From Prevotella sp. (GTDB taxonomy: Bacteria > Bacteroidota > Bacteroidia > Bacteroidales > Bacteroidaceae), in contig JAFZCU010000154.1 of NCBI GenBank assembly GCA_017556145.1, forward strand, positions 1 to 46,506: DNA of 46,506 nt, given 5' to 3'. Numbering within the stretch: position 1 is the stretch's first letter; each line of letters starts with the position of its first letter. The notes under the pieces are model-generated. The model did no database searches. It had not been told where the DNA came from and worked only from the letters and a program-made list of their open reading frames with translations. A program made the translations under genes and the position numbers. Below are positions 1 through 46,506 of this stretch, one piece after another.

Positions 1-595
1 CGGTGCAGACCACACCGATGATGCGCCCTTCGCGATTAATCAGCGGTTTGCTGTAAGAGTAGTTGTACTCCCAGGAGGTGAGCACGCCCACGCCCTCGTC
101 GATATAGGGCTCGTGCCATACCCCCCGCTGCTGTTCTCGGGGCGCCTTGTACCAGTCACGGTCGAAGTATTCGTAGTTGTCCTCCACGATGGTCTTGATA
201 GAGTCGGCCGTCCTGAGCGAATAGGCCGAGAAATAGCGGCCACGCTCCGGAAAGAAGTTAGGCTCCATGGCAATCGTAAAGCCCAGCACCTTGGGATGGT
301 GCTCCAGCATCCGGCGCGAATAGGCCAGCAGCGAGTCGGGCTCCAGATGCGCCAGGATGATGGGGTCCATGCTGGAGGTGCGCACCTCCACGCTGTCCAT
401 GATGGCCGATATGCGTTGTACCGTGGTGTCCAGCACCTGCGTGGCATAGCTGATGGCTTCGTGCTTGACGTACTTCCTGGTCTGATAGAACACGATGCTG
501 AGGAACACGCCGAAGAGCATGAAGACGATGACCAGAATCCGAAGACCCAGGCGCAAGGACAGATGCCGACGGATATAGCTGACGAACGACTTCAT
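1..595 (-). CDS. Cache-domain membrane signalling protein (partial, C-terminus outside window)
   Basis: The frame is open from an ATG at 595 to the window edge. It begins MKSFVSYIRRHLSLRLGLRI, followed by one hydrophobic segment (about residues 16-37) and an extracytoplasmic region with sensor-like features (FTIAMEPNFF, DRDWYKAP, GVLTSWEYNYS, IGVVCT). These features fit dCache/PDC sensor domains, which bind small ligands outside the inner membrane. The effector (histidine kinase, SpoIIE-type phosphatase or other) is cut off. The start ATG overlaps the stop of the upstream HAMP gene by four bases (ATGA), so the two are translationally coupled and probably form one signalling unit. The cache assignment is inferred from pattern; the membrane topology is seen directly. 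Confidence 0.75.
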   Translation of the reverse strand, partial: MKSFVSYIRRHLSLRLGLRILVIVFMLFGVFLSIVFYQTRKYVKHEAISYATQVLDTTVQRISAIMDSVEVRTSSMDPIILAHLEPDSLLAYSRRMLEHHPKVLGFTIAMEPNFFPERGRYFSAYSLRTADSIKTIVEDNYEYFDRDWYKAPREQQRGVWHEPYIDEGVGVLTSWEYNYSYSKPLINREGRIIGVVCT

Positions 596-1221
596 GTGGC
601 ACTAAGCATTTTGTCGAGGAGCATGGTGACGGTCTCGGTCTCGTTCAGAATCTGGATCTGAATCTTCACCAGTTCCGCCCTCGAGAGGGTTTCACAGTCA
701 TTGCAGAGGGTCTCCGTCTGCGCGGCAATCGCATCGATGCTGCGGGTCATCTGGTCGGTCATATTGCTCAGAAAGCGCTCCTTCACGCTGCCAGCCGCCT
801 GCGCCTGCTCGTAGGCCGCCTGCAGCTGCTCGTTCTGCGCGCTGAGCGTCTCGCGCTTCAGCTGCATGTCGGAGATGTAGTCGGCCAGCGAACGCTGCAT
901 CGTCACAAAGCTGTTCTGCAGTTGGGCTATCTCGTCCTTATGGCCGCTGTCGGGCACCGTCTCGTCGAGATGTCCCTCGGCGATGCGCTGTGCCGAGTCG
1001 GCCAACAGTTTCAGGGGGCGCAGATGTCGGGCAACGACATACCTGCAGACCAGCACCAGCACCAGCAGATAGATGACGGCCGCTGTCACCGAGAAGACGG
1101 GCAGATCGTAATATCGCGTACTTAAATAGACTATCACAAAGACGGCCGCTGAACAACCTCCCACCCAAAGCATGATCTGAGTGGTGAGCGAGTCGGCGAT
1201 AGAAGAGAATCGTCTCATCAT
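592..1221 (-). CDS. HAMP-domain membrane signalling protein
   Basis: 209 aa. Two hydrophobic stretches near the N-terminus (about residues 15-33 and 42-62) are followed by a HAMP-like linker (RHLRPLKLLADSAQRIAEGH... DEIAQLQNSF) and a long coiled coil to the C-terminus. No kinase, receiver or methyl-accepting domain follows, so the output probably passes through the partner protein encoded by the overlapping downstream gene. I start at the ATG at 1221; a longer frame needs a TTG. The likely role is a membrane relay or accessory subunit of a sensor complex. It could equally be a truncated histidine kinase N-terminus. Confidence 0.7.
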   Translation of the reverse strand: MMRRFSSIADSLTTQIMLWVGGCSAAVFVIVYLSTRYYDLPVFSVTAAVIYLLVLVLVCRYVVARHLRPLKLLADSAQRIAEGHLDETVPDSGHKDEIAQLQNSFVTMQRSLADYISDMQLKRETLSAQNEQLQAAYEQAQAAGSVKERFLSNMTDQMTRSIDAIAAQTETLCNDCETLSRAELVKIQIQILNETETVTMLLDKMLSAT

Positions 1222-1255
1222 AGGCAAGCAGATGTCGTTTATAGTCTATTTTGCT

Positions 1256-1264
1256 GCAAAGATA
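1256..1264 (-). promoter_or_regulatory. Bacteroidetes -7 box for the HAMP/cache operon
   Basis: On the minus strand this reads TATCTTTGC, 35 bases before the ATG at 1221. No clear TTTG is seen at the usual 19-20 base spacing. Confidence 0.5.
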
Positions 1265-1327
1265 AGCAAATTTTCCGGCTTTCGAAGCTTTCTCAAAAAA
1301 ATTTTTCAGATTTCGTGTAGTTTTTCG

Positions 1328-1335
1328 TATCTTTG
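1328..1335 (+). promoter_or_regulatory. Bacteroidetes -7 box for the ECF sigma operon
   Basis: TATCTTTG lies 40 bases before the ATG at 1375. It overlaps any start upstream of 1340, which argues against the longer reading frame. Confidence 0.55.
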
Positions 1336-1374
1336 TCGCGTCTAATGGGCAAAAGATTTAAAAACAGAACGACA

Positions 1375-1857
1375 ATGACGACATTAGAACGACAGTTTGC
1401 GCAAACCGTAGCCGAGCACAAGAGCACCATCTACACCGTGTGCTACATGTTCTCGCAGGATGCCGACGAAGTCAACGACCTGTTCCAGGAGGTACTAGTC
1501 AATCTTTGGAAAGGCTTCGAAAGCTTCGAGCATCGCAGCGACATCCGGACGTGGATCTATCGCGTCGCCCTTAACACCTGTATCTCTATTGACAGGAAAA
1601 AGAAGCGACGCTCCTCCGAAGTCCGCCTGACGATGGACATCAACCTCTTTGAAGACCGCGACGAGGACACCAAGCAAGTGGATATGCTCCACAAGCGCAT
1701 CTCCAAGTTGCAACCCTTCGACAGGGCCATCGTCCTGCTCTGGCTCGAAAACCTATCGTACGAGGAAATCGGGCAGATCGTCGGCATTAGCACTAAAAAC
1801 GTCAGTGTCCGTCTGTTCAGAATCCGCGAACAGTTAAAACAAATGTCTAACGATTAA
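1375..1857 (+). CDS. ECF-type RNA polymerase sigma factor
   Basis: 160 aa, the usual size for an ECF (sigma-24-like) factor. Region 2 is visible around residues 10-70: YTVCYMFSQDADEVNDLFQEV, then IRTWIYRVALNTCISIDRKKKR, which contacts the -10 element and core polymerase. Region 4 is near the C-terminus (LSYEEIGQIVGISTKNVSVRLFRIREQLK), a helix-turn-helix for the -35. The start at 1375 (MTTLERQF) is chosen because the promoter -7 box would overlap an earlier start; an ATG at 1345 is the alternative. It lies 14 bases before a four-helix membrane protein that may act as its anti-sigma partner or target. The family assignment is strong; the regulon is unknown. Confidence 0.93.
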   Translation: MTTLERQFAQTVAEHKSTIYTVCYMFSQDADEVNDLFQEVLVNLWKGFESFEHRSDIRTWIYRVALNTCISIDRKKKRRSSEVRLTMDINLFEDRDEDTKQVDMLHKRISKLQPFDRAIVLLWLENLSYEEIGQIVGISTKNVSVRLFRIREQLKQMSND

Positions 1858-1871
1858 AAAACTTACCCATT

Positions 1872-2459
1872 ATGAACAACGAAAATTTCGAATTAGAGAA
1901 TATGCGTGAGCAGATGGCTACGCTGAAGAAGAAACTGGACCAGCAGCAGATAGTGAACGACCGCTTGATCCGCCACTCGATGGAAAAGACCGCCGGCAAA
2001 ATCAGTCGCAGGTATTATGTCATCATGGGCCTCTGCGTGCTGATGATTCCATACACCTACTGGGCATTGGTGAGACTGAACAATTTCTCCATTTACTTCT
2101 GGATTTACACTTGCTTCGTGATGCTGGTTTGCCTGGGTGCCACTTATTATAACTGCAGAAACCTAAATATAGACATGATGGACAACAGCCTCGTGGACGT
2201 CCGCCGCTATATAGCCCGCGCCAAGAAGTTCGACGCAAACTGGCTCTTCGTCGGCATCCCCCTCGTAATAGTCTTCCTTGGATGGTTTTTGTACGAGTCG
2301 TACCACCTTCATAATGATGCCCTTTTCAACGGCCTCCTCTGGGGCGGATGCATCGGCGCTATCGTTGGAACCGTTGCAGGATTATCCCTCCACTTCAAGA
2401 CCCAGCGCCAGTATCAGGACATCATCGACCAGATCGAAGACCTCACCGCTGGCGAATAA
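1872..2459 (+). CDS. Membrane protein linked to the ECF sigma factor
   Basis: 195 aa. An N-terminal coiled coil (about residues 5-45, MREQMATLKKKLDQQQ) precedes four hydrophobic segments in two pairs (roughly 50-68, 75-92, 123-141, 152-170) and a short acidic cytoplasmic tail. No anti-sigma zinc motif (HxxxCxxC) is present, so a classical ZAS anti-sigma is not supported. The 14-base gap to the sigma gene and the shared terminator put both in one transcript. I do not recognise a named family. An anti-sigma-like role is inferred from position only. Confidence 0.8.
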   Translation: MNNENFELENMREQMATLKKKLDQQQIVNDRLIRHSMEKTAGKISRRYYVIMGLCVLMIPYTYWALVRLNNFSIYFWIYTCFVMLVCLGATYYNCRNLNIDMMDNSLVDVRRYIARAKKFDANWLFVGIPLVIVFLGWFLYESYHLHNDALFNGLLWGGCIGAIVGTVAGLSLHFKTQRQYQDIIDQIEDLTAGE

Positions 2460-2476
2460 CATACATATTACCAACG

Positions 2477-2520
2477 AAAACGGATCCGGTGAGTTGCCCA
2501 TCGGATCCGTTTCTGTTTTT
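2477..2520. terminator. Bidirectional intrinsic terminator
   Basis: An 11-bp perfect stem, AAACGGATCCG with CGGATCCGTTT, encloses a 13-base loop and is followed by CTGTTTTT. A-rich sequence precedes it, so it can serve the plus-strand ECF operon and the convergent TonB receptor gene, whose stop codon it touches. Confidence 0.8.
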
Positions 2521-4915
2521 AGAATTCTACTCTGTAAGCTATATTCGGGAACGTCAGCGACGTGAACTTGTCGACAATCTCGTGGGTTTTCAAATCGAAG
2601 GTCTGACCTTGGAACGTGCGCATCTGTAGATATTCGAGAATGAAGTGGTGAGAGGTATGCTTCTTGTTGATGGTGTATTTCACAGAGAAAGCATAGCCCA
2701 CATTCATACCTTTCTGTTCAGAATAGGGGTCAGCGCCGTCAACCTCAGGAATCGACTTGTCTGGTCGCTTCATGATATCCTCGAAGGTTGTGCCAGCAGG
2801 AATAGGTGTATAGCGGTCGCCACCCATCAGCGTGAGACGGCCATTGATGCCAAACACATTCTTGCGGGCCTTGCCTACCATCCATTCCTTACCACCCAGG
2901 ATGTTCGTGATGTAGCCGCGATCGTGGCGTGAGTGATGCCATTCGCCTTGGGCATCGCGATACTCAGACTTGAATAAGGTGGCTGTGAGCATACCGTAGA
3001 AGCCGTCTTTCAGATAGCGTTCCAGTGTGAGGTCGATGCCATAGTTACGGCCAGCCCCCTCGTTTACCAATGCACGATCCTGGAAGAAGTTGCGGTGATT
3101 TAAGATAGAATAGGTTGTTCCTTTCTCCACAGGCACGTCGAAAAGCCACTGCCAGTAGGGCTCTATCTTCAGCATGGCATTCTCGCCCAGGCGCTGGGCA
3201 AACGAGGCTGAAATATGGTGCGAACGCGTGAGGCCGAGATCCTTATTGGGATTGCCATTCGCTGCCGTTACAAAATAGGTGTCTGTCGACTCCTTGCGAC
3301 TGTTCAGGGCATAGGCCAGCGAGAGGGTGCTCGACGATGAGGTCTTATACTGCACGCTGACACGCGGCTCCACAAGCCACTGGTTGTTCAGGTTGAACCA
3401 CATCACATTGACACCAGCCACAGCAGAGAGTCTGTTGCTGAGGGCCACCTTATGATTGGTGTAGAGGCGCGTCAGGCCCGTGTTGCCTTCCGACTCATAG
3501 ACGCGATACAGCGGACCACCCGTTTCATGAATCCAGTCGAGCCACGTGTTGAAGTCGAGGTGCTGATGTTCAAAGCCGTTCTGCATGGTATAGCGCGACG
3601 AGAACTTATGCTGGTGCTGCGTACTGATAATTACATTCCACTGTGCGTTGCGTCCGTCCATACCAGGTGTCTGCGTCATCTGCTCGTCATAGTTGTTGAC
3701 ACCAAGTTTTCTGTAGGCACCCGTAAAGGCCACGCTGGAGTGGAGGGTACCACCCGACTTGAAGCGGTAGTTATGAGTAAGTCCCACAGCGCAGTTCCGC
3801 TGGCGTGACCACGAATCATTCGAATCCCACAGCGTCTCCCAATCCGACACGTCAGGCACCTCATTTTCATAGTTGTCAATCAGGCCTGTAAACCACAAGG
3901 CGAAGGTACCAGCTTTCTTGGTGGGCATGTTCAGCTTGAAGCTCAAATCCTGATAGTCGAGCGTTTCTTTTTCCATATTGATGGCATGCAGTTTCTTGGC
4001 GATTTCAAGGAAGCTGTAGCGATAGTTCACAAGGTACGATGCCTTTGTATTCTTCCCCAATGGCCCCTCAGAAGCAAAGTCCACACCTAAGGTTCCCACC
4101 TGAACGGCATGCTCGTATTTGGTGTTATTACCCACGCGCATCTTCATGTCGAAGGCGCCTGAGAGGGCATTGCCAAACTCTGCCGGCATGGCGCCTGTGA
4201 GGAAGTCGCTATTGGCCAGTACGGTGCCGTTGAGCGAGGTAAAGACACCACCGCCGGCCTCTGTGATCTCTGCGAAGTGGTTGGGATTGTTCACCTCGAC
4301 ACCCTCTACGCGCCACTGCAACATCTGGGGCGAGTTGCCGTGAATCGAGATGCCGTTGGTGGCACCGCCAGTAGCCACACCGGCAAACATCGAAGCCGTA
4401 CGGGCAGGGTCGGCCATACCGCCGGCATAACGGGTAGCCTCCTCCACACTGAACATACGGGCGCCTACCTGTGCCATTTCATTCAGCGGCTGCTGTTTGT
4501 TCACACGGGGCTTAATCACCACCTCGCCCAATTCCGAGATGCTCTCACGCATACGCAGGTTCAACACCAATTCCTTGCCCGACGATACCAACTGCTCCTT
4601 CAGCAGCACGGGCTCATAGCCGATATAGCTCGCACGGACGGAGTGACGCCCTACGGGTACATTGTTTATCACGAAGTTACCATCGATATCCGAGACGGTG
4701 GCCATCGTGGTGCCGGCCAATTGGTTCTTACCATCGTCTTCTACAGTGATTGTTACGCCAATCATCGGCTCGCCAGAAGCCACGTCGCAGACTTGTCCGC
4801 GGACGGTCTGAGTGGTCTGGTTCATCTGGTTTACGGTCTCATCTTGTGCCCTCATCTTCGAGGGGAAAGGAAGCAGCAACATGGTCATTGCTGCTCCTAA
4901 AAACAATCTTTTCAT
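2519..4915 (-). CDS. TonB-dependent outer-membrane receptor with carboxypeptidase-regulatory-like N-domain
   Basis: 798 aa from the ATG at 4915. A signal peptide (MKRLFLGAAMTMLLLPFPSK) leads into a CarbopepD_reg-like beta domain (about residues 35-125: VRGQVCDVASGEPMIGVTITV... DIDGNFVINNVPVGRHSVRASYIGYEP). A plug domain and a long beta-barrel with alternating aromatic strands ending in YRVEF follow. The aromatic C-terminus suits BAM recognition. It imports an unknown ligand using TonB energy. No SusD neighbour is present, so this is a stand-alone receptor rather than a SusC. A longer frame reaching 5086 contains the promoter and terminator and is rejected. Confidence 0.92.
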   Translation of the reverse strand: MKRLFLGAAMTMLLLPFPSKMRAQDETVNQMNQTTQTVRGQVCDVASGEPMIGVTITVEDDGKNQLAGTTMATVSDIDGNFVINNVPVGRHSVRASYIGYEPVLLKEQLVSSGKELVLNLRMRESISELGEVVIKPRVNKQQPLNEMAQVGARMFSVEEATRYAGGMADPARTASMFAGVATGGATNGISIHGNSPQMLQWRVEGVEVNNPNHFAEITEAGGGVFTSLNGTVLANSDFLTGAMPAEFGNALSGAFDMKMRVGNNTKYEHAVQVGTLGVDFASEGPLGKNTKASYLVNYRYSFLEIAKKLHAINMEKETLDYQDLSFKLNMPTKKAGTFALWFTGLIDNYENEVPDVSDWETLWDSNDSWSRQRNCAVGLTHNYRFKSGGTLHSSVAFTGAYRKLGVNNYDEQMTQTPGMDGRNAQWNVIISTQHQHKFSSRYTMQNGFEHQHLDFNTWLDWIHETGGPLYRVYESEGNTGLTRLYTNHKVALSNRLSAVAGVNVMWFNLNNQWLVEPRVSVQYKTSSSSTLSLAYALNSRKESTDTYFVTAANGNPNKDLGLTRSHHISASFAQRLGENAMLKIEPYWQWLFDVPVEKGTTYSILNHRNFFQDRALVNEGAGRNYGIDLTLERYLKDGFYGMLTATLFKSEYRDAQGEWHHSRHDRGYITNILGGKEWMVGKARKNVFGINGRLTLMGGDRYTPIPAGTTFEDIMKRPDKSIPEVDGADPYSEQKGMNVGYAFSVKYTINKKHTSHHFILEYLQMRTFQGQTFDLKTHEIVDKFTSLTFPNIAYRVEF

Positions 4916-4961
4916 CTTAAAACTATAATACCTTAAATTTAGTCTTCGTCTATTTGACGCT

Positions 4962-4994
4962 GCAAAAGTACAAAAAGTTGCAGGTACCAGCAAA
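4962..4994 (-). promoter_or_regulatory. Promoter of the TonB receptor gene
   Basis: On the minus strand TTTG (4994-4991), 20 bases, then TACTTTTGC (4970-4962), about 47 bases before the ATG. Both boxes and the spacing match the Bacteroidetes consensus. Confidence 0.7.
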
Positions 4995-5046
4995 TTTCTG
5001 GGATAAACAGCATGAATCTGTGATGAATGGCCGTTATGAAATTCAT

Positions 5047-5080
5047 AAAGGGTTGCAATCCTCACGGATTGCAACCCTTT
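5047..5080 (-). terminator. Intrinsic terminator downstream of the FadL gene
   Basis: A 15-bp perfect stem (AAAGGGTTGCAATCC with its complement) encloses a four-base loop, 22 bases beyond the FadL-family stop codon. It ends in a short T-run and is symmetrical, so it also insulates the TonB receptor promoter. Confidence 0.8.
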
Positions 5081-5101
5081 ATTCATACCCTTCGAAAAAA
5101 T

Positions 5102-6430
5102 TCAGAACTTATAGTCGATACCTAAGCCCACCACATAGTTGGTGCGGCTATAGGTCTCTGTGCCGTATGCGGCCTGCTTGTCGTAGTCGCTGTAGAGGCT
5201 GGTGAAGAAACCTGCATTGAGGCGAACTTTCTCAGTGACGTTCCATGCACCGCCCAGTCCTACAGAGTAGCTGTCGCAGGCGAACGAGGTGTTCTGCTGA
5301 TAGCCGTCGGAGAGGCCGTAGTCCGTACGTTGTCCGCCACAGCTGATTGTGAACTTGTCGTTGATATCGTATTCAACACCAGCCACAATTTCATGGGTGC
5401 CGTGGGTGAGTTCATCCTGACGGTTGTTGGCCATCTTGGCATTCTTGTCATCAAAGAAATGGTACTCCAACGTAGCGCGCAGTTTCGGGGTAATCTCATA
5501 GCCGGCAGCCACAGAGAGCAGTGCTGGCATATCGTAACGCGTGCGGACACCATCCTGATAAGGGGCGGTATAGGCACCGAGCTGTTGCTGCAAACCAGCC
5601 AGCTTAGTCTGAGCACCTTGAGGATCAGCAGCCATCAGCGCTCCAACGGTAGCTGTGCCCAATCCTGCATCCAGAATATTGGTGTCGTTCTTGGGATTCA
5701 CCTTCGTGCGGAACTCATAGCGGGCCGTGAGGGTGAGGGGTCCTTGATGGTAGTTGACACTTACCAATGGTGTGAAGCCCCATCCTTTCTGATCGACATC
5801 GAGCAGAAGCTTGGCAACCTCACCCAGCTGGGGATGATCAACAGCTTTCACGTGGCCACGATAATAGCCGTCGTAGTAGTTGGCACGGATACCGACAGCT
5901 GCTGAGAGGCAGTCAATCAGTTTATAAGTGAAGTTAATCTGTCCACCGTAGATATACTGCTTGCCTTTCATCTCAGAGTCAAGGGTGTACTGGTTGGGGG
6001 TGATGCCATTGCTGGCGAGCATGCTGGAGAGCAGTACGTTGAACATGGGAACACCCTGCTTGTATTCCACAAAACCACCACTACCCACGATGCCGATCAT
6101 GGTAGAGAGAGCCCAACGGTCTTGCTTGTAAGATGCGAAGAGGGCCGGTACGATAGGGGCAGAGGCCTTACCTTCATACTTCGTATCGTTGAAGGTAATA
6201 TCGCGGTTCTGCCAAGGCTTCTGGAAGTTGAGCGAGAGTTGGAAACCTTCATGTCCCCACGCCAGTCCGGCTGGGTTCGAGTAGGCCGCATCGATGTCAA
6301 ACGATGCACCACGCGCCATCATACGATCGAAAGCGATATGATAGTTTGTGTTGGTCATCAGACCACCGGCATAGCTTGCGCTGAAGGCACCAAGTGCCAG
6401 CAGGGTCAAAGTCAAAATCTTCTTTCTCAT
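5102..6430 (-). CDS. OmpP1/FadL-family outer-membrane transporter
   Basis: 442 aa with a signal peptide (MRKKILTLTLLALGAFSASYA). A FadL-like N-terminus follows (GGLMTNTNYHIAFDRMMARGASFDIDAAYSNPAGLAW), including the NPA motif of the hatch region. The barrel strands end in YVVGLGIDYKF with a terminal F. FadL-type proteins let hydrophobic compounds such as long-chain fatty acids diffuse laterally through the outer membrane; the substrate here is unknown. It is monocistronic, with its own promoter (6456-6464) and terminator. Confidence 0.9.
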   Translation of the reverse strand: MRKKILTLTLLALGAFSASYAGGLMTNTNYHIAFDRMMARGASFDIDAAYSNPAGLAWGHEGFQLSLNFQKPWQNRDITFNDTKYEGKASAPIVPALFASYKQDRWALSTMIGIVGSGGFVEYKQGVPMFNVLLSSMLASNGITPNQYTLDSEMKGKQYIYGGQINFTYKLIDCLSAAVGIRANYYDGYYRGHVKAVDHPQLGEVAKLLLDVDQKGWGFTPLVSVNYHQGPLTLTARYEFRTKVNPKNDTNILDAGLGTATVGALMAADPQGAQTKLAGLQQQLGAYTAPYQDGVRTRYDMPALLSVAAGYEITPKLRATLEYHFFDDKNAKMANNRQDELTHGTHEIVAGVEYDINDKFTISCGGQRTDYGLSDGYQQNTSFACDSYSVGLGGAWNVTEKVRLNAGFFTSLYSDYDKQAAYGTETYSRTNYVVGLGIDYKF

Positions 6431-6455
6431 ATATTGATACTTAATGGTTTAGGTT

Positions 6456-6464
6456 GCAAAGGTA
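6456..6464 (-). promoter_or_regulatory. -7 box of the FadL-family gene
   Basis: Minus-strand TACCTTTGC lies 26 bases before the ATG at 6430. The region upstream is T/A-rich without a clear TTTG. Confidence 0.55.
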
Positions 6465-6517
6465 CGAAGATTTTTTCATTTTTTACCTTTTTTCCTTTTA
6501 ATTTTTTAACTTTTTAT

Positions 6518-6526
6518 TATCTTTGC
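6518..6526 (+). promoter_or_regulatory. -7 box of the THUMP-like methyltransferase gene
   Basis: TATCTTTGC lies only 8 bases before the ATG at 6534, implying a very short or leaderless 5' end. Confidence 0.55.
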
Positions 6527-6533
6527 ACTCGAA

Positions 6534-7691
6534 ATGAATCAGGCAACCCTCGATTTTATCCGCGAACATGCTGAGGCCGATGTGCGACGGCTGGCTCTTC
6601 AGGGAACCAAGAACCCTGAGGTGGATCTGACCTTTGCCCTCGAGCAGATAGCAGGTCGGCAGAAGGCGAAAACCAAGCTTCCTTCATGGGCAGCTATCGA
6701 CGGTATTGTCTGGCCTCCTCACCTCTCGATGGAGCAGTGTTCGAGTGAGCAGACGGCCCGATACAAGGCACTTATTGCCGGAAAAGGGGCACTTATCGTG
6801 GATCTGACGGCTGGTTTCGGCGTAGATATGGCATTTATCTCGCAGGGTTTCCAACGGGCCATCCACGTGGAGCGACAAGCCCAGCTTTGCACCATTTCAT
6901 CGGAGAATTACAAGCTTCTTGGGCTGAATCATATCGAGGTGGTCTGTGCCGATGGTGTCGACTATCTGCACCAGCTTGACCATGCCGACCTGATTTATCT
7001 CGACCCTGCCCGACGGGATGATCATGGGGCACGCACCTATGGCATTGCCGATTGCACACCTAATGTCCTCGAGCTTCGTGATGAGTTATTGGCAAAGGCT
7101 GACCGTGTGATGCTGAAGCTCTCGCCCATGCTCGACTGGCGCAAGGCGGTGGAGGATCTGGGCCACGTCAGCGAGGTGCATATCGTTTCTGTGGATAACG
7201 AGTGCAAGGAATTGCTGCTTATTCTTTCGAAGGATGAAAAGTCACTTAGGCTTTTTTGCGTGAACAACGACCAAGTATTCGAGGCGAGTGATCTCACCCA
7301 CGAAACATCTTCCCTCATCCCTCATCCCTCTTCCTTCTTATTCGAGCCCAACGCCTCTATTATGAAAGCGGGTTGTTTCGCAGCGCTGGAGCAGCGGTTT
7401 GGCGTACAGCAGCTCGACAAGAACAGCCACCTGTTTGTGGCCGACCATGATATCAGCGACTTCCCTGGCCGTCGTTTCATCATCGAGAAGACCACCTCGA
7501 TGAATAAGCGTGAACTGAAAGCCGCCCTCGCTGGCATCGGCCGAGCCAACATCACCGTGCGCAACTTCCCCATGTCTGTGGCCGAGTTGAGGAAGCGCCT
7601 GAAGCTGAAAGACGGGGGCGATCTCTACCTCTTCGCCACCACCTTGGCCGACAATCAGCACCAGCTGTTTCTTTGCAGGAAAACAGAATAA
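6534..7691 (+). CDS. THUMP-like-domain class I SAM-dependent methyltransferase
   Basis: 385 aa. A helical N-terminus is followed by a Rossmann methyltransferase core: motif I LIVDLTAGFGVDM (about residues 87-99), acidic IHVERQ, then motif IV DLIYLDPARR, a DPAR variant of the N/DPPY type. The C-terminal third (KRELKAALAGIGRANITVRNFPMSVAELRKRLKLKDGGDLYLFAT) looks like the THUMP-like RNA-binding domain found after such enzymes in Bacteroidetes. RNA is the expected substrate; the exact target is unknown. A 28-base heptamer array (7312-7339) sits inside the frame and encodes a low-complexity loop (SLIPHPSSF). A length change of one unit would shift the frame. Confidence 0.88.
   Translation: MNQATLDFIREHAEADVRRLALQGTKNPEVDLTFALEQIAGRQKAKTKLPSWAAIDGIVWPPHLSMEQCSSEQTARYKALIAGKGALIVDLTAGFGVDMAFISQGFQRAIHVERQAQLCTISSENYKLLGLNHIEVVCADGVDYLHQLDHADLIYLDPARRDDHGARTYGIADCTPNVLELRDELLAKADRVMLKLSPMLDWRKAVEDLGHVSEVHIVSVDNECKELLLILSKDEKSLRLFCVNNDQVFEASDLTHETSSLIPHPSSFLFEPNASIMKAGCFAALEQRFGVQQLDKNSHLFVADHDISDFPGRRFIIEKTTSMNKRELKAALAGIGRANITVRNFPMSVAELRKRLKLKDGGDLYLFATTLADNQHQLFLCRKTE
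7312..7339 (+). repeat. In-frame heptamer array, four units
   Basis: Four consecutive 7-mers: CCCTCAT, CCCTCAT, CCCTCTT, CCTTCTT, wholly inside the methyltransferase gene. A 7-bp period is incompatible with codon phase, so slippage would alter the reading frame. Confidence 0.75.
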
Positions 7692-7724
7692 TACGGGCTC
7701 CCGACTACTTTTCATGCAAAAAGT

Positions 7725-7756
7725 TTGGTCGTTTAAGGAAATCTACGTACCTTTGC
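7725..7756 (+). promoter_or_regulatory. Promoter of ruvB
   Basis: TTTG (7725-7728), 19 bases, then TACCTTTGC (7748-7756), 17 bases before the ATG. Confidence 0.75.
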
Positions 7757-7772
7757 AAGGTTGATTCCAAAT

Positions 7773-8810
7773 ATGATCGACGAGGATTTCGACATACGCG
7801 AGGAACGCTATTCGCAAGGCGAAAAGGACTTTGAGAATGCGCTGCGACCGCTGGCCTTTAAGGATTTCAGCGGCCAGAAGAAGGTTGTGGAGAATCTGGA
7901 GGTCTTCGTCGAGGCAGCCAAATACCGTGGCGAACCTCTCGACCACACACTGTTGCACGGCCCTCCAGGACTGGGAAAGACCACGTTGTCGAATATCATC
8001 GCCAACGAGCTGGGTGTAGGCTTTAAGATTACCTCCGGCCCCGTGCTCGACAAGCCTGGCGACTTGGCGGGCATCCTCACTTCGCTGGAGAAGAATGATG
8101 TGTTGTTTATCGACGAGATTCACCGCCTGTCGCCTGTGGTCGAGGAATATCTCTATTCGGCAATGGAGGACTATCGTATCGACATCATGATCGACAAAGG
8201 CCCCTCTGCCCGTTCGATACAGATTGATTTGAATCCGTTTACCCTCGTAGGCGCCACCACCCGCAGCGGTCTGCTGACTGCGCCATTAAGAGCCCGTTTC
8301 GGCATCAACATGCATTTGGAGTATTATGAGCCTGAGACGCTGCAACAGATTGTGGAGCGTTCAGCCAATATTCTGGGTGTGCCCATCACGGAGGATGCTG
8401 CGTTAGAAATAGCAGGGCGGAGCAGAGGCACGCCCCGTATTGCCAATGCCTTGTTGCGTCGTGTGCGTGATTTCGCCCAAGTGAAGGGCAACGGCAAGAT
8501 TGACACGAAGATCACGCGTATTGCTCTCACGGCCCTGAATATCGACCAGTACGGCCTCGATGAGATTGACAACAAGATCCTGCTCACCATCATCGACAAG
8601 TTCAAGGGCGGGCCTGTGGGTATCACCACCATCGCCACCGCCGTTGGTGAGGATGCAGGCACCGTTGAAGAGGTCTACGAGCCCTTCCTCATTATGGAAG
8701 GCTTCATCAAGCGTACCCCTCGCGGCCGTATGGTGACCGAACTGGCTTACAAGCACTTCGGCCGCAACCCCTACGGCGGCAACATCATGGAGCCCAATCT
8801 CTTTGATTGA
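7773..8810 (+). CDS. ruvB: Holliday junction branch-migration ATPase RuvB
   Basis: 345 aa, the normal length. An AAA+ core carries Walker [11 protein letters not shown] (about residues 60-69), Walker [11 protein letters not shown], sensor [19 protein letters not shown] with the arginine finger region, and a C-terminal winged helix ([21 protein letters not shown]) that binds DNA. RuvB hexamers drive branch migration of Holliday junctions with RuvA and RuvC, which are not in this window. The ATG at 7773 follows the promoter; a TTG 12 bases earlier is less likely. The 3' end overlaps the convergent helicase gene by 26 bases. Confidence 0.98.
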
Positions 8811-10983
8811 CTTTGTTTTGGGCATCGAGCACCAGTTCTATTTCCTGATACGTCACTTCGGGCGGGCAGAGACTCTTAATCGCAGTCTTTGACTCACCCT
8901 TTCCGATGGTCTGAATCACCTTGAGGATGGCATCCTGATGTTCTGGGGGCACCAGTTCTGAGAGCGTGATTGCGCCCAAGGATACGAAACGGGCCAGATG
9001 CTCGAAGATGGTGGTAACGGAGCGACCTCGGCTTTGGGCGATTTCCTCGGGTGTCATACCCTGCTTGTAGAGCTGGAAGGTGATGTTCCACGTTTTCTCT
9101 TTCGGCTCCTTCTTGGGCTTCTCCTTCTTCCCCCGCTGTTTCCCGGTCTTCTTGATCTGATCCTCATCGATGGCATCCAATAGCGACAACTGCTTCTCGT
9201 GCAGGTAGATGGCGATAGAGAAGCCCTGATCGGCTATCTTCGCGAACAGGAATCGACGTGAAAGCACCGATTGGCGCACATCTGCCAATGCTTCTGTAAA
9301 ACGGCTCATGGCCTGTTTGTTATTGCTCTTGATCTGTGCGGCCAGGTTGATGGAATTGGCAAACACCTCTTGGATCGACGACTCGAACCACTCCGCGCTG
9401 CGCTTCACACGTTCCTGGAAATCTTCCGTGTGCAGCTGGTCCATCGTTGACTGGCGGATTTTCTGTAACCACTTTTCAGAAATCGCCATCGTCTGGGCAC
9501 TGAAGTTGGAAAGCACACGCTTATGGAGTTCTGTGATGTCGGTAAAGCTGTGATAGAAGAATTCCGTCATCAGGCGCAGCAGATGCTCTTCCTTATAGAA
9601 GATGTCGTGAAGGTCGAACAGTTCCAGCAAGAGGAAACGATAGTATTCCTCCTTCAGTTGTGGCAGTTGGGAGATGCTCCTCTGGGCTTCCTCCTCCTGA
9701 TGGCCGATATAGTCCTCAACCCGCTTGTCGGTGATGATGGCACGCGACTCGATAGGGGCTGAGAGCACCATTCCCTCGAGTGTCTTGCAGCGGCTCAGGG
9801 CCACATACACCTGACCCGGTGCAAACGAGAGGTTGGCATCGATGATGGCGCGTTCGAAAGTCAGGCCCTGGCTCTTGTGGATGGTGATGGCCCACGCCAG
9901 GCGTAAAGGCAACTGTCGGAACGTTCCTTGGATCTTCGTCTCAATCACACGGGTCTCAGGGTTCAGCTGATACTGCGCGTTTTCCCACTCCAGGGGCTCT
10001 ACCTCTATGCCCTCACTGTCGCCGGCGCACAGCACACAGACACGGCTTTCGCTTATTTCCACAACCTCGCCGATACGACCGTTATAATAGCGATGCTCTC
10101 CCGTAGGGTCGTTCTTCACGAACATCACTTGTGCGCCCTCTTTCAGGGTCAGCACTTCGCTCGTGGGATAGGCGTATTCTGGGAAATTGCCTTCTACCTG
10201 CGCTTTGAACGTATAGCTGTGCCCGGGGAGCTTCTTCAGTTCTTCGTCGTTGTAATTGTCGGCCAGAACGTTATGGGTGGTCAGACGGATGTAGCCCTCG
10301 CCCGTCTTAGGGATAAAAGCCGGATTGCACCGCTGGTTCAGAACGGCGATGTCGTTGACCGTCGGACGGGCCTCACGGATATGATTCAGCACATCGAGGA
10401 AAGCCTTGTCTTCCTGACGGAACACCTCATTCAAGAGGATGGTGACATATTCTATCTGCTGCAAGGCCTTCGAACCGAAGAAATAGGGGGTGTCGTAATA
10501 GGGTCTGAGCAGGGCTTCCTCACCGGGTGTCACCACGGGCGTCAGCTGCTGCAGGTCGCCGATCATCAGCAGTTGGACACCGCCGAAGGGTTTGTAGTGG
10601 TCGCGGTATCTTCGCAACACCGCGTCGATGGCATCGAGCAGGTCGCTGCGTACCATCGAGATCTCATCGATAATCAGCAGGTCGAGCGAGGCGATGATGC
10701 GCCGCTTCTCCTTGCCGAAATCATACTTGTTTCTGATTTTTGAATTCGGCACATAGGGCGTGAATGGCAGCTGGAAGAAGGAGTGGATGGTCATGCCGCC
10801 CGCATTGATGGCAGCCACACCCGTCGGGGCTACCACAATCGAGCGCTTCTTACTTCGTTCTACCACGGTTTTCAGGAAGGTGGTCTTTCCCGTGCCGGCC
10901 TTGCCGGTCAGGAAGATACTACGTCCCGTGTGTTCCACAAAATCCCACGCAATGCGCAGTTCTTCATTTGTCTTTGTTTCCAT
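8785..10983 (-). CDS. PIF1-like superfamily 1 DNA helicase with C-terminal helix-turn-helix
   Basis: 732 aa. Walker A is [11 protein letters not shown] (about residues 25-35), followed by [21 protein letters not shown] (motif Ia), [10 protein letters not shown] (motif II), [10 protein letters not shown] (motif III) and, toward the middle, [14 protein letters not shown]... [10 protein letters not shown] (motifs V and VI). This is the RecD/PIF1 layout of 5'-3' helicases. A helical middle, a lysine-rich linker ([20 protein letters not shown]) and an HTH-like C-terminus ([29 protein letters not shown]), as in RecQ-associated HTH domains, follow. The ATG lies inside the end of pgeF (20-base overlap), so the two genes are coupled. 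It converges on ruvB with overlapping ends. Confidence 0.92.
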
Positions 10984-11791
10984 AGTTTTCTGAATTTAAA
11001 ATTAACAAAATATCTGTCAGCATAATGCCTGTAAAGATCCTACCGGATTGGATGCCCAGTCGTCGGGCGGAGAACCAGGTCTCGGGTTGTCTGAAGGTGC
11101 AGTCTGGGCTCACGGCGATGTGATGGGCCGGCACGCCCGATGCCTCGAGTTGTAGCCGATTGCACAGGGGCAGGTCGATGTGCCATTTTGCATCGCGACG
11201 ACTGATCATCGCCATCTCAAACCCCGCCTCCACAAAAGCCTCATAGACCTCATCGCCCACCTCAAAGCTGTCGAGGCTGATGCCTGGGCCTATCTGGGCC
11301 ATCATGTTCTGCGGACGGCTGCCATACGTTTGGGCCATTTGGTCGACAGCCACCGCCACGATGCGTTGCACCGTCCCCCGCCAACCTGCATGAACGGCAC
11401 AAACGGCCTGATGCTCCGGGTCGTAGAGCAGCACAGGGATACAGTCGGCTGTAGAGACCCCGATGCAGACACGGTCTACATTGGTCATCAGGGCATCTAC
11501 GCCCTCCAGCCGTTGCTGCTGTTCGTTGGCAGGAAGATCCAGAAAGGCCTTGTCAATAGCCACCACCTCCGTCAGATGAACCTGATGCGGCATCACCAGC
11601 CGATCGTCGCTGATACCCAGCAGGCGGCACAGCGCCTCACGGTTCTGTGCGATGGCTTGGGGCTCATCGCCACAATAACGGTTGATATTAAACGCACCAT
11701 AATTCCCCTTACTATGTCCCCCTCGACGGGTGGAGCTAAAGGCAGCGATGCCTTCGCCAAAATCATAGTATCGGAGTTCTGGATGTATCAT
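10964..11791 (-). CDS. pgeF: PgeF/YfiH-family purine nucleoside phosphorylase / polyphenol oxidase
   Basis: 275 aa from the ATG at 11791. Typical motifs are STRRGGHSKGNYGAFNIN, HQVHLTEV, ADCIPVLLYDPE, AVHAGWRGTVQRIV (the H-x-G-W-R-G metal site) and QIGPGISLDSFEVG. The active-site His and Cys residues (H of HQVH, C of ADC, H of HAGW) are all present. The family acts on purine nucleosides, and YfiH has also been linked to cell-wall precursor editing. The preceding 13 codons of the open frame overlap the -7 box (11809-11817), which favours the 11791 start. The C-terminus overlaps the helicase start by 20 bases. Confidence 0.93.
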   Translation of the reverse strand: MIHPELRYYDFGEGIAAFSSTRRGGHSKGNYGAFNINRYCGDEPQAIAQNREALCRLLGISDDRLVMPHQVHLTEVVAIDKAFLDLPANEQQQRLEGVDALMTNVDRVCIGVSTADCIPVLLYDPEHQAVCAVHAGWRGTVQRIVAVAVDQMAQTYGSRPQNMMAQIGPGISLDSFEVGDEVYEAFVEAGFEMAMISRRDAKWHIDLPLCNRLQLEASGVPAHHIAVSPDCTFRQPETWFSARRLGIQSGRIFTGIMLTDILLILNSENYGNKDK

Positions 11792-11808
11792 TTCTGTATG
11801 TTTTGCCT

Positions 11809-11817
11809 GCAAAGATA
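11809..11817 (-). promoter_or_regulatory. -7 box of the pgeF-helicase operon
   Basis: Minus-strand TATCTTTGC, 18 bases before the pgeF ATG. Confidence 0.55.
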
Positions 11818-11859
11818 CGAAAAAATCCAATAAATCATCATGAAAAACAAAAAAATTCG

Positions 11860-11867
11860 TATCTTTG
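11860..11867 (+). promoter_or_regulatory. -7 box of the DUF3237 gene
   Basis: TATCTTTG lies 53 bases before the ATG at 11921. It falls inside a longer open frame from 11840, so that frame's N-terminus is unlikely to be translated. Confidence 0.55.
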
Positions 11868-11920
11868 TCGGCAAATTAGGGAAAAATCAACAAACGTTCA
11901 ACTTACAACCAATAAAAAAG

Positions 11921-12436
11921 ATGATGAAAAAACTATTATTCTCTGCGCTTCTTGCAGTTCTCACATTGCAGGTCAATGCACAAACCGATCAGGCCCCTGC
12001 CGGCCCACAACTTGAGTTCGCCCTCCAGCTGAAAGTCACGCTCGGACAGGCTTTCTCCATCGAAAACACCCAGCATGGCCGTCGCACGGTGATTCCCATT
12101 ACGGGCGGCACCTTCGAGGGCCCGGGCATCAAGGGCACGATTGTCAATGGCGGTGCTGACTATCAGCTGGCCAATGCCCAGGGACGTACGGAGGTCGAGG
12201 CCATCTACTGCATCAAGACCGATGACGGCGTCTATATCCACGTCCGCAATCGCGGTATCATCGCAAATTCAAATGACGCCAACGGCCGACCTTCTTTCTA
12301 TTTCAGGTGTGCCCCTCAGTTTGAGGCCCCGGCTGATAGCAAGTACGGTTGGATGAACAATTCCCTTTTCCTCTGTTCGCCGTCATTCTCCCAAGGCTTC
12401 CAGGGCATCGTCCTGAATGTCTGGAAAGTGCTTTAA
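11921..12436 (+). CDS. Secreted DUF3237 (UPF0311) family protein
   Basis: 171 aa. A signal peptide (MMKKLLFSALLAVLTLQVNAQ) is followed by a compact beta-barrel typical of DUF3237: PQLEFALQLKVTLGQAFSIE, then TFEGPGIKGTIVNGGADYQ, YCIKTDDGVYIHVRNRG and FRCAPQFEAP. The molecular function of the family is not established; the conserved FEGPGIKG and NGGADYQ turns are the hallmark. The start is at the ATG pair 11921/11924, because the -7 promoter box lies at 11860. The gene ends two bases before the convergent dusB stop, leaving no room for a separate terminator. Confidence 0.88.
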   Translation: MMKKLLFSALLAVLTLQVNAQTDQAPAGPQLEFALQLKVTLGQAFSIENTQHGRRTVIPITGGTFEGPGIKGTIVNGGADYQLANAQGRTEVEAIYCIKTDDGVYIHVRNRGIIANSNDANGRPSFYFRCAPQFEAPADSKYGWMNNSLFLCSPSFSQGFQGIVLNVWKVL

Positions 12437-12438
12437 CG

Positions 12439-13425
12439 TCAGTCTCTTTCAGAAAGAAGTGTACGGATTTGTTCGAGGATGGCGAGCAAGTCATCCATCG
12501 TCTCGGCGCGGAGCATGGCGATGCGTGTCTGACGGAAGTTAGGAATGCCTTTGAACAGAGGGGTGGCAGCGAGGTGACGGCGGGTATGGAGGATGCCGCG
12601 CTTCTCGTCAATCCGCTCCACATTGATGCGCAGCTGTTCGATGAGGATATCCAGCTTTTGATCGAAGGTAAGTGGTTTTTCGCCCGTTTCATCGAGGAAA
12701 TCGCGCACCTCTTTGAAAATCCAGGGACGTCCGAAGGTGGCGCGGCCTATCATGATGGCATCCACACCGTAGGTATCGAAGGCCTGCCGGGCTTCCTCTG
12801 CCGAGGTGATGTCGCCATTGCCGATGATGGGGATATGGATGCGGGGGTTGCGCTTGACCTCGCCAATGAGTGTCCAGTCGGCCTGGCCTGTGTACATCTG
12901 ACTGCGCGTGCGGCCATGAATCGTGAGGGCCTGGATACCACAGTCCTGCAGTTGCTCGGCCAGTTCGGTGATAATGAGTTGTTCGTGGTTCCAGCCTAAG
13001 CGGGTCTTGACCGTAACGGGCAGTTTGACGGCATCCACCACCTTGCGGGTAATCTCAAGCATCTTGGGAATGTTTTGCAGCATACCGGCTCCGGCTCCCT
13101 TGCCTGCCACCTTCTTGACAGGACAGCCGAAGTTCAGGTCGATGAGGTCGGGCCCTGCCTGCTCCACGATCTTGGCCGCCTCGACCATCGCGTCGACATC
13201 GCGGCCGTAGATCTGGATGCCTACGGGGCGCTCCTCGTCGCTGATGGTGAGCTTCTGCAGCGTCGACTTCACATCGCGTATCAGGGCCTCGGCACTGACG
13301 AACTCCGTATAGACCATCGAGGCGCCGAACCGCTTGCAGAGCAGTCGGAAGCCAATGTCGGTCACATCCTCCATCGGTGCGAGGAAAACGGGACGGGGAC
13401 CAAACTCTATGTTACCTATCTTCAT
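12439..13425 (-). CDS. dusB: tRNA-dihydrouridine synthase (DusB type)
   Basis: 328 aa from the ATG at 13425 (MKIGNIEFGPRP). TIM-barrel flavoenzyme features are FLAPMEDVTDIGFR, DLNFGCPVKKVAGKGAGAGML with the catalytic Cys, PVTVKTRLGW, LTIHGRTRSQMYTG and PIIGNGDI, with a helical C-terminal tRNA-binding domain. It reduces uridine in the tRNA D-loop with FMN and NADPH. The DusB-type label rests on the MEDVTD and CPVKK context and is not certain against other Dus subfamilies. The upstream 49 codons of the open frame cover the promoter and a heptamer array and are not coding. Confidence 0.93.
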   Translation of the reverse strand: MKIGNIEFGPRPVFLAPMEDVTDIGFRLLCKRFGASMVYTEFVSAEALIRDVKSTLQKLTISDEERPVGIQIYGRDVDAMVEAAKIVEQAGPDLIDLNFGCPVKKVAGKGAGAGMLQNIPKMLEITRKVVDAVKLPVTVKTRLGWNHEQLIITELAEQLQDCGIQALTIHGRTRSQMYTGQADWTLIGEVKRNPRIHIPIIGNGDITSAEEARQAFDTYGVDAIMIGRATFGRPWIFKEVRDFLDETGEKPLTFDQKLDILIEQLRINVERIDEKRGILHTRRHLAATPLFKGIPNFRQTRIAMLRAETMDDLLAILEQIRTLLSERD

Positions 13426-13447
13426 GCGCAGATGCTCATTTTGTGGC

Positions 13448-13456
13448 GCAAAGGTA
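13448..13456 (-). promoter_or_regulatory. -7 box of dusB
   Basis: Minus-strand TACCTTTGC, 23 bases before the ATG. The heptamer array lies where the -33 box would be. Confidence 0.6.
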
Positions 13457-13465
13457 ATAAAAAAA

Positions 13466-13493
13466 GGTAAAAGGTAAAAGTGAAAAGTGAAAA
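13466..13493. repeat. Heptamer array upstream of dusB
   Basis: Four 7-mers: GGTAAAA, GGTAAAA, GTGAAAA, GTGAAAA. The array spans the position of the -33 region of the dusB promoter, so unit gain or loss could change promoter spacing. Confidence 0.75.
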
Positions 13494-13550
13494 ATTTGCT
13501 GCCGCCGAAAAAAAATGTGGCTCTTATGATAGTATGTTTAAAAAAGTTCG

Positions 13551-13559
13551 TAACTTTGC
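13551..13559 (+). promoter_or_regulatory. -7 box of the DUF3332 gene
   Basis: TAACTTTGC lies 36 bases before the ATG at 13596. Confidence 0.55.
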
Positions 13560-13595
13560 AGCCAACAACCAACCGTTTTTTTAAACCAAAAGATT

Positions 13596-14159
13596 ATGAA
13601 AAAGTTGAATTTGAAAGTAGCAGTTATTCTGCTCGCCGGTAGCTGTCTTTTCAGCTCCTGCATCGGATCGTTCAGTTTGTTTAACAAGTATGCCGCCTGG
13701 CAGCGCGACATGACCAACAACAAGTTTGTCAATGCCATCGTGGGCTTCTTCCTCATGCCTATCGTGGGTTCTATCACCATAACCGTCGACTGGCTGGTGC
13801 TCAACACCATCGAGTTCTGGAGCGGCGATAATCCCGTGGCTTCGAATGTCGGCAAGACACAGAAGGTGACAGGTCAGGACGGCCGTATCTATGCCGTGAA
13901 GACCCTGAAGAACGGCTATGAGGTGACTGCACCTGATGGCAATGTGACACTCTTCACCTACAACAAGGCAGAGAACAGCTGGTCGATGAGCCAGAATGGT
14001 CAGACACGCGAGATCTTCCGCTTCACCGAGGATGGCAAGAGCATCCGCATGGACGTGAATGGTCAGGAGCGTGAGTTCGCCCTCAACGAGCAGGGTGTGA
14101 TGGATGCCGAGCAGATTGCCATGGGCTTCCATCAGGCTAACGATGTGGCTCAGCGTTAA
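13596..14159 (+). CDS. DUF3332-family lipoprotein
   Basis: 187 aa. The lipoprotein signal MKKLNLKVAVILLAGSCLFS is followed by lipobox FSSC at about residue 22. A hydrophobic segment around 45-70 (FVNAIVGFFLMPIVGSITITVDWLVLNTIEFW) and a soluble C-terminal domain of short beta strands (VTGQDGRIYAVKTLKNGYEVTAPDG) follow. The NAIVGFFLMPIVG...VDWLVLNTIEFWSG stretch is typical of DUF3332. Its function is unknown; it is probably anchored in an outer or inner membrane leaflet. A strong terminator for this gene lies at 14199-14224, inside the 3' end of the convergent esterase gene. Confidence 0.88.
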   Translation: MKKLNLKVAVILLAGSCLFSSCIGSFSLFNKYAAWQRDMTNNKFVNAIVGFFLMPIVGSITITVDWLVLNTIEFWSGDNPVASNVGKTQKVTGQDGRIYAVKTLKNGYEVTAPDGNVTLFTYNKAENSWSMSQNGQTREIFRFTEDGKSIRMDVNGQEREFALNEQGVMDAEQIAMGFHQANDVAQR

Positions 14160-14168
14160 GCGGAACCA

Positions 14169-15299
14169 TCAGAACCAATGCATCAGTGCACGGAGATAGG
14201 CTGCCAACTCGGCAGCCATTTTTTCGTGCTGCCAGATACTGGGGTGATAGTCGTTGCCATAGCTGAGGTCGCCGTTCTGAGGGGTGAAGTTGAAGCGGTA
14301 GACCTCCTTGTCGCCAGCCTTGTTGGCCTCTGCCTTTACCTCGTCGAGCAGCTGCTTGGCAATCTCCAGTTCCTTGCCGTTGAGCATCGAACCACAGAGG
14401 AACACAATCTTTGCCTTGGGATTATGTTGACGAATCATCTTCAGCAACCGCTGATAGCCCTGCTTGAGCAGCGTAACATCGTAGGGCTGTGTGGAAAGGT
14501 CGTTGGTGCCCAGATTAATGCAGACCACATCGGGCTGGTAACGGCTGAAGTCCCATTTCTCACGCAGGAATGAGGCTTCTTCGCGTAGTTTCAGGTCGTA
14601 GGCATAACCTATATATTCATATTGTACGGGCATGCACGAGCGCGGGGAGCCCGTCTTGGCCTCGCCATAGTTGCGATAGGCGCCGATACCGCTACGGGCC
14701 ACCACCCAGTGCTGTGCCTCGAGGCTGCGGGCAGTGATCGAGGCATAGCTATAATAGTGGTTCTCTGTGGCATAGTCAAAGTGTTCGTTACGATCCGTGC
14801 CCTCGTTGCCATAGCCGCAGGTAATGGAATTGCCAATGAATTCTATCTTCCTTGACGGCAGGGCGGGAGCCTCGACCAATGACTTGCCTTTATCCAGCAC
14901 GAAGCCCCAGAACTCCGGGTAGAGCTCATAGCCCTCGATGATATACATCAGACGGACGAGGTGCCGCCCTTCGGGGAGGGCCGTGGCCAGCGTCACGACA
15001 GAGTCTCTTTTGTCCATGAATGACACCTTGAACGGTTCTGCCTGATCTATCTGTGCCATATAGTAGCCACTGCCGGGCTTGGCAATCATTTTCAGCGAGG
15101 TGCCCTCGAAGGCTGCTATAATCTGCGTGCCGGGATAGTTGAATGCCGGGCGTGCAGGATTGGTAAAGCTGATGCGGCCTGTATATTGGATATGTTTGTC
15201 GGCAGCACTGACGATGGTGCCCTTGATGGGCAGGGTCTGATGGGCAGCTGCCAACTGGCATACTAGTGTAAAGGCGACGAGGAAAAGGGACTTTTTCAT
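14169..15299 (-). CDS. SGNH/GDSL esterase, carbohydrate esterase family 2 type
   Basis: 376 aa. A signal peptide (MKKSLFLVAFTLVCQLAAAH) precedes an N-terminal jelly-roll (about residues 25-140, RISFTNPARPAFNYPGTQIIAAFEGTSL) and an SGNH hydrolase domain. Block I is IEFIGNSITCGYGNEG with the nucleophile Ser, the conserved Gly lies in the RSGIGAYRNYG stretch, block III is INLGTNDLS and block V is DYHPS with the His. This two-domain layout matches CE2 deacetylases that remove acetyl groups from xylan or glucomannan. Block I reads GNS rather than the common GDS. It is the last gene of the susC operon, 26 bases after the metalloprotease. Surface or periplasmic deacetylation of imported glycans is inferred. 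Confidence 0.87.
   Translation of the reverse strand: MKKSLFLVAFTLVCQLAAAHQTLPIKGTIVSAADKHIQYTGRISFTNPARPAFNYPGTQIIAAFEGTSLKMIAKPGSGYYMAQIDQAEPFKVSFMDKRDSVVTLATALPEGRHLVRLMYIIEGYELYPEFWGFVLDKGKSLVEAPALPSRKIEFIGNSITCGYGNEGTDRNEHFDYATENHYYSYASITARSLEAQHWVVARSGIGAYRNYGEAKTGSPRSCMPVQYEYIGYAYDLKLREEASFLREKWDFSRYQPDVVCINLGTNDLSTQPYDVTLLKQGYQRLLKMIRQHNPKAKIVFLCGSMLNGKELEIAKQLLDEVKAEANKAGDKEVYRFNFTPQNGDLSYGNDYHPSIWQHEKMAAELAAYLRALMHWF
14199..14224 (+). terminator. Intrinsic terminator of the DUF3332 gene, embedded in a convergent coding region
   Basis: Stem GGCTGCC / GGCAGCC with a five-base loop is followed by ATTTTTT on the plus strand. It lies 40 bases past the DUF3332 stop and inside the final codons of the esterase gene on the other strand. 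Confidence 0.8.
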
Positions 15300-15302
15300 A
15301 TC

Positions 15303-15337
15303 GTTTAGAGTTTACTGTTTATAGTTTAGAGTTTGCC
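15303..15337. repeat. Heptamer array (GTTTNNN family) across a stop codon
   Basis: Five 7-mers beginning GTTT: GTTTAGA, GTTTACT, GTTTATA, GTTTAGA, GTTTGCC. The stop codon of the minus-strand metalloprotease (15326-15328) is part of the array. It belongs to the same sequence family as the S23 cassette ends at 29083 and 30679. Confidence 0.75.
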
Positions 15338-17905
15338 GGATTCATATTTCTCACGGATCTTCTTGATGCGCAGCAGCAGGTTCTTGTAATGCAGGCCGTT
15401 GATGCCGTCAGCCTGCTGGTTCTTCAGGTAGTTCTCCACCTTATCCAAGTGCTGCTCGAGATAGAGGATGGCATCGGAACGCTGTGCGGTTGTCTGGCTG
15501 GTTGTGGCAGTCGTAGTTGGAACAGTACTGCTTGTGGATGCGGGCGTGGGATTCAGCGCCGTGCCGATGAAGTCCACATAGCTGCGCTGCTGTTGGCGGC
15601 GGAAGTTGTTCTGCTGTTCATCCTTGTCGTTAAGCGGTTTCCACACCATGGCAAACACATCGTCGAGGAATTCACCAACGGGATAGGCCTTGGGCGACCG
15701 TAGACTGGTATTGTGCAGGTTCATGATGGCATTGGGAGAGATAAGCATTGCAATGACGGTCTGCTGACGTGAGCGGATTTCCTCCATATAGTCTGTTCCC
15801 AGTTTGTTGATGATGCTCTGTGGATAGAGCCACATCGGTGCCTCCATGACGTTGCGATCCATCCATTGCAGGGCCTCCTTCTGTAATTCCTTCGGCATGA
15901 TCTCATAGGGCTGCTGGCCTGGCGCGTTGTTGGTGTATTTACCATAGATGTAACGCTGCACATGGTTCACGTAACGCTGATACTGTTGACGGCAGGCGTT
16001 ATAGATGGTGGTCAGGTCTTCGTACTGGCCATCGGGCTGCGCCGTCCATTTCTCAATGTTCTGCATGACACGCTTCAGGTTCTTCAAGCCGTATTCGTTG
16101 GCCTTCATCTGGTTGTCGCCAAGGTCTTCTGTCTGACTGCGCGGATCGGTGCCTCTGCCTTCGTCACCGCTCCACCACAGACGACGGTTGCCTTCCAGCA
16201 CCTTGGTTACCTCTGCCCGCAGGGCCTTTTTCTCCTTGGCAGGATCCTTGAACTCCGGACGGTACTGGTAGCCCCACTTGATGGCCCACTTGTCGTAGTC
16301 GTTGATGCGTGGGAAGAGGCCCTTTTCGCTGATCTTGTCCTCAGGCTGTGCCACATAGTTGAAACGGGCATAGTCCATGATGCTCGAAGTGTGGCCGTTT
16401 TTCTCCACCCAGGCCTTGTCGCGCAGCTTCTCTACGGGAGTGGCCTGCGAGGCAATCATGTTGTGGCGCAGACCGAGCGAGTGACCCACTTCGTGACTGG
16501 AGACGAAACGGATCAGCTGTCCCATCAGCTCATCGGGGAAGTCCATCGTCTGGGCTTTCTTGTCGAGGGGGCCGCACTGGGTCATATACCACTTCTTCAC
16601 CAGGTTCATCACATTGTGATACCAGCAGATATGCGCCTCGATAATCTCACCGCTGCGGGGGTCGACGATACGCGGACCGTAGGCATTCTCCGTCTCGGAA
16701 GGCAAGTAGCGGATCATGGAGAAACGGGCATCATCGACCGACATCGTGGTGTCGTTTTCAGGGAATTCCTTGGCGACGATGGCATTCTTGAAACCGGCGG
16801 CCTCGAAGGCCACGTTCCAGTCGTCGATACCGGCCTTGAGGTATTTCACCCATTTCTTCGGGGTGGCTGGATCGATATAATACACAATCTGCTTCTTCGG
16901 CTCCACGAGCTTACCGGCTTTGTAGGCTTGCGGATCCTTCGGCTCCAGGCGATAACGCGAGATGATGGCTTCATGGTCGGTGGTCTGCTGATTGTCGCTG
17001 AACTCGGTAATCTGGTTGTTGAAATAGCCCACGCGGTTATCAAAATAGCGGGGTTGCATGGGTTTCTCCGGCAACAAGACAATTGAGGTGTTCAGTGCCA
17101 ATGTGACCGAACCCGAATTGGAGGCTGGTGTCCTGGCGCTGCTGTTCATGCCGTAAGTGCGCAGCGTCTGAATCTCCACGTTGATGGGGAAGGTCTTGAT
17201 GCTGTCGACGAAGGTACGGTCTGCCTGAACGGCGGTGACACCCACCGATGTACGGTCAGAAGCCGTGAAGCTCGTCACTTTATTGTCGGACAACAGCCAT
17301 TTCGTGATATTAATCAACTGGTCCTTGGTTTTCGGATTTCTGCCGATGACATCGAATTTCACGATAATGGGGTCTGCTGTCGACTGGCGCAGGGAGATGG
17401 CGATGCGGTCGTTAGGATTAGCCAGATGCGACTGAACGTATTCGCGCATAAAAATGGCCTTGGGGCCGTATTGCTCCAGATAGATGGCGGAACGGTTCAC
17501 TTCCTCGCCACTGAACATCTTGAAGCCTTGCGGTGTGCTGGTGAAGCGGGTGACGGCGAGCATCATGCGCCCCAACAGTGAGTCGGGCACTTCGAGATAC
17601 CAGTCATCCTTGATATGGCGTACGGTAAAGAGGCCATACCTCACGGTTCCGCCTTCTTTCACTATCTTATGATAGGGGTCGGAGTGGTCAGTGACGGTGG
17701 TGTCCTCACAACACGAGTCCTTCTTCGGGACGACAGCCGTGGAGTCGCAATGGGTATGCTTGGTCTGTGTGGTGTCACACGGTGCCGGCTTGGTCTGCGT
17801 GGTGTCGGCGGGGTTGTTTACTGCAAAAGTCGCCTGTTGTCCCATCAGGAATAGCATAGCGACTATGATTCTTTTAATAGTTTTGTTGGTAGTCTTTGTT
17901 TTCAT
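15326..17905 (-). CDS. Secreted zinc-dependent metalloprotease (DUF5117/DUF4953 type)
   Basis: 859 aa with signal peptide MKTKTTNKTIKRIIVAMLFL. A Thr/Cys-rich spacer (about residues 35-75, PADTTQTKPAPCDTTQTKH) is followed by the DUF5118/DUF5117-like region (YGLFTVRHIKDDWYLEVPDSLLGRMMLAVTRFTSTPQGFKMFSGEEVNRS). The catalytic domain has an extended zinc motif SSHEVGHSLGLRHN (HExxHxxGxxH) and a Met-turn-like SIMDYARFNY, as in metzincins. It probably acts in the periplasm or at the cell surface. Its place 8 bases after a secreted-protein gene in the susCD operon suggests it degrades proteins or peptides for that uptake system. The substrate is unknown. Confidence 0.9.
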   Translation of the reverse strand: MKTKTTNKTIKRIIVAMLFLMGQQATFAVNNPADTTQTKPAPCDTTQTKHTHCDSTAVVPKKDSCCEDTTVTDHSDPYHKIVKEGGTVRYGLFTVRHIKDDWYLEVPDSLLGRMMLAVTRFTSTPQGFKMFSGEEVNRSAIYLEQYGPKAIFMREYVQSHLANPNDRIAISLRQSTADPIIVKFDVIGRNPKTKDQLINITKWLLSDNKVTSFTASDRTSVGVTAVQADRTFVDSIKTFPINVEIQTLRTYGMNSSARTPASNSGSVTLALNTSIVLLPEKPMQPRYFDNRVGYFNNQITEFSDNQQTTDHEAIISRYRLEPKDPQAYKAGKLVEPKKQIVYYIDPATPKKWVKYLKAGIDDWNVAFEAAGFKNAIVAKEFPENDTTMSVDDARFSMIRYLPSETENAYGPRIVDPRSGEIIEAHICWYHNVMNLVKKWYMTQCGPLDKKAQTMDFPDELMGQLIRFVSSHEVGHSLGLRHNMIASQATPVEKLRDKAWVEKNGHTSSIMDYARFNYVAQPEDKISEKGLFPRINDYDKWAIKWGYQYRPEFKDPAKEKKALRAEVTKVLEGNRRLWWSGDEGRGTDPRSQTEDLGDNQMKANEYGLKNLKRVMQNIEKWTAQPDGQYEDLTTIYNACRQQYQRYVNHVQRYIYGKYTNNAPGQQPYEIMPKELQKEALQWMDRNVMEAPMWLYPQSIINKLGTDYMEEIRSRQQTVIAMLISPNAIMNLHNTSLRSPKAYPVGEFLDDVFAMVWKPLNDKDEQQNNFRRQQQRSYVDFIGTALNPTPASTSSTVPTTTATTSQTTAQRSDAILYLEQHLDKVENYLKNQQADGINGLHYKNLLLRIKKIREKYESGKL

Positions 17906-17913
17906 ATTTGGTT

Positions 17914-18714
17914 TTATTTCACAACATACTTCTTTCCATTGGTCATATAAATGCCCTTGCGGAGGCTCTCAGACTTGTTTACAGAGCGGCCGTCGAGGGT
18001 GTAAACACGGCCTTCGTTGCAACCGTCTCCCTTCAACTCTGTGATGCCGACAGTGCCGTCGGACAACAGACGCATGTCGATCTTCACGAAATTGGCGTTG
18101 AAGTAGGGATAGTTAAACAGGATGTTCGTATCGTCGCCCTCCCACGTGTCGTAATCATACTGGTTCTTCTTGGGTGAGTCAGGTGTCCATACCTTTAATT
18201 TGTGTTTGAAGGTGGAGTTATCATAGACATATTCGAACTCCTCTTCATACTCCTCGCCCACCATGAAGTTGGGGCTGTGGAAACAATAGAACACCATCTT
18301 GCCGAATTTGTAGCCCTGGGGCGCCTCGAAACGCAGATTGGCACCAGGGACCGTGTAGAGCACAACAATCTTCTCAGCGGTGACGCCTAAGGAGATTGCC
18401 TCGGATTCTGGATCGACAAGACCCAAGACAGACACCTTCTCAGATTCATCAATGTCGACGGCATAGAGCGTTATCTTAATTTTCTCTGCAGAGCCTTCGC
18501 TGACAGGCCACGAGAAATCTGTATTGTCAAGGAGAGCGCCTGGGCTATCCCAGTCTTTGGTATCGGGGCTCCAGCCTTTGGTAATCTCTCTGACAGGGTA
18601 GTTCCATGGGTTCTGGGTAAAGTCCATCATGACATACGTGGTGTCGTTCTGCTCTTGGGCGAACGATGTCATTGCCATCATAGCGAGGCAAACTGTGGCG
18701 TAGAATTTTCTCAT
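17914..18714 (-). CDS. Secreted protein of the susCD operon with T9SS-like C-terminal motif
   Basis: 266 aa. A signal peptide (MRKFYATVCLAMMAMTSFA) leads into a beta-rich acidic domain (MDFTQNPWNYPVREITKGWSPDT, LRFEAPQGYKFGKMVFYCFHSPN). The C-terminus is VYTLDGRSVNKSESLRKGIY then MTNGKKYVVK. This end resembles the last strands of the T9SS/Por sorting domain and related Prevotella surface proteins. The gene starts one base after the susD stop (TAATATG), so it is translationally linked. It occupies the place where SusE-like surface-binding proteins usually sit, but no such homology is recognised. Ligand binding at the surface is inferred from position. Confidence 0.75.
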   Translation of the reverse strand: MRKFYATVCLAMMAMTSFAQEQNDTTYVMMDFTQNPWNYPVREITKGWSPDTKDWDSPGALLDNTDFSWPVSEGSAEKIKITLYAVDIDESEKVSVLGLVDPESEAISLGVTAEKIVVLYTVPGANLRFEAPQGYKFGKMVFYCFHSPNFMVGEEYEEEFEYVYDNSTFKHKLKVWTPDSPKKNQYDYDTWEGDDTNILFNYPYFNANFVKIDMRLLSDGTVGITELKGDGCNEGRVYTLDGRSVNKSESLRKGIYMTNGKKYVVK

Positions 18715-18715
18715 A

Positions 18716-20197
18716 TTATTCGTTTGTATTTAATGTTAGATTCGGATTCTTGTCACGGGCGGAGTGGGGGAACGGGATGATATAGAGGCGGGAATCCGGA
18801 AGCAGGGTATAGGTCTGCTTAGGCCGAGTCTCGCTGGCATTCACCACCGGATACTCACGGGTAACAGTTTTGGCATATTCAGACTCCAGGTTGAAACGCT
18901 TCAAGTCGAAGAAACGGTTGAAGCCGAAGAGTAGCTCCTTACGGCGCTCATTGATGATGGTCTTGATCATCTCCACCTGCGATGCGGGGGTGGCGATGGC
19001 CGTTTCGTTACCACTGAGACGCTTGGCCCGCAGCTGATTGAGATAGTTGGTGGCTTCCGGGAGATTGTTCAAACGGGCATTGGCCTCTGCCAGGATGAGA
19101 TAGACCTCAGCGGTACGCAACCCCACCGACATATAGGTAAACCGGTTGGTAGTCGTGGCTGGCGTCCAGATGGCACCGCCGGAGTTATAGTCGAACCAGC
19201 TGGTGATGCTCGTTCCCGTATCTCTAAGGAACAGGCTGTATCGCAGGTCGTTAGGCTCAAAGAGCGCCTTCAGTTCCGGACTGATCAGTCCATAATAGTA
19301 GAGTGCTGCCTGTTCGGTGGTCCAGCCGCTGCCCATCCAGTGATAGCTCAGCACCTCGGGATTGTTCTCGTGCGAGTAGTTGGTATAGCGGGCCACACCA
19401 CCGGCATCCTTGATGACGTTGTAGTCAACAAGCGTCGGATTCAGTTTGAGGGCAGCCTCTGCAGCCGTCTTGGCCTTCTCCCAGTCGCGATGGAACAGAT
19501 AGACCTTCGCCAGCAGGGCATAGCCGAAGGCACGGTTAGGATGGTAGATGTTCACGGGTTTCTCCTGCAACAGGGCCACCGATTCTTCCAGATCCTTGAT
19601 GATAAAGTCGTACACCTCTGCGACCGTTGCCTTGACAGGCACTTCCTCCAGGGTGTAATGGTCCATGATGGCCACACCGCCGTCCTGGGCTGCCGTTGCG
19701 GGGTCGTAGGCCTTGGCGTAGGTGTTCACGGCGAGGAAATGGTCGAAGGCACGGAAGGTACGGGCCTCGGCTTTGGCCAGCGCCTTCATGTCGGCAGCGC
19801 CCTGCGTCTCGTCGATATTGTCGATTACCAGGTTCGCGCGCATAATGTAGGCATACATATTCTCATAGAGATTGTTGTCCGACAGGATGGTGCGGTCGGC
19901 TTTCTCGTTGAAGGTGTAGTTGATGCCGTGGAACGACAGGTTCTCGTAGCCGAGGATGTTCGACTCCTTGGCCCAGGCGTCATCGGTCAGATGCCAGTAG
20001 GCTGCGGGGTTATAGCATCGCATGGGATTCACGATCAACTCATAATATTGGCTGGTGGAATCGACGGTGATAGCCCCCTTGGGCGTGATGTCGATGTAAT
20101 TGTCGCAGCTTGACAGGAGACAGGAGACAGGAGTCAGGAGTAAGTAGATAACTCCCGCCATCCACCAAGTCCTCTTTTTATATATCTTTGTCATCAT
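18716..20197 (-). CDS. SusD/RagB-family nutrient-binding outer-membrane lipoprotein
   Basis: 493 aa. A lipoprotein signal (LLLTPVSCLLSSCDN, lipobox LSSC) is followed by the SusD fold: YIDITPKGAITVDSTSQYY, the TPR-like RTFRAFDHFLAVNTYAKAY, YHPNRAFGYALLAKVYLFHRDWEKAKTAAEAAL, and C-terminal INERRKELLFGFNRFFDLKRFNLE. SusD lids the SusC barrel and captures ligand at the cell surface. Part of the signal peptide is encoded by a GACAGGA heptamer array (20112-20146), and the start ATG abuts another array (20198-20228). The start is ATG 20197; the frame extends to a TTG created by the repeat. RagB-type peptide import fits the metalloprotease neighbour; this is inference. Confidence 0.93.
   Translation of the reverse strand: MMTKIYKKRTWWMAGVIYLLLTPVSCLLSSCDNYIDITPKGAITVDSTSQYYELIVNPMRCYNPAAYWHLTDDAWAKESNILGYENLSFHGINYTFNEKADRTILSDNNLYENMYAYIMRANLVIDNIDETQGAADMKALAKAEARTFRAFDHFLAVNTYAKAYDPATAAQDGGVAIMDHYTLEEVPVKATVAEVYDFIIKDLEESVALLQEKPVNIYHPNRAFGYALLAKVYLFHRDWEKAKTAAEAALKLNPTLVDYNVIKDAGGVARYTNYSHENNPEVLSYHWMGSGWTTEQAALYYYGLISPELKALFEPNDLRYSLFLRDTGTSITSWFDYNSGGAIWTPATTTNRFTYMSVGLRTAEVYLILAEANARLNNLPEATNYLNQLRAKRLSGNETAIATPASQVEMIKTIINERRKELLFGFNRFFDLKRFNLESEYAKTVTREYPVVNASETRPKQTYTLLPDSRLYIIPFPHSARDKNPNLTLNTNE
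20112..20146. repeat. Heptamer array inside the SusD signal-peptide codons
   Basis: Plus-strand units GACAGGA three times, GTCAGGA, GTAAGTA. On the coding strand they specify the LLTPVSCLLS stretch just before the lipobox Cys. Loss or gain of one unit would put the susD start out of frame with the mature protein. Confidence 0.8.
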
Positions 20198-20228
20198 AAT
20201 TATCAATTATCAATTGTCAATTATCAAT
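20198..20228. repeat. Heptamer array between susC and susD
   Basis: Units AATTATC, AATTATC, AATTGTC, AATTATC, then AATTA. The array fills the whole susC-susD gap, from the susC stop codon (20228-20230) to the susD ATG. Confidence 0.8.
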
Positions 20229-23200
20229 TAGAACGCAGTGCTGAGTCCGATGCTGAAAGTCTTGGGCTGCAGAAGGGTGCGCGTACCAGAGTTGAGCGAG
20301 TACGACTCAGGATCAATGTCGTTGCCTGCTGCCGACCAATAGAAGAGATTGTTCACCTGTAGTGTCAGGCGCGTCTGTCCGATACCCAGCTTCTTCGTGA
20401 CAGCGTCAGGCAGATGATAGGCCAGGTTGATGGAGCGCATCTTGATGTAGTCTGCAGACTTCACCTGCTGGTCGCAGTAGCGCCACCATTCCGAGAAGGT
20501 CGAGGCATACTGCTGCGTCTCTGTCGACATTTCATAGAAATGCTTCACGGTATGGTCGTTCACGTGATCATCCGTCATCTGATAGCTGTTCATGTCGGTG
20601 GCATCCATGCGCAGCTTATTACCGCCGGAGAACACGAAGAGTGTATTCAGCTCCAGCTCCTTCCAGCGGAGGTTCAGCGAGAGCGAGCCATTATAAATAG
20701 GAATCAGACTACCCATATTCACCAGTGCGTCTGTGCCTTTCAGGGTTGAGGATACCGTCACCTCTGTCGGCTCACCGTTGGCGTCAAACTTCGCCATCTC
20801 GTTGCCGTCGGCATCAAGGATGACCGGATAGCCGTTCACCACTCGGCTCAGACGGTAGGCCCAGAGGGTATTATAGCCTGTGCCCTCGATAAAGTAATTG
20901 GCGGGAGCCTGGATAAAGCTCGATGCGATATCGGTGGAGGCATGGTCTACACGCAGCATCTTGTTGTTGTTCCAGGCGATGTTGAATCCGGCAGAGAGGT
21001 TCCAGTCCTTCGTACGCAAGATATTGGCGTTCAGCACGAACTCCACACCCTGGTTACGCATCTTGCCGTTGTTGATGACGCGGTTGCTGGTGCCGAGGGT
21101 CGAATCAAGATACTTACGTACCAGCAGGTCGTCACCCACACGGTTGTAGAATTCAAGTGAGCCGCTCAGCAGGTTGTTGAACAAACGGTAGTCAAGGCCG
21201 ATGTTAAATGTCGACGTTTTCTCCCAACGCAATTTGGGGTTGGGCAGGTTGTCGTCGGTATAGCGCAGATATTGAGTGTTCGTGGGGTCGTTGCTCTCGA
21301 TACGATAGCGTGCCACGAAATAGGTGGTGGAACTCTGGTCCACATTACCATTCACACCGTATGTCAGTCGCAGTTTCAGGAAGTCGAGCCAAGAGATACC
21401 CTTCATAAACTGCTCCTCGGTGATGTTCCATCCAGCACCTACAGACCACAGGGGATGGTGCTGGTTCTTTGTGTCGAGTCCGAAGAGGTCGGCCTCATCC
21501 CAGCGGATACTGCCCGTGAGGTTGTAACGGTAGAGATAGTTGTAGCCTACGTTGGCATAGAACGAGGCGTAGCGGTGGAAAGTCTCCGACTTGCTTGTGG
21601 CGAGTCCGGAGAAGCGCTGCGTATTGTTATAGACCAGACTCTCCCAACCTGTGGAGTAGAGCGAGTTCCAGTCCATACGGACGGAGGTCAGTGCCTGGTC
21701 GTTGTAGCCGTACATTAGCTGTTCGATGCTCTGTGGCGTACGGTTCTCGCGCAACTCGAAACCCATGATAGCATTCACATTATGCTTAGAGTCAAGGAAA
21801 CTGCGGTCGAAATTCAGTTGGTTTCGGAAGGTATAACGCCGTGAATTGTTCGTCTGCTGCTTGTAGCGTCCGCCATTGGCCAGCAGGCATTCTCCGCTCT
21901 GGTCGATGAAGGCATTGTGCGTCATACGCATCTGGTAGGTCGAGGCGTCATCGTAGGTCTCGCTGCGGGTCTGGGCCCATTCATACTGGAACATGACGGT
22001 GTACTTGAAGAACTTCAGGAACTTGGCTTCGAGATTCACAAACGGGCGCAACCGCACATTGCGGCTCTTGGTAAGACTCTCGTCGAGCGATTCCAGCACA
22101 TTAAATGTAAAGGGCATCAGTTCCTCATTGCCCGTGGCCTCCACTGCCCGGATCTGCGACAGGTTGGTGGCACCGCCGGCATAGCCGCTGACATTGACAT
22201 AAGGGCTGTAAACGAGGTTACCTTGGTCGTCGACAATGCGGGCATAACGCTCCTGCATCGTGTAGTTCACGTACGAGTTGTCGGGTTTCGTGGCATTCGT
22301 AAACCTTCCGTCGACACCCAGTTTCGCGGTGAGCCATTTCGAGAGGTTAAAACTGCTCTTCACATAGAGCGAGAAAGCGTCGTTGTTGTCGTTCTTCGCA
22401 CGGTTCTTGTCGTGCTCGTAGTTGAACGAGGCAAAATGGCTCGACTGCTTGCTGCTCTGCGAGAGGGATATGTTATAGCGCTGTGTGACTGCTGTGCGCC
22501 AGGCCAGGTCGCGGTATTGCTCATAGTAGTCGTTCTTCCGCCACTGGTTCAGCGTCTGGTCTACCTCCGACTGTGTGATGCGCCCTTCTGCCTGGTCGCG
22601 GTAGAGTTGATAGAGCGGGGAATAATAGTTGGCATTATAGGTGTCGAAGAGCGTTCTCACACTACCACTGTTTTTGACGCGCGCGTTATAGACGGCCGTT
22701 TCGTAATCGATGATGTCGGAAGTCGAGGCATAATGCATCCCGTCGAAATTGGGCTTCGTCGAGATATACCAGTCGGCATTCACGTTCACCTTCACCTTCT
22801 CGCCCTTGCCCTGCTTGGTGGTCACCACAATCACACCGTTGGCAGCCAACGCGCCGTAGATAGAGGCGGCAGCGGCATCCTTCAACACCGTCACCGACTC
22901 CACGTCGTAGGGATTGATCTCGTTGAGCGTCATGTTGGTGGCCATGTCGTCGACCACAATCAGAGGCTGCGTACCCACGCTGTTTGAGAAGGTGCCAACA
23001 CCTCTCAGGATGGGACTGTTCTCGCCGGTATTGGGGTTGACCTCCATCCTGAGTCCGGCCACCTGGCCTTCGAGGGCCGACATGATATCCTTGTGCATCA
23101 CGCGGTTCAGCTTTGTGGAGTCCACATGGCCAAAAGCGGCTGTGGAGCGCTCACGGCTCAGTTTCTGATAACCCGTGGAGATGACGACGGTCTCAGCCAA

Positions 23201-23509
23201 CTGCGTGGTCTGTTCGTTCATCTTCACATTGATGGTTGTCTGTCCTTTCTTCACAGAGGCCTGATAGGGTTCCATGCCGATGAAGCGGAACTGGAGCACG
23301 GCACCCTCCTCTGCCACAATCGAATAATTACCGTCCAGATCGGTCACCGCATGGTGGTTACCGTTCTTCACAGAAATAGTCACGCCGTACATGGGTTCTC
23401 CTTTTGAGTCGGTTACGGTGCCTTTCACGGTTGTCTGGGCCATAGCCCCTGCAACAGACATTAGGAAAAGTACGATGGATAGTAGCTTTTTATATACCAT
23501 AAATAACAT
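20228..23509 (-). CDS. SusC/RagA-family TonB-linked outer-membrane transporter
   Basis: 1093 aa. A signal peptide (KKLLSIVLFLMSVAGAMAQ) is followed by a CarbopepD_reg_2-like domain (TVKGTVTDSKGEPMYGVTIS... TDLDGNYSIVAEEGAVLQFRFIGMEPYQ). The TonB-box/plug region has TVVISTGYQKLSRERSTAAF and the family signature around NPYDVESVTVLKDAAAASIYG, then a large barrel ending in TFSIGLSTAF. It forms a two-protein pump with SusD, powered by TonB-ExbBD. It is first in a five-gene operon with gaps of 30, 1, 8 and 26 bases, all from one promoter at 23520-23551. ATG 23509 is used; ATG 23500 (MVYKKLLS) is equally possible. The cargo is unknown; the protease and esterase in the operon point to peptides or decorated glycans. 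Confidence 0.95.
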   Translation of the reverse strand: MLFMVYKKLLSIVLFLMSVAGAMAQTTVKGTVTDSKGEPMYGVTISVKNGNHHAVTDLDGNYSIVAEEGAVLQFRFIGMEPYQASVKKGQTTINVKMNEQTTQLAETVVISTGYQKLSRERSTAAFGHVDSTKLNRVMHKDIMSALEGQVAGLRMEVNPNTGENSPILRGVGTFSNSVGTQPLIVVDDMATNMTLNEINPYDVESVTVLKDAAAASIYGALAANGVIVVTTKQGKGEKVKVNVNADWYISTKPNFDGMHYASTSDIIDYETAVYNARVKNSGSVRTLFDTYNANYYSPLYQLYRDQAEGRITQSEVDQTLNQWRKNDYYEQYRDLAWRTAVTQRYNISLSQSSKQSSHFASFNYEHDKNRAKNDNNDAFSLYVKSSFNLSKWLTAKLGVDGRFTNATKPDNSYVNYTMQERYARIVDDQGNLVYSPYVNVSGYAGGATNLSQIRAVEATGNEELMPFTFNVLESLDESLTKSRNVRLRPFVNLEAKFLKFFKYTVMFQYEWAQTRSETYDDASTYQMRMTHNAFIDQSGECLLANGGRYKQQTNNSRRYTFRNQLNFDRSFLDSKHNVNAIMGFELRENRTPQSIEQLMYGYNDQALTSVRMDWNSLYSTGWESLVYNNTQRFSGLATSKSETFHRYASFYANVGYNYLYRYNLTGSIRWDEADLFGLDTKNQHHPLWSVGAGWNITEEQFMKGISWLDFLKLRLTYGVNGNVDQSSTTYFVARYRIESNDPTNTQYLRYTDDNLPNPKLRWEKTSTFNIGLDYRLFNNLLSGSLEFYNRVGDDLLVRKYLDSTLGTSNRVINNGKMRNQGVEFVLNANILRTKDWNLSAGFNIAWNNNKMLRVDHASTDIASSFIQAPANYFIEGTGYNTLWAYRLSRVVNGYPVILDADGNEMAKFDANGEPTEVTVSSTLKGTDALVNMGSLIPIYNGSLSLNLRWKELELNTLFVFSGGNKLRMDATDMNSYQMTDDHVNDHTVKHFYEMSTETQQYASTFSEWWRYCDQQVKSADYIKMRSINLAYHLPDAVTKKLGIGQTRLTLQVNNLFYWSAAGNDIDPESYSLNSGTRTLLQPKTFSIGLSTAF

Positions 23510-23519
23510 AGTTTGGGTA

Positions 23520-23551
23520 CAAAATTAAAAAAAAATAATAAAACCGCCAAA
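23520..23551 (-). promoter_or_regulatory. Promoter of the susC operon
   Basis: Minus-strand TTTG (23551-23548), 20 bases, then TAATTTTG (23527-23520), 10 bases before the ATG at 23509. The very short leader also supports the later start at 23500. Confidence 0.65.
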
Positions 23552-23556
23552 AATAA

Positions 23557-23588
23557 TTGTGTTTTTCCGAAGTTTTTCGTATCTTTGC
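23557..23588 (+). promoter_or_regulatory. Promoter of the LRR-LemA-DUF2207 operon
   Basis: TTG (23557-23559), 20 bases, then TATCTTTGC (23580-23588), 38 bases before the ATG. It is divergent from the susC promoter, with nearly overlapping -33 regions. Confidence 0.7.
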
Positions 23589-23626
23589 CACCAATCTATA
23601 GTAATATTAACTAAAAAAAGTAAGAA

Positions 23627-25429
23627 ATGAAAAAGTTATTCTATTTTGCATGTGTGTTGCTTTTGGCAACTTTGACCTATTCTTGTACCACTAACGACAA
23701 AGCAATTTCTGAACCTTACACAATTGTTGAGCTCGATGGTCATAAGTACAATACCGACCTGGTTGCGACCTTCGTGGGTGAGGTTGGTGCTGAGGTTACT
23801 CTTGGACTGGGTGTCTATGACAACTTCGATATCTTTGGTGTCGACTTTGGCGATGGCAAGATTGTGGCCGATTCTGTCGGAAACCAGAATGGCGGCGTCA
23901 AGGATGAAAGCGGATACACCAAACCCGGAACCACCCATACGCGCATGACCGAGTTCAAGGGAACGATTGCCGGTGAGGGTATTGTCAAGGTCTACGGAAA
24001 GAGCGATATCTGGTGTTTCAGCATCAACGGAAACCTGCTGCCGACGGCTTTCGATCAGCCCAAACTGGCGAATGTCGTTCAGGTCAACATTTCGGGTGCC
24101 GTTGTGGAAGAAATCGCACTGCCTGCATTGGAAACGCTGAAGCAGTTCCATTTGACGAACGTGCCCGTGAAGTCGCTTGACATCTCAAAAGCCACAGAGT
24201 TGACTTCACTGCAAGTCATCCATACAGGTCAATCTGCATACGAGTTTTCTCCCCTCGCCTCTATTGATCTGAGCAAAAACACCAAGCTGACCGCCCTCAC
24301 ATTAGGCAACTCTGCTTATAAGCCAGGAATTCTGACCTCTATCGACCTGACCCAGAATACAGCCTTGGAAAATGTTGTCATCTCAAACAACAAGATTAAG
24401 AGCGTCAAGTTGGCTGCTGCGTATGAGAAGCTGTCAACTTTCAATGCCAGCTTTAACGAAATAGAGGCCATTGCCGTCACTTCCCTGCCTGCAGTGAAAT
24501 GGTTCGATGTCAGAAACAACAAGTTGAAGGGTAGTCTTTATATCCCATCGGGATCGCTCACCAATGTCTATGTCAACAACAATGAACTGACCAGTGTCCA
24601 GGTGCGCGACGTCACCAAGCAGTTCTACTTCGACAACAACAAGATGACCCTCGCCACGATGCCTGCTCTGCCTGAAAGCATGAACACCACTTCCAAGAAG
24701 AAGCAGTTCCACTATGCCCCGCAGGCCGATATAGAGGTTGTGCCCAATGGCTCGGTTGTCGACCTCTCCGCTCAGGCTTCTGCCAAGGGTATGGAGGCTG
24801 AGGCTCAGGCAACGACCTTCGCCCTCACCGCTGGTGATGCCATCCTGATGGAAGGCAAGGATTATACCGTGAAGGATGGTAAGATTACCTTCATCACTGA
24901 CCAGAAGGATGCCATCATTAAGATGACCAACGCCGGCTATCCCGACCTGACGCTTCACACCAAGCCTTTCGATGTGAAGGGTACTGGCGAAGCAGTTGGG
25001 GGCAATGCTATCTTCACTTTCTTCGATGGAACAGCCACTGGTGGTACGGTGGTCGGTTATGGTGCCGATGCAGAGAAGGTTGGCAAGGAAATCACCATCA
25101 GCAGCAAGAAGGCCAATATCGAGAACGACAATATCACGATTACGCTCAACGAGGCCCTGAAGGCTGGCGATTTGATCAAGATGACCGGCTATCGCAAGAA
25201 GGATACCGATGCTAATGGCACCCTCTATTTCCTCTTCGAGACCGGTGAGGTAATCGACGAGGGCGACGTGGTAAAGTGGAACAATATCCACGAGAACGTA
25301 GGACAACAGCCCAACACCAACAGCTACGATGTGACGGAGGGTATGGCTGGCAGCAAGGTCATCAAGCTGGCACGCTCAAAGGCCAGTACTAATGTCTTCA
25401 TCCAGAAGATAGAGATCATCCGCAAGTAA
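23627..25429 (+). CDS. Leucine-rich-repeat surface lipoprotein
   Basis: 600 aa. Lipoprotein signal MKKLFYFACVLLLATLTYSC carries lipobox TYSC. A beta-rich N-domain is followed by an LRR block at about residues 150-335 with repeats of the form L.SLDISKATELTSL, SIDLSKNTKLTALTLG, SIDLTQNTALENVVISNNKI and NNNELTSVQVRD. A C-terminal domain (about 440-600, AIFTFFDGTATGG... IKLARSKASTNVFIQKIEIIRK) looks like a carbohydrate- or surface-binding beta sandwich. Such BspA-like proteins are surface-exposed and mediate adhesion or ligand capture; the partner is unknown. LemA follows after 23 bases, so they may be co-transcribed. Confidence 0.87.
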   Translation: MKKLFYFACVLLLATLTYSCTTNDKAISEPYTIVELDGHKYNTDLVATFVGEVGAEVTLGLGVYDNFDIFGVDFGDGKIVADSVGNQNGGVKDESGYTKPGTTHTRMTEFKGTIAGEGIVKVYGKSDIWCFSINGNLLPTAFDQPKLANVVQVNISGAVVEEIALPALETLKQFHLTNVPVKSLDISKATELTSLQVIHTGQSAYEFSPLASIDLSKNTKLTALTLGNSAYKPGILTSIDLTQNTALENVVISNNKIKSVKLAAAYEKLSTFNASFNEIEAIAVTSLPAVKWFDVRNNKLKGSLYIPSGSLTNVYVNNNELTSVQVRDVTKQFYFDNNKMTLATMPALPESMNTTSKKKQFHYAPQADIEVVPNGSVVDLSAQASAKGMEAEAQATTFALTAGDAILMEGKDYTVKDGKITFITDQKDAIIKMTNAGYPDLTLHTKPFDVKGTGEAVGGNAIFTFFDGTATGGTVVGYGADAEKVGKEITISSKKANIENDNITITLNEALKAGDLIKMTGYRKKDTDANGTLYFLFETGEVIDEGDVVKWNNIHENVGQQPNTNSYDVTEGMAGSKVIKLARSKASTNVFIQKIEIIRK

Positions 25430-25452
25430 TCAGACCATAAATTATAAGGATT

Positions 25453-26028
25453 ATGACAGTATTAATTATTATCGCCCTTTTGGTGATTGTCGGAGGTTAT
25501 TTCATCTCTACCCAGCGTTCGCTGGTCAATCTCGACGAATTGTGTAAGAACGCCCTGAGTCAGATCGAGGTTCAGCTCAACTCCCGTTTCGATGCTGTGA
25601 TTGCCCTCGCCAAGACGGCTGCCCAGTATGCCAAGCACGAGTCGGAGACCATCATCCAGGCCGTACAAGCCCGTGGCGCCAACATGGGTAATGGCAATCT
25701 GCCTGCCACACCGGAGAGCATCAATCAACAGAGCGATTTGCTCACCCAGATGATGGGTCGTCTGAACGTGGTCTTCGAGCGCTATCCTGAACTGAAGGCC
25801 AGCGACCTCTACAAAGAGGCCCAGGAAGGCATGAAGCAGTATGAGGAGAATGTCCGTATGTCACGTATGGTTTACAACGACACTGCCACGAAGATGAATC
25901 GTATGGTGCGTCAGTGGCCATCGTCCATCGTTGCTTCCATACTCCACTTCGATCAGAAGGATTACCTCAAGGTCGACAGCGAGGAGAAGAAACAATACCC
26001 CAACCTCGATGAAGCGTTCAAGAAATAA
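25453..26028 (+). CDS. LemA family protein
   Basis: 191 aa. One N-terminal membrane helix (VLIIIALLVIVGGYF) is followed by the LemA helical bundle: NLDELCKNALSQIEVQLNSRFDAVIALAKTAAQYAKHES... VFERYPELKASDLYKEAQEGMKQYEENVRMSRMVYNDTATKMNR. The N-x-(V/L)-Q...RRxDL-like opening and FERYPELKAS motif are diagnostic. Function is unclear; LemA is repeatedly found next to TPM or DUF2207 membrane proteins, as here. Its stop overlaps the DUF2207 start by 20 bases, so translation is coupled. The N-terminal helix without a cleavage site suggests anchoring in the inner membrane. Confidence 0.93.
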   Translation: MTVLIIIALLVIVGGYFISTQRSLVNLDELCKNALSQIEVQLNSRFDAVIALAKTAAQYAKHESETIIQAVQARGANMGNGNLPATPESINQQSDLLTQMMGRLNVVFERYPELKASDLYKEAQEGMKQYEENVRMSRMVYNDTATKMNRMVRQWPSSIVASILHFDQKDYLKVDSEEKKQYPNLDEAFKK

Positions 26029-27661
26029 AGTGCTCTTGTTGCTGATGTTCGCATCAGCAACAAGTCTTTTTGCCCGTCCGCAACTGCATAAGCTCGACAT
26101 CCGCGTGGTGCTGAGCCATAATGGTGACGCCACAATCACGGAGACCCGCTACATGAACATCGACTCCGAGGGTACCGAGTGCTACATCGGTCTGGGTGGC
26201 ATGGGCCAGAGCGAGGTACGCGACCTGAGGGTAATTGACGAGACCGGACGTGAGTTTGAGAATATCGGCAGTTGGGACATCAACCGCTCCCGTAGCTGGA
26301 AAGAAGGCAAGTGCGGCATCGTCACCAAGCATGGTGGCTACGAACTCTGCTGGGGGCTTGGTGAGAGTGGTGAGCGTACTTATATCACCAGTTATACCAT
26401 CACAGGCCTTGTGCGTTCCCATCCCGATGCCGATGCCATCCGTCACGTATTCCTTGATGCCGATGTTTCTCCCAAGCCCGACAAGGCTTACCTCACCATC
26501 GAGGCCGAAGAGGATTCCGTTTTCCTGACCGAGGAGAACAGCGGTATCTGGGGTTTCCGTTTCGGTGGCGAACTCGGCTATGACAATGGCAAGATGGTGG
26601 CCTACAACACCGAATCCTTCGGCCGCAGTGGCGCCCTCTATATCATGTGTCGCTTCGACAAGGGCCTCTTCGACCCTTGGTATCAGGAAGAAGAGACGTT
26701 CGAGACGAAGAAAGAGCAGGCATTCGAGGGCAGCGACTACGTGGGTGGATATGGTGAAAGCGGTGGCAGCGACGAGGGCTTATGGGCCTTTGTCATGATG
26801 GTTATCGGCTTCTTCGTCATGCCCATCGTTGGTGGCCTCTGGTATTTCATTTATGTCTGGCGAGCCCGTAAAAAAGTCAATAAGGATCTGCTCTGGTATC
26901 GCGACATCCCCTTGAAGGGCAATCTCCAGCAGGCCAACGACATGCTCAATGCCTATAAATACGTTGGTACAGACTACAACAACTTGCTCTCCGCCTGTGT
27001 TCTCAAGCTCATCAACATGGGGGCTATCTCCATTGAGTCGCGTTTGAATTCGAAGGGCAAAACTGAGCAGAACTTCGTCATGCATGAGTTGCCCAACTAT
27101 GGCGAACAGCCCTTGCTCTTGCGTAAGATCCACAATATCTTCAAGACTGCTGCCGGCTCCGATACCATTCTCGAGCCTCGTGAACTGAAGTCCTTTATGC
27201 GGAGTTCCAAGAACGAGAGCATCACTGACTCGTTTATCGACACCCTCCACACCAAAACAGGCATTCGTGCCTATAAGGACCGTCTGGAAGAGGTGCGTCA
27301 GGTGTTCGGACTCAAGAAGTTCCTCCAGGAGTTCACGCTGCTTGACGAGCGTCATGTCCATGAAGTGGCGCTGTGGAAGGACTACATGATCTACGCCACT
27401 CTCTTCGGCATCGCCGACCAGGTGATCAAGGATATGAAGAAGATCAATCCTGAGTACTTCAATATGGATCAGGTGGCCAATCAGATGGCAGACAACATGA
27501 CCTTGCCGATGATCTACTCCACCCTCCACAACAGCACCTCGCGTGCGGTGGCTAACAAGGCAGCGCGTGAAGCCCGTGCCTCAGGCCATGGCGGCCATTC
27601 CTCATGGGGTGGCGGCGGTGGCGGCTTCTCTGGCGGCGGCTTCGGCGGCGGCGTCAGGTAA
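26009..27661 (+). CDS. DUF2207-family membrane protein with Gly-rich tail
   Basis: 550 aa from the ATG at 26009 (MKRSRNKVLLLLMFASATSLFA, signal peptide). An extracytoplasmic domain (LDIRVVLSHNGDATITETRYMNI... SYTITGLV) precedes a membrane segment (about residues 252-275, LWAFVMMVIGFFVMPIVGGLWYFIYVW). A cytoplasmic domain (NDMLNAYKYVGTDYNNLLSACVLKLINMGAISIE) ends in a glycine-rich tail (GGGGGGFSGGGFGGGVR). The order is that of DUF2207 (YciQ-like) proteins, whose role is unknown. The longer open frame to 25931 lies inside lemA and is rejected. Together with LemA it probably forms an envelope-associated complex. Confidence 0.9.
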   Translation: MKRSRNKVLLLLMFASATSLFARPQLHKLDIRVVLSHNGDATITETRYMNIDSEGTECYIGLGGMGQSEVRDLRVIDETGREFENIGSWDINRSRSWKEGKCGIVTKHGGYELCWGLGESGERTYITSYTITGLVRSHPDADAIRHVFLDADVSPKPDKAYLTIEAEEDSVFLTEENSGIWGFRFGGELGYDNGKMVAYNTESFGRSGALYIMCRFDKGLFDPWYQEEETFETKKEQAFEGSDYVGGYGESGGSDEGLWAFVMMVIGFFVMPIVGGLWYFIYVWRARKKVNKDLLWYRDIPLKGNLQQANDMLNAYKYVGTDYNNLLSACVLKLINMGAISIESRLNSKGKTEQNFVMHELPNYGEQPLLLRKIHNIFKTAAGSDTILEPRELKSFMRSSKNESITDSFIDTLHTKTGIRAYKDRLEEVRQVFGLKKFLQEFTLLDERHVHEVALWKDYMIYATLFGIADQVIKDMKKINPEYFNMDQVANQMADNMTLPMIYSTLHNSTSRAVANKAAREARASGHGGHSSWGGGGGGFSGGGFGGGVR

Positions 27662-27667
27662 ATCCAG

Positions 27668-27702
27668 AAATGGCTGGCATCGGGAGATGTCAGCCATTTT
27701 TG
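27668..27702 (+). terminator. Intrinsic terminator after DUF2207
   Basis: A 14-bp stem (AAATGGCTGGCATC with GATGTCAGCCATTT, one G-T wobble) and a GGGA loop end in a T-run, 7 bases past the stop codon. Confidence 0.8.
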
Positions 27703-27725
27703 AAAACATTAAATAATGTGAATTA

Positions 27726-27758
27726 TTTGTTTTTGTGTTCGATTTGCACTATCTTTGC
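27726..27758 (+). promoter_or_regulatory. Promoter of the DUF2851 gene
   Basis: TTTG (27726-27729), 20 bases, then TATCTTTGC (27750-27758), 26 bases before the ATG at 27785. Confidence 0.75.
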
Positions 27759-27784
27759 AGCGTCAAACCAATAAATTCAATGCT

Positions 27785-29083
27785 ATGGAGCAACTACTTC
27801 ATTATGTTTGGAAGCATAAACTGTTCCCTTTGAGGGAGCTGGAAACGACCGACGGCAAGCACGTCGAGGTGATCGATCCGGGCCTGCACAACAGGAATGC
27901 AGGGCCTGACTTCTTTAATGCAAAGGTGAATATCGGCAGAACGTTGTGGGTGGGTAATGTCGAGATTCACGATAAGGCGAGCGACTGGTATCTGCACCAT
28001 CATGACCGCGACCCACGGTATAATAATGTGGTGCTTCACGTGGTGGGCGAGGTGGATACCGATGTACAGAATGCCCAGGGAGAGTATCTTCCGCAGATGC
28101 AGTTGGATGTGCCGCAGCAGGTCAGCGAGCACTACGAGGAACTGCTCAAGACCGACAGCTATCCCCCTTGTTACAAGGTGATTCCCGAGTTGACGCGACT
28201 CAAGGTGCATGCTTGGATGGCGGCCTTGCAGACAGAGCGGTTGGAGCAGAAGACAGAGGCGATACGCCATCGTGTCGAACTGTGTGGCGGGTCGTGGGAG
28301 GATGCCTATTTCGTAACCCTCGCCCGTAACTATGGCTTCGGCATCAACAGCGATGTGTTTGAGCAATGGGCGAGGGTGGTACCCCTCAGTGCGGTGGCAC
28401 ATCACCGTGATGACCTCTTCCAGATAGAGGCCATCTTCATGGGTCAGGCGGGCCTGTTGGAACTGGAGGCGGTGCCCGACTATTACCAGCAGGTGGCACT
28501 CAACGAAGGTTATTTTGCCAAACTCCGCAACGAATACCTCTATCTGGCGCATAAGTTCTCGATGAAACCGATGGATTTTAAGCTTTGGCGGTTTCTCAGG
28601 CTGCGGCCGCAGAACTTCCCGCATATCCGGATCTCACAACTGGCGAGCCTCTATTATCAGCAGAAGACGGGGCTGAGTCAGATGTTGGAATGTGAAACCA
28701 TCGACCAGTTGAAGGCTCTCTTCAGGTCGCATGTCACACCGTATTGGGAGACACATTATACCTTCGGCTCAACGAGTTCGAAGAATGAGAAGCACCTCTC
28801 TTACGGTTCGCTCAATCTGTTGATGATCAATACAGCGGTGCCGATGCTCTTTGCCGTGGGAAGGCATCAGGGGAAAGAGGTGCTGTGTGACAGGGCTTTC
28901 GACTTCTTGGAGCAGTTGAAGGCGGAGAACAATTATATCACCCGTATGTGGCTTCAGGTGGGTCTGCCTGTTGAGACGGCCGGTGACTCTCAGGCGCTCA
29001 TCCAGCTGAAAAAGGAATATTGTGATAAGAAAGATTGTTTAAGATGTCGCTTTGGATATGAGTTCCTCCAGAGGAAGGAATAG
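27785..29083 (+). CDS. DUF2851 family protein
   Basis: 432 aa, start MEQLLHYVWKHKLFPL. The family signature is clear: VEVIDPGLHNRNAGPDFFNAKVNIGRTLWVGNVEIHDKASDWYLHHHDRDPRYNNVVLHVV. A C-terminal Cys cluster (YCDKKDCLRCRFGYEFLQR) follows. The N-terminal part has the look of a PD-(D/E)XK-like nuclease fold (D of GPDFFNA, E of GNVEIH), but enzymatic function in this family is not established. The stop TAG (29081-29083) is the first three bases of the S23 cassette boundary, so the cassette may supply the stop codon. The start is fixed by the promoter at 27726-27758. Confidence 0.9.
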   Translation: MEQLLHYVWKHKLFPLRELETTDGKHVEVIDPGLHNRNAGPDFFNAKVNIGRTLWVGNVEIHDKASDWYLHHHDRDPRYNNVVLHVVGEVDTDVQNAQGEYLPQMQLDVPQQVSEHYEELLKTDSYPPCYKVIPELTRLKVHAWMAALQTERLEQKTEAIRHRVELCGGSWEDAYFVTLARNYGFGINSDVFEQWARVVPLSAVAHHRDDLFQIEAIFMGQAGLLELEAVPDYYQQVALNEGYFAKLRNEYLYLAHKFSMKPMDFKLWRFLRLRPQNFPHIRISQLASLYYQQKTGLSQMLECETIDQLKALFRSHVTPYWETHYTFGSTSSKNEKHLSYGSLNLLMINTAVPMLFAVGRHQGKEVLCDRAFDFLEQLKAENNYITRMWLQVGLPVETAGDSQALIQLKKEYCDKKDCLRCRFGYEFLQRKE

Positions 29084-29549
29084 TTTATAGTTTAAAGTTT
29101 ATAGTTTATAGATGATTACATTTACAAATAAATAAAGTAATGATACAGTATAATTTTTCATTTCGTAAATTGAATGTTTATCAGATATCAAGGACATTGG
29201 TTAAGGATATTTACGGATTAGTGAATGCTTTTCCTCCTAATGAGAAATATGCTTTGGGTGATCAAATGAGGAGAGCAGTTGTGTCAATACCTTCAAATAT
29301 CGCAGAAGGAACTGCAAAAACCTCGCCAAAAGATCAGTTTCGCTTCTTAGAAATATCTTATGGTTCTCTCATGGAATTAATGTGTCAGACGGAAATTGCA
29401 CTAGATTTACAATACATCAATCAGGATCAATTTTCTCTCATCGAGACAGAAATTGGTGATATTTACAAGATGTTGTCCTCTATGCAGGCTGCTTTAAAAA
29501 CTCGCATACAAGGTAATCATCTATAAACTATAAACTTTAAACTATAAAC
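29083..29549. mobile_element. 467-bp S23 cassette bounded by a perfect 37-bp inverted repeat
   Basis: The left end (29083-29119) is four 7-mers GTTTATA, GTTTAAA, GTTTATA, GTTTATA plus GATGATTAC. The right end (29513-29549) is its exact reverse complement. The only gene inside is the four-helix-bundle S23 protein, and its last codons and stop lie in the right arm. The transcript would fold into a 37-bp stem with the ORF in the loop, the same topology as S23-encoding intervening sequences in 23S rRNA. No transposase or target duplication is seen. Mobility is inferred from the architecture and from a second, ORF-less copy at 30679-30811. Confidence 0.6.
29140..29526 (+). CDS. Four-helix-bundle protein (S23 / 23S rRNA intervening-sequence protein family)
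   Basis: 128 aa. Family motifs are FSFRKLNVYQISRTLVKDIY, FPPNEKYALGDQMRRAVVSIPSNIAEG and FLEISYGSLMELMCQTEIALDL, arranged as four amphipathic helices. The fold is shared with Avd of diversity-generating retroelements and with proteins encoded in 23S rRNA intervening sequences. It binds nucleic acid in some relatives, but its biological role is unresolved. Base composition is clearly more AT-rich than the flanking DUF2851 and dprA genes, which indicates a foreign origin. The reading frame ends inside the right arm of the inverted repeat. No promoter of its own is evident; it may be read through from the DUF2851 gene. Confidence 0.92.
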   Translation: MIQYNFSFRKLNVYQISRTLVKDIYGLVNAFPPNEKYALGDQMRRAVVSIPSNIAEGTAKTSPKDQFRFLEISYGSLMELMCQTEIALDLQYINQDQFSLIETEIGDIYKMLSSMQAALKTRIQGNHL

Positions 29550-29554
29550 ATAAT

Positions 29555-30679
29555 ATGGAACAGGAATTATTCTATGCAATGGCGTTGACGCGCCTGACGA
29601 ACTTTAACTTCCAGCAGGCACTGGAGTTGTATAGGGCAGTGGGAAGTGCGCAGGGGATTTATGAGCACAGAAATGAGATTGGCGATGTTGTTGAGGCATG
29701 TTCTCCCCGTCTTCGAGAAGCCCTGAAAGACTGGGGTGAGGCGATGAAACGGGTAGAATTTGAACTAAAGTTCATGCAGGAGCATCAGATTCGGGCGCTG
29801 ACACCCTTGGATGATGACTATCCCCAACGACTCTGTGAATGTGCCGATGCACCCCTTGTTGTTTATTATCGTGGCAATGCCGACTTGAATCAGTCCAAGA
29901 TTGTTAATGTAGTGGGAACCCGTCAATGTACGCAGTATGGCAAAGATCTGATCCGTCGGTTTATGAGTGACCTAAGGCAGATGTGTCCGCAGGTGCTGGT
30001 GGTCAGCGGTCTGGCCTACGGTGTGGATATCTGTGCCCACAAGGAGGCCTTGGCCTGTGGTTTTGAGACAGTGGCGGTGCTGGCGCATGGGCTTGACCAG
30101 ATTTATCCCTATCGGCATCGCGAGACGGCTGTCAAGATGCTGGGGCATGGCGGTCTGCTGACGGAGTTTATGAGTCAGACGAATGCCGACAAGCAGAATT
30201 TCGTACGTCGAAACCGTATTGTGGCAGGTATGTCAGATGCCTGTATCGTTGTGGAGAGTGCCGCCAAGGGTGGGGGACTCATCACGGCAGATATTGCCCA
30301 AAGTTACGATCGTGCCGTGTTTGCCTTCCCTGGGGCAGTAGGCATGACCTATAGCGAGGGCTGTAATCATCTGATACGCGACAATGGCGCGGGGCTGATT
30401 ACCTGTGCCGAGGATTTTGTCAAGGCGATGGGCTGGCAGGATAAGATGCTGCGACAGCAGGCCCATGCCGAGGGCATTGAACGGAACCTGTTCGTAGATC
30501 TTTCGCCAGAGGAGAGCAGTATCGTGAGTCTGCTCCAACAGACCAACGACCTGCAGCTGAACATCCTCAGCGTGAAGACAGGCATCCCCATCGGACAACT
30601 GACGGCCTTACTCTTCCAATTAGAGATGAAGGGGGTGGTGAAGCCGCTGGCTGGAGGGATGTATCATCTTATGATGTAG
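29555..30679 (+). CDS. dprA: DNA-processing protein DprA
   Basis: 374 aa. An N-terminal SAM-like helical region is followed by the Rossmann core: NVVGTRQCTQYGKDLIRRF, VLVVSGLAYGVDICAHKEAL (GxAxGID motif), AVLAHGLDQIYPYRHRE, LLTEFMSQTNADKQNFVRRNRIVAGMSDACIVVESAAKGGGLITAD, and FPGAVGMTYSEGCNHLIRDNGAGLI. A C-terminal winged helix (LQLNILSVKTGIPIGQLTALLFQLEMKGVV) completes the usual architecture. DprA loads RecA on incoming single-stranded DNA during transformation. It starts 5 bases after the S23 cassette. Its stop TAG overlaps the start of the next GTTT heptamer array. Confidence 0.96.
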   Translation: MEQELFYAMALTRLTNFNFQQALELYRAVGSAQGIYEHRNEIGDVVEACSPRLREALKDWGEAMKRVEFELKFMQEHQIRALTPLDDDYPQRLCECADAPLVVYYRGNADLNQSKIVNVVGTRQCTQYGKDLIRRFMSDLRQMCPQVLVVSGLAYGVDICAHKEALACGFETVAVLAHGLDQIYPYRHRETAVKMLGHGGLLTEFMSQTNADKQNFVRRNRIVAGMSDACIVVESAAKGGGLITADIAQSYDRAVFAFPGAVGMTYSEGCNHLIRDNGAGLITCAEDFVKAMGWQDKMLRQQAHAEGIERNLFVDLSPEESSIVSLLQQTNDLQLNILSVKTGIPIGQLTALLFQLEMKGVVKPLAGGMYHLMM

Positions 30680-30811
30680 TTTATAGTTTAAAGTTTATAG
30701 TTTATAGTTGATTACCAAATAAGTCATTCTTTTCGGCGGGAGAGCTAAAAAAGAGCTGCAGAGGGAGTAGCAGACTAATCATCTCTAAACTCTAAACTTT
30801 AAACTCTAAAC
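30679..30811. repeat. 133-bp ORF-less relative of the S23 cassette (MITE-like)
   Basis: The left arm 30679-30715 is identical to the S23 cassette left arm except for one base (TTGATTAC for ATGATTAC). The right arm 30775-30811 is the reverse complement with several A-to-C changes (TCTAAAC for TATAAAC units). The 59-base centre contains no ORF. Like the S23 cassette, it begins at the final G of a TAG stop codon, here that of dprA. It looks like a non-autonomous or decayed copy. Confidence 0.65.
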
Positions 30812-30817
30812 TAAATA

Positions 30818-30836
30818 ATTTGGCGTTTTGCCAAAT
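30818..30836. promoter_or_regulatory. Operator-like palindrome over the -33 box
   Basis: ATTTGGC, GTTTT, GCCAAAT: 7-bp perfect arms that include the TTTG -33 element, suited to a repressor site. Alternatively it is a minor RNA-independent inverted repeat left from the adjoining element. Confidence 0.4.
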
Positions 30837-30851
30837 AAATGCTACCTTTGC
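30819..30851 (+). promoter_or_regulatory. Promoter of the thioesterase gene
   Basis: TTTG (30819-30822), 20 bases, then TACCTTTGC (30843-30851), 7 bases before the ATG. The -33 box is part of a palindrome. Confidence 0.75.
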
Positions 30852-30858
30852 AGCCGTT

Positions 30859-31263
30859 ATGAAGGAAAAGTATATTTTTGAGACCCGGATGCAGGTGCGC
30901 GACTATGAGTGCGATATCGAGGGCATCGTGAACAATGCCAATTACCTGCACTATTGCGAGCATACCCGTCATCTGTTTCTGAAGCAGTGCGGCTTGAGTT
31001 TCGCAGAGATGCACGAGAAGGGTGTAGATGCTGTAGTGGCCCGTATGTCGATGCAGTTTAAGACACCGCTGAGGCCTGACGACGAGTTTGTGTCACGGCT
31101 TGGCTTGACCAAGGAAGGCATTAAATACGTGTTCCACCACGACCTCTATCGCGTAGCGGATGATAAGCTCTGTTTCCGTGCCAACGTGGAACTGGTGTGC
31201 ATTGTAGACGGCAGGCTCTCCGATAGTGAGGACTACAACCGCGCTTTCGCACCATACATATAG
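30859..31263 (+). CDS. Acyl-CoA thioesterase, 4HBT hot-dog family
   Basis: 134 aa. It has the hot-dog fold signature of YbgC/FadM-like thioesterases: MQVRDYECDIEGIVNNANYLHYCEHTRHLFLKQCG, with the catalytic-region D/N residues (normally D-x-x-GIVNNANY) intact. Conserved ARMSMQFKTPLRPDDEF and a final strand (ELVCIVDGRL) follow. It hydrolyses acyl-CoA or acyl-ACP thioesters; the chain length is unknown. The start at 30859 follows the -7 box by 7 bases, so the transcript is nearly leaderless. A strong terminator at 31273 ends the unit. Confidence 0.92.
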   Translation: MKEKYIFETRMQVRDYECDIEGIVNNANYLHYCEHTRHLFLKQCGLSFAEMHEKGVDAVVARMSMQFKTPLRPDDEFVSRLGLTKEGIKYVFHHDLYRVADDKLCFRANVELVCIVDGRLSDSEDYNRAFAPYI

Positions 31264-31272
31264 TAAAACATA

Positions 31273-31309
31273 AAAGATCCGCAACCTGCTGATGGTTGCG
31301 GATCTTTTT
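31273..31309 (+). terminator. Intrinsic terminator after the thioesterase gene
   Basis: A 14-bp perfect stem (AAAGATCCGCAACC / GGTTGCGGATCTTT) with a seven-base loop runs into a T-tract. It is symmetrical enough to act on the convergent smalltalk transcript too. Confidence 0.85.
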
Positions 31310-31354
31310 CTTCAGTTTGGCGACATATTCATTAGAAAAATGCCAGACCAATCT

Positions 31355-31468
31355 TTAAAAGATCACGGGACCTCGTCCCATGCAGCTTGTAGTTGTGATG
31401 GCCGTCAGAAAGGCCGTGAGTGCAGCTACTAACACCTTCGCTCCAATCTCAATGATTCTTTTCTTCAT
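31355..31468 (-). CDS. Smalltalk-type small membrane/lipoprotein peptide
   Basis: 37 aa: begins MKKRIIEIGAKVLVAALTAF, continues with a hydrophobic ALTAITTTSCM-type core and ends MGRGPVIF. The pattern of a KK start, one hydrophobic helix and a TTSC lipobox-like end is that of the short smalltalk proteins that accompany HU-like DNA-binding genes in Bacteroidales. Here it sits downstream of and on the same strand as such a gene, separated by a REP-like palindrome. The Cys at residue 29 could be lipidated, leaving a peptide of only nine residues. Function is unknown. Confidence 0.7.
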   Translation of the reverse strand: MKKRIIEIGAKVLVAALTAFLTAITTTSCMGRGPVIF

Positions 31469-31508
31469 ATTCATTTACTTTTTACGTCCGAATCTCTAGT
31501 GGCGTTGG

Positions 31509-31580
31509 AGTGACACATGGGGACTGTCCCTGCTGTGCGCAGCTTGCGGAGTACAGAGGGACTGTCCCCTGTGTGTCACT
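31509..31580. repeat. REP-like imperfect palindrome (GGGACTGTCCC type)
   Basis: The left arm 31509-31531 (AGTGACACA, TGGGGACTGTCCCT) and right arm 31557-31580 (AGGGACTGTCCCC, TGTGTGTCACT) are near-perfect reverse complements around a 25-base GC-rich centre. The shared core GGGACTGTCCC is itself almost palindromic. The form matches REP/BIME elements mobilised by RAYT (Y1-type) transposases, though none is encoded here. It separates the HU-like gene from smalltalk and could form a transcript-stabilising or terminating hairpin. Confidence 0.7.
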
Positions 31581-31590
31581 TAGATGGCGT

Positions 31591-32505
31591 TTAATCCTTA
31601 TCGAACCCATCGTCATCTGCCGCCCCCGTGTTGATCACCAGCGTGCTGGCCTGTGCAGGCATCGCGAAGTTGCCAGTATACACTCCCTCTGATTCAGTGA
31701 GCTCGATGGTCGAGCCGTTCAGCGTAGCCGTCGGCACCTGGTCCTCAGCAGGCGTGATGCTGATTTCTACCTCGTCATCCTCGTTGAGGCTTGCGCCCGA
31801 GGTCACGACATTGCCGTTATGAGTCACACTGGCGGAACCACTACCGCTGGCGGTAATCGTCAATGCGAAGCCAGTCTCCTGATTCTGGCCGCCACCTTGT
31901 AATCCTCCCTGAGAGTCACCGCCCTGCTGGCCGCTCTGCGAACCACCTTGTGATCCGCCCTGGTTCTGTGAACCGCCGCTACCGGAGTCTGAGCCTGTCG
32001 AAGACCCGCCTCCGCCGTTACCGCCATTGGCCGAAGCCTTAGCAGCCGCAATCTCGGCAGCGGCCTTGTCAGTCCAGCCCAGCTTACCGTCCTTGTTCAG
32101 CTCCTCGCGGGTGTACTCACCGGTGGCCTGTGCCAGGAGTTTCAGGCTCTGTACGGCAGGACCGGTCTTGTCGGTCTTGGCGAGGGTACCGATGCTGGCG
32201 CTGATGGTCTTGTCGGTGGCAGCGTCATACAACTCGGTACAACCATTGCCCATCACGCTTACCTTAAAGATGGCCAGGTTGTCCACCTTGACGGTATTAC
32301 CGTTCAGTGTCTGTTCACGCACGCACTTCACAAAGTCACGCAGGATACCCTCGATGGTCCCCTCAGAAAATGGGGTATTATGCTCGGCCATGTGTACAGC
32401 CATTTCATGAATATTCAGCGTTTGCTTGTAAGAAACTCGGGGGTAGTACTTTCCGTACGCATCGCTCTTGCTGTTGTTGTTTTGAGTAAGATAAAGTTCA
32501 ATCAT
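31591..32505 (-). CDS. HU-like DNA-binding protein with Gly/Ser/Gln linker and C-terminal beta domain
   Basis: 304 aa, far longer than a 90-aa HU. The N-terminal HU/IHF-like domain is at about residues 1-130: MIELYLTQNNNSKSDAYGKY, NIHEMAVHMAEHNTPFSEGTIEGILRDFVKCVREQTLNGNTVKVDNLAIFKVS. A low-complexity linker of G, S, Q and N lies at about 165-215. A small beta domain (ALTITASGSGSASVTHNGNVV... YTGNFAMPAQASTLVINT) and an acidic end (DDDGFDKD) complete the protein. Bacteroidales HU-like proteins of this type are paired with smalltalk. Nucleoid or surface-DNA binding is plausible; neither is shown. Confidence 0.85.
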   Translation of the reverse strand: MIELYLTQNNNSKSDAYGKYYPRVSYKQTLNIHEMAVHMAEHNTPFSEGTIEGILRDFVKCVREQTLNGNTVKVDNLAIFKVSVMGNGCTELYDAATDKTISASIGTLAKTDKTGPAVQSLKLLAQATGEYTREELNKDGKLGWTDKAAAEIAAAKASANGGNGGGGSSTGSDSGSGGSQNQGGSQGGSQSGQQGGDSQGGLQGGGQNQETGFALTITASGSGSASVTHNGNVVTSGASLNEDDEVEISITPAEDQVPTATLNGSTIELTESEGVYTGNFAMPAQASTLVINTGAADDDGFDKD

Positions 32506-32595
32506 ACAGTTTTAATTGTTAATGGGATTTTGTCTTTTGTGCTTCTTTCAAAGACCTCCGGCCTGCGCACTGCCTTCTGTCTCTCGAATGCGGTT

Positions 32596-32604
32596 GCAAA
32601 GGTA
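32596..32604 (-). promoter_or_regulatory. -7 box of the HU-like gene
   Basis: Minus-strand TACCTTTGC, 90 bases before the ATG at 32505, leaving a long untranslated leader without an obvious structure. Confidence 0.55.
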
Positions 32605-32730
32605 CGTCATTTTCCAATACAATTCCCGAAAAAGCCCATCCCCGACAAATCCTAAAAATGCAAACTGCTCATACTCAGCGGCTTTTTCAGGTCACACTGT
32701 GATGCAAAAATAAAATTTTCTTATGATTTG

Positions 32731-32763
32731 TTTGGTCATTTAGATTGAAAAGTGTAATTTTGC
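32731..32763 (+). promoter_or_regulatory. Promoter of a deleted AAA-ATPase gene
   Basis: TTTG (32731-32734), 20 bases, then TAATTTTGC (32755-32763). It is fully consensus but now drives only a gene remnant. Confidence 0.65.
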
Positions 32764-32822
32764 AGCGGAGAATTTTGTTGAAAAGTGTAGTTTTTGGTCG
32801 AAAATAGTTATTGAAAAGTGTA
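32745..32822 (+). repeat. Three 12-bp direct repeats at 33-bp spacing
   Basis: TTGAAAAGTGTA occurs at 32745, 32778 and 32811, each exactly 33 bases apart (about three helical turns). The first ends in the -7 box. The layout suggests binding sites for a regulator on one face of the DNA, within the leader of the deleted ATPase gene. Confidence 0.85.
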
Positions 32823-32829
32823 GAGAACC

Positions 32830-33175
32830 ATGCTGTATAGGAAGATTTCATCATAAATCGAGGACTATCTGAATTCTGGGCCATAAACTCTTTTATTACG
32901 ACAACCGCAAACAGGGTGAGGTTGACTATCTGGTTGACAACCACACAACAATGAGTGTCCATCCGATTGAGGTCAAATCGGGTAAGGACTATACGGTGCA
33001 CAGTGCCCTCAATAATCTTCTGAAGACACCAGAGTATAATATTCTTGCGGCCACTGTCATTTCCATTGAACGAAAGTTCTATCAAGAAGAAGAGGTCACT
33101 TATATGCCCGTCTATTTCGTGATGTTTATGAAAGCCGATACGCCTCAGACTGATGAAAATGATTACATTTTCTAA
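32830..33175 (+). pseudogene. Internally deleted AAA-ATPase/DUF4143 gene
   Basis: An N-terminus MLYRKISS (ATG 32830) typical of AAA-ATPase/DUF4143 proteins runs into TAA after eight codons. From 32873 the same strand encodes that family's C-terminal end in one frame: LGHKLFYYDNRKQGEVDYLV, then MSVHPIEVKSGKDYTVHSAL (PD-(D/E)XK-like EVKSGK) and VTYMPVYFVMFMKAD. A complete gene would need about 1 kb more. The ATP-binding core is missing, so an internal deletion is inferred. An ATG at 32951 could still give a 74-aa fragment. Confidence 0.75.
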
Positions 33176-33216
33176 TTGTTTTGTAAATACGAAAGCAAAC
33201 ATTCGGATTATGGATA

Positions 33217-33345
33217 TTATTCCTCGTATTCTTCAAAATTTGCCAGTTCATCCAGTTCTTGTTTCAGTTTCTGGATGGAACGGATGACGATGGGAAACAT
33301 CTCTAGATAATTCACAGAGAGATAACCGTCCTAGCCTTGCTGAAC
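33217..33345 (-). pseudogene. C-terminal fragment resembling a phage/surface-fibre trimeric coiled-coil tail
   Basis: Minus-strand translation gives DGYLSVNYLEMFPIVIRSIQ, then KLKQELDELANFEEYEE and a stop. A TAG immediately precedes DGYL and no long frame lies upstream. The pattern of ..LSVNY..L.P....AI..L..EL... is common at the end of intramolecular-chaperone or tail-fibre proteins in Bacteroidetes. This is a weak assignment; it is a decayed remnant in any case. Confidence 0.35.
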
Positions 33346-33374
33346 GAATTTTTGCAAAATAATCTCAAAAAACT

Positions 33375-33437
33375 TTTGTATTTCGATTATTTTCATTAAC
33401 TTTGTACCGTTTTCACAAACAAAGATAATGGTACAAA
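33375..33437 (+). promoter_or_regulatory. Promoter and inverted-repeat operator of the AbiE-like operon
   Basis: TTTG (33375-33378), 18 bases, TAACTTTG (33397-33404). An inverted repeat TTTGTACC (33401-33408) / GGTACAAA (33430-33437) starts within the -7 box and ends 10 bases before the first ATG. AbiEi antitoxins repress their own promoters through inverted repeats, so this is a good candidate operator. Confidence 0.6.
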
Positions 33438-33447
33438 CAGATTAAAT

Positions 33448-34389
33448 ATGATGGAAGTTAAAGTCGCAGGGAAGGCATTAGTATTATCTCCCATGAAAAA
33501 AGAAGAGCTGAAAGGTATACCGATTGATACGAAACTGAGGTTTCAATTCTATCGGGCAATATTCAATGAGAACTTTTTTTGTCTGTTGGAAACAAAGAAG
33601 GAAGAGAATCATGCCTCTGTTGATTGTCTAAGGCTGGCAGAACGTCTGAAGAATATACTCAATTTGCCAGTTGTTTTCCTGTTCCGTAATCTCCAGTTTG
33701 TGGAAAGGAACAGACTCATAGACCGAGGTGTCTATTTCATCGTTTCAGACAAATTCGCATTCTTGCCGTTCTTAATCATCAACTACAAAGAAACTGTTCG
33801 CAAAAAGGCTGAAGAACTGTCTTCGGTTGCACAATATATATTATTATACCATTTACAAATAGATGATATGAATGGTTGGTCTATGGCTGATATGGGAGAG
33901 GAATTGCCTTATACATACGTTACCATATCAAGGGCATTCAAGAATTTGGAGGAACTTCACCTTTGCAAGATAGAGCTGGATGAAAACCGAGTGAAGCGTA
34001 TCTATTTTGAGGGGACAAAAAAAGAAGTGTGGGAACGTTCATTACCCTATCTGAAGGATCCCGTCAAAAAGAAACTCTATTTTGACGATATTGCAACCGA
34101 TTCAACTTTTACAGAGGGTGGTATCACAGCTTTAGCCCACTATACTTCACTAAATCCAGACGAGACGAAAACCTATGTAATGGATGCAAAGGGATATAAG
34201 GATTTGCAACACAACAGCATTTTCGTCAACCAGAACGATATCGAAGGGAACATCTGTATAGAGATATGGAACTATCCACCACTGTGTCAGGACTATGCAG
34301 ACCCCCTTTCTATATATCTCACATTGAGAGACGACCGTGACCCCAGAACAGAAAAAGAATTAGAAATAATGATTAACAAGCTATGGTAG
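33448..34389 (+). CDS. Winged-helix regulator / AbiEi-like antitoxin candidate
   Basis: 313 aa. The central region (about residues 125-185) is a helix-turn-helix: AQYILLYHLQIDD..GWSMADMGEELPYTYVTISRAFKNLEELHLCKIELDENRVKRIYF. The N- and C-terminal parts are alpha/beta without a recognised motif. The gene overlaps the nucleotidyltransferase gene by 7 bases. In the type IV AbiE system an AbiEi antitoxin (wHTH plus C-terminal domain) precedes an AbiEii nucleotidyltransferase toxin in the same way. The order of domains differs from canonical AbiEi, whose wHTH is N-terminal, so the label is by context. An inverted repeat at the promoter supports autoregulation. Confidence 0.7.
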   Translation: MMEVKVAGKALVLSPMKKEELKGIPIDTKLRFQFYRAIFNENFFCLLETKKEENHASVDCLRLAERLKNILNLPVVFLFRNLQFVERNRLIDRGVYFIVSDKFAFLPFLIINYKETVRKKAEELSSVAQYILLYHLQIDDMNGWSMADMGEELPYTYVTISRAFKNLEELHLCKIELDENRVKRIYFEGTKKEVWERSLPYLKDPVKKKLYFDDIATDSTFTEGGITALAHYTSLNPDETKTYVMDAKGYKDLQHNSIFVNQNDIEGNICIEIWNYPPLCQDYADPLSIYLTLRDDRDPRTEKELEIMINKLW

Positions 34390-35168
34390 TAGGATTGGAT
34401 AAATTCAAGAAGGCATTTGCCGATTTCAAGGACAACTATGTGATTATTGGTGGAACAGCATGTGACATTGTACTGAGCGGTACAGATATGCGCCCGCGAG
34501 CCACTGACGACATAGACATGATTCTGGTTGTAGAGAAGATGACAAAAGAATATGGTGATGCCTTCTGGCAGTTCATCAAGGATGGCGAATACAAGGCTGG
34601 CAAACGGGAAAAAGATGACAAGACTCCGACATATACGCTCTACCGTTTCACAACCGAAAAAGAAGGGTATCCCGTAAAGATTGAATTACTTTCGCACCAT
34701 TCGGATATATTGGGCGAACCTTCCGGCTTCCACATCGAGCCTATTCCCTTGTCGGAAGACCTGTCAAGCCTTTCTGCAATTATGATGGACGATGACAACT
34801 ACGAACTGACAGTTGCCAATAGTGCTGAACAAGATGGTGTGCGCATTGCTACGCCTACGACATTGATATGTCTGAAAGCCCGTGCCTACCTCAACTTGCT
34901 CAAAGACCGTGCAAGCGGTAAACAAGTCAATACAAAGGACATCAAGAAGCACAAGACTGATGTCCTGAAACTTATAGCAACAGCCTCCATCCCTGAACCT
35001 GTCGCTGTGCCGCAGTCTGTCTATGACAGTGTGATGGAATGTGCTGCGTCCATTGAAGAGGAGTTGCCAAGCCAGTCTTTACAAGCCGCTTTGCAAAGGG
35101 ATGCAGACGCCATCCAGGCATTTGTGGACACTTTGAAGGAATCATTTGTAGCGAGCAAAGAGGAATGA
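34383..35168 (+). CDS. Nucleotidyltransferase, AbiEii-like toxin candidate
   Basis: 261 aa. The polymerase-beta-like nucleotidyltransferase signature is visible near the N-terminus: VIIGGTACDIVLSG (GG motif, residues 23-24) and DDIDM with acidic residues D43 and D45. A third acidic strand is likely at about residues 83-86 (VKIELL). A helical C-terminus follows (ATPTTLICLKARAYLNLLKDRAS... KKHKTDVLKLIA). AbiEii toxins of this superfamily modify tRNA 3' ends or other targets with NTPs. The gene starts within the regulator gene and overlaps the phosphoesterase by four bases (ATGA), so all three proteins are made together. Confidence 0.78.
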   Translation: MVVGLDKFKKAFADFKDNYVIIGGTACDIVLSGTDMRPRATDDIDMILVVEKMTKEYGDAFWQFIKDGEYKAGKREKDDKTPTYTLYRFTTEKEGYPVKIELLSHHSDILGEPSGFHIEPIPLSEDLSSLSAIMMDDDNYELTVANSAEQDGVRIATPTTLICLKARAYLNLLKDRASGKQVNTKDIKKHKTDVLKLIATASIPEPVAVPQSVYDSVMECAASIEEELPSQSLQAALQRDADAIQAFVDTLKESFVASKEE

Positions 35169-35932
35169 AGATACAATACGCATCCGACTTACATTTGGAA
35201 TTTGCCGACAACTGTCGAATTCTCAAGCAAGAAGAACCCATGAATGTCCGTGGCGACATCCTTGTGCTGGCGGGTGACATCGGCTATCTCGGTGATGACA
35301 ACTACCAGACACATCCTTTCTGGGATTGGGCTTCCGAGAACTATCAACAGGTCATCGTGGCATTAGGCAATCATGAGTTCTACAAGTTCTATGATCTTTC
35401 CTCCATGCACGACGGACTCATAGGCGAGATTCGCCCCAATATCCACTATTACTATAATGCCGTTGTTCATCTTCAGGACATCGATATCATCGTATCTACA
35501 CTTTGGGCAAATATTGCCTTAGAAGATGCCTATATCACAGAGCAGAGTGTCACCGACTTCCGTCGCATTCTCTACGGTGAGGACATCTTCACCTTTGCCG
35601 ACTTTAATTGTGAGCACAAACGATGCTTTGATTTCATCAAACAGTCTGTAGCCGCGAGTACTGCGAAGCATAAGATTGTCGTCACCCATCATGTGCCGAC
35701 CTTCCAACTGATGTCACCAGAGTTTCAGGGAAGTCGTATTAACGGAGCCTTCACTGTCGAACTTGCAGACTATATTACAACCAGTGGCATCGACTACTGG
35801 ATATACGGTCATTCCCATCGCAATATTGACAAGACCATTGGCTCCACTCGCTGCATTTGTAATCAGTTTGGATATGCCTTCCACAACGAACATCTGACAT
35901 TCGACAGAAATAAAATAGTCATTTTAGAATGA
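35165..35932 (+). CDS. Calcineurin-like metallophosphoesterase, third gene of the AbiE-like operon
   Basis: 255 aa. All five metal-binding blocks are present: YASDLHLEF (DxH, D8/H10), VLAGDIG (D38), LGNHEF (N69/H70), VVTHHVP and YGHSHRN. This is a two-metal phosphoesterase of the Icc/YfcE broad class. It overlaps the nucleotidyltransferase gene by four bases. A phosphoesterase coupled to a nucleotidyltransferase toxin could remove the nucleotide added by the toxin or hydrolyse a signalling nucleotide; both are inference. It could alternatively be an independent phosphatase captured by the operon. It is soluble, with no signal peptide. Confidence 0.9.
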   Translation: MKIQYASDLHLEFADNCRILKQEEPMNVRGDILVLAGDIGYLGDDNYQTHPFWDWASENYQQVIVALGNHEFYKFYDLSSMHDGLIGEIRPNIHYYYNAVVHLQDIDIIVSTLWANIALEDAYITEQSVTDFRRILYGEDIFTFADFNCEHKRCFDFIKQSVAASTAKHKIVVTHHVPTFQLMSPEFQGSRINGAFTVELADYITTSGIDYWIYGHSHRNIDKTIGSTRCICNQFGYAFHNEHLTFDRNKIVILE

Positions 35933-35962
35933 ATCTGCTATTTGAATTTTTGTCCATTTACC

Positions 35963-35991
35963 AAAAAAGCCCACACCAAACGGTGCGGGCT
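35963..35991 (-). terminator. Hairpin terminator facing the minus strand
   Basis: Stem AGCCCACACC / GGTGCGGGCT (one mismatch) with an AAAC loop; on the minus strand it ends in TTTTTT. It lies 35 bases after the metallophosphoesterase stop. Its orientation suggests minus-strand transcription from the 36,026-36,260 region. Confidence 0.65.
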
Positions 35992-36025
35992 GGCAAACGA
36001 TCTTTCCTATAGTTTTCGAATAATA

Positions 36026-36118
36026 TTACTCTCCTTGATAGATGCCGATGAAGAATACAGCACCTGATGTCTTCAACTTCAGTGCAATCGCCTCTTCTAT
36101 AAGCCTTTGATAATACAC
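36026..36118 (-). CDS. Possible small ORF or gene remnant
   Basis: The minus-strand frame from a GTG at 36118 reads VYYQRLIEEAIALKLKTSGA, then VFFIGIYQGE and stop, followed 35 bases later by a terminator hairpin. The frame stays open further upstream without an ATG. It may be the tail of a lost gene. No family is recognised. The remaining sequence between 35,991 and 36,264 is AT-rich with nothing else supportable. Confidence 0.25.
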   Translation of the reverse strand: MYYQRLIEEAIALKLKTSGAVFFIGIYQGE

Positions 36119-36264
36119 AAATTTCAATTTTTGGCACAAAGATGCAAAATTCCCAAGATTTTCAATCAAATAATCCCAAGAATTTCAATTTTAAGCCGTA
36201 TTTTCATCCTTTTAATCTTTCTTTCCCTCCGCTGGTTCCATGAGCCCCTGTATTTTCACAGAGT

Positions 36265-37290
36265 CTACCTCGCCTCAAGTTTTCCTTTCACTACCTCATA
36301 CTCAAATTTCCGAAAAGTCCTATACGTATCTTCCTGATCTATTTTCGTCCATATTACTATATTCGGGTATTCCTGGTCGTCCCGCACAACAATATGATCG
36401 ATATCTATCACAAATGCTTCTCGACTTACTTCCTTCAAAGCCGCCTCCACAAAAGCCCTGTATTTATACCCTACACCTTCTATAAGCTTATCATTCTTGA
36501 GAAGCTTTCCTATATCATATTCCACCTTGTTGGGACAATACTTTTCATCCGTAGGATACCTGTCCTTCAGTTTCTTCAGCGACAATTCGTACGAATTCTC
36601 CTTAAGCACAATCTTTGAATAATCCAAATCACGGCCAGAAAAGGTTTTCATGATGAAGTCTATGTCCTCCTCAGCCATCCTGCTTCCAAATACAAATCCC
36701 TTAATTGCCCTATAGTCTATCTTCAGCCTCCTTCCTCCTTTCTCAAACACAAGCCTATGTTCTGCCTCATGCTTCCAGGCCTTCGATTTGTTCCCCACGA
36801 AGCATTTCAGCATATCAACTATTGATTGTCCCATAATCTTGGTTATATCAAATTGTGGTAGCTTAGTTGAATAAGCTACATCAAACTCTTTCACAGTATC
36901 ATATTTCACTTCCTTAAATGACCGTGAAATCACTTCAGTATCGAAAATAATAGCATATCCACAATGACCGCTGGCATAATAGGCCCACATCAACTCATTG
37001 GCAGGTTCCTTACTCAGAGAATATATACCCGATGAACATACCTTATTATACAAATTACTTACACTATCCTTCACCCGCTCCATAGCGCCGCCAGAAGCTA
37101 ATGGTTTAAACAGTCTTATTTGCAAATTGAATAGGCTGTCATCATACAAAGCCTCTGCAGGATCATTCAACTGATCAATGGTTGGAATGTATATAGTATC
37201 ATGTGACAGGAGTTCTATATCTCGTTCAAAGATATCCATCCCATTATCATCCTTCGTCCCTCTTCCAGATCTATACTTATATGCTATCAT
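36265..37290 (-). CDS. DUF2971 domain protein
   Basis: 341 aa. DUF2971 features are the opening AYKYRSGRGTKDDNGMDIFERDIELLSHDTIYIPTIDQLNDPAEALYDD, then GIYSLSKEPANELMWAYYASGHCGYAIIFDTE and AWKHEAEHRLVF. These proteins commonly begin KYR.. with an L.DP.E motif and contain the SLS......MWA.YA..H.G..I.F core. Their biochemical role is unsettled, and many are found in defense or mobile regions, as here. There is no signal peptide. A small ORF lies 51 bases upstream. The AT-rich composition matches the island. Confidence 0.82.
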   Translation of the reverse strand: MIAYKYRSGRGTKDDNGMDIFERDIELLSHDTIYIPTIDQLNDPAEALYDDSLFNLQIRLFKPLASGGAMERVKDSVSNLYNKVCSSGIYSLSKEPANELMWAYYASGHCGYAIIFDTEVISRSFKEVKYDTVKEFDVAYSTKLPQFDITKIMGQSIVDMLKCFVGNKSKAWKHEAEHRLVFEKGGRRLKIDYRAIKGFVFGSRMAEEDIDFIMKTFSGRDLDYSKIVLKENSYELSLKKLKDRYPTDEKYCPNKVEYDIGKLLKNDKLIEGVGYKYRAFVEAALKEVSREAFVIDIDHIVVRDDQEYPNIVIWTKIDQEDTYRTFRKFEYEVVKGKLEAR

Positions 37291-37340
37291 AAGTTTCTTA
37301 TTTTCTTTTCACCATGCGTAGCGCCTTTTGTTATCACTTT

Positions 37341-37589
37341 TCACTCTTCCCTTATGCAGGATTCAACTGAACGACACTTTTTCTTGCAAGCCTCTCTTCT
37401 ATTTGATTGACCAAATATAGAGGAAGAATACTTTTCCGCCTCATCAAATACTGCATTTTCTTCAATTATTGTCCAAAATAATGTATTAAACGGCTTCTTC
37501 AGCATCTCAAAATCATAATTTGTGGAATCTGAGACTTTAAACAAGGAACACAGTTGGGGGCAAAGTTTTTCTGCTTTGGTTAGCAACAT
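37341..37589 (-). CDS. Hypothetical small protein upstream of DUF2971
   Basis: 82 aa, MLLTKAEKLCPQLCSLFKVS start, helical and charged, with four Cys residues (LCPQLC and KKKC..VESC). It is co-oriented with DUF2971 and 50 bases from it. No family is recognised and no promoter is seen. It may be a real small partner or a chance frame. Confidence 0.35.
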   Translation of the reverse strand: MLLTKAEKLCPQLCSLFKVSDSTNYDFEMLKKPFNTLFWTIIEENAVFDEAEKYSSSIFGQSNRREACKKKCRSVESCIREE

Positions 37590-37944
37590 ATAGATAAATG
37601 AGGCTCTTTAATATTTGAATATATAGACTATTTCTACTATTATATAATATTTGGTCGGCAGTAAACTTAGTTGCTCTTTTTGCGAGTATGGTTATCTTTT
37701 GCTTTGTATATATAATTGTATCACTTTCACCCGCAGGCGCGCTGACAAAAGGTACATTTTCGATTCGACCAACAAAAGCATTGGACCTTGCCAAATGAAT
37801 ACATATCTTATATTGGTTCACCATATAAATTCAAACTTATCGTTACTTCTAAATCTTCTATAACCACAAAACCGCATTGCTAGCATTAATCCTTCAACCT
37901 AACAATACGTTTTTTCTTGTCTTTTAACAACTTCTCAAAATAAT
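37590..37944. other. AT-rich intergenic stretch
   Basis: No convincing gene, promoter or repeat is seen. The 95-aa frame at 37537-37824 (minus) has no start context, overlaps the 82-aa frame and has unlikely composition. Confidence 0.5.
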
Positions 37945-38054
37945 GGGCAACTTCCTACTCTCCCACATTTCATTGCAGTACCATCGGCTCTCTCGGGTTT
38001 TACTTCTCTGTTCGGAATGGGAAGAGGTAGATCCACCGCAGACATAGCCACCCT
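37945..38054 (-). rRNA. rrf: Orphan 5S rRNA gene
   Basis: The minus strand carries the conserved 5S landmarks in order: GGATCTACCTCTTCCCATTC (loop B/C region), CCGAACAGAGAAGTAAAACC, CGATGGTACTGCAATG, and GTGGGAGAGTAGGAAGTTGC near the 3' end. GGGTGGC at the 5' end can pair with GTTGCCC at the 3' end to close helix I. The length of about 110 nt is normal. There is no 23S, 16S or tRNA sequence next to it: upstream on the same strand lies an unassigned region and then the defense operon. It may be a dispersed functional copy or a relic of an rrn operon broken by island insertion. Exact ends are approximate. Confidence 0.85.
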
Positions 38055-38523
38055 CGATTAATCTTTACTTACGTAGCGCCGGCTACCAAGCAGCGGAGAA
38101 CAGCACCAGGGATATAATCGTTGCTACGTTCACCAACGTTATCGGCAAGCAGATACCGCATACTGCCAATACTGCGATGATAAAACAAAATAGCAGCAGT
38201 ATTTCTACTACCCAATCAATCCCATTTTTCGGTCGATCCTATCTGAAGAACAGCATCTTCGAAACGTGTATCAAATACGATCCTACGGTTAACGGATCAC
38301 AAAGAGGAACACATACTCGGAAGAGTGCCATCACTAAAGAAATACCGCCTGTCAAATTCTCCAGTAAGTTTAACGTCTTTCTCAGGACGGGCACTGCCTA
38401 GCATCTCGCTAGACAGTCCTAAAGCAATTTAATAGTTTCCATATATTAAATAATTAAGAAATTTGTAAATAATTAATCTAGTTCTCATCTTTCGATGAGT
38501 TTATCTCGCATTAATCATTGTTT
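38055..38523 (-). other. Unassigned region upstream of the orphan 5S gene, with a strong hairpin
   Basis: On the minus strand a hairpin ACTGTCTAGC, GAGAT, GCTAGGCAGT (38391-38415) is followed by partly open frames in two phases. One reads SSEMLGSARPEKDVKLTGEF then DRRYFFSDGTLPSMCSSL before a TGA. Another ends in a hydrophobic stretch, VEILLLFCFIIAVLAVCGIC, just before the 5S gene. Each is broken by one stop codon. This could be a decayed gene or a structured non-coding RNA; I cannot identify it. A weak CTCATC/GATGAG hairpin at 38484-38499 may terminate the defense operon. Confidence 0.35.
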
Positions 38524-39828
38524 TCATTCATCCTCACCCTCATCCATTATAATACTTCTATATGATGGTGTTGCCCCTAATATCCCATTACGGTATGCCT
38601 CATAATAAGTGAATGCACGATTGAACTTATTTATACTAATAAACTCTGATAGCCTATACAAATGACTACTTCCATCAGAATGTTTCTCCGTAAACACGAC
38701 AGAATCAGGGCGTACGAAATCCTCTTGCATCAGCCACTCACGGTGATGAGTAGATATCAGCAACTGAGATTCTGTTGAGTTGACAAGGAACGTTTTCAAC
38801 AGATACTCTAACAAATCCGGGTGAATAGAATTATCTATTTCATCTATAAAAAACATACATTTCTGATACAACAGCATATCTAGAACTCCACATAATTGAT
38901 AAAAGCGTTGTGTTCCCAAAGATTCATCAATATAGTCAACATTGACACGTGACTCACCATTTGAATGTACAAATTCCACATGGCGCAGAGGGAAATTCTC
39001 TTTGATCTCTTCTAAACTCATATCAGGATTACTTTCAACGAGTTTCATTTTTACTTTCTCGTCAATATTATCCCAGGATTCCTTTTTGATAATAAAATCT
39101 TCAATCATCAAGTCCGCTCCATGAAGATACTTCAGCAAACGTTTCTTACTGATCTTACCCTGATCTATTAGACTGGACACGTATCCATAAAGATTCGTGT
39201 CTGGCTCAATCATCGGATATAAATAATGATCGAACCACTCTACTGCCTTCTGCAAGTGTGGTATATCTATACTTACTTTTAGAGAGCCGCCCAATACCGT
39301 ATTGTTCCATAAAGTGGATTTCTCGAGCAGTTTAAAATCCTTCCTGTAGCGGAAATAGTTCACTCCTATCTTAATGATCACTGTTTGATTCTCCTCATTG
39401 GTTTCTCTACTATAGATAGTTCGCCACGATTTATCCTGCACGCGTAACCGTTCCTGTACTATACAACGGTTATTAAACGAAACAGCATAATGATACTGCA
39501 AATTGGAAGCGATAAAATGTATAGACAACTCCGTTGGCTCGTCTTGTCGAATCTTAAACCAATAGGGCACATAAAATGACAATGGTCTGTTTTTATTTCC
39601 AAATGGCTCACAAACCAACATCCTTAGTATTTCCAACGACCTTAATATGGTTGTCTTACCGGATGCATTAGCCCCCATAATGGTTCCAAATTTCAGAAGT
39701 TTAAGACCTTCCTTGGGCTCGACTAGATATAATTCAGAAAGGTCCTCAAACCCAGACTTAGCTTCAAATGAAAGCGTTATCTTATCATTAATGGAACAAT
39801 AATTCCCGACAGTAAAATCTATTATCAT
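38524..39828 (-). CDS. AAA family ATPase (OLD/AbiL-like), last gene of the Hachiman operon
   Basis: 434 aa. An ABC-like split ATPase: Walker A GTIMGANASGKTT (about residues 48-60), signature-like DESLGTQRFY, Walker B CMFFIDEIDNSIHPDLLEYLL and the switch His STHHREWL. The layout is that of AAA_15/AAA_21 proteins such as AbiL/RloA and OLD, but no TOPRIM nuclease domain is fused and no RloB-like gene follows. It starts 13 bases after hamB, on the same transcript. As an ATPase sensor it could modulate the HamAB nuclease-helicase; this is inference from gene order. It may also be an independent defense gene. Confidence 0.88.
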   Translation of the reverse strand: MIIDFTVGNYCSINDKITLSFEAKSGFEDLSELYLVEPKEGLKLLKFGTIMGANASGKTTILRSLEILRMLVCEPFGNKNRPLSFYVPYWFKIRQDEPTELSIHFIASNLQYHYAVSFNNRCIVQERLRVQDKSWRTIYSRETNEENQTVIIKIGVNYFRYRKDFKLLEKSTLWNNTVLGGSLKVSIDIPHLQKAVEWFDHYLYPMIEPDTNLYGYVSSLIDQGKISKKRLLKYLHGADLMIEDFIIKKESWDNIDEKVKMKLVESNPDMSLEEIKENFPLRHVEFVHSNGESRVNVDYIDESLGTQRFYQLCGVLDMLLYQKCMFFIDEIDNSIHPDLLEYLLKTFLVNSTESQLLISTHHREWLMQEDFVRPDSVVFTEKHSDGSSHLYRLSEFISINKFNRAFTYYEAYRNGILGATPSYRSIIMDEGEDE

Positions 39829-39841
39829 TGAGTTCGTCGCT

Positions 39842-41980
39842 CTATAGGTTATTATCTATTAAATCCCTCTCGTATGGAAGTAACTGATTCTTCAATTCCT
39901 GATGCTCCTTGATATATTTCACCACCTCTTCTTCTGTGAGATTGTCAGGAATATGGCTTCTTAACTTCCTTATTGTGATGGTTGGTATACCATATTCCAA
40001 AAGAATAGATAGATTTGATGGCAGAAAATTGGTCTCTAATAGCTGAGCATAGTAACTATATGAACACATCTGCTTTCCACAAACATAATTGATGATACTC
40101 TCGCCTACACGTAATGCCTTTGGTACATAATACTGGAACCATCTGCGCTGTATGGCAAATGCCTTCTCCAGATTCTTATCATAGTTCTGGTCGCTATCTC
40201 CTTGCAAAAATTGGAAGAACTTGATGATAGACTTATTTTGGTTATACTTACTAAGATAAAGGGTCAGTTGCTTACCTGAAAGTACTTTGTCATCTTTATA
40301 AAGTATTTTGCACTGCCATAACAGGTCTATTGTTTCCAGCAACTCATTATATTTAGGTATCTGTTTCCATAAGAAATCCCGTTTTCTTGATCTCAGATAG
40401 TCCTGAACGGTTTTCACTAGCTGTATTTGGTTATTGACGCTGATTCCGTTACGCTTGATGATGGCCAGTAAATCTGCAGGTATCTTTTGTAACTTATCAT
40501 AGCGCTCACGGTGTTGAGGTTTTACCTTGTCTGGCGGTATATTAATAAGTACTTCGTTCTTTAGGTTATCCTGTTGGTCTGCAAATGGCATGTCTATGCT
40601 CAGTTCTTTTTGGGGCGGTTCGCTAATAAATGTGTAAACACGTCCCACATAATGCTCCATCAACCTTCCTGCACGCCCCTTGATGTTACTATAGTCGAAG
40701 AAATCCAGTTTGTTACCTCCTTTTGTATCACTGAAGACAACCACATTCTTCGCACTGGTATTTACGCCCTCTATGATGGTTGGAGTGCAAAAAATAACAT
40801 CCAGTTGATGATGATTGAAATAGCGAATAATGCTTCCACCTATATGCTTGGGGATAGAGGCATCATGAATGGCTATTCCGTATTCCAGTTCTTTTGTCAA
40901 TGTCCATTTATCACTTATCTCCTTTTTAATCCATTCTACTAAAGGTGATTCTTTATATCGCGGTGTCACTCGCTTATTATTCAAATACTCATAGTAAAAC
41001 AAACTCAGGTTTCTTGCCTTTTCAGGACTAGAACAATACACCAATGTTTGTTCATCCTTTGGCCGGGAGGCTAAAAGTTGGAACAGTTTTGCTAGTTTCT
41101 CTGGTCTGGTATCGTTAGGCTCACTTCCTTTCTCTTCATAGCTATCTACTAGGCTATAATCAGTTCTAATAAACTCTACTTCGAAATCCCTTTCAAACGT
41201 TGGAGATATCGTCATGATATTCGGTCCTAGAAAATAGAATTGAGGATGGTGTTCATAATATATGCGCATAAATGCATTATTCAGGACATCTACTCGTTCG
41301 TCATCACGAGCATAGCTTATCTTATAAAACTCGTCTATTATGAGGAAGTCTATTCTCGGAAACTCTACATACTCAACCACCCGTTCTGCTGTAAGAAGAA
41401 AGATATTATCACCTTCAGGATCGTAAGCCTGTGTTGTCCTTACTATGAGTCTGTAGCTATTGCTATACCTTAGCATCTTGATTCTAGTCTCATCAAGCAA
41501 GGCTAATGTTGGCTGAATGACGACTATGTTGTGATACTTATGTGATGCCACGATTTCTTCTATCAGCAGGCTCTTTCCATAACTAGTCGGGGCACTAAGT
41601 ACCACGTTCTTTCCACTGAAAAGCAAGTCTGATATTCTCTTCTGGTCTGAATGAAGTGTTACCGATGGCAGGTATGACGATTCGTGATAGCACTGGCGCA
41701 TAGCGTCATCTAGCGATTGGATCTCCAAACCAGGTTCTCTGCCGTTTAGATATGGATAGAATCCTAAACTCTCCATCAATTCCGACCACAAAGGATAGAG
41801 ATTAGAATCCATTTCATGCCAATGGTTTAACATGCGGATAGCAATCTTACGAGCCAGAGCTTCCTCATTTTCAGACAAAAGGCCACTACACGCACGAGCA
41901 TAGGCGAATCCTTCAGCATACGTTATCTGCCTTGATTCCTCCAATTGCTTCAATATATGATTAATGTAAAGCCGATCCAT
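39842..41980 (-). CDS. hamB: HamB-like superfamily 2 helicase (Hachiman)
   Basis: 712 aa. Ski2-like SF2 motifs: Q-like SDQKRISDLLFSGKNVVLSAPTSYGKSLL (Walker A about residues 129-138), IVVIQPTLALLDE (Ia), FLIIDEFYK (motif II, DEFY rather than DEAD), ISPTF (III), TPTIIEGVNTSAKNVVVF (V) and IKGRAGR (VI). Its length is shorter than many HamB proteins. It begins 3 bases after a DUF1837 gene, the two-gene signature of Hachiman, in which HamB senses damaged or invading DNA and releases the HamA nuclease. The C-terminal third is helical with a Cys pair near VCGKQMCSYSYY. Confidence 0.88.
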   Translation of the reverse strand: MDRLYINHILKQLEESRQITYAEGFAYARACSGLLSENEEALARKIAIRMLNHWHEMDSNLYPLWSELMESLGFYPYLNGREPGLEIQSLDDAMRQCYHESSYLPSVTLHSDQKRISDLLFSGKNVVLSAPTSYGKSLLIEEIVASHKYHNIVVIQPTLALLDETRIKMLRYSNSYRLIVRTTQAYDPEGDNIFLLTAERVVEYVEFPRIDFLIIDEFYKISYARDDERVDVLNNAFMRIYYEHHPQFYFLGPNIMTISPTFERDFEVEFIRTDYSLVDSYEEKGSEPNDTRPEKLAKLFQLLASRPKDEQTLVYCSSPEKARNLSLFYYEYLNNKRVTPRYKESPLVEWIKKEISDKWTLTKELEYGIAIHDASIPKHIGGSIIRYFNHHQLDVIFCTPTIIEGVNTSAKNVVVFSDTKGGNKLDFFDYSNIKGRAGRLMEHYVGRVYTFISEPPQKELSIDMPFADQQDNLKNEVLINIPPDKVKPQHRERYDKLQKIPADLLAIIKRNGISVNNQIQLVKTVQDYLRSRKRDFLWKQIPKYNELLETIDLLWQCKILYKDDKVLSGKQLTLYLSKYNQNKSIIKFFQFLQGDSDQNYDKNLEKAFAIQRRWFQYYVPKALRVGESIINYVCGKQMCSYSYYAQLLETNFLPSNLSILLEYGIPTITIRKLRSHIPDNLTEEEVVKYIKEHQELKNQLLPYERDLIDNNL

Positions 41981-41983
41981 AGT

Positions 41984-42943
41984 TTAGAATTGCTGGGCAT
42001 GCCACAACTTCAGATGCAAGTTTTTTACGAATTCAGCCTTGTCCTTGACAGGGAACATCAGCAATACGATATTAACTTTATCTTTTAAGGGACATTTATT
42101 GATTTTATCAAAATACTCTTTTAGCTCCCTTACATTAGCCTTATGATATTCAAGTCCCTCCAATTGATTCAGTTCTTCTTCGAGTTGCTTTTGATAAACA
42201 TCATGAGGATACAAGCAGAGCATGGCTAAGTTCAGTCCGTCTATCATATCCATTAATCGTTCATTCTTCTGGAACTTTTTGATCCACTCTTCTTTGTCTG
42301 GATTTGTCTGACTTTTTAAGTTCTTCTGTATAACCACGAACTGCTCATGCATATAATCGCGAGTAAGGTGTTCACGGAGATCTTTCACTAGATTGCTCAA
42401 CCCACCCTTTCCATCAGAATACAATTTACTCTCGCCTAACCATAACTGTTTGCTGTCAGGAATATAATGTACGGCATCAAAACCATGAGCAGGCACGCCT
42501 CTTGAATCACTAAAAAACACTTTCGACATCAATGATCGTGTTCCCTTGAAATCACGAAGCAGTAGATGAAGTAACAATTCGCCAAATTCTCCACGGTTGT
42601 TCTCTTCTAACTCCTTTACTTTCTCTACCTGCTCAGCATCCTTTTTATTATTGACATAATAATCGAGCATGGCTTTATAGGGGTCTGTCTTATAAAGACG
42701 GTTTGCCGCCTCGGACACCTTCGACATGGCATCCTCTAAACTTATGCCCTCATGCCAATCGAATACATATTCAGGTAACACCCGTATTACGAGTTTGGCC
42801 AACTCATCTACGGGATATCTCGGTTTTCCGTCATCCCCAATATCCATCTTGACGAGGAATGACATAAGATCATCCTCATCAATAGTTACTTCGATTAATT
42901 GGGCTTGGTCAAAGACTCGATTATCAAACTTTCCTTCAGCCAT
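41984..42943 (-). CDS. hamA: HamA-like DUF1837 nuclease (Hachiman)
   Basis: 319 aa. The DUF1837 core is clear: NNRGEFGELLLHLLLRDFKGTRSLMSKVFFSDSRGVPAHGFDAVHY and then QLWLGESKLYSDGKGGLSNLVKDLREHL. The PD-(D/E)XK catalytic set is visible as D156 (FDAVHY) and E171-x-K173 (GESK), with E119/E122 in GEFGE. HamA degrades DNA when released by HamB. The gene lies 3 bases upstream of hamB and 13 bases downstream of a zincin-like gene. The N-terminal 110 residues hold an acidic segment typical of the family. No signal peptide; cytoplasmic. Confidence 0.9.
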   Translation of the reverse strand: MAEGKFDNRVFDQAQLIEVTIDEDDLMSFLVKMDIGDDGKPRYPVDELAKLVIRVLPEYVFDWHEGISLEDAMSKVSEAANRLYKTDPYKAMLDYYVNNKKDAEQVEKVKELEENNRGEFGELLLHLLLRDFKGTRSLMSKVFFSDSRGVPAHGFDAVHYIPDSKQLWLGESKLYSDGKGGLSNLVKDLREHLTRDYMHEQFVVIQKNLKSQTNPDKEEWIKKFQKNERLMDMIDGLNLAMLCLYPHDVYQKQLEEELNQLEGLEYHKANVRELKEYFDKINKCPLKDKVNIVLLMFPVKDKAEFVKNLHLKLWHAQQF

Positions 42944-42956
42944 TTCTTATCTCAAT

Positions 42957-44264
42957 CTACCACACCAACTCCTTATCCTTCAATCCCCATCCGTACCACA
43001 AATGTCCGTATGGGCAGGCAAACCACTTCCTCGCATGTTTCCATGGCGCAGTCCTGCATTTCCGTCCTACACATTTGTGCTTCGCCTTACATATATCAAT
43101 AAGTTCACATGGAATACAAGCATCGCCTAGGACGTATGTAATACTTCCTGCAGCTATAAGATACTGTGCTCTACGTTTTCTTAAAGCGCACCCAGATACT
43201 TTCGTAGTAAACGATGTCTTATAATAATCATTGGACAGTACTGGCGTACCCAATCCTTTTAGCAACTGGCGAAATTGCATATTCATCTTTAAGCTACCAC
43301 CAGATATGAAATCATAGATAAACAGCGGGTATTGAAGTCTCATCTCCACCGCTCTGTTTATAACATTGTAATACCACCGTCTGATATCGTTATAACTTCC
43401 ATTGTTAAACTTTTTGTCAAGTGACTCTAAAGCTAAATCCTTAATGCTTCTCAATCCGTCTGCGTATGTTTGCATTCCGTTCGTTCCTGCTACTTGGGTG
43501 CGACTAATAAGATTCAGGACAAAAGCTCTCCAGTCAGCCGGGTTCCCTGCATTTACATAATGCTCAAAGAATCCTATAAGTGCACTTCCCGAATGGCTAA
43601 ACGTCAGTGAATAATCGCATAGACAGAAAAGTAATGGTTGATTGTTTTCAAGTTGCGGACTATAGAAATGAGCCAACTGACTTACTACATCATACGGATA
43701 ATTGGGAGAAGCTTGCACAATTAGCGGATTATTCCCATACATTATCGTTTCCCCTAAATAAGCCATACTCTCAGAAATGTGATAATTTCCCAACAAAAAA
43801 TCACCTCCTACATATGGCACATGCACATTGTGCATTGTAATTATGACTCCATTTAGATTCAAATTCTGGTTGCTTACCGTTGCTCTTCCTGTTATCTGCA
43901 AAGTATCCTCATCAACTCCATTCAAGTCTATTGTCCCTTCTACAGAATCAAGCACATTTTGGTTATTCTGCACATTATTCGCACCAGGAAACAAAGGAAT
44001 AGGAACCCTTATCTGGTTTGTGTTCATATTATAAACACGGTTAACACGATCTGCAAGACATTCGCCCATAACATATATATTATAGAGCCCCGCCACTGTC
44101 GAAACATCCTGAAGGAAATGAATATACTCATGTAAAAAGGTACACAAAGTCTTATCATCCCATTTCCACCATTTCTTAATATTCTGCTTTGTATGAACAT
44201 GCAGGTGGAACATACTTGGCATATAGAATCCTAATACCTGATTATAATTTCTAATGTTTCGCAT
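42957..44264 (-). CDS. Zincin-like metallopeptidase candidate co-transcribed with Hachiman
   Basis: 435 aa from the ATG at 44264. Residues about 49-53 form HExxH (CTFLHEYIHFLQDVS). A downstream SESMAYLGE supplies glutamates that could be the third zinc ligand, as in gluzincins. The C-terminus has a Cys cluster (CIPCELIDICKAKHKCVGRKC, then FACPYGH) that probably binds a second zinc. No family is recognised. It is 13 bases upstream of hamA in one operon. Protease effectors are known in other defense systems; such a partner is not part of canonical two-gene Hachiman. The catalytic assignment is by motif only. Confidence 0.72.
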   Translation of the reverse strand: MRNIRNYNQVLGFYMPSMFHLHVHTKQNIKKWWKWDDKTLCTFLHEYIHFLQDVSTVAGLYNIYVMGECLADRVNRVYNMNTNQIRVPIPLFPGANNVQNNQNVLDSVEGTIDLNGVDEDTLQITGRATVSNQNLNLNGVIITMHNVHVPYVGGDFLLGNYHISESMAYLGETIMYGNNPLIVQASPNYPYDVVSQLAHFYSPQLENNQPLLFCLCDYSLTFSHSGSALIGFFEHYVNAGNPADWRAFVLNLISRTQVAGTNGMQTYADGLRSIKDLALESLDKKFNNGSYNDIRRWYYNVINRAVEMRLQYPLFIYDFISGGSLKMNMQFRQLLKGLGTPVLSNDYYKTSFTTKVSGCALRKRRAQYLIAAGSITYVLGDACIPCELIDICKAKHKCVGRKCRTAPWKHARKWFACPYGHLWYGWGLKDKELVW

Positions 44265-44310
44265 TACCAACTATTTTCTTACCATTGCCTATGATGTATA
44301 ATTCTTTCAT
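44251..44310 (-). CDS. Possible 19-codon leader ORF overlapping the zincin start
   Basis: ATG at 44310 reads MKELYIIGNGKKIVGNAKH and stops at 44251, 14 bases inside the zincin gene in another frame. The opening MKELYIIGNG resembles the start of AbiH-type proteins (YIIGNGFDL), so it could be a remnant; alternatively it is a leader peptide coupling translation to the zincin gene. Confidence 0.25.
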   Translation of the reverse strand: MKELYIIGNGKKIVGNAKH

Positions 44311-44316
44311 ATCTCA

Positions 44317-44556
44317 CTACTTCCCAATCCTATTCCCATCCTTCACCCCTTGAATATACACTTCCAAGCTAAGTTTCATTTGCCGTTTCTGCTCCTCCTT
44401 CTCTTGGTATGAGATTTGCGAATGGTCTATCTGAGCTTCGCAGAAGTGCGATATATTCTTCTTTATCATGTCTATCTGCCATTCCGGGATAGGATGACTC
44501 ATGAATCCCGTTCCCAAGTAAGCCGCAAACACACCTTTGTAATATTCATTACCCAT
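44317..44556 (-). CDS. Small hypothetical protein, first gene of the Hachiman operon
   Basis: 79 aa. MGNEYYKGVFAAYLGTGFMS, then IPEWQIDMIKKNISHFCEAQ and a charged helical C-terminus (QEKEEQKRQMKLSLEVYIQG). It follows the operon -7 box by 25 bases and precedes the zincin gene by 52 bases. No family is recognised. The size and position would suit a regulator or inhibitor of the effectors, but nothing in the sequence shows this. Confidence 0.6.
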   Translation of the reverse strand: MGNEYYKGVFAAYLGTGFMSHPIPEWQIDMIKKNISHFCEAQIDHSQISYQEKEEQKRQMKLSLEVYIQGVKDGNRIGK

Positions 44557-44580
44557 TTTATTATATTTATAAAACCGAGT

Positions 44581-44589
44581 GCAAAGGTA
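44581..44589 (-). promoter_or_regulatory. -7 box of the extended Hachiman operon
   Basis: Minus-strand TACCTTTGC, 25 bases before the ATG at 44556. No TTTG at the expected spacing, so it may be weak or activator-dependent. Confidence 0.55.
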
Positions 44590-44869
44590 CAGAGATATAT
44601 CAATGAGGCCTAACGTTATCGGAAAATTTCACATATAGCTATGGGGTAGCGAGTTACGACAAACAAACAAAACTCATGTTCCACCCCAATGGGGCACAAG
44701 CTTCGTTAAACATACTAGAACCTTGACGCAGAGGGCCTTCCCTTGTAGTCAATTGCATCCCCCTTTGAAGGGGGCCTTGGGGGGTAACACCACATTTTTT
44801 GGTTCGTTTTCTCAGAGTGAGCGAGAAAATGAATGAATCCTTTTGGTTCTTTTCGAAAAGAACAAATCA
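44590..44869. other. Untranslated interval between upxY and the Hachiman operon, with two palindromes
   Basis: It contains CCCCCTT, TG, AAGGGGG (44759-44774) and a perfect 18-bp palindrome GTTCTTTTC/GAAAAGAAC (44846-44863) just after the upxY stop. Either could slow or terminate transcription coming from upxY. No ORF is supportable here; a 79-aa minus frame lacks start context. Confidence 0.5.
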
Positions 44870-45460
44870 TCACACTTCTCTCAGAAGTGCAACCGGCACA
44901 AACGCGATCGCCACGCTCGCAACGCCTTCTATCTCCACCACCACTCTTTTGCATCTTTTCACCCGCCTAATCACTCCCGTAACACCTTCAAAAGCGCCGC
45001 CGGTAATCATGACACGCTTGCCCTCTTTGCCAACAATGGTCTCGTCGTTGAGAAACATCACACTATTGTCAGTCTTGGAGGCCACACGCATAAAATTCTC
45101 CATCTGTCTGTCAGGCACCGTCATGATGGTATGCGGCTGCTGAGCAGTTTGGTCGATCATGTATCGCAATGGTTCCAATACCTCATTTGATGATTTTAGA
45201 TAACTTATCCGCTCCTGAGTAGATCGCACGAAGATGAGGTTATTAATGGCCGGCACCAACTCCCGCTGAGGATTATCCTTATACGCATCCACCACCTTAT
45301 ACGTCATTGGAATAAAGTTCTCAATGCTTAGTCGGTCGAGCTCTGCTTTCACTTTGAGTTCACGCGAGTACGTTACTCTCATCGGAAACCAAACTTTGGG
45401 GTCACTACACATCGTTGTGTCGTGTCCTAAGTCTTTCGCATATTGATTCGTTGCCATCAT
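44870..45460 (-). CDS. UpxY-family transcription antiterminator (NusG paralogue)
   Basis: 196 aa. NusG N-terminal fold: WFPMRVTYSRELKVKAELDRLSIENFIPMTYKVVD, then LVPAINNLIFVRSTQERISYLK, and a C-terminal KOW domain (VGKEGKRVMITGGAFEGVTGVIRRVKRCKRVVVEIEGVASVAIAFVP). UpxY proteins bind RNA polymerase and prevent early termination of the operon they head, usually capsule loci. No capsule gene follows here; the next genes on the same strand are the Hachiman operon 313 bases downstream. The start is one of two ATGs at 45460/45457. It has its own promoter at 45553-45585 and an 80-90-base leader of the kind UpxY acts on. Confidence 0.9.
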   Translation of the reverse strand: MMATNQYAKDLGHDTTMCSDPKVWFPMRVTYSRELKVKAELDRLSIENFIPMTYKVVDAYKDNPQRELVPAINNLIFVRSTQERISYLKSSNEVLEPLRYMIDQTAQQPHTIMTVPDRQMENFMRVASKTDNSVMFLNDETIVGKEGKRVMITGGAFEGVTGVIRRVKRCKRVVVEIEGVASVAIAFVPVALLREV

Positions 45461-45552
45461 ATTACTCTGATTTTCAGTCGCTTTATGACTTCAACTACAG
45501 CCTCAAATATTTATGAAACCGATTATTCTGGTGCAGATTATGCATCTATGGT

Positions 45553-45585
45553 GCAAATATACAAAAATTTCACTTAATTTCCAAA
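45553..45585 (-). promoter_or_regulatory. Promoter of upxY
   Basis: Minus-strand TTTG (45585-45582), 20 bases, then TATATTTGC (45561-45553), 92 bases before the ATG. Confidence 0.7.
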
Positions 45586-45657
45586 CAAAAGCAGAAAAAC
45601 TTTTATCAGTGTTAATCTATGAGTTATATATAATGAAAGATGTTTTTTAACTAAAAC

Positions 45658-45689
45658 TTGCATATATCAAAGATTTGTCGTATCTTTGC
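45658..45689 (+). promoter_or_regulatory. Promoter of the toxin-antitoxin operon
   Basis: TTG (45658-45660), 20 bases, then TATCTTTGC (45681-45689), 25 bases before the ATG. Confidence 0.72.
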
Positions 45690-45714
45690 CCCGAAAATAA
45701 AAAAAGATAAATAT

Positions 45715-45912
45715 ATGTGTACAGTTAATATAAAAGTTGATGAGGCTGTAATGCAGAGGATAAATCCTTCGCTAACAAGTAATGAACTTATTGGCGAGTG
45801 GTTGCAAGAACAAGTAGACATGCTGATAGAGGAGTATGAGTCTCCAGAAATGAGTGTTGAAGAGCTCTATCATGCAATTGAACAGGATGTCAAAGCTGTT
45901 TACGCAGATTGA
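45715..45912 (+). CDS. RelB/DinJ-like antitoxin
   Basis: 65 aa. MCTVNIKVDEAVMQRINPSL gives a ribbon-helix-helix-like beginning (VNIKVDE), followed by an acidic helical tail (WLQEQVDMLIEEYESPEMSVEELYHAIEQDVKAVY) suited to wrapping a toxin. The stop codon shares its last base with the toxin start (TGATG). Its small size and operon order agree with a type II antitoxin; the exact family is not certain. The upstream frame to 45658 overlaps the promoter and is not used. Confidence 0.75.
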   Translation: MCTVNIKVDEAVMQRINPSLTSNELIGEWLQEQVDMLIEEYESPEMSVEELYHAIEQDVKAVYAD

Positions 45913-46226
45913 TGGAAGGAACATCATTCAGGTACGTTATTAAGGCCCGAGCGCAAATGAAGATACGCTCGTTCTATAAGAATGTGGCTAAGAAATACCG
46001 GCATACATATGACTTTGATGATTTCATGCGTAATGTACACGATGCACTTTTTGCCATATATCAAATAGAGGTATCTCTTCCTAGGCGTAAACCTACGCTC
46101 AGCCGATGGAAGGGCTATCATATGGCTAATACAGAAAAATGGTATTTTGCTTACACAATAAATGGTGATACGATTACGATTGTCGATGCCTGCCACGCCC
46201 AAAATATGTATAATAAGGAACAGTAG
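45912..46226 (+). CDS. RelE/ParE-superfamily toxin
   Basis: 104 aa. RelE-fold features: SFRYVIKARAQMKIRSFYKNVAKKY with an N-terminal helical pair, then SRWKGYHMANTEKWYFAYTINGDTITIVDACHAQNMY, whose W..Y..I..D.I.I....H...MY pattern is typical. Toxins of this group cleave ribosome-bound mRNA or poison gyrase; which one cannot be told here. The ATG at 45912 overlaps the antitoxin stop by one base; a TTG at 45909 is the alternative. A consensus promoter on the opposite strand (46310-46342) points into this gene. Confidence 0.75.
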   Translation: MEGTSFRYVIKARAQMKIRSFYKNVAKKYRHTYDFDDFMRNVHDALFAIYQIEVSLPRRKPTLSRWKGYHMANTEKWYFAYTINGDTITIVDACHAQNMYNKEQ

Positions 46227-46309
46227 TTTTGGGGATAAGATAGATACCAATACCACTCTTTTTCCTAATCGGTCGTGCCATCGATTCTGATGTCTTATAC
46301 AATACAAAG

Positions 46310-46342
46310 GCAAAGATATAAACCTATTCTCAATTAGCCAAA
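46310..46342 (-). promoter_or_regulatory. Consensus promoter pointing antisense into the toxin gene
   Basis: Minus-strand TTTG (46342-46339), 20 bases, TATCTTTGC (46318-46310). No credible minus-strand protein follows, because the 129-aa frame at 45924-46313 is antisense to the toxin. It could make an antisense RNA to the toxin, or be left from a lost gene. Confidence 0.5.
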
Positions 46343-46345
46343 TAT

Positions 46346-46506
46346 TCAGTGAAGAAATTGATCAGTAGAACCGACCCCGTGATCCCTAGGCGGGTCTATT
46401 GTTACATGAAGTCCGAGCTGCTCTATCCTGGTAAAAACACATCGGCAGAGGTCTTCAAGAAAGACCTGATAGAATACATTGACTATTATAACAATGAGAG
46501 AATAAA
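46346..46506 (+). pseudogene. IS3-family transposase (OrfB) remnant, continuing past the window
   Basis: The plus-strand frame reads KKLISRTDPVIPRRVYCYMK, then SELLYPGKNTSAEVFKKDLI and EYIDYYNNERI to the window edge. The end matches the conserved C-terminus of IS3 rve transposases (...K.EL.Y.....F...L...I..YI.YYNN.RI). The preceding residues no longer match the catalytic core, and no upstream OrfA is present, so the copy is truncated or decayed on its left side. Confidence 0.7.

Follow-up and report, generated by a model that had tools for sequence, protein, structure and literature searches.

According to the Coxiella study that describes them (PMC4990558), intervening sequences (IVS) of 23S rRNA carry an S23 open reading frame (ORF) in the sense direction, have complementary ends that form a stem, contain heptamers ahead of the ORF and are patchily distributed. 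In the Coxiella IVS, three GACAGAT heptamers and a degenerate fourth precede the S23 ORF, and the terminal stem is 28 bp long. The authors take the RNA to matter more there than the S23 protein (S23p) and recall an older view in which the ORF of the IVS served mobility; in their account the role of S23 and the origin of the rRNA intervening sequences are still open (PMC4990558). In Flavobacterium columnare, according to PMC5524665, an S23-type gene is located between the genes for guanylate kinase and nicotinate-nucleotide adenylyltransferase.

REPINs, as presented by Bertels and Rainey (2011, PMC3116915), are short palindromes that are dispersed as hairpin-forming inverted doublets and as singlets; several repeat groups occur per genome, each with its own gene flanked by the repeat, which is the RAYT gene encoding a tyrosine transposase. 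GTAG and CGTC tags of such palindromes are named in the title of PMC3733652. The TAACTGA heptamers of Beggiatoaceae, Cyanobacteria and Bacteroidetes (MacGregor 2015, PMC4679880) stand mostly forward before start codons, and some are found reversed behind stop codons. In that account horizontal spread is suspected, with no mechanism evident, and a translational role is proposed for heptamers just upstream of start codons. The cassette described below resembles these heptamers in the 7-nt unit and in the placement of its repeats; it differs in its inverted arms and its S23 gene, neither of which is mentioned in the text of that account as searched for these terms. No paper joining S23 to inverted heptamer arrays outside rRNA was found in searches of an open-access library.

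The window, a stretch of 46,506 nucleotides of DNA, comes from a Prevotella genome bin and contains an S23 gene between DUF2851 and dprA:

27755-29083, forward strand: upstream neighbour, DUF2851 ORF (TTG start, as listed mechanically)
29083-29119, forward strand: left arm, four GTTTANA heptamers with the inner tail GATGATTAC; the TAG stop codon of DUF2851 ends in the first G of the arm
29140-29526, forward strand: S23 ORF (TIGR02436, PF05635; four-helix bundle), 128 aa; its last codons and TAA stop lie inside the right arm
29513-29549, reverse strand: right arm, reverse complement of the left arm without a mismatch
29555-30679, forward strand: downstream neighbour, dprA

DUF2851, S23 and dprA share one strand. 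Over 37 nt each arm is the exact reverse complement of the other; extended to 40 nt, the agreement is 98%. The preliminary description had claimed reverse-complementary arms of four heptamers plus a tail, an S23 gene between them whose last codons fall in the right arm, and a left arm placed at the final G of a TAG stop, all of which is borne out, the units being GTTTANA and the tail GATGATTAC. It had also treated the arms as private to the cassette, which did not hold: they are part of a dispersed repeat family, and inverted arrays of 7- or 8-mers flank S23 genes in general.

The inverted-repeat score, defined as the best inverted match between the 250 nt upstream and the 250 nt downstream of S23, is 31 at the cassette. 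In windows shifted within the same set of S23 loci (n=520) the 99th percentile was 12.5 and the maximum 20.5, which excludes a chance origin of the cassette arms. When flanks were swapped between loci (n=666), the 95th percentile was 12.5, the 99th 17.7 and the maximum 21. The predicted RNA fold of the cassette has a 37-bp stem with fully paired arms (z -6.4; minimum free energy -134.5 kcal/mol vs -99.7 +/- 5.5 kcal/mol in 100 shuffles). No Rfam match was obtained within positions 27000-31500, and the cassette sits between protein genes, outside any 23S rRNA gene. With the IVS, as described for Coxiella (PMC4990558), it shares the sense S23 ORF, the complementary stem-forming ends, the heptamers before the ORF and the patchy distribution. 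Unlike the IVS, it is located between protein genes and has perfect heptamer arms on both sides; these arms are shared with a dispersed family, with several versions per genome, and its protein is conserved and not in decay.

The points on which the preliminary description said that it would fail came out in favour of mobility. The unit is not present in all relatives. Seven further loci (L033-L039) have S23 with arms between DUF2851 and dprA, and genome G359 has another. dprA was found in 25 of the 26 genomes searched, eight of which carry S23 at this site and six of which (G018, G031, G118, G135, G042 and G045) have DUF2851 next to dprA without S23; in the other 11, DUF2851 is not adjacent. 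G031 is the sister of the present genome on the dprA tree. As a separate observation, the empty site of this closest relative (L171) contains a different heptamer array, GTGAATA/GTGAAAA, between DUF2851 and dprA. S23 presence as a simple vertical trait was considered and rejected: with 15 genomes on the dprA tree it requires four changes, a number that 150 of 500 label shuffles do not exceed, and the carriers do not cluster. Gains and losses are inseparable under vertical loss or re-gain at one site. The unit also occurs elsewhere with S23. In G368, an S23 gene of 58% identity with arms of the same, GTTTACGG type is situated between sufB and sufC, both assigned by family matches above the cut-off; a match with an E-value of 1e-36 or better occurs in only 3 of 398 genomes of the genus.

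Exchange at the arms is seen in a comparison of G151 and G153, in which DUF2851 and dprA are 93% identical and S23 72%. For DUF2851, S23 and dprA, pS is 0.31, 0.72 and 0.24 and pN 0.012, 0.185 and 0.017, respectively. The flanks are near-identical as far as the outer boundary of the left arm, and outside the right arm they differ by a short indel; the cassette was therefore replaced at about its arms. Between G154 and G155 it is DUF2851 that differs (pS 0.62), with S23 and dprA almost the same (0.01 and 0.06), the pattern of a different, larger exchange than a cassette swap.

Nor do the two arms drift independently of each other; both switch together from the TATA to the TACA type. In the six loci of equal arm length (L039 and L169, with unequal arms, were left out of the count), 97.3% of the cells pair and five pairs are changed on both sides. 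All 500 shuffles fall below the observed count of changed cells (10 vs 4.5 in shuffles) and the observed covariation score (0.154); the five changed pairs (vs 3.9) are not exceptional, as 158 of the 500 shuffles reach this number. The co-change is essentially one TATA-to-TACA shift common to L036 and L037 and represents few events. Gene conversion, replacement of the whole cassette and selection for pairing would all give this result. The earlier claim of a mobile IVS-like unit outside rRNA therefore stands in part. Empty sites, a second site and an arm-bounded swap speak for it; against it, no target-site duplication was recognised by eye between occupied and empty sites, in genomes that are not strains of one species. 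The tests support the view of the cassette as an IVS-like, exchangeable unit outside rRNA.

Flanking inverted arrays turned out to be general among S23 genes, a finding broader than the one first reported. Inverted arms score over 12.5 at 107 of 134 S23 loci, over 17.7 at 68 and over 20.5 at 50. The loci over 12.5 comprise 10/10 orthologues, 60/69 in other Prevotella, 15/17 in other Bacteroidota, 16/30 in a phylum sample, 5/7 in Nitrospirota and 1/1 in Chthoniobacter. The sample is not random because it consists mostly of the best-scoring matches of the respective searches; to the phylum sample, 30 genomes contributed one locus each, their top match. L068 and L226, which score equally, are separate places in a single genome. 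Omitted from the 134 were L065, whose match is partial, and L233, a stretch with two S23 genes. No such arms were found at 27 loci, including 14 of the 30 in the phylum sample. An Rfam scan of 20 of these 27 revealed no rRNA, for which the short stretches (flanks of about 1.5 kb) may be the reason. The sole Rfam match near them was an L13-Bacteroidia ribosomal leader (L240, 306-381, minus strand).

The best period of the 107 arms was 7 in 62, 14 in 11 and 8 in 24 (together 97/107), compared with 7, 3 and 5 (15/107) in 107 control stretches. For the 121 arrays at loci scoring at least 18, the median number of units was 4.4 (period 7), 4.5 (period 8) and 4.15 (period 9); the number of units rounds to four in 53 and to five in 37 of them. 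A distinct tail at the inner end is frequent, for example GATGATTAC, GAGATTAC and GACTTTAC. If heptamer repeats were simply common between the genes of these bacteria, they might flank S23 by coincidence. The window by itself contains eight runs of period 7, along with one of period 8 and none of period 5, 6, 9, 10 or 11, and the flank-swap control reaches 21. Arguing against this possibility, which we regard as very remote, is the proportion of shifted windows that score over 12.5 (1%, vs 107 of 134 S23 loci), as well as the fact that arms match within a locus and not between loci: the median 5-mer sharing between arms is 0.59 within a locus and 0.00 between loci. Arm sequence tracks the relatedness of the S23 proteins (Mantel r 0.52, p 0.001, n=90). 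Arm sharing of at least 0.4 was found in all 25 pairs above 80% S23 identity, in 80% of the 49 pairs at 70-80%, in 23% of the 122 pairs at 60-70% and in at most 3% below. This correlation would fit descent as well as cognate recognition.

The present genome contains several S23 genes, each with its own repeat. Five TIGR02436 matches occur in the bin, three of which are typical S23 genes. The first has GTTTATA arms and lies between DUF2851 and dprA; the second (contig C133) has GTCAGGA arms and lies between an outer-membrane efflux gene and lpxA; the third has CATTGAC arms, with serC on one side and on the other a gene resembling phosphoglycerate dehydrogenase, its score being under the cut-off. 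Dispersal is also seen for the second and third repeats, with 87+32 and 12+9 matches, respectively (control 0 in both cases), mostly as arrays of about four units, with some inverted pairs. The window contains one array of the second repeat:

20112-20147, forward strand: array of the second repeat family (GACAGGA/GTCAGGA), which flanks the second S23 gene of the genome

The other two TIGR02436 matches (L269 on contig C105, L270 on contig C28) are parts of ORFs of 272 and 226 aa and represent a partial S23 domain with no comparable arms; L269 adjoins low-complexity repeats. Three further period-7 arrays of the window, at 7308-7339, 13462-13493 and 20198-20230 (TCATCCC-, AAAGTGA- and ATTATCA-like), match none of the three S23 repeats, and no S23 partner was found for them among the five S23 matches of the bin.

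In profile searches the cassette protein matches TIGR02436 (E 6e-33, 113 bits, cut-off 24) and PF05635 (E 1e-34, 119 bits, cut-off 33.8). Weak matches to Avd-type families, NF033474 (34.6 bits, cut-off 80) and PF22296 (24.5 bits, cut-off 40), fall below the curated cut-offs; the Avd accessory protein of diversity-generating retroelements (DGR) is thus a distant sequence relative of S23. No family other than the S23 and Avd types matches the protein, and it is not a REP-associated tyrosine transposase. To our knowledge, no catalytic site is known for S23. Sequence searches retrieved two solved relatives, both with five chains per entry, namely 2gsc (E 9e-21) and 2rld (E 0.004); an S23-type protein of Xanthomonas is called a homopentamer in the Coxiella paper (PMC4990558). 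Over 35 pairs among nine related S23 genes, with synonymous sites near saturation, the median pN/pS is 0.23, a value indicating that S23 is under purifying selection and the protein conserved. TIGR02436 matches occur in 88 of 118 Bacteroidota genomes, with up to 16 per genome, and in none of 14 named control genomes. Both neighbours are co-directional with S23 in 96 of 122 cases (100/125 by another rule). For comparison, the figure is 9 of 23 for other genes at these loci and 14 of 35 for triplets of the window. At two loci, L039 and L168 (in G156 and G359), one heptamer has been lost from the right arm and the S23 frame extends to a longer C-terminus.

Beyond the cassette, a 20-nt array pattern has 119 forward and 97 reverse matches genome-wide, as opposed to 0 and 1 for the reversed-pattern control (overlapping positions with at most two mismatches, in a bin of 3.46 Mb that is 83% complete with 5% contamination). 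The arm core with its tail is present in 31 copies in this genome and in 178, 87, 79, 96, 246, 12 and 12 copies in the seven other carriers at the same site; G155 and G156 carry S23 yet have only 12 each. Among 150 genomes of the genus, at least 14 arm cores occur only in the present genome (G000), G018, G118 and G135, the others having 0 to 5. G018, G118 and G135 contain 38, 14 and 18 arm cores, respectively, without this type of S23 and with an empty DUF2851-dprA site, so that the arm copies outlast S23 or do not need it. As the carriers and the dispersed arms fall in one clade, the association is confounded by descent.

In 60 fetched regions, which were picked via arm matches and not at random, 28 convergent arm pairs are less than 700 nt apart. 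Of these, 26 form short hairpin elements of 91-258 nt and the other two are S23 cassettes; S23 is the sole gene seen within the pairs. Longer interiors are seen in L140 and L134 of G151, whose paired arms span 258 and 189 nt overall. One short element follows dprA in the window:

30679-30715, forward strand: left arm of a short hairpin element without S23, behind dprA; its first G completes the TAG stop codon of dprA
30775-30811, reverse strand: right arm of the same element, 32/37 nt complementary to the left arm

A GLQGNQL-like reading at the right ends of short elements had given rise to the idea that they are deletion derivatives of the S23 cassette. This idea was dropped: only 4 of 34 interiors match the cassette ends, where about two are expected (a match being one above the 95th percentile of the null), and all four share a single ACTGGAGGCCG motif. 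In contrast to the relation of MITEs to insertion sequences, most of the short copies are not internal deletions of a long copy. Also rejected as a cassette were converging arms 1.3 kb apart on contig C84 of G118, which belong to two opposed genes, each with its own unpaired arm.

The persistence of array populations in genomes without S23 would suit an explanation in which S23 is a passenger. The arrays would grow by slippage or be moved by an unrelated enzyme, either a reverse transcriptase or a transposase of RAYT or other type, and S23 would be kept since the paired arms allow harmless excision from the transcript, as in the IVS. The 37-bp stem of the predicted RNA fold and the preference of the Coxiella workers for the RNA over S23p (PMC4990558) agree with it. 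The purifying selection on S23 argues against a passenger. So do two further facts: within one genome each of the three typical S23 genes has a different dispersed repeat of its own, and S23 is the sole gene seen within the 28 close arm pairs. We consider this explanation quite unlikely.

When the arm ends of the 60 regions were counted again under a looser rule, 68 were paired and 36 unpaired. The window provides an unpaired example:

15303-15333, forward strand: unpaired GTTTANN array

Near 28 of the 36 unpaired arm ends an ORF of at least 70 aa opens, compared with 157 of 600 random positions, and at 17 of the 36 an ATG in the arm's own tail is the possible start of such an ORF. Unpaired ends also stand inverted behind stop codons, 5 of the 36 with a stop only and 8 with both. 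TsaD (L163) is led by an unpaired arm, as is HisA (L156), whose start lies a few bases further in. By inspection, unpaired arms were seen directly before genes in L163, L156, L114, L119, L145, L148 and others, and starts at the tail ATG give N-termini of the form MIT..., as in TsaD and several signal-peptide-like proteins. An arrangement of this kind might reflect post-transcriptional regulation, with S23 as the regulator, the arrays as its binding sites in untranslated regions, autoregulation through its own arms and copies spread by other means. The ORFs opened by unpaired arms, 17 of them through the tail ATG, and the translational role that MacGregor proposed for TAACTGA heptamers upstream of starts (PMC4679880) favour this explanation, which we nevertheless judge rather unlikely. 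Arrays inverted behind stop codons and hairpin doublets are unexpected for a site in sense RNA, and the cassette swap, the second site and the private repeat of each S23 lineage are left unexplained.

The S23 arrays resemble the REPIN/RAYT system of Bertels and Rainey (PMC3116915) in that the dispersed repeats occur as hairpin-forming inverted doublets and as singlets and in that a genome contains several repeat groups, each with its own gene flanked by it. They differ from it in that the gene encodes S23 instead of a tyrosine transposase and in that the repeat is a tandem array of 7- or 8-mers (at this cassette heptamers with the inner tail GATGATTAC), not a short palindrome tagged with GTAG or CGTC. 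In the model that we favour, and hold with restrained confidence to be the probable one, S23 and its inverted arrays constitute an element in which S23 reads its own array and promotes its copying or exchange. The element comprises S23 between inverted arrays of about four units of 7 nt (elsewhere also 8-9 nt), each array with a distinct inner tail, and is lodged in the sense direction between genes of one operon. Its architecture, its presence or absence at the site, its second site, its exchange at the arms, the conservation of its protein and the dispersal of the cognate repeat as hairpin doublets and singlets are all observed. The cassette may be seen as the mRNA counterpart of the S23-bearing IVS of 23S rRNA and as a representative of a class in which each S23 lineage has its own repeat sequence.

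We infer that S23 recognises the array that flanks it and has a part in the spread or exchange of that array. If S23 forms a ring of five four-helix bundles, as in the solved relatives, it could read its array at one unit per subunit; that five subunits would suit about four units with a tail is suggestive only. Binding would presumably be to a hairpin or to single-stranded nucleic acid, and S23, together with a nuclease or polymerase of the host, would allow the arrays to be copied or exchanged. S23 would thus be to the heptamer arrays what RAYT is to REPINs. Its sense position in the operon may permit the element to use the transcription of the operon, and pairing of the arms may allow excision by RNase III, as in rRNA. 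A broader proposal, which we advance tentatively and would not yet call probable, is that S23 (23S_rRNA_IVP) is the trans-acting factor of a widespread class of repeat elements, each S23 ring reading its own array of about four 7-9-nt units with a tail, one unit per subunit, and driving the copying or exchange of that array in the manner of RAYT but without a transposase domain; the rRNA IVS would be members that landed in rRNA and the heptamer arrays of Bacteroidota its non-coding members.

The link between S23 and the arrays gives both a testable partner, since every S23 gene would identify the sequence that it targets. In MacGregor's account of the heptamers the means by which such arrays spread has stayed open (PMC4679880). 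Ordinary genes also take start and stop codons from the arrays, whose spread would therefore shape gene ends and operons. If S23 moves the arrays, bacteria would possess a class of repeats that works through a small ring protein which is not a transposase.
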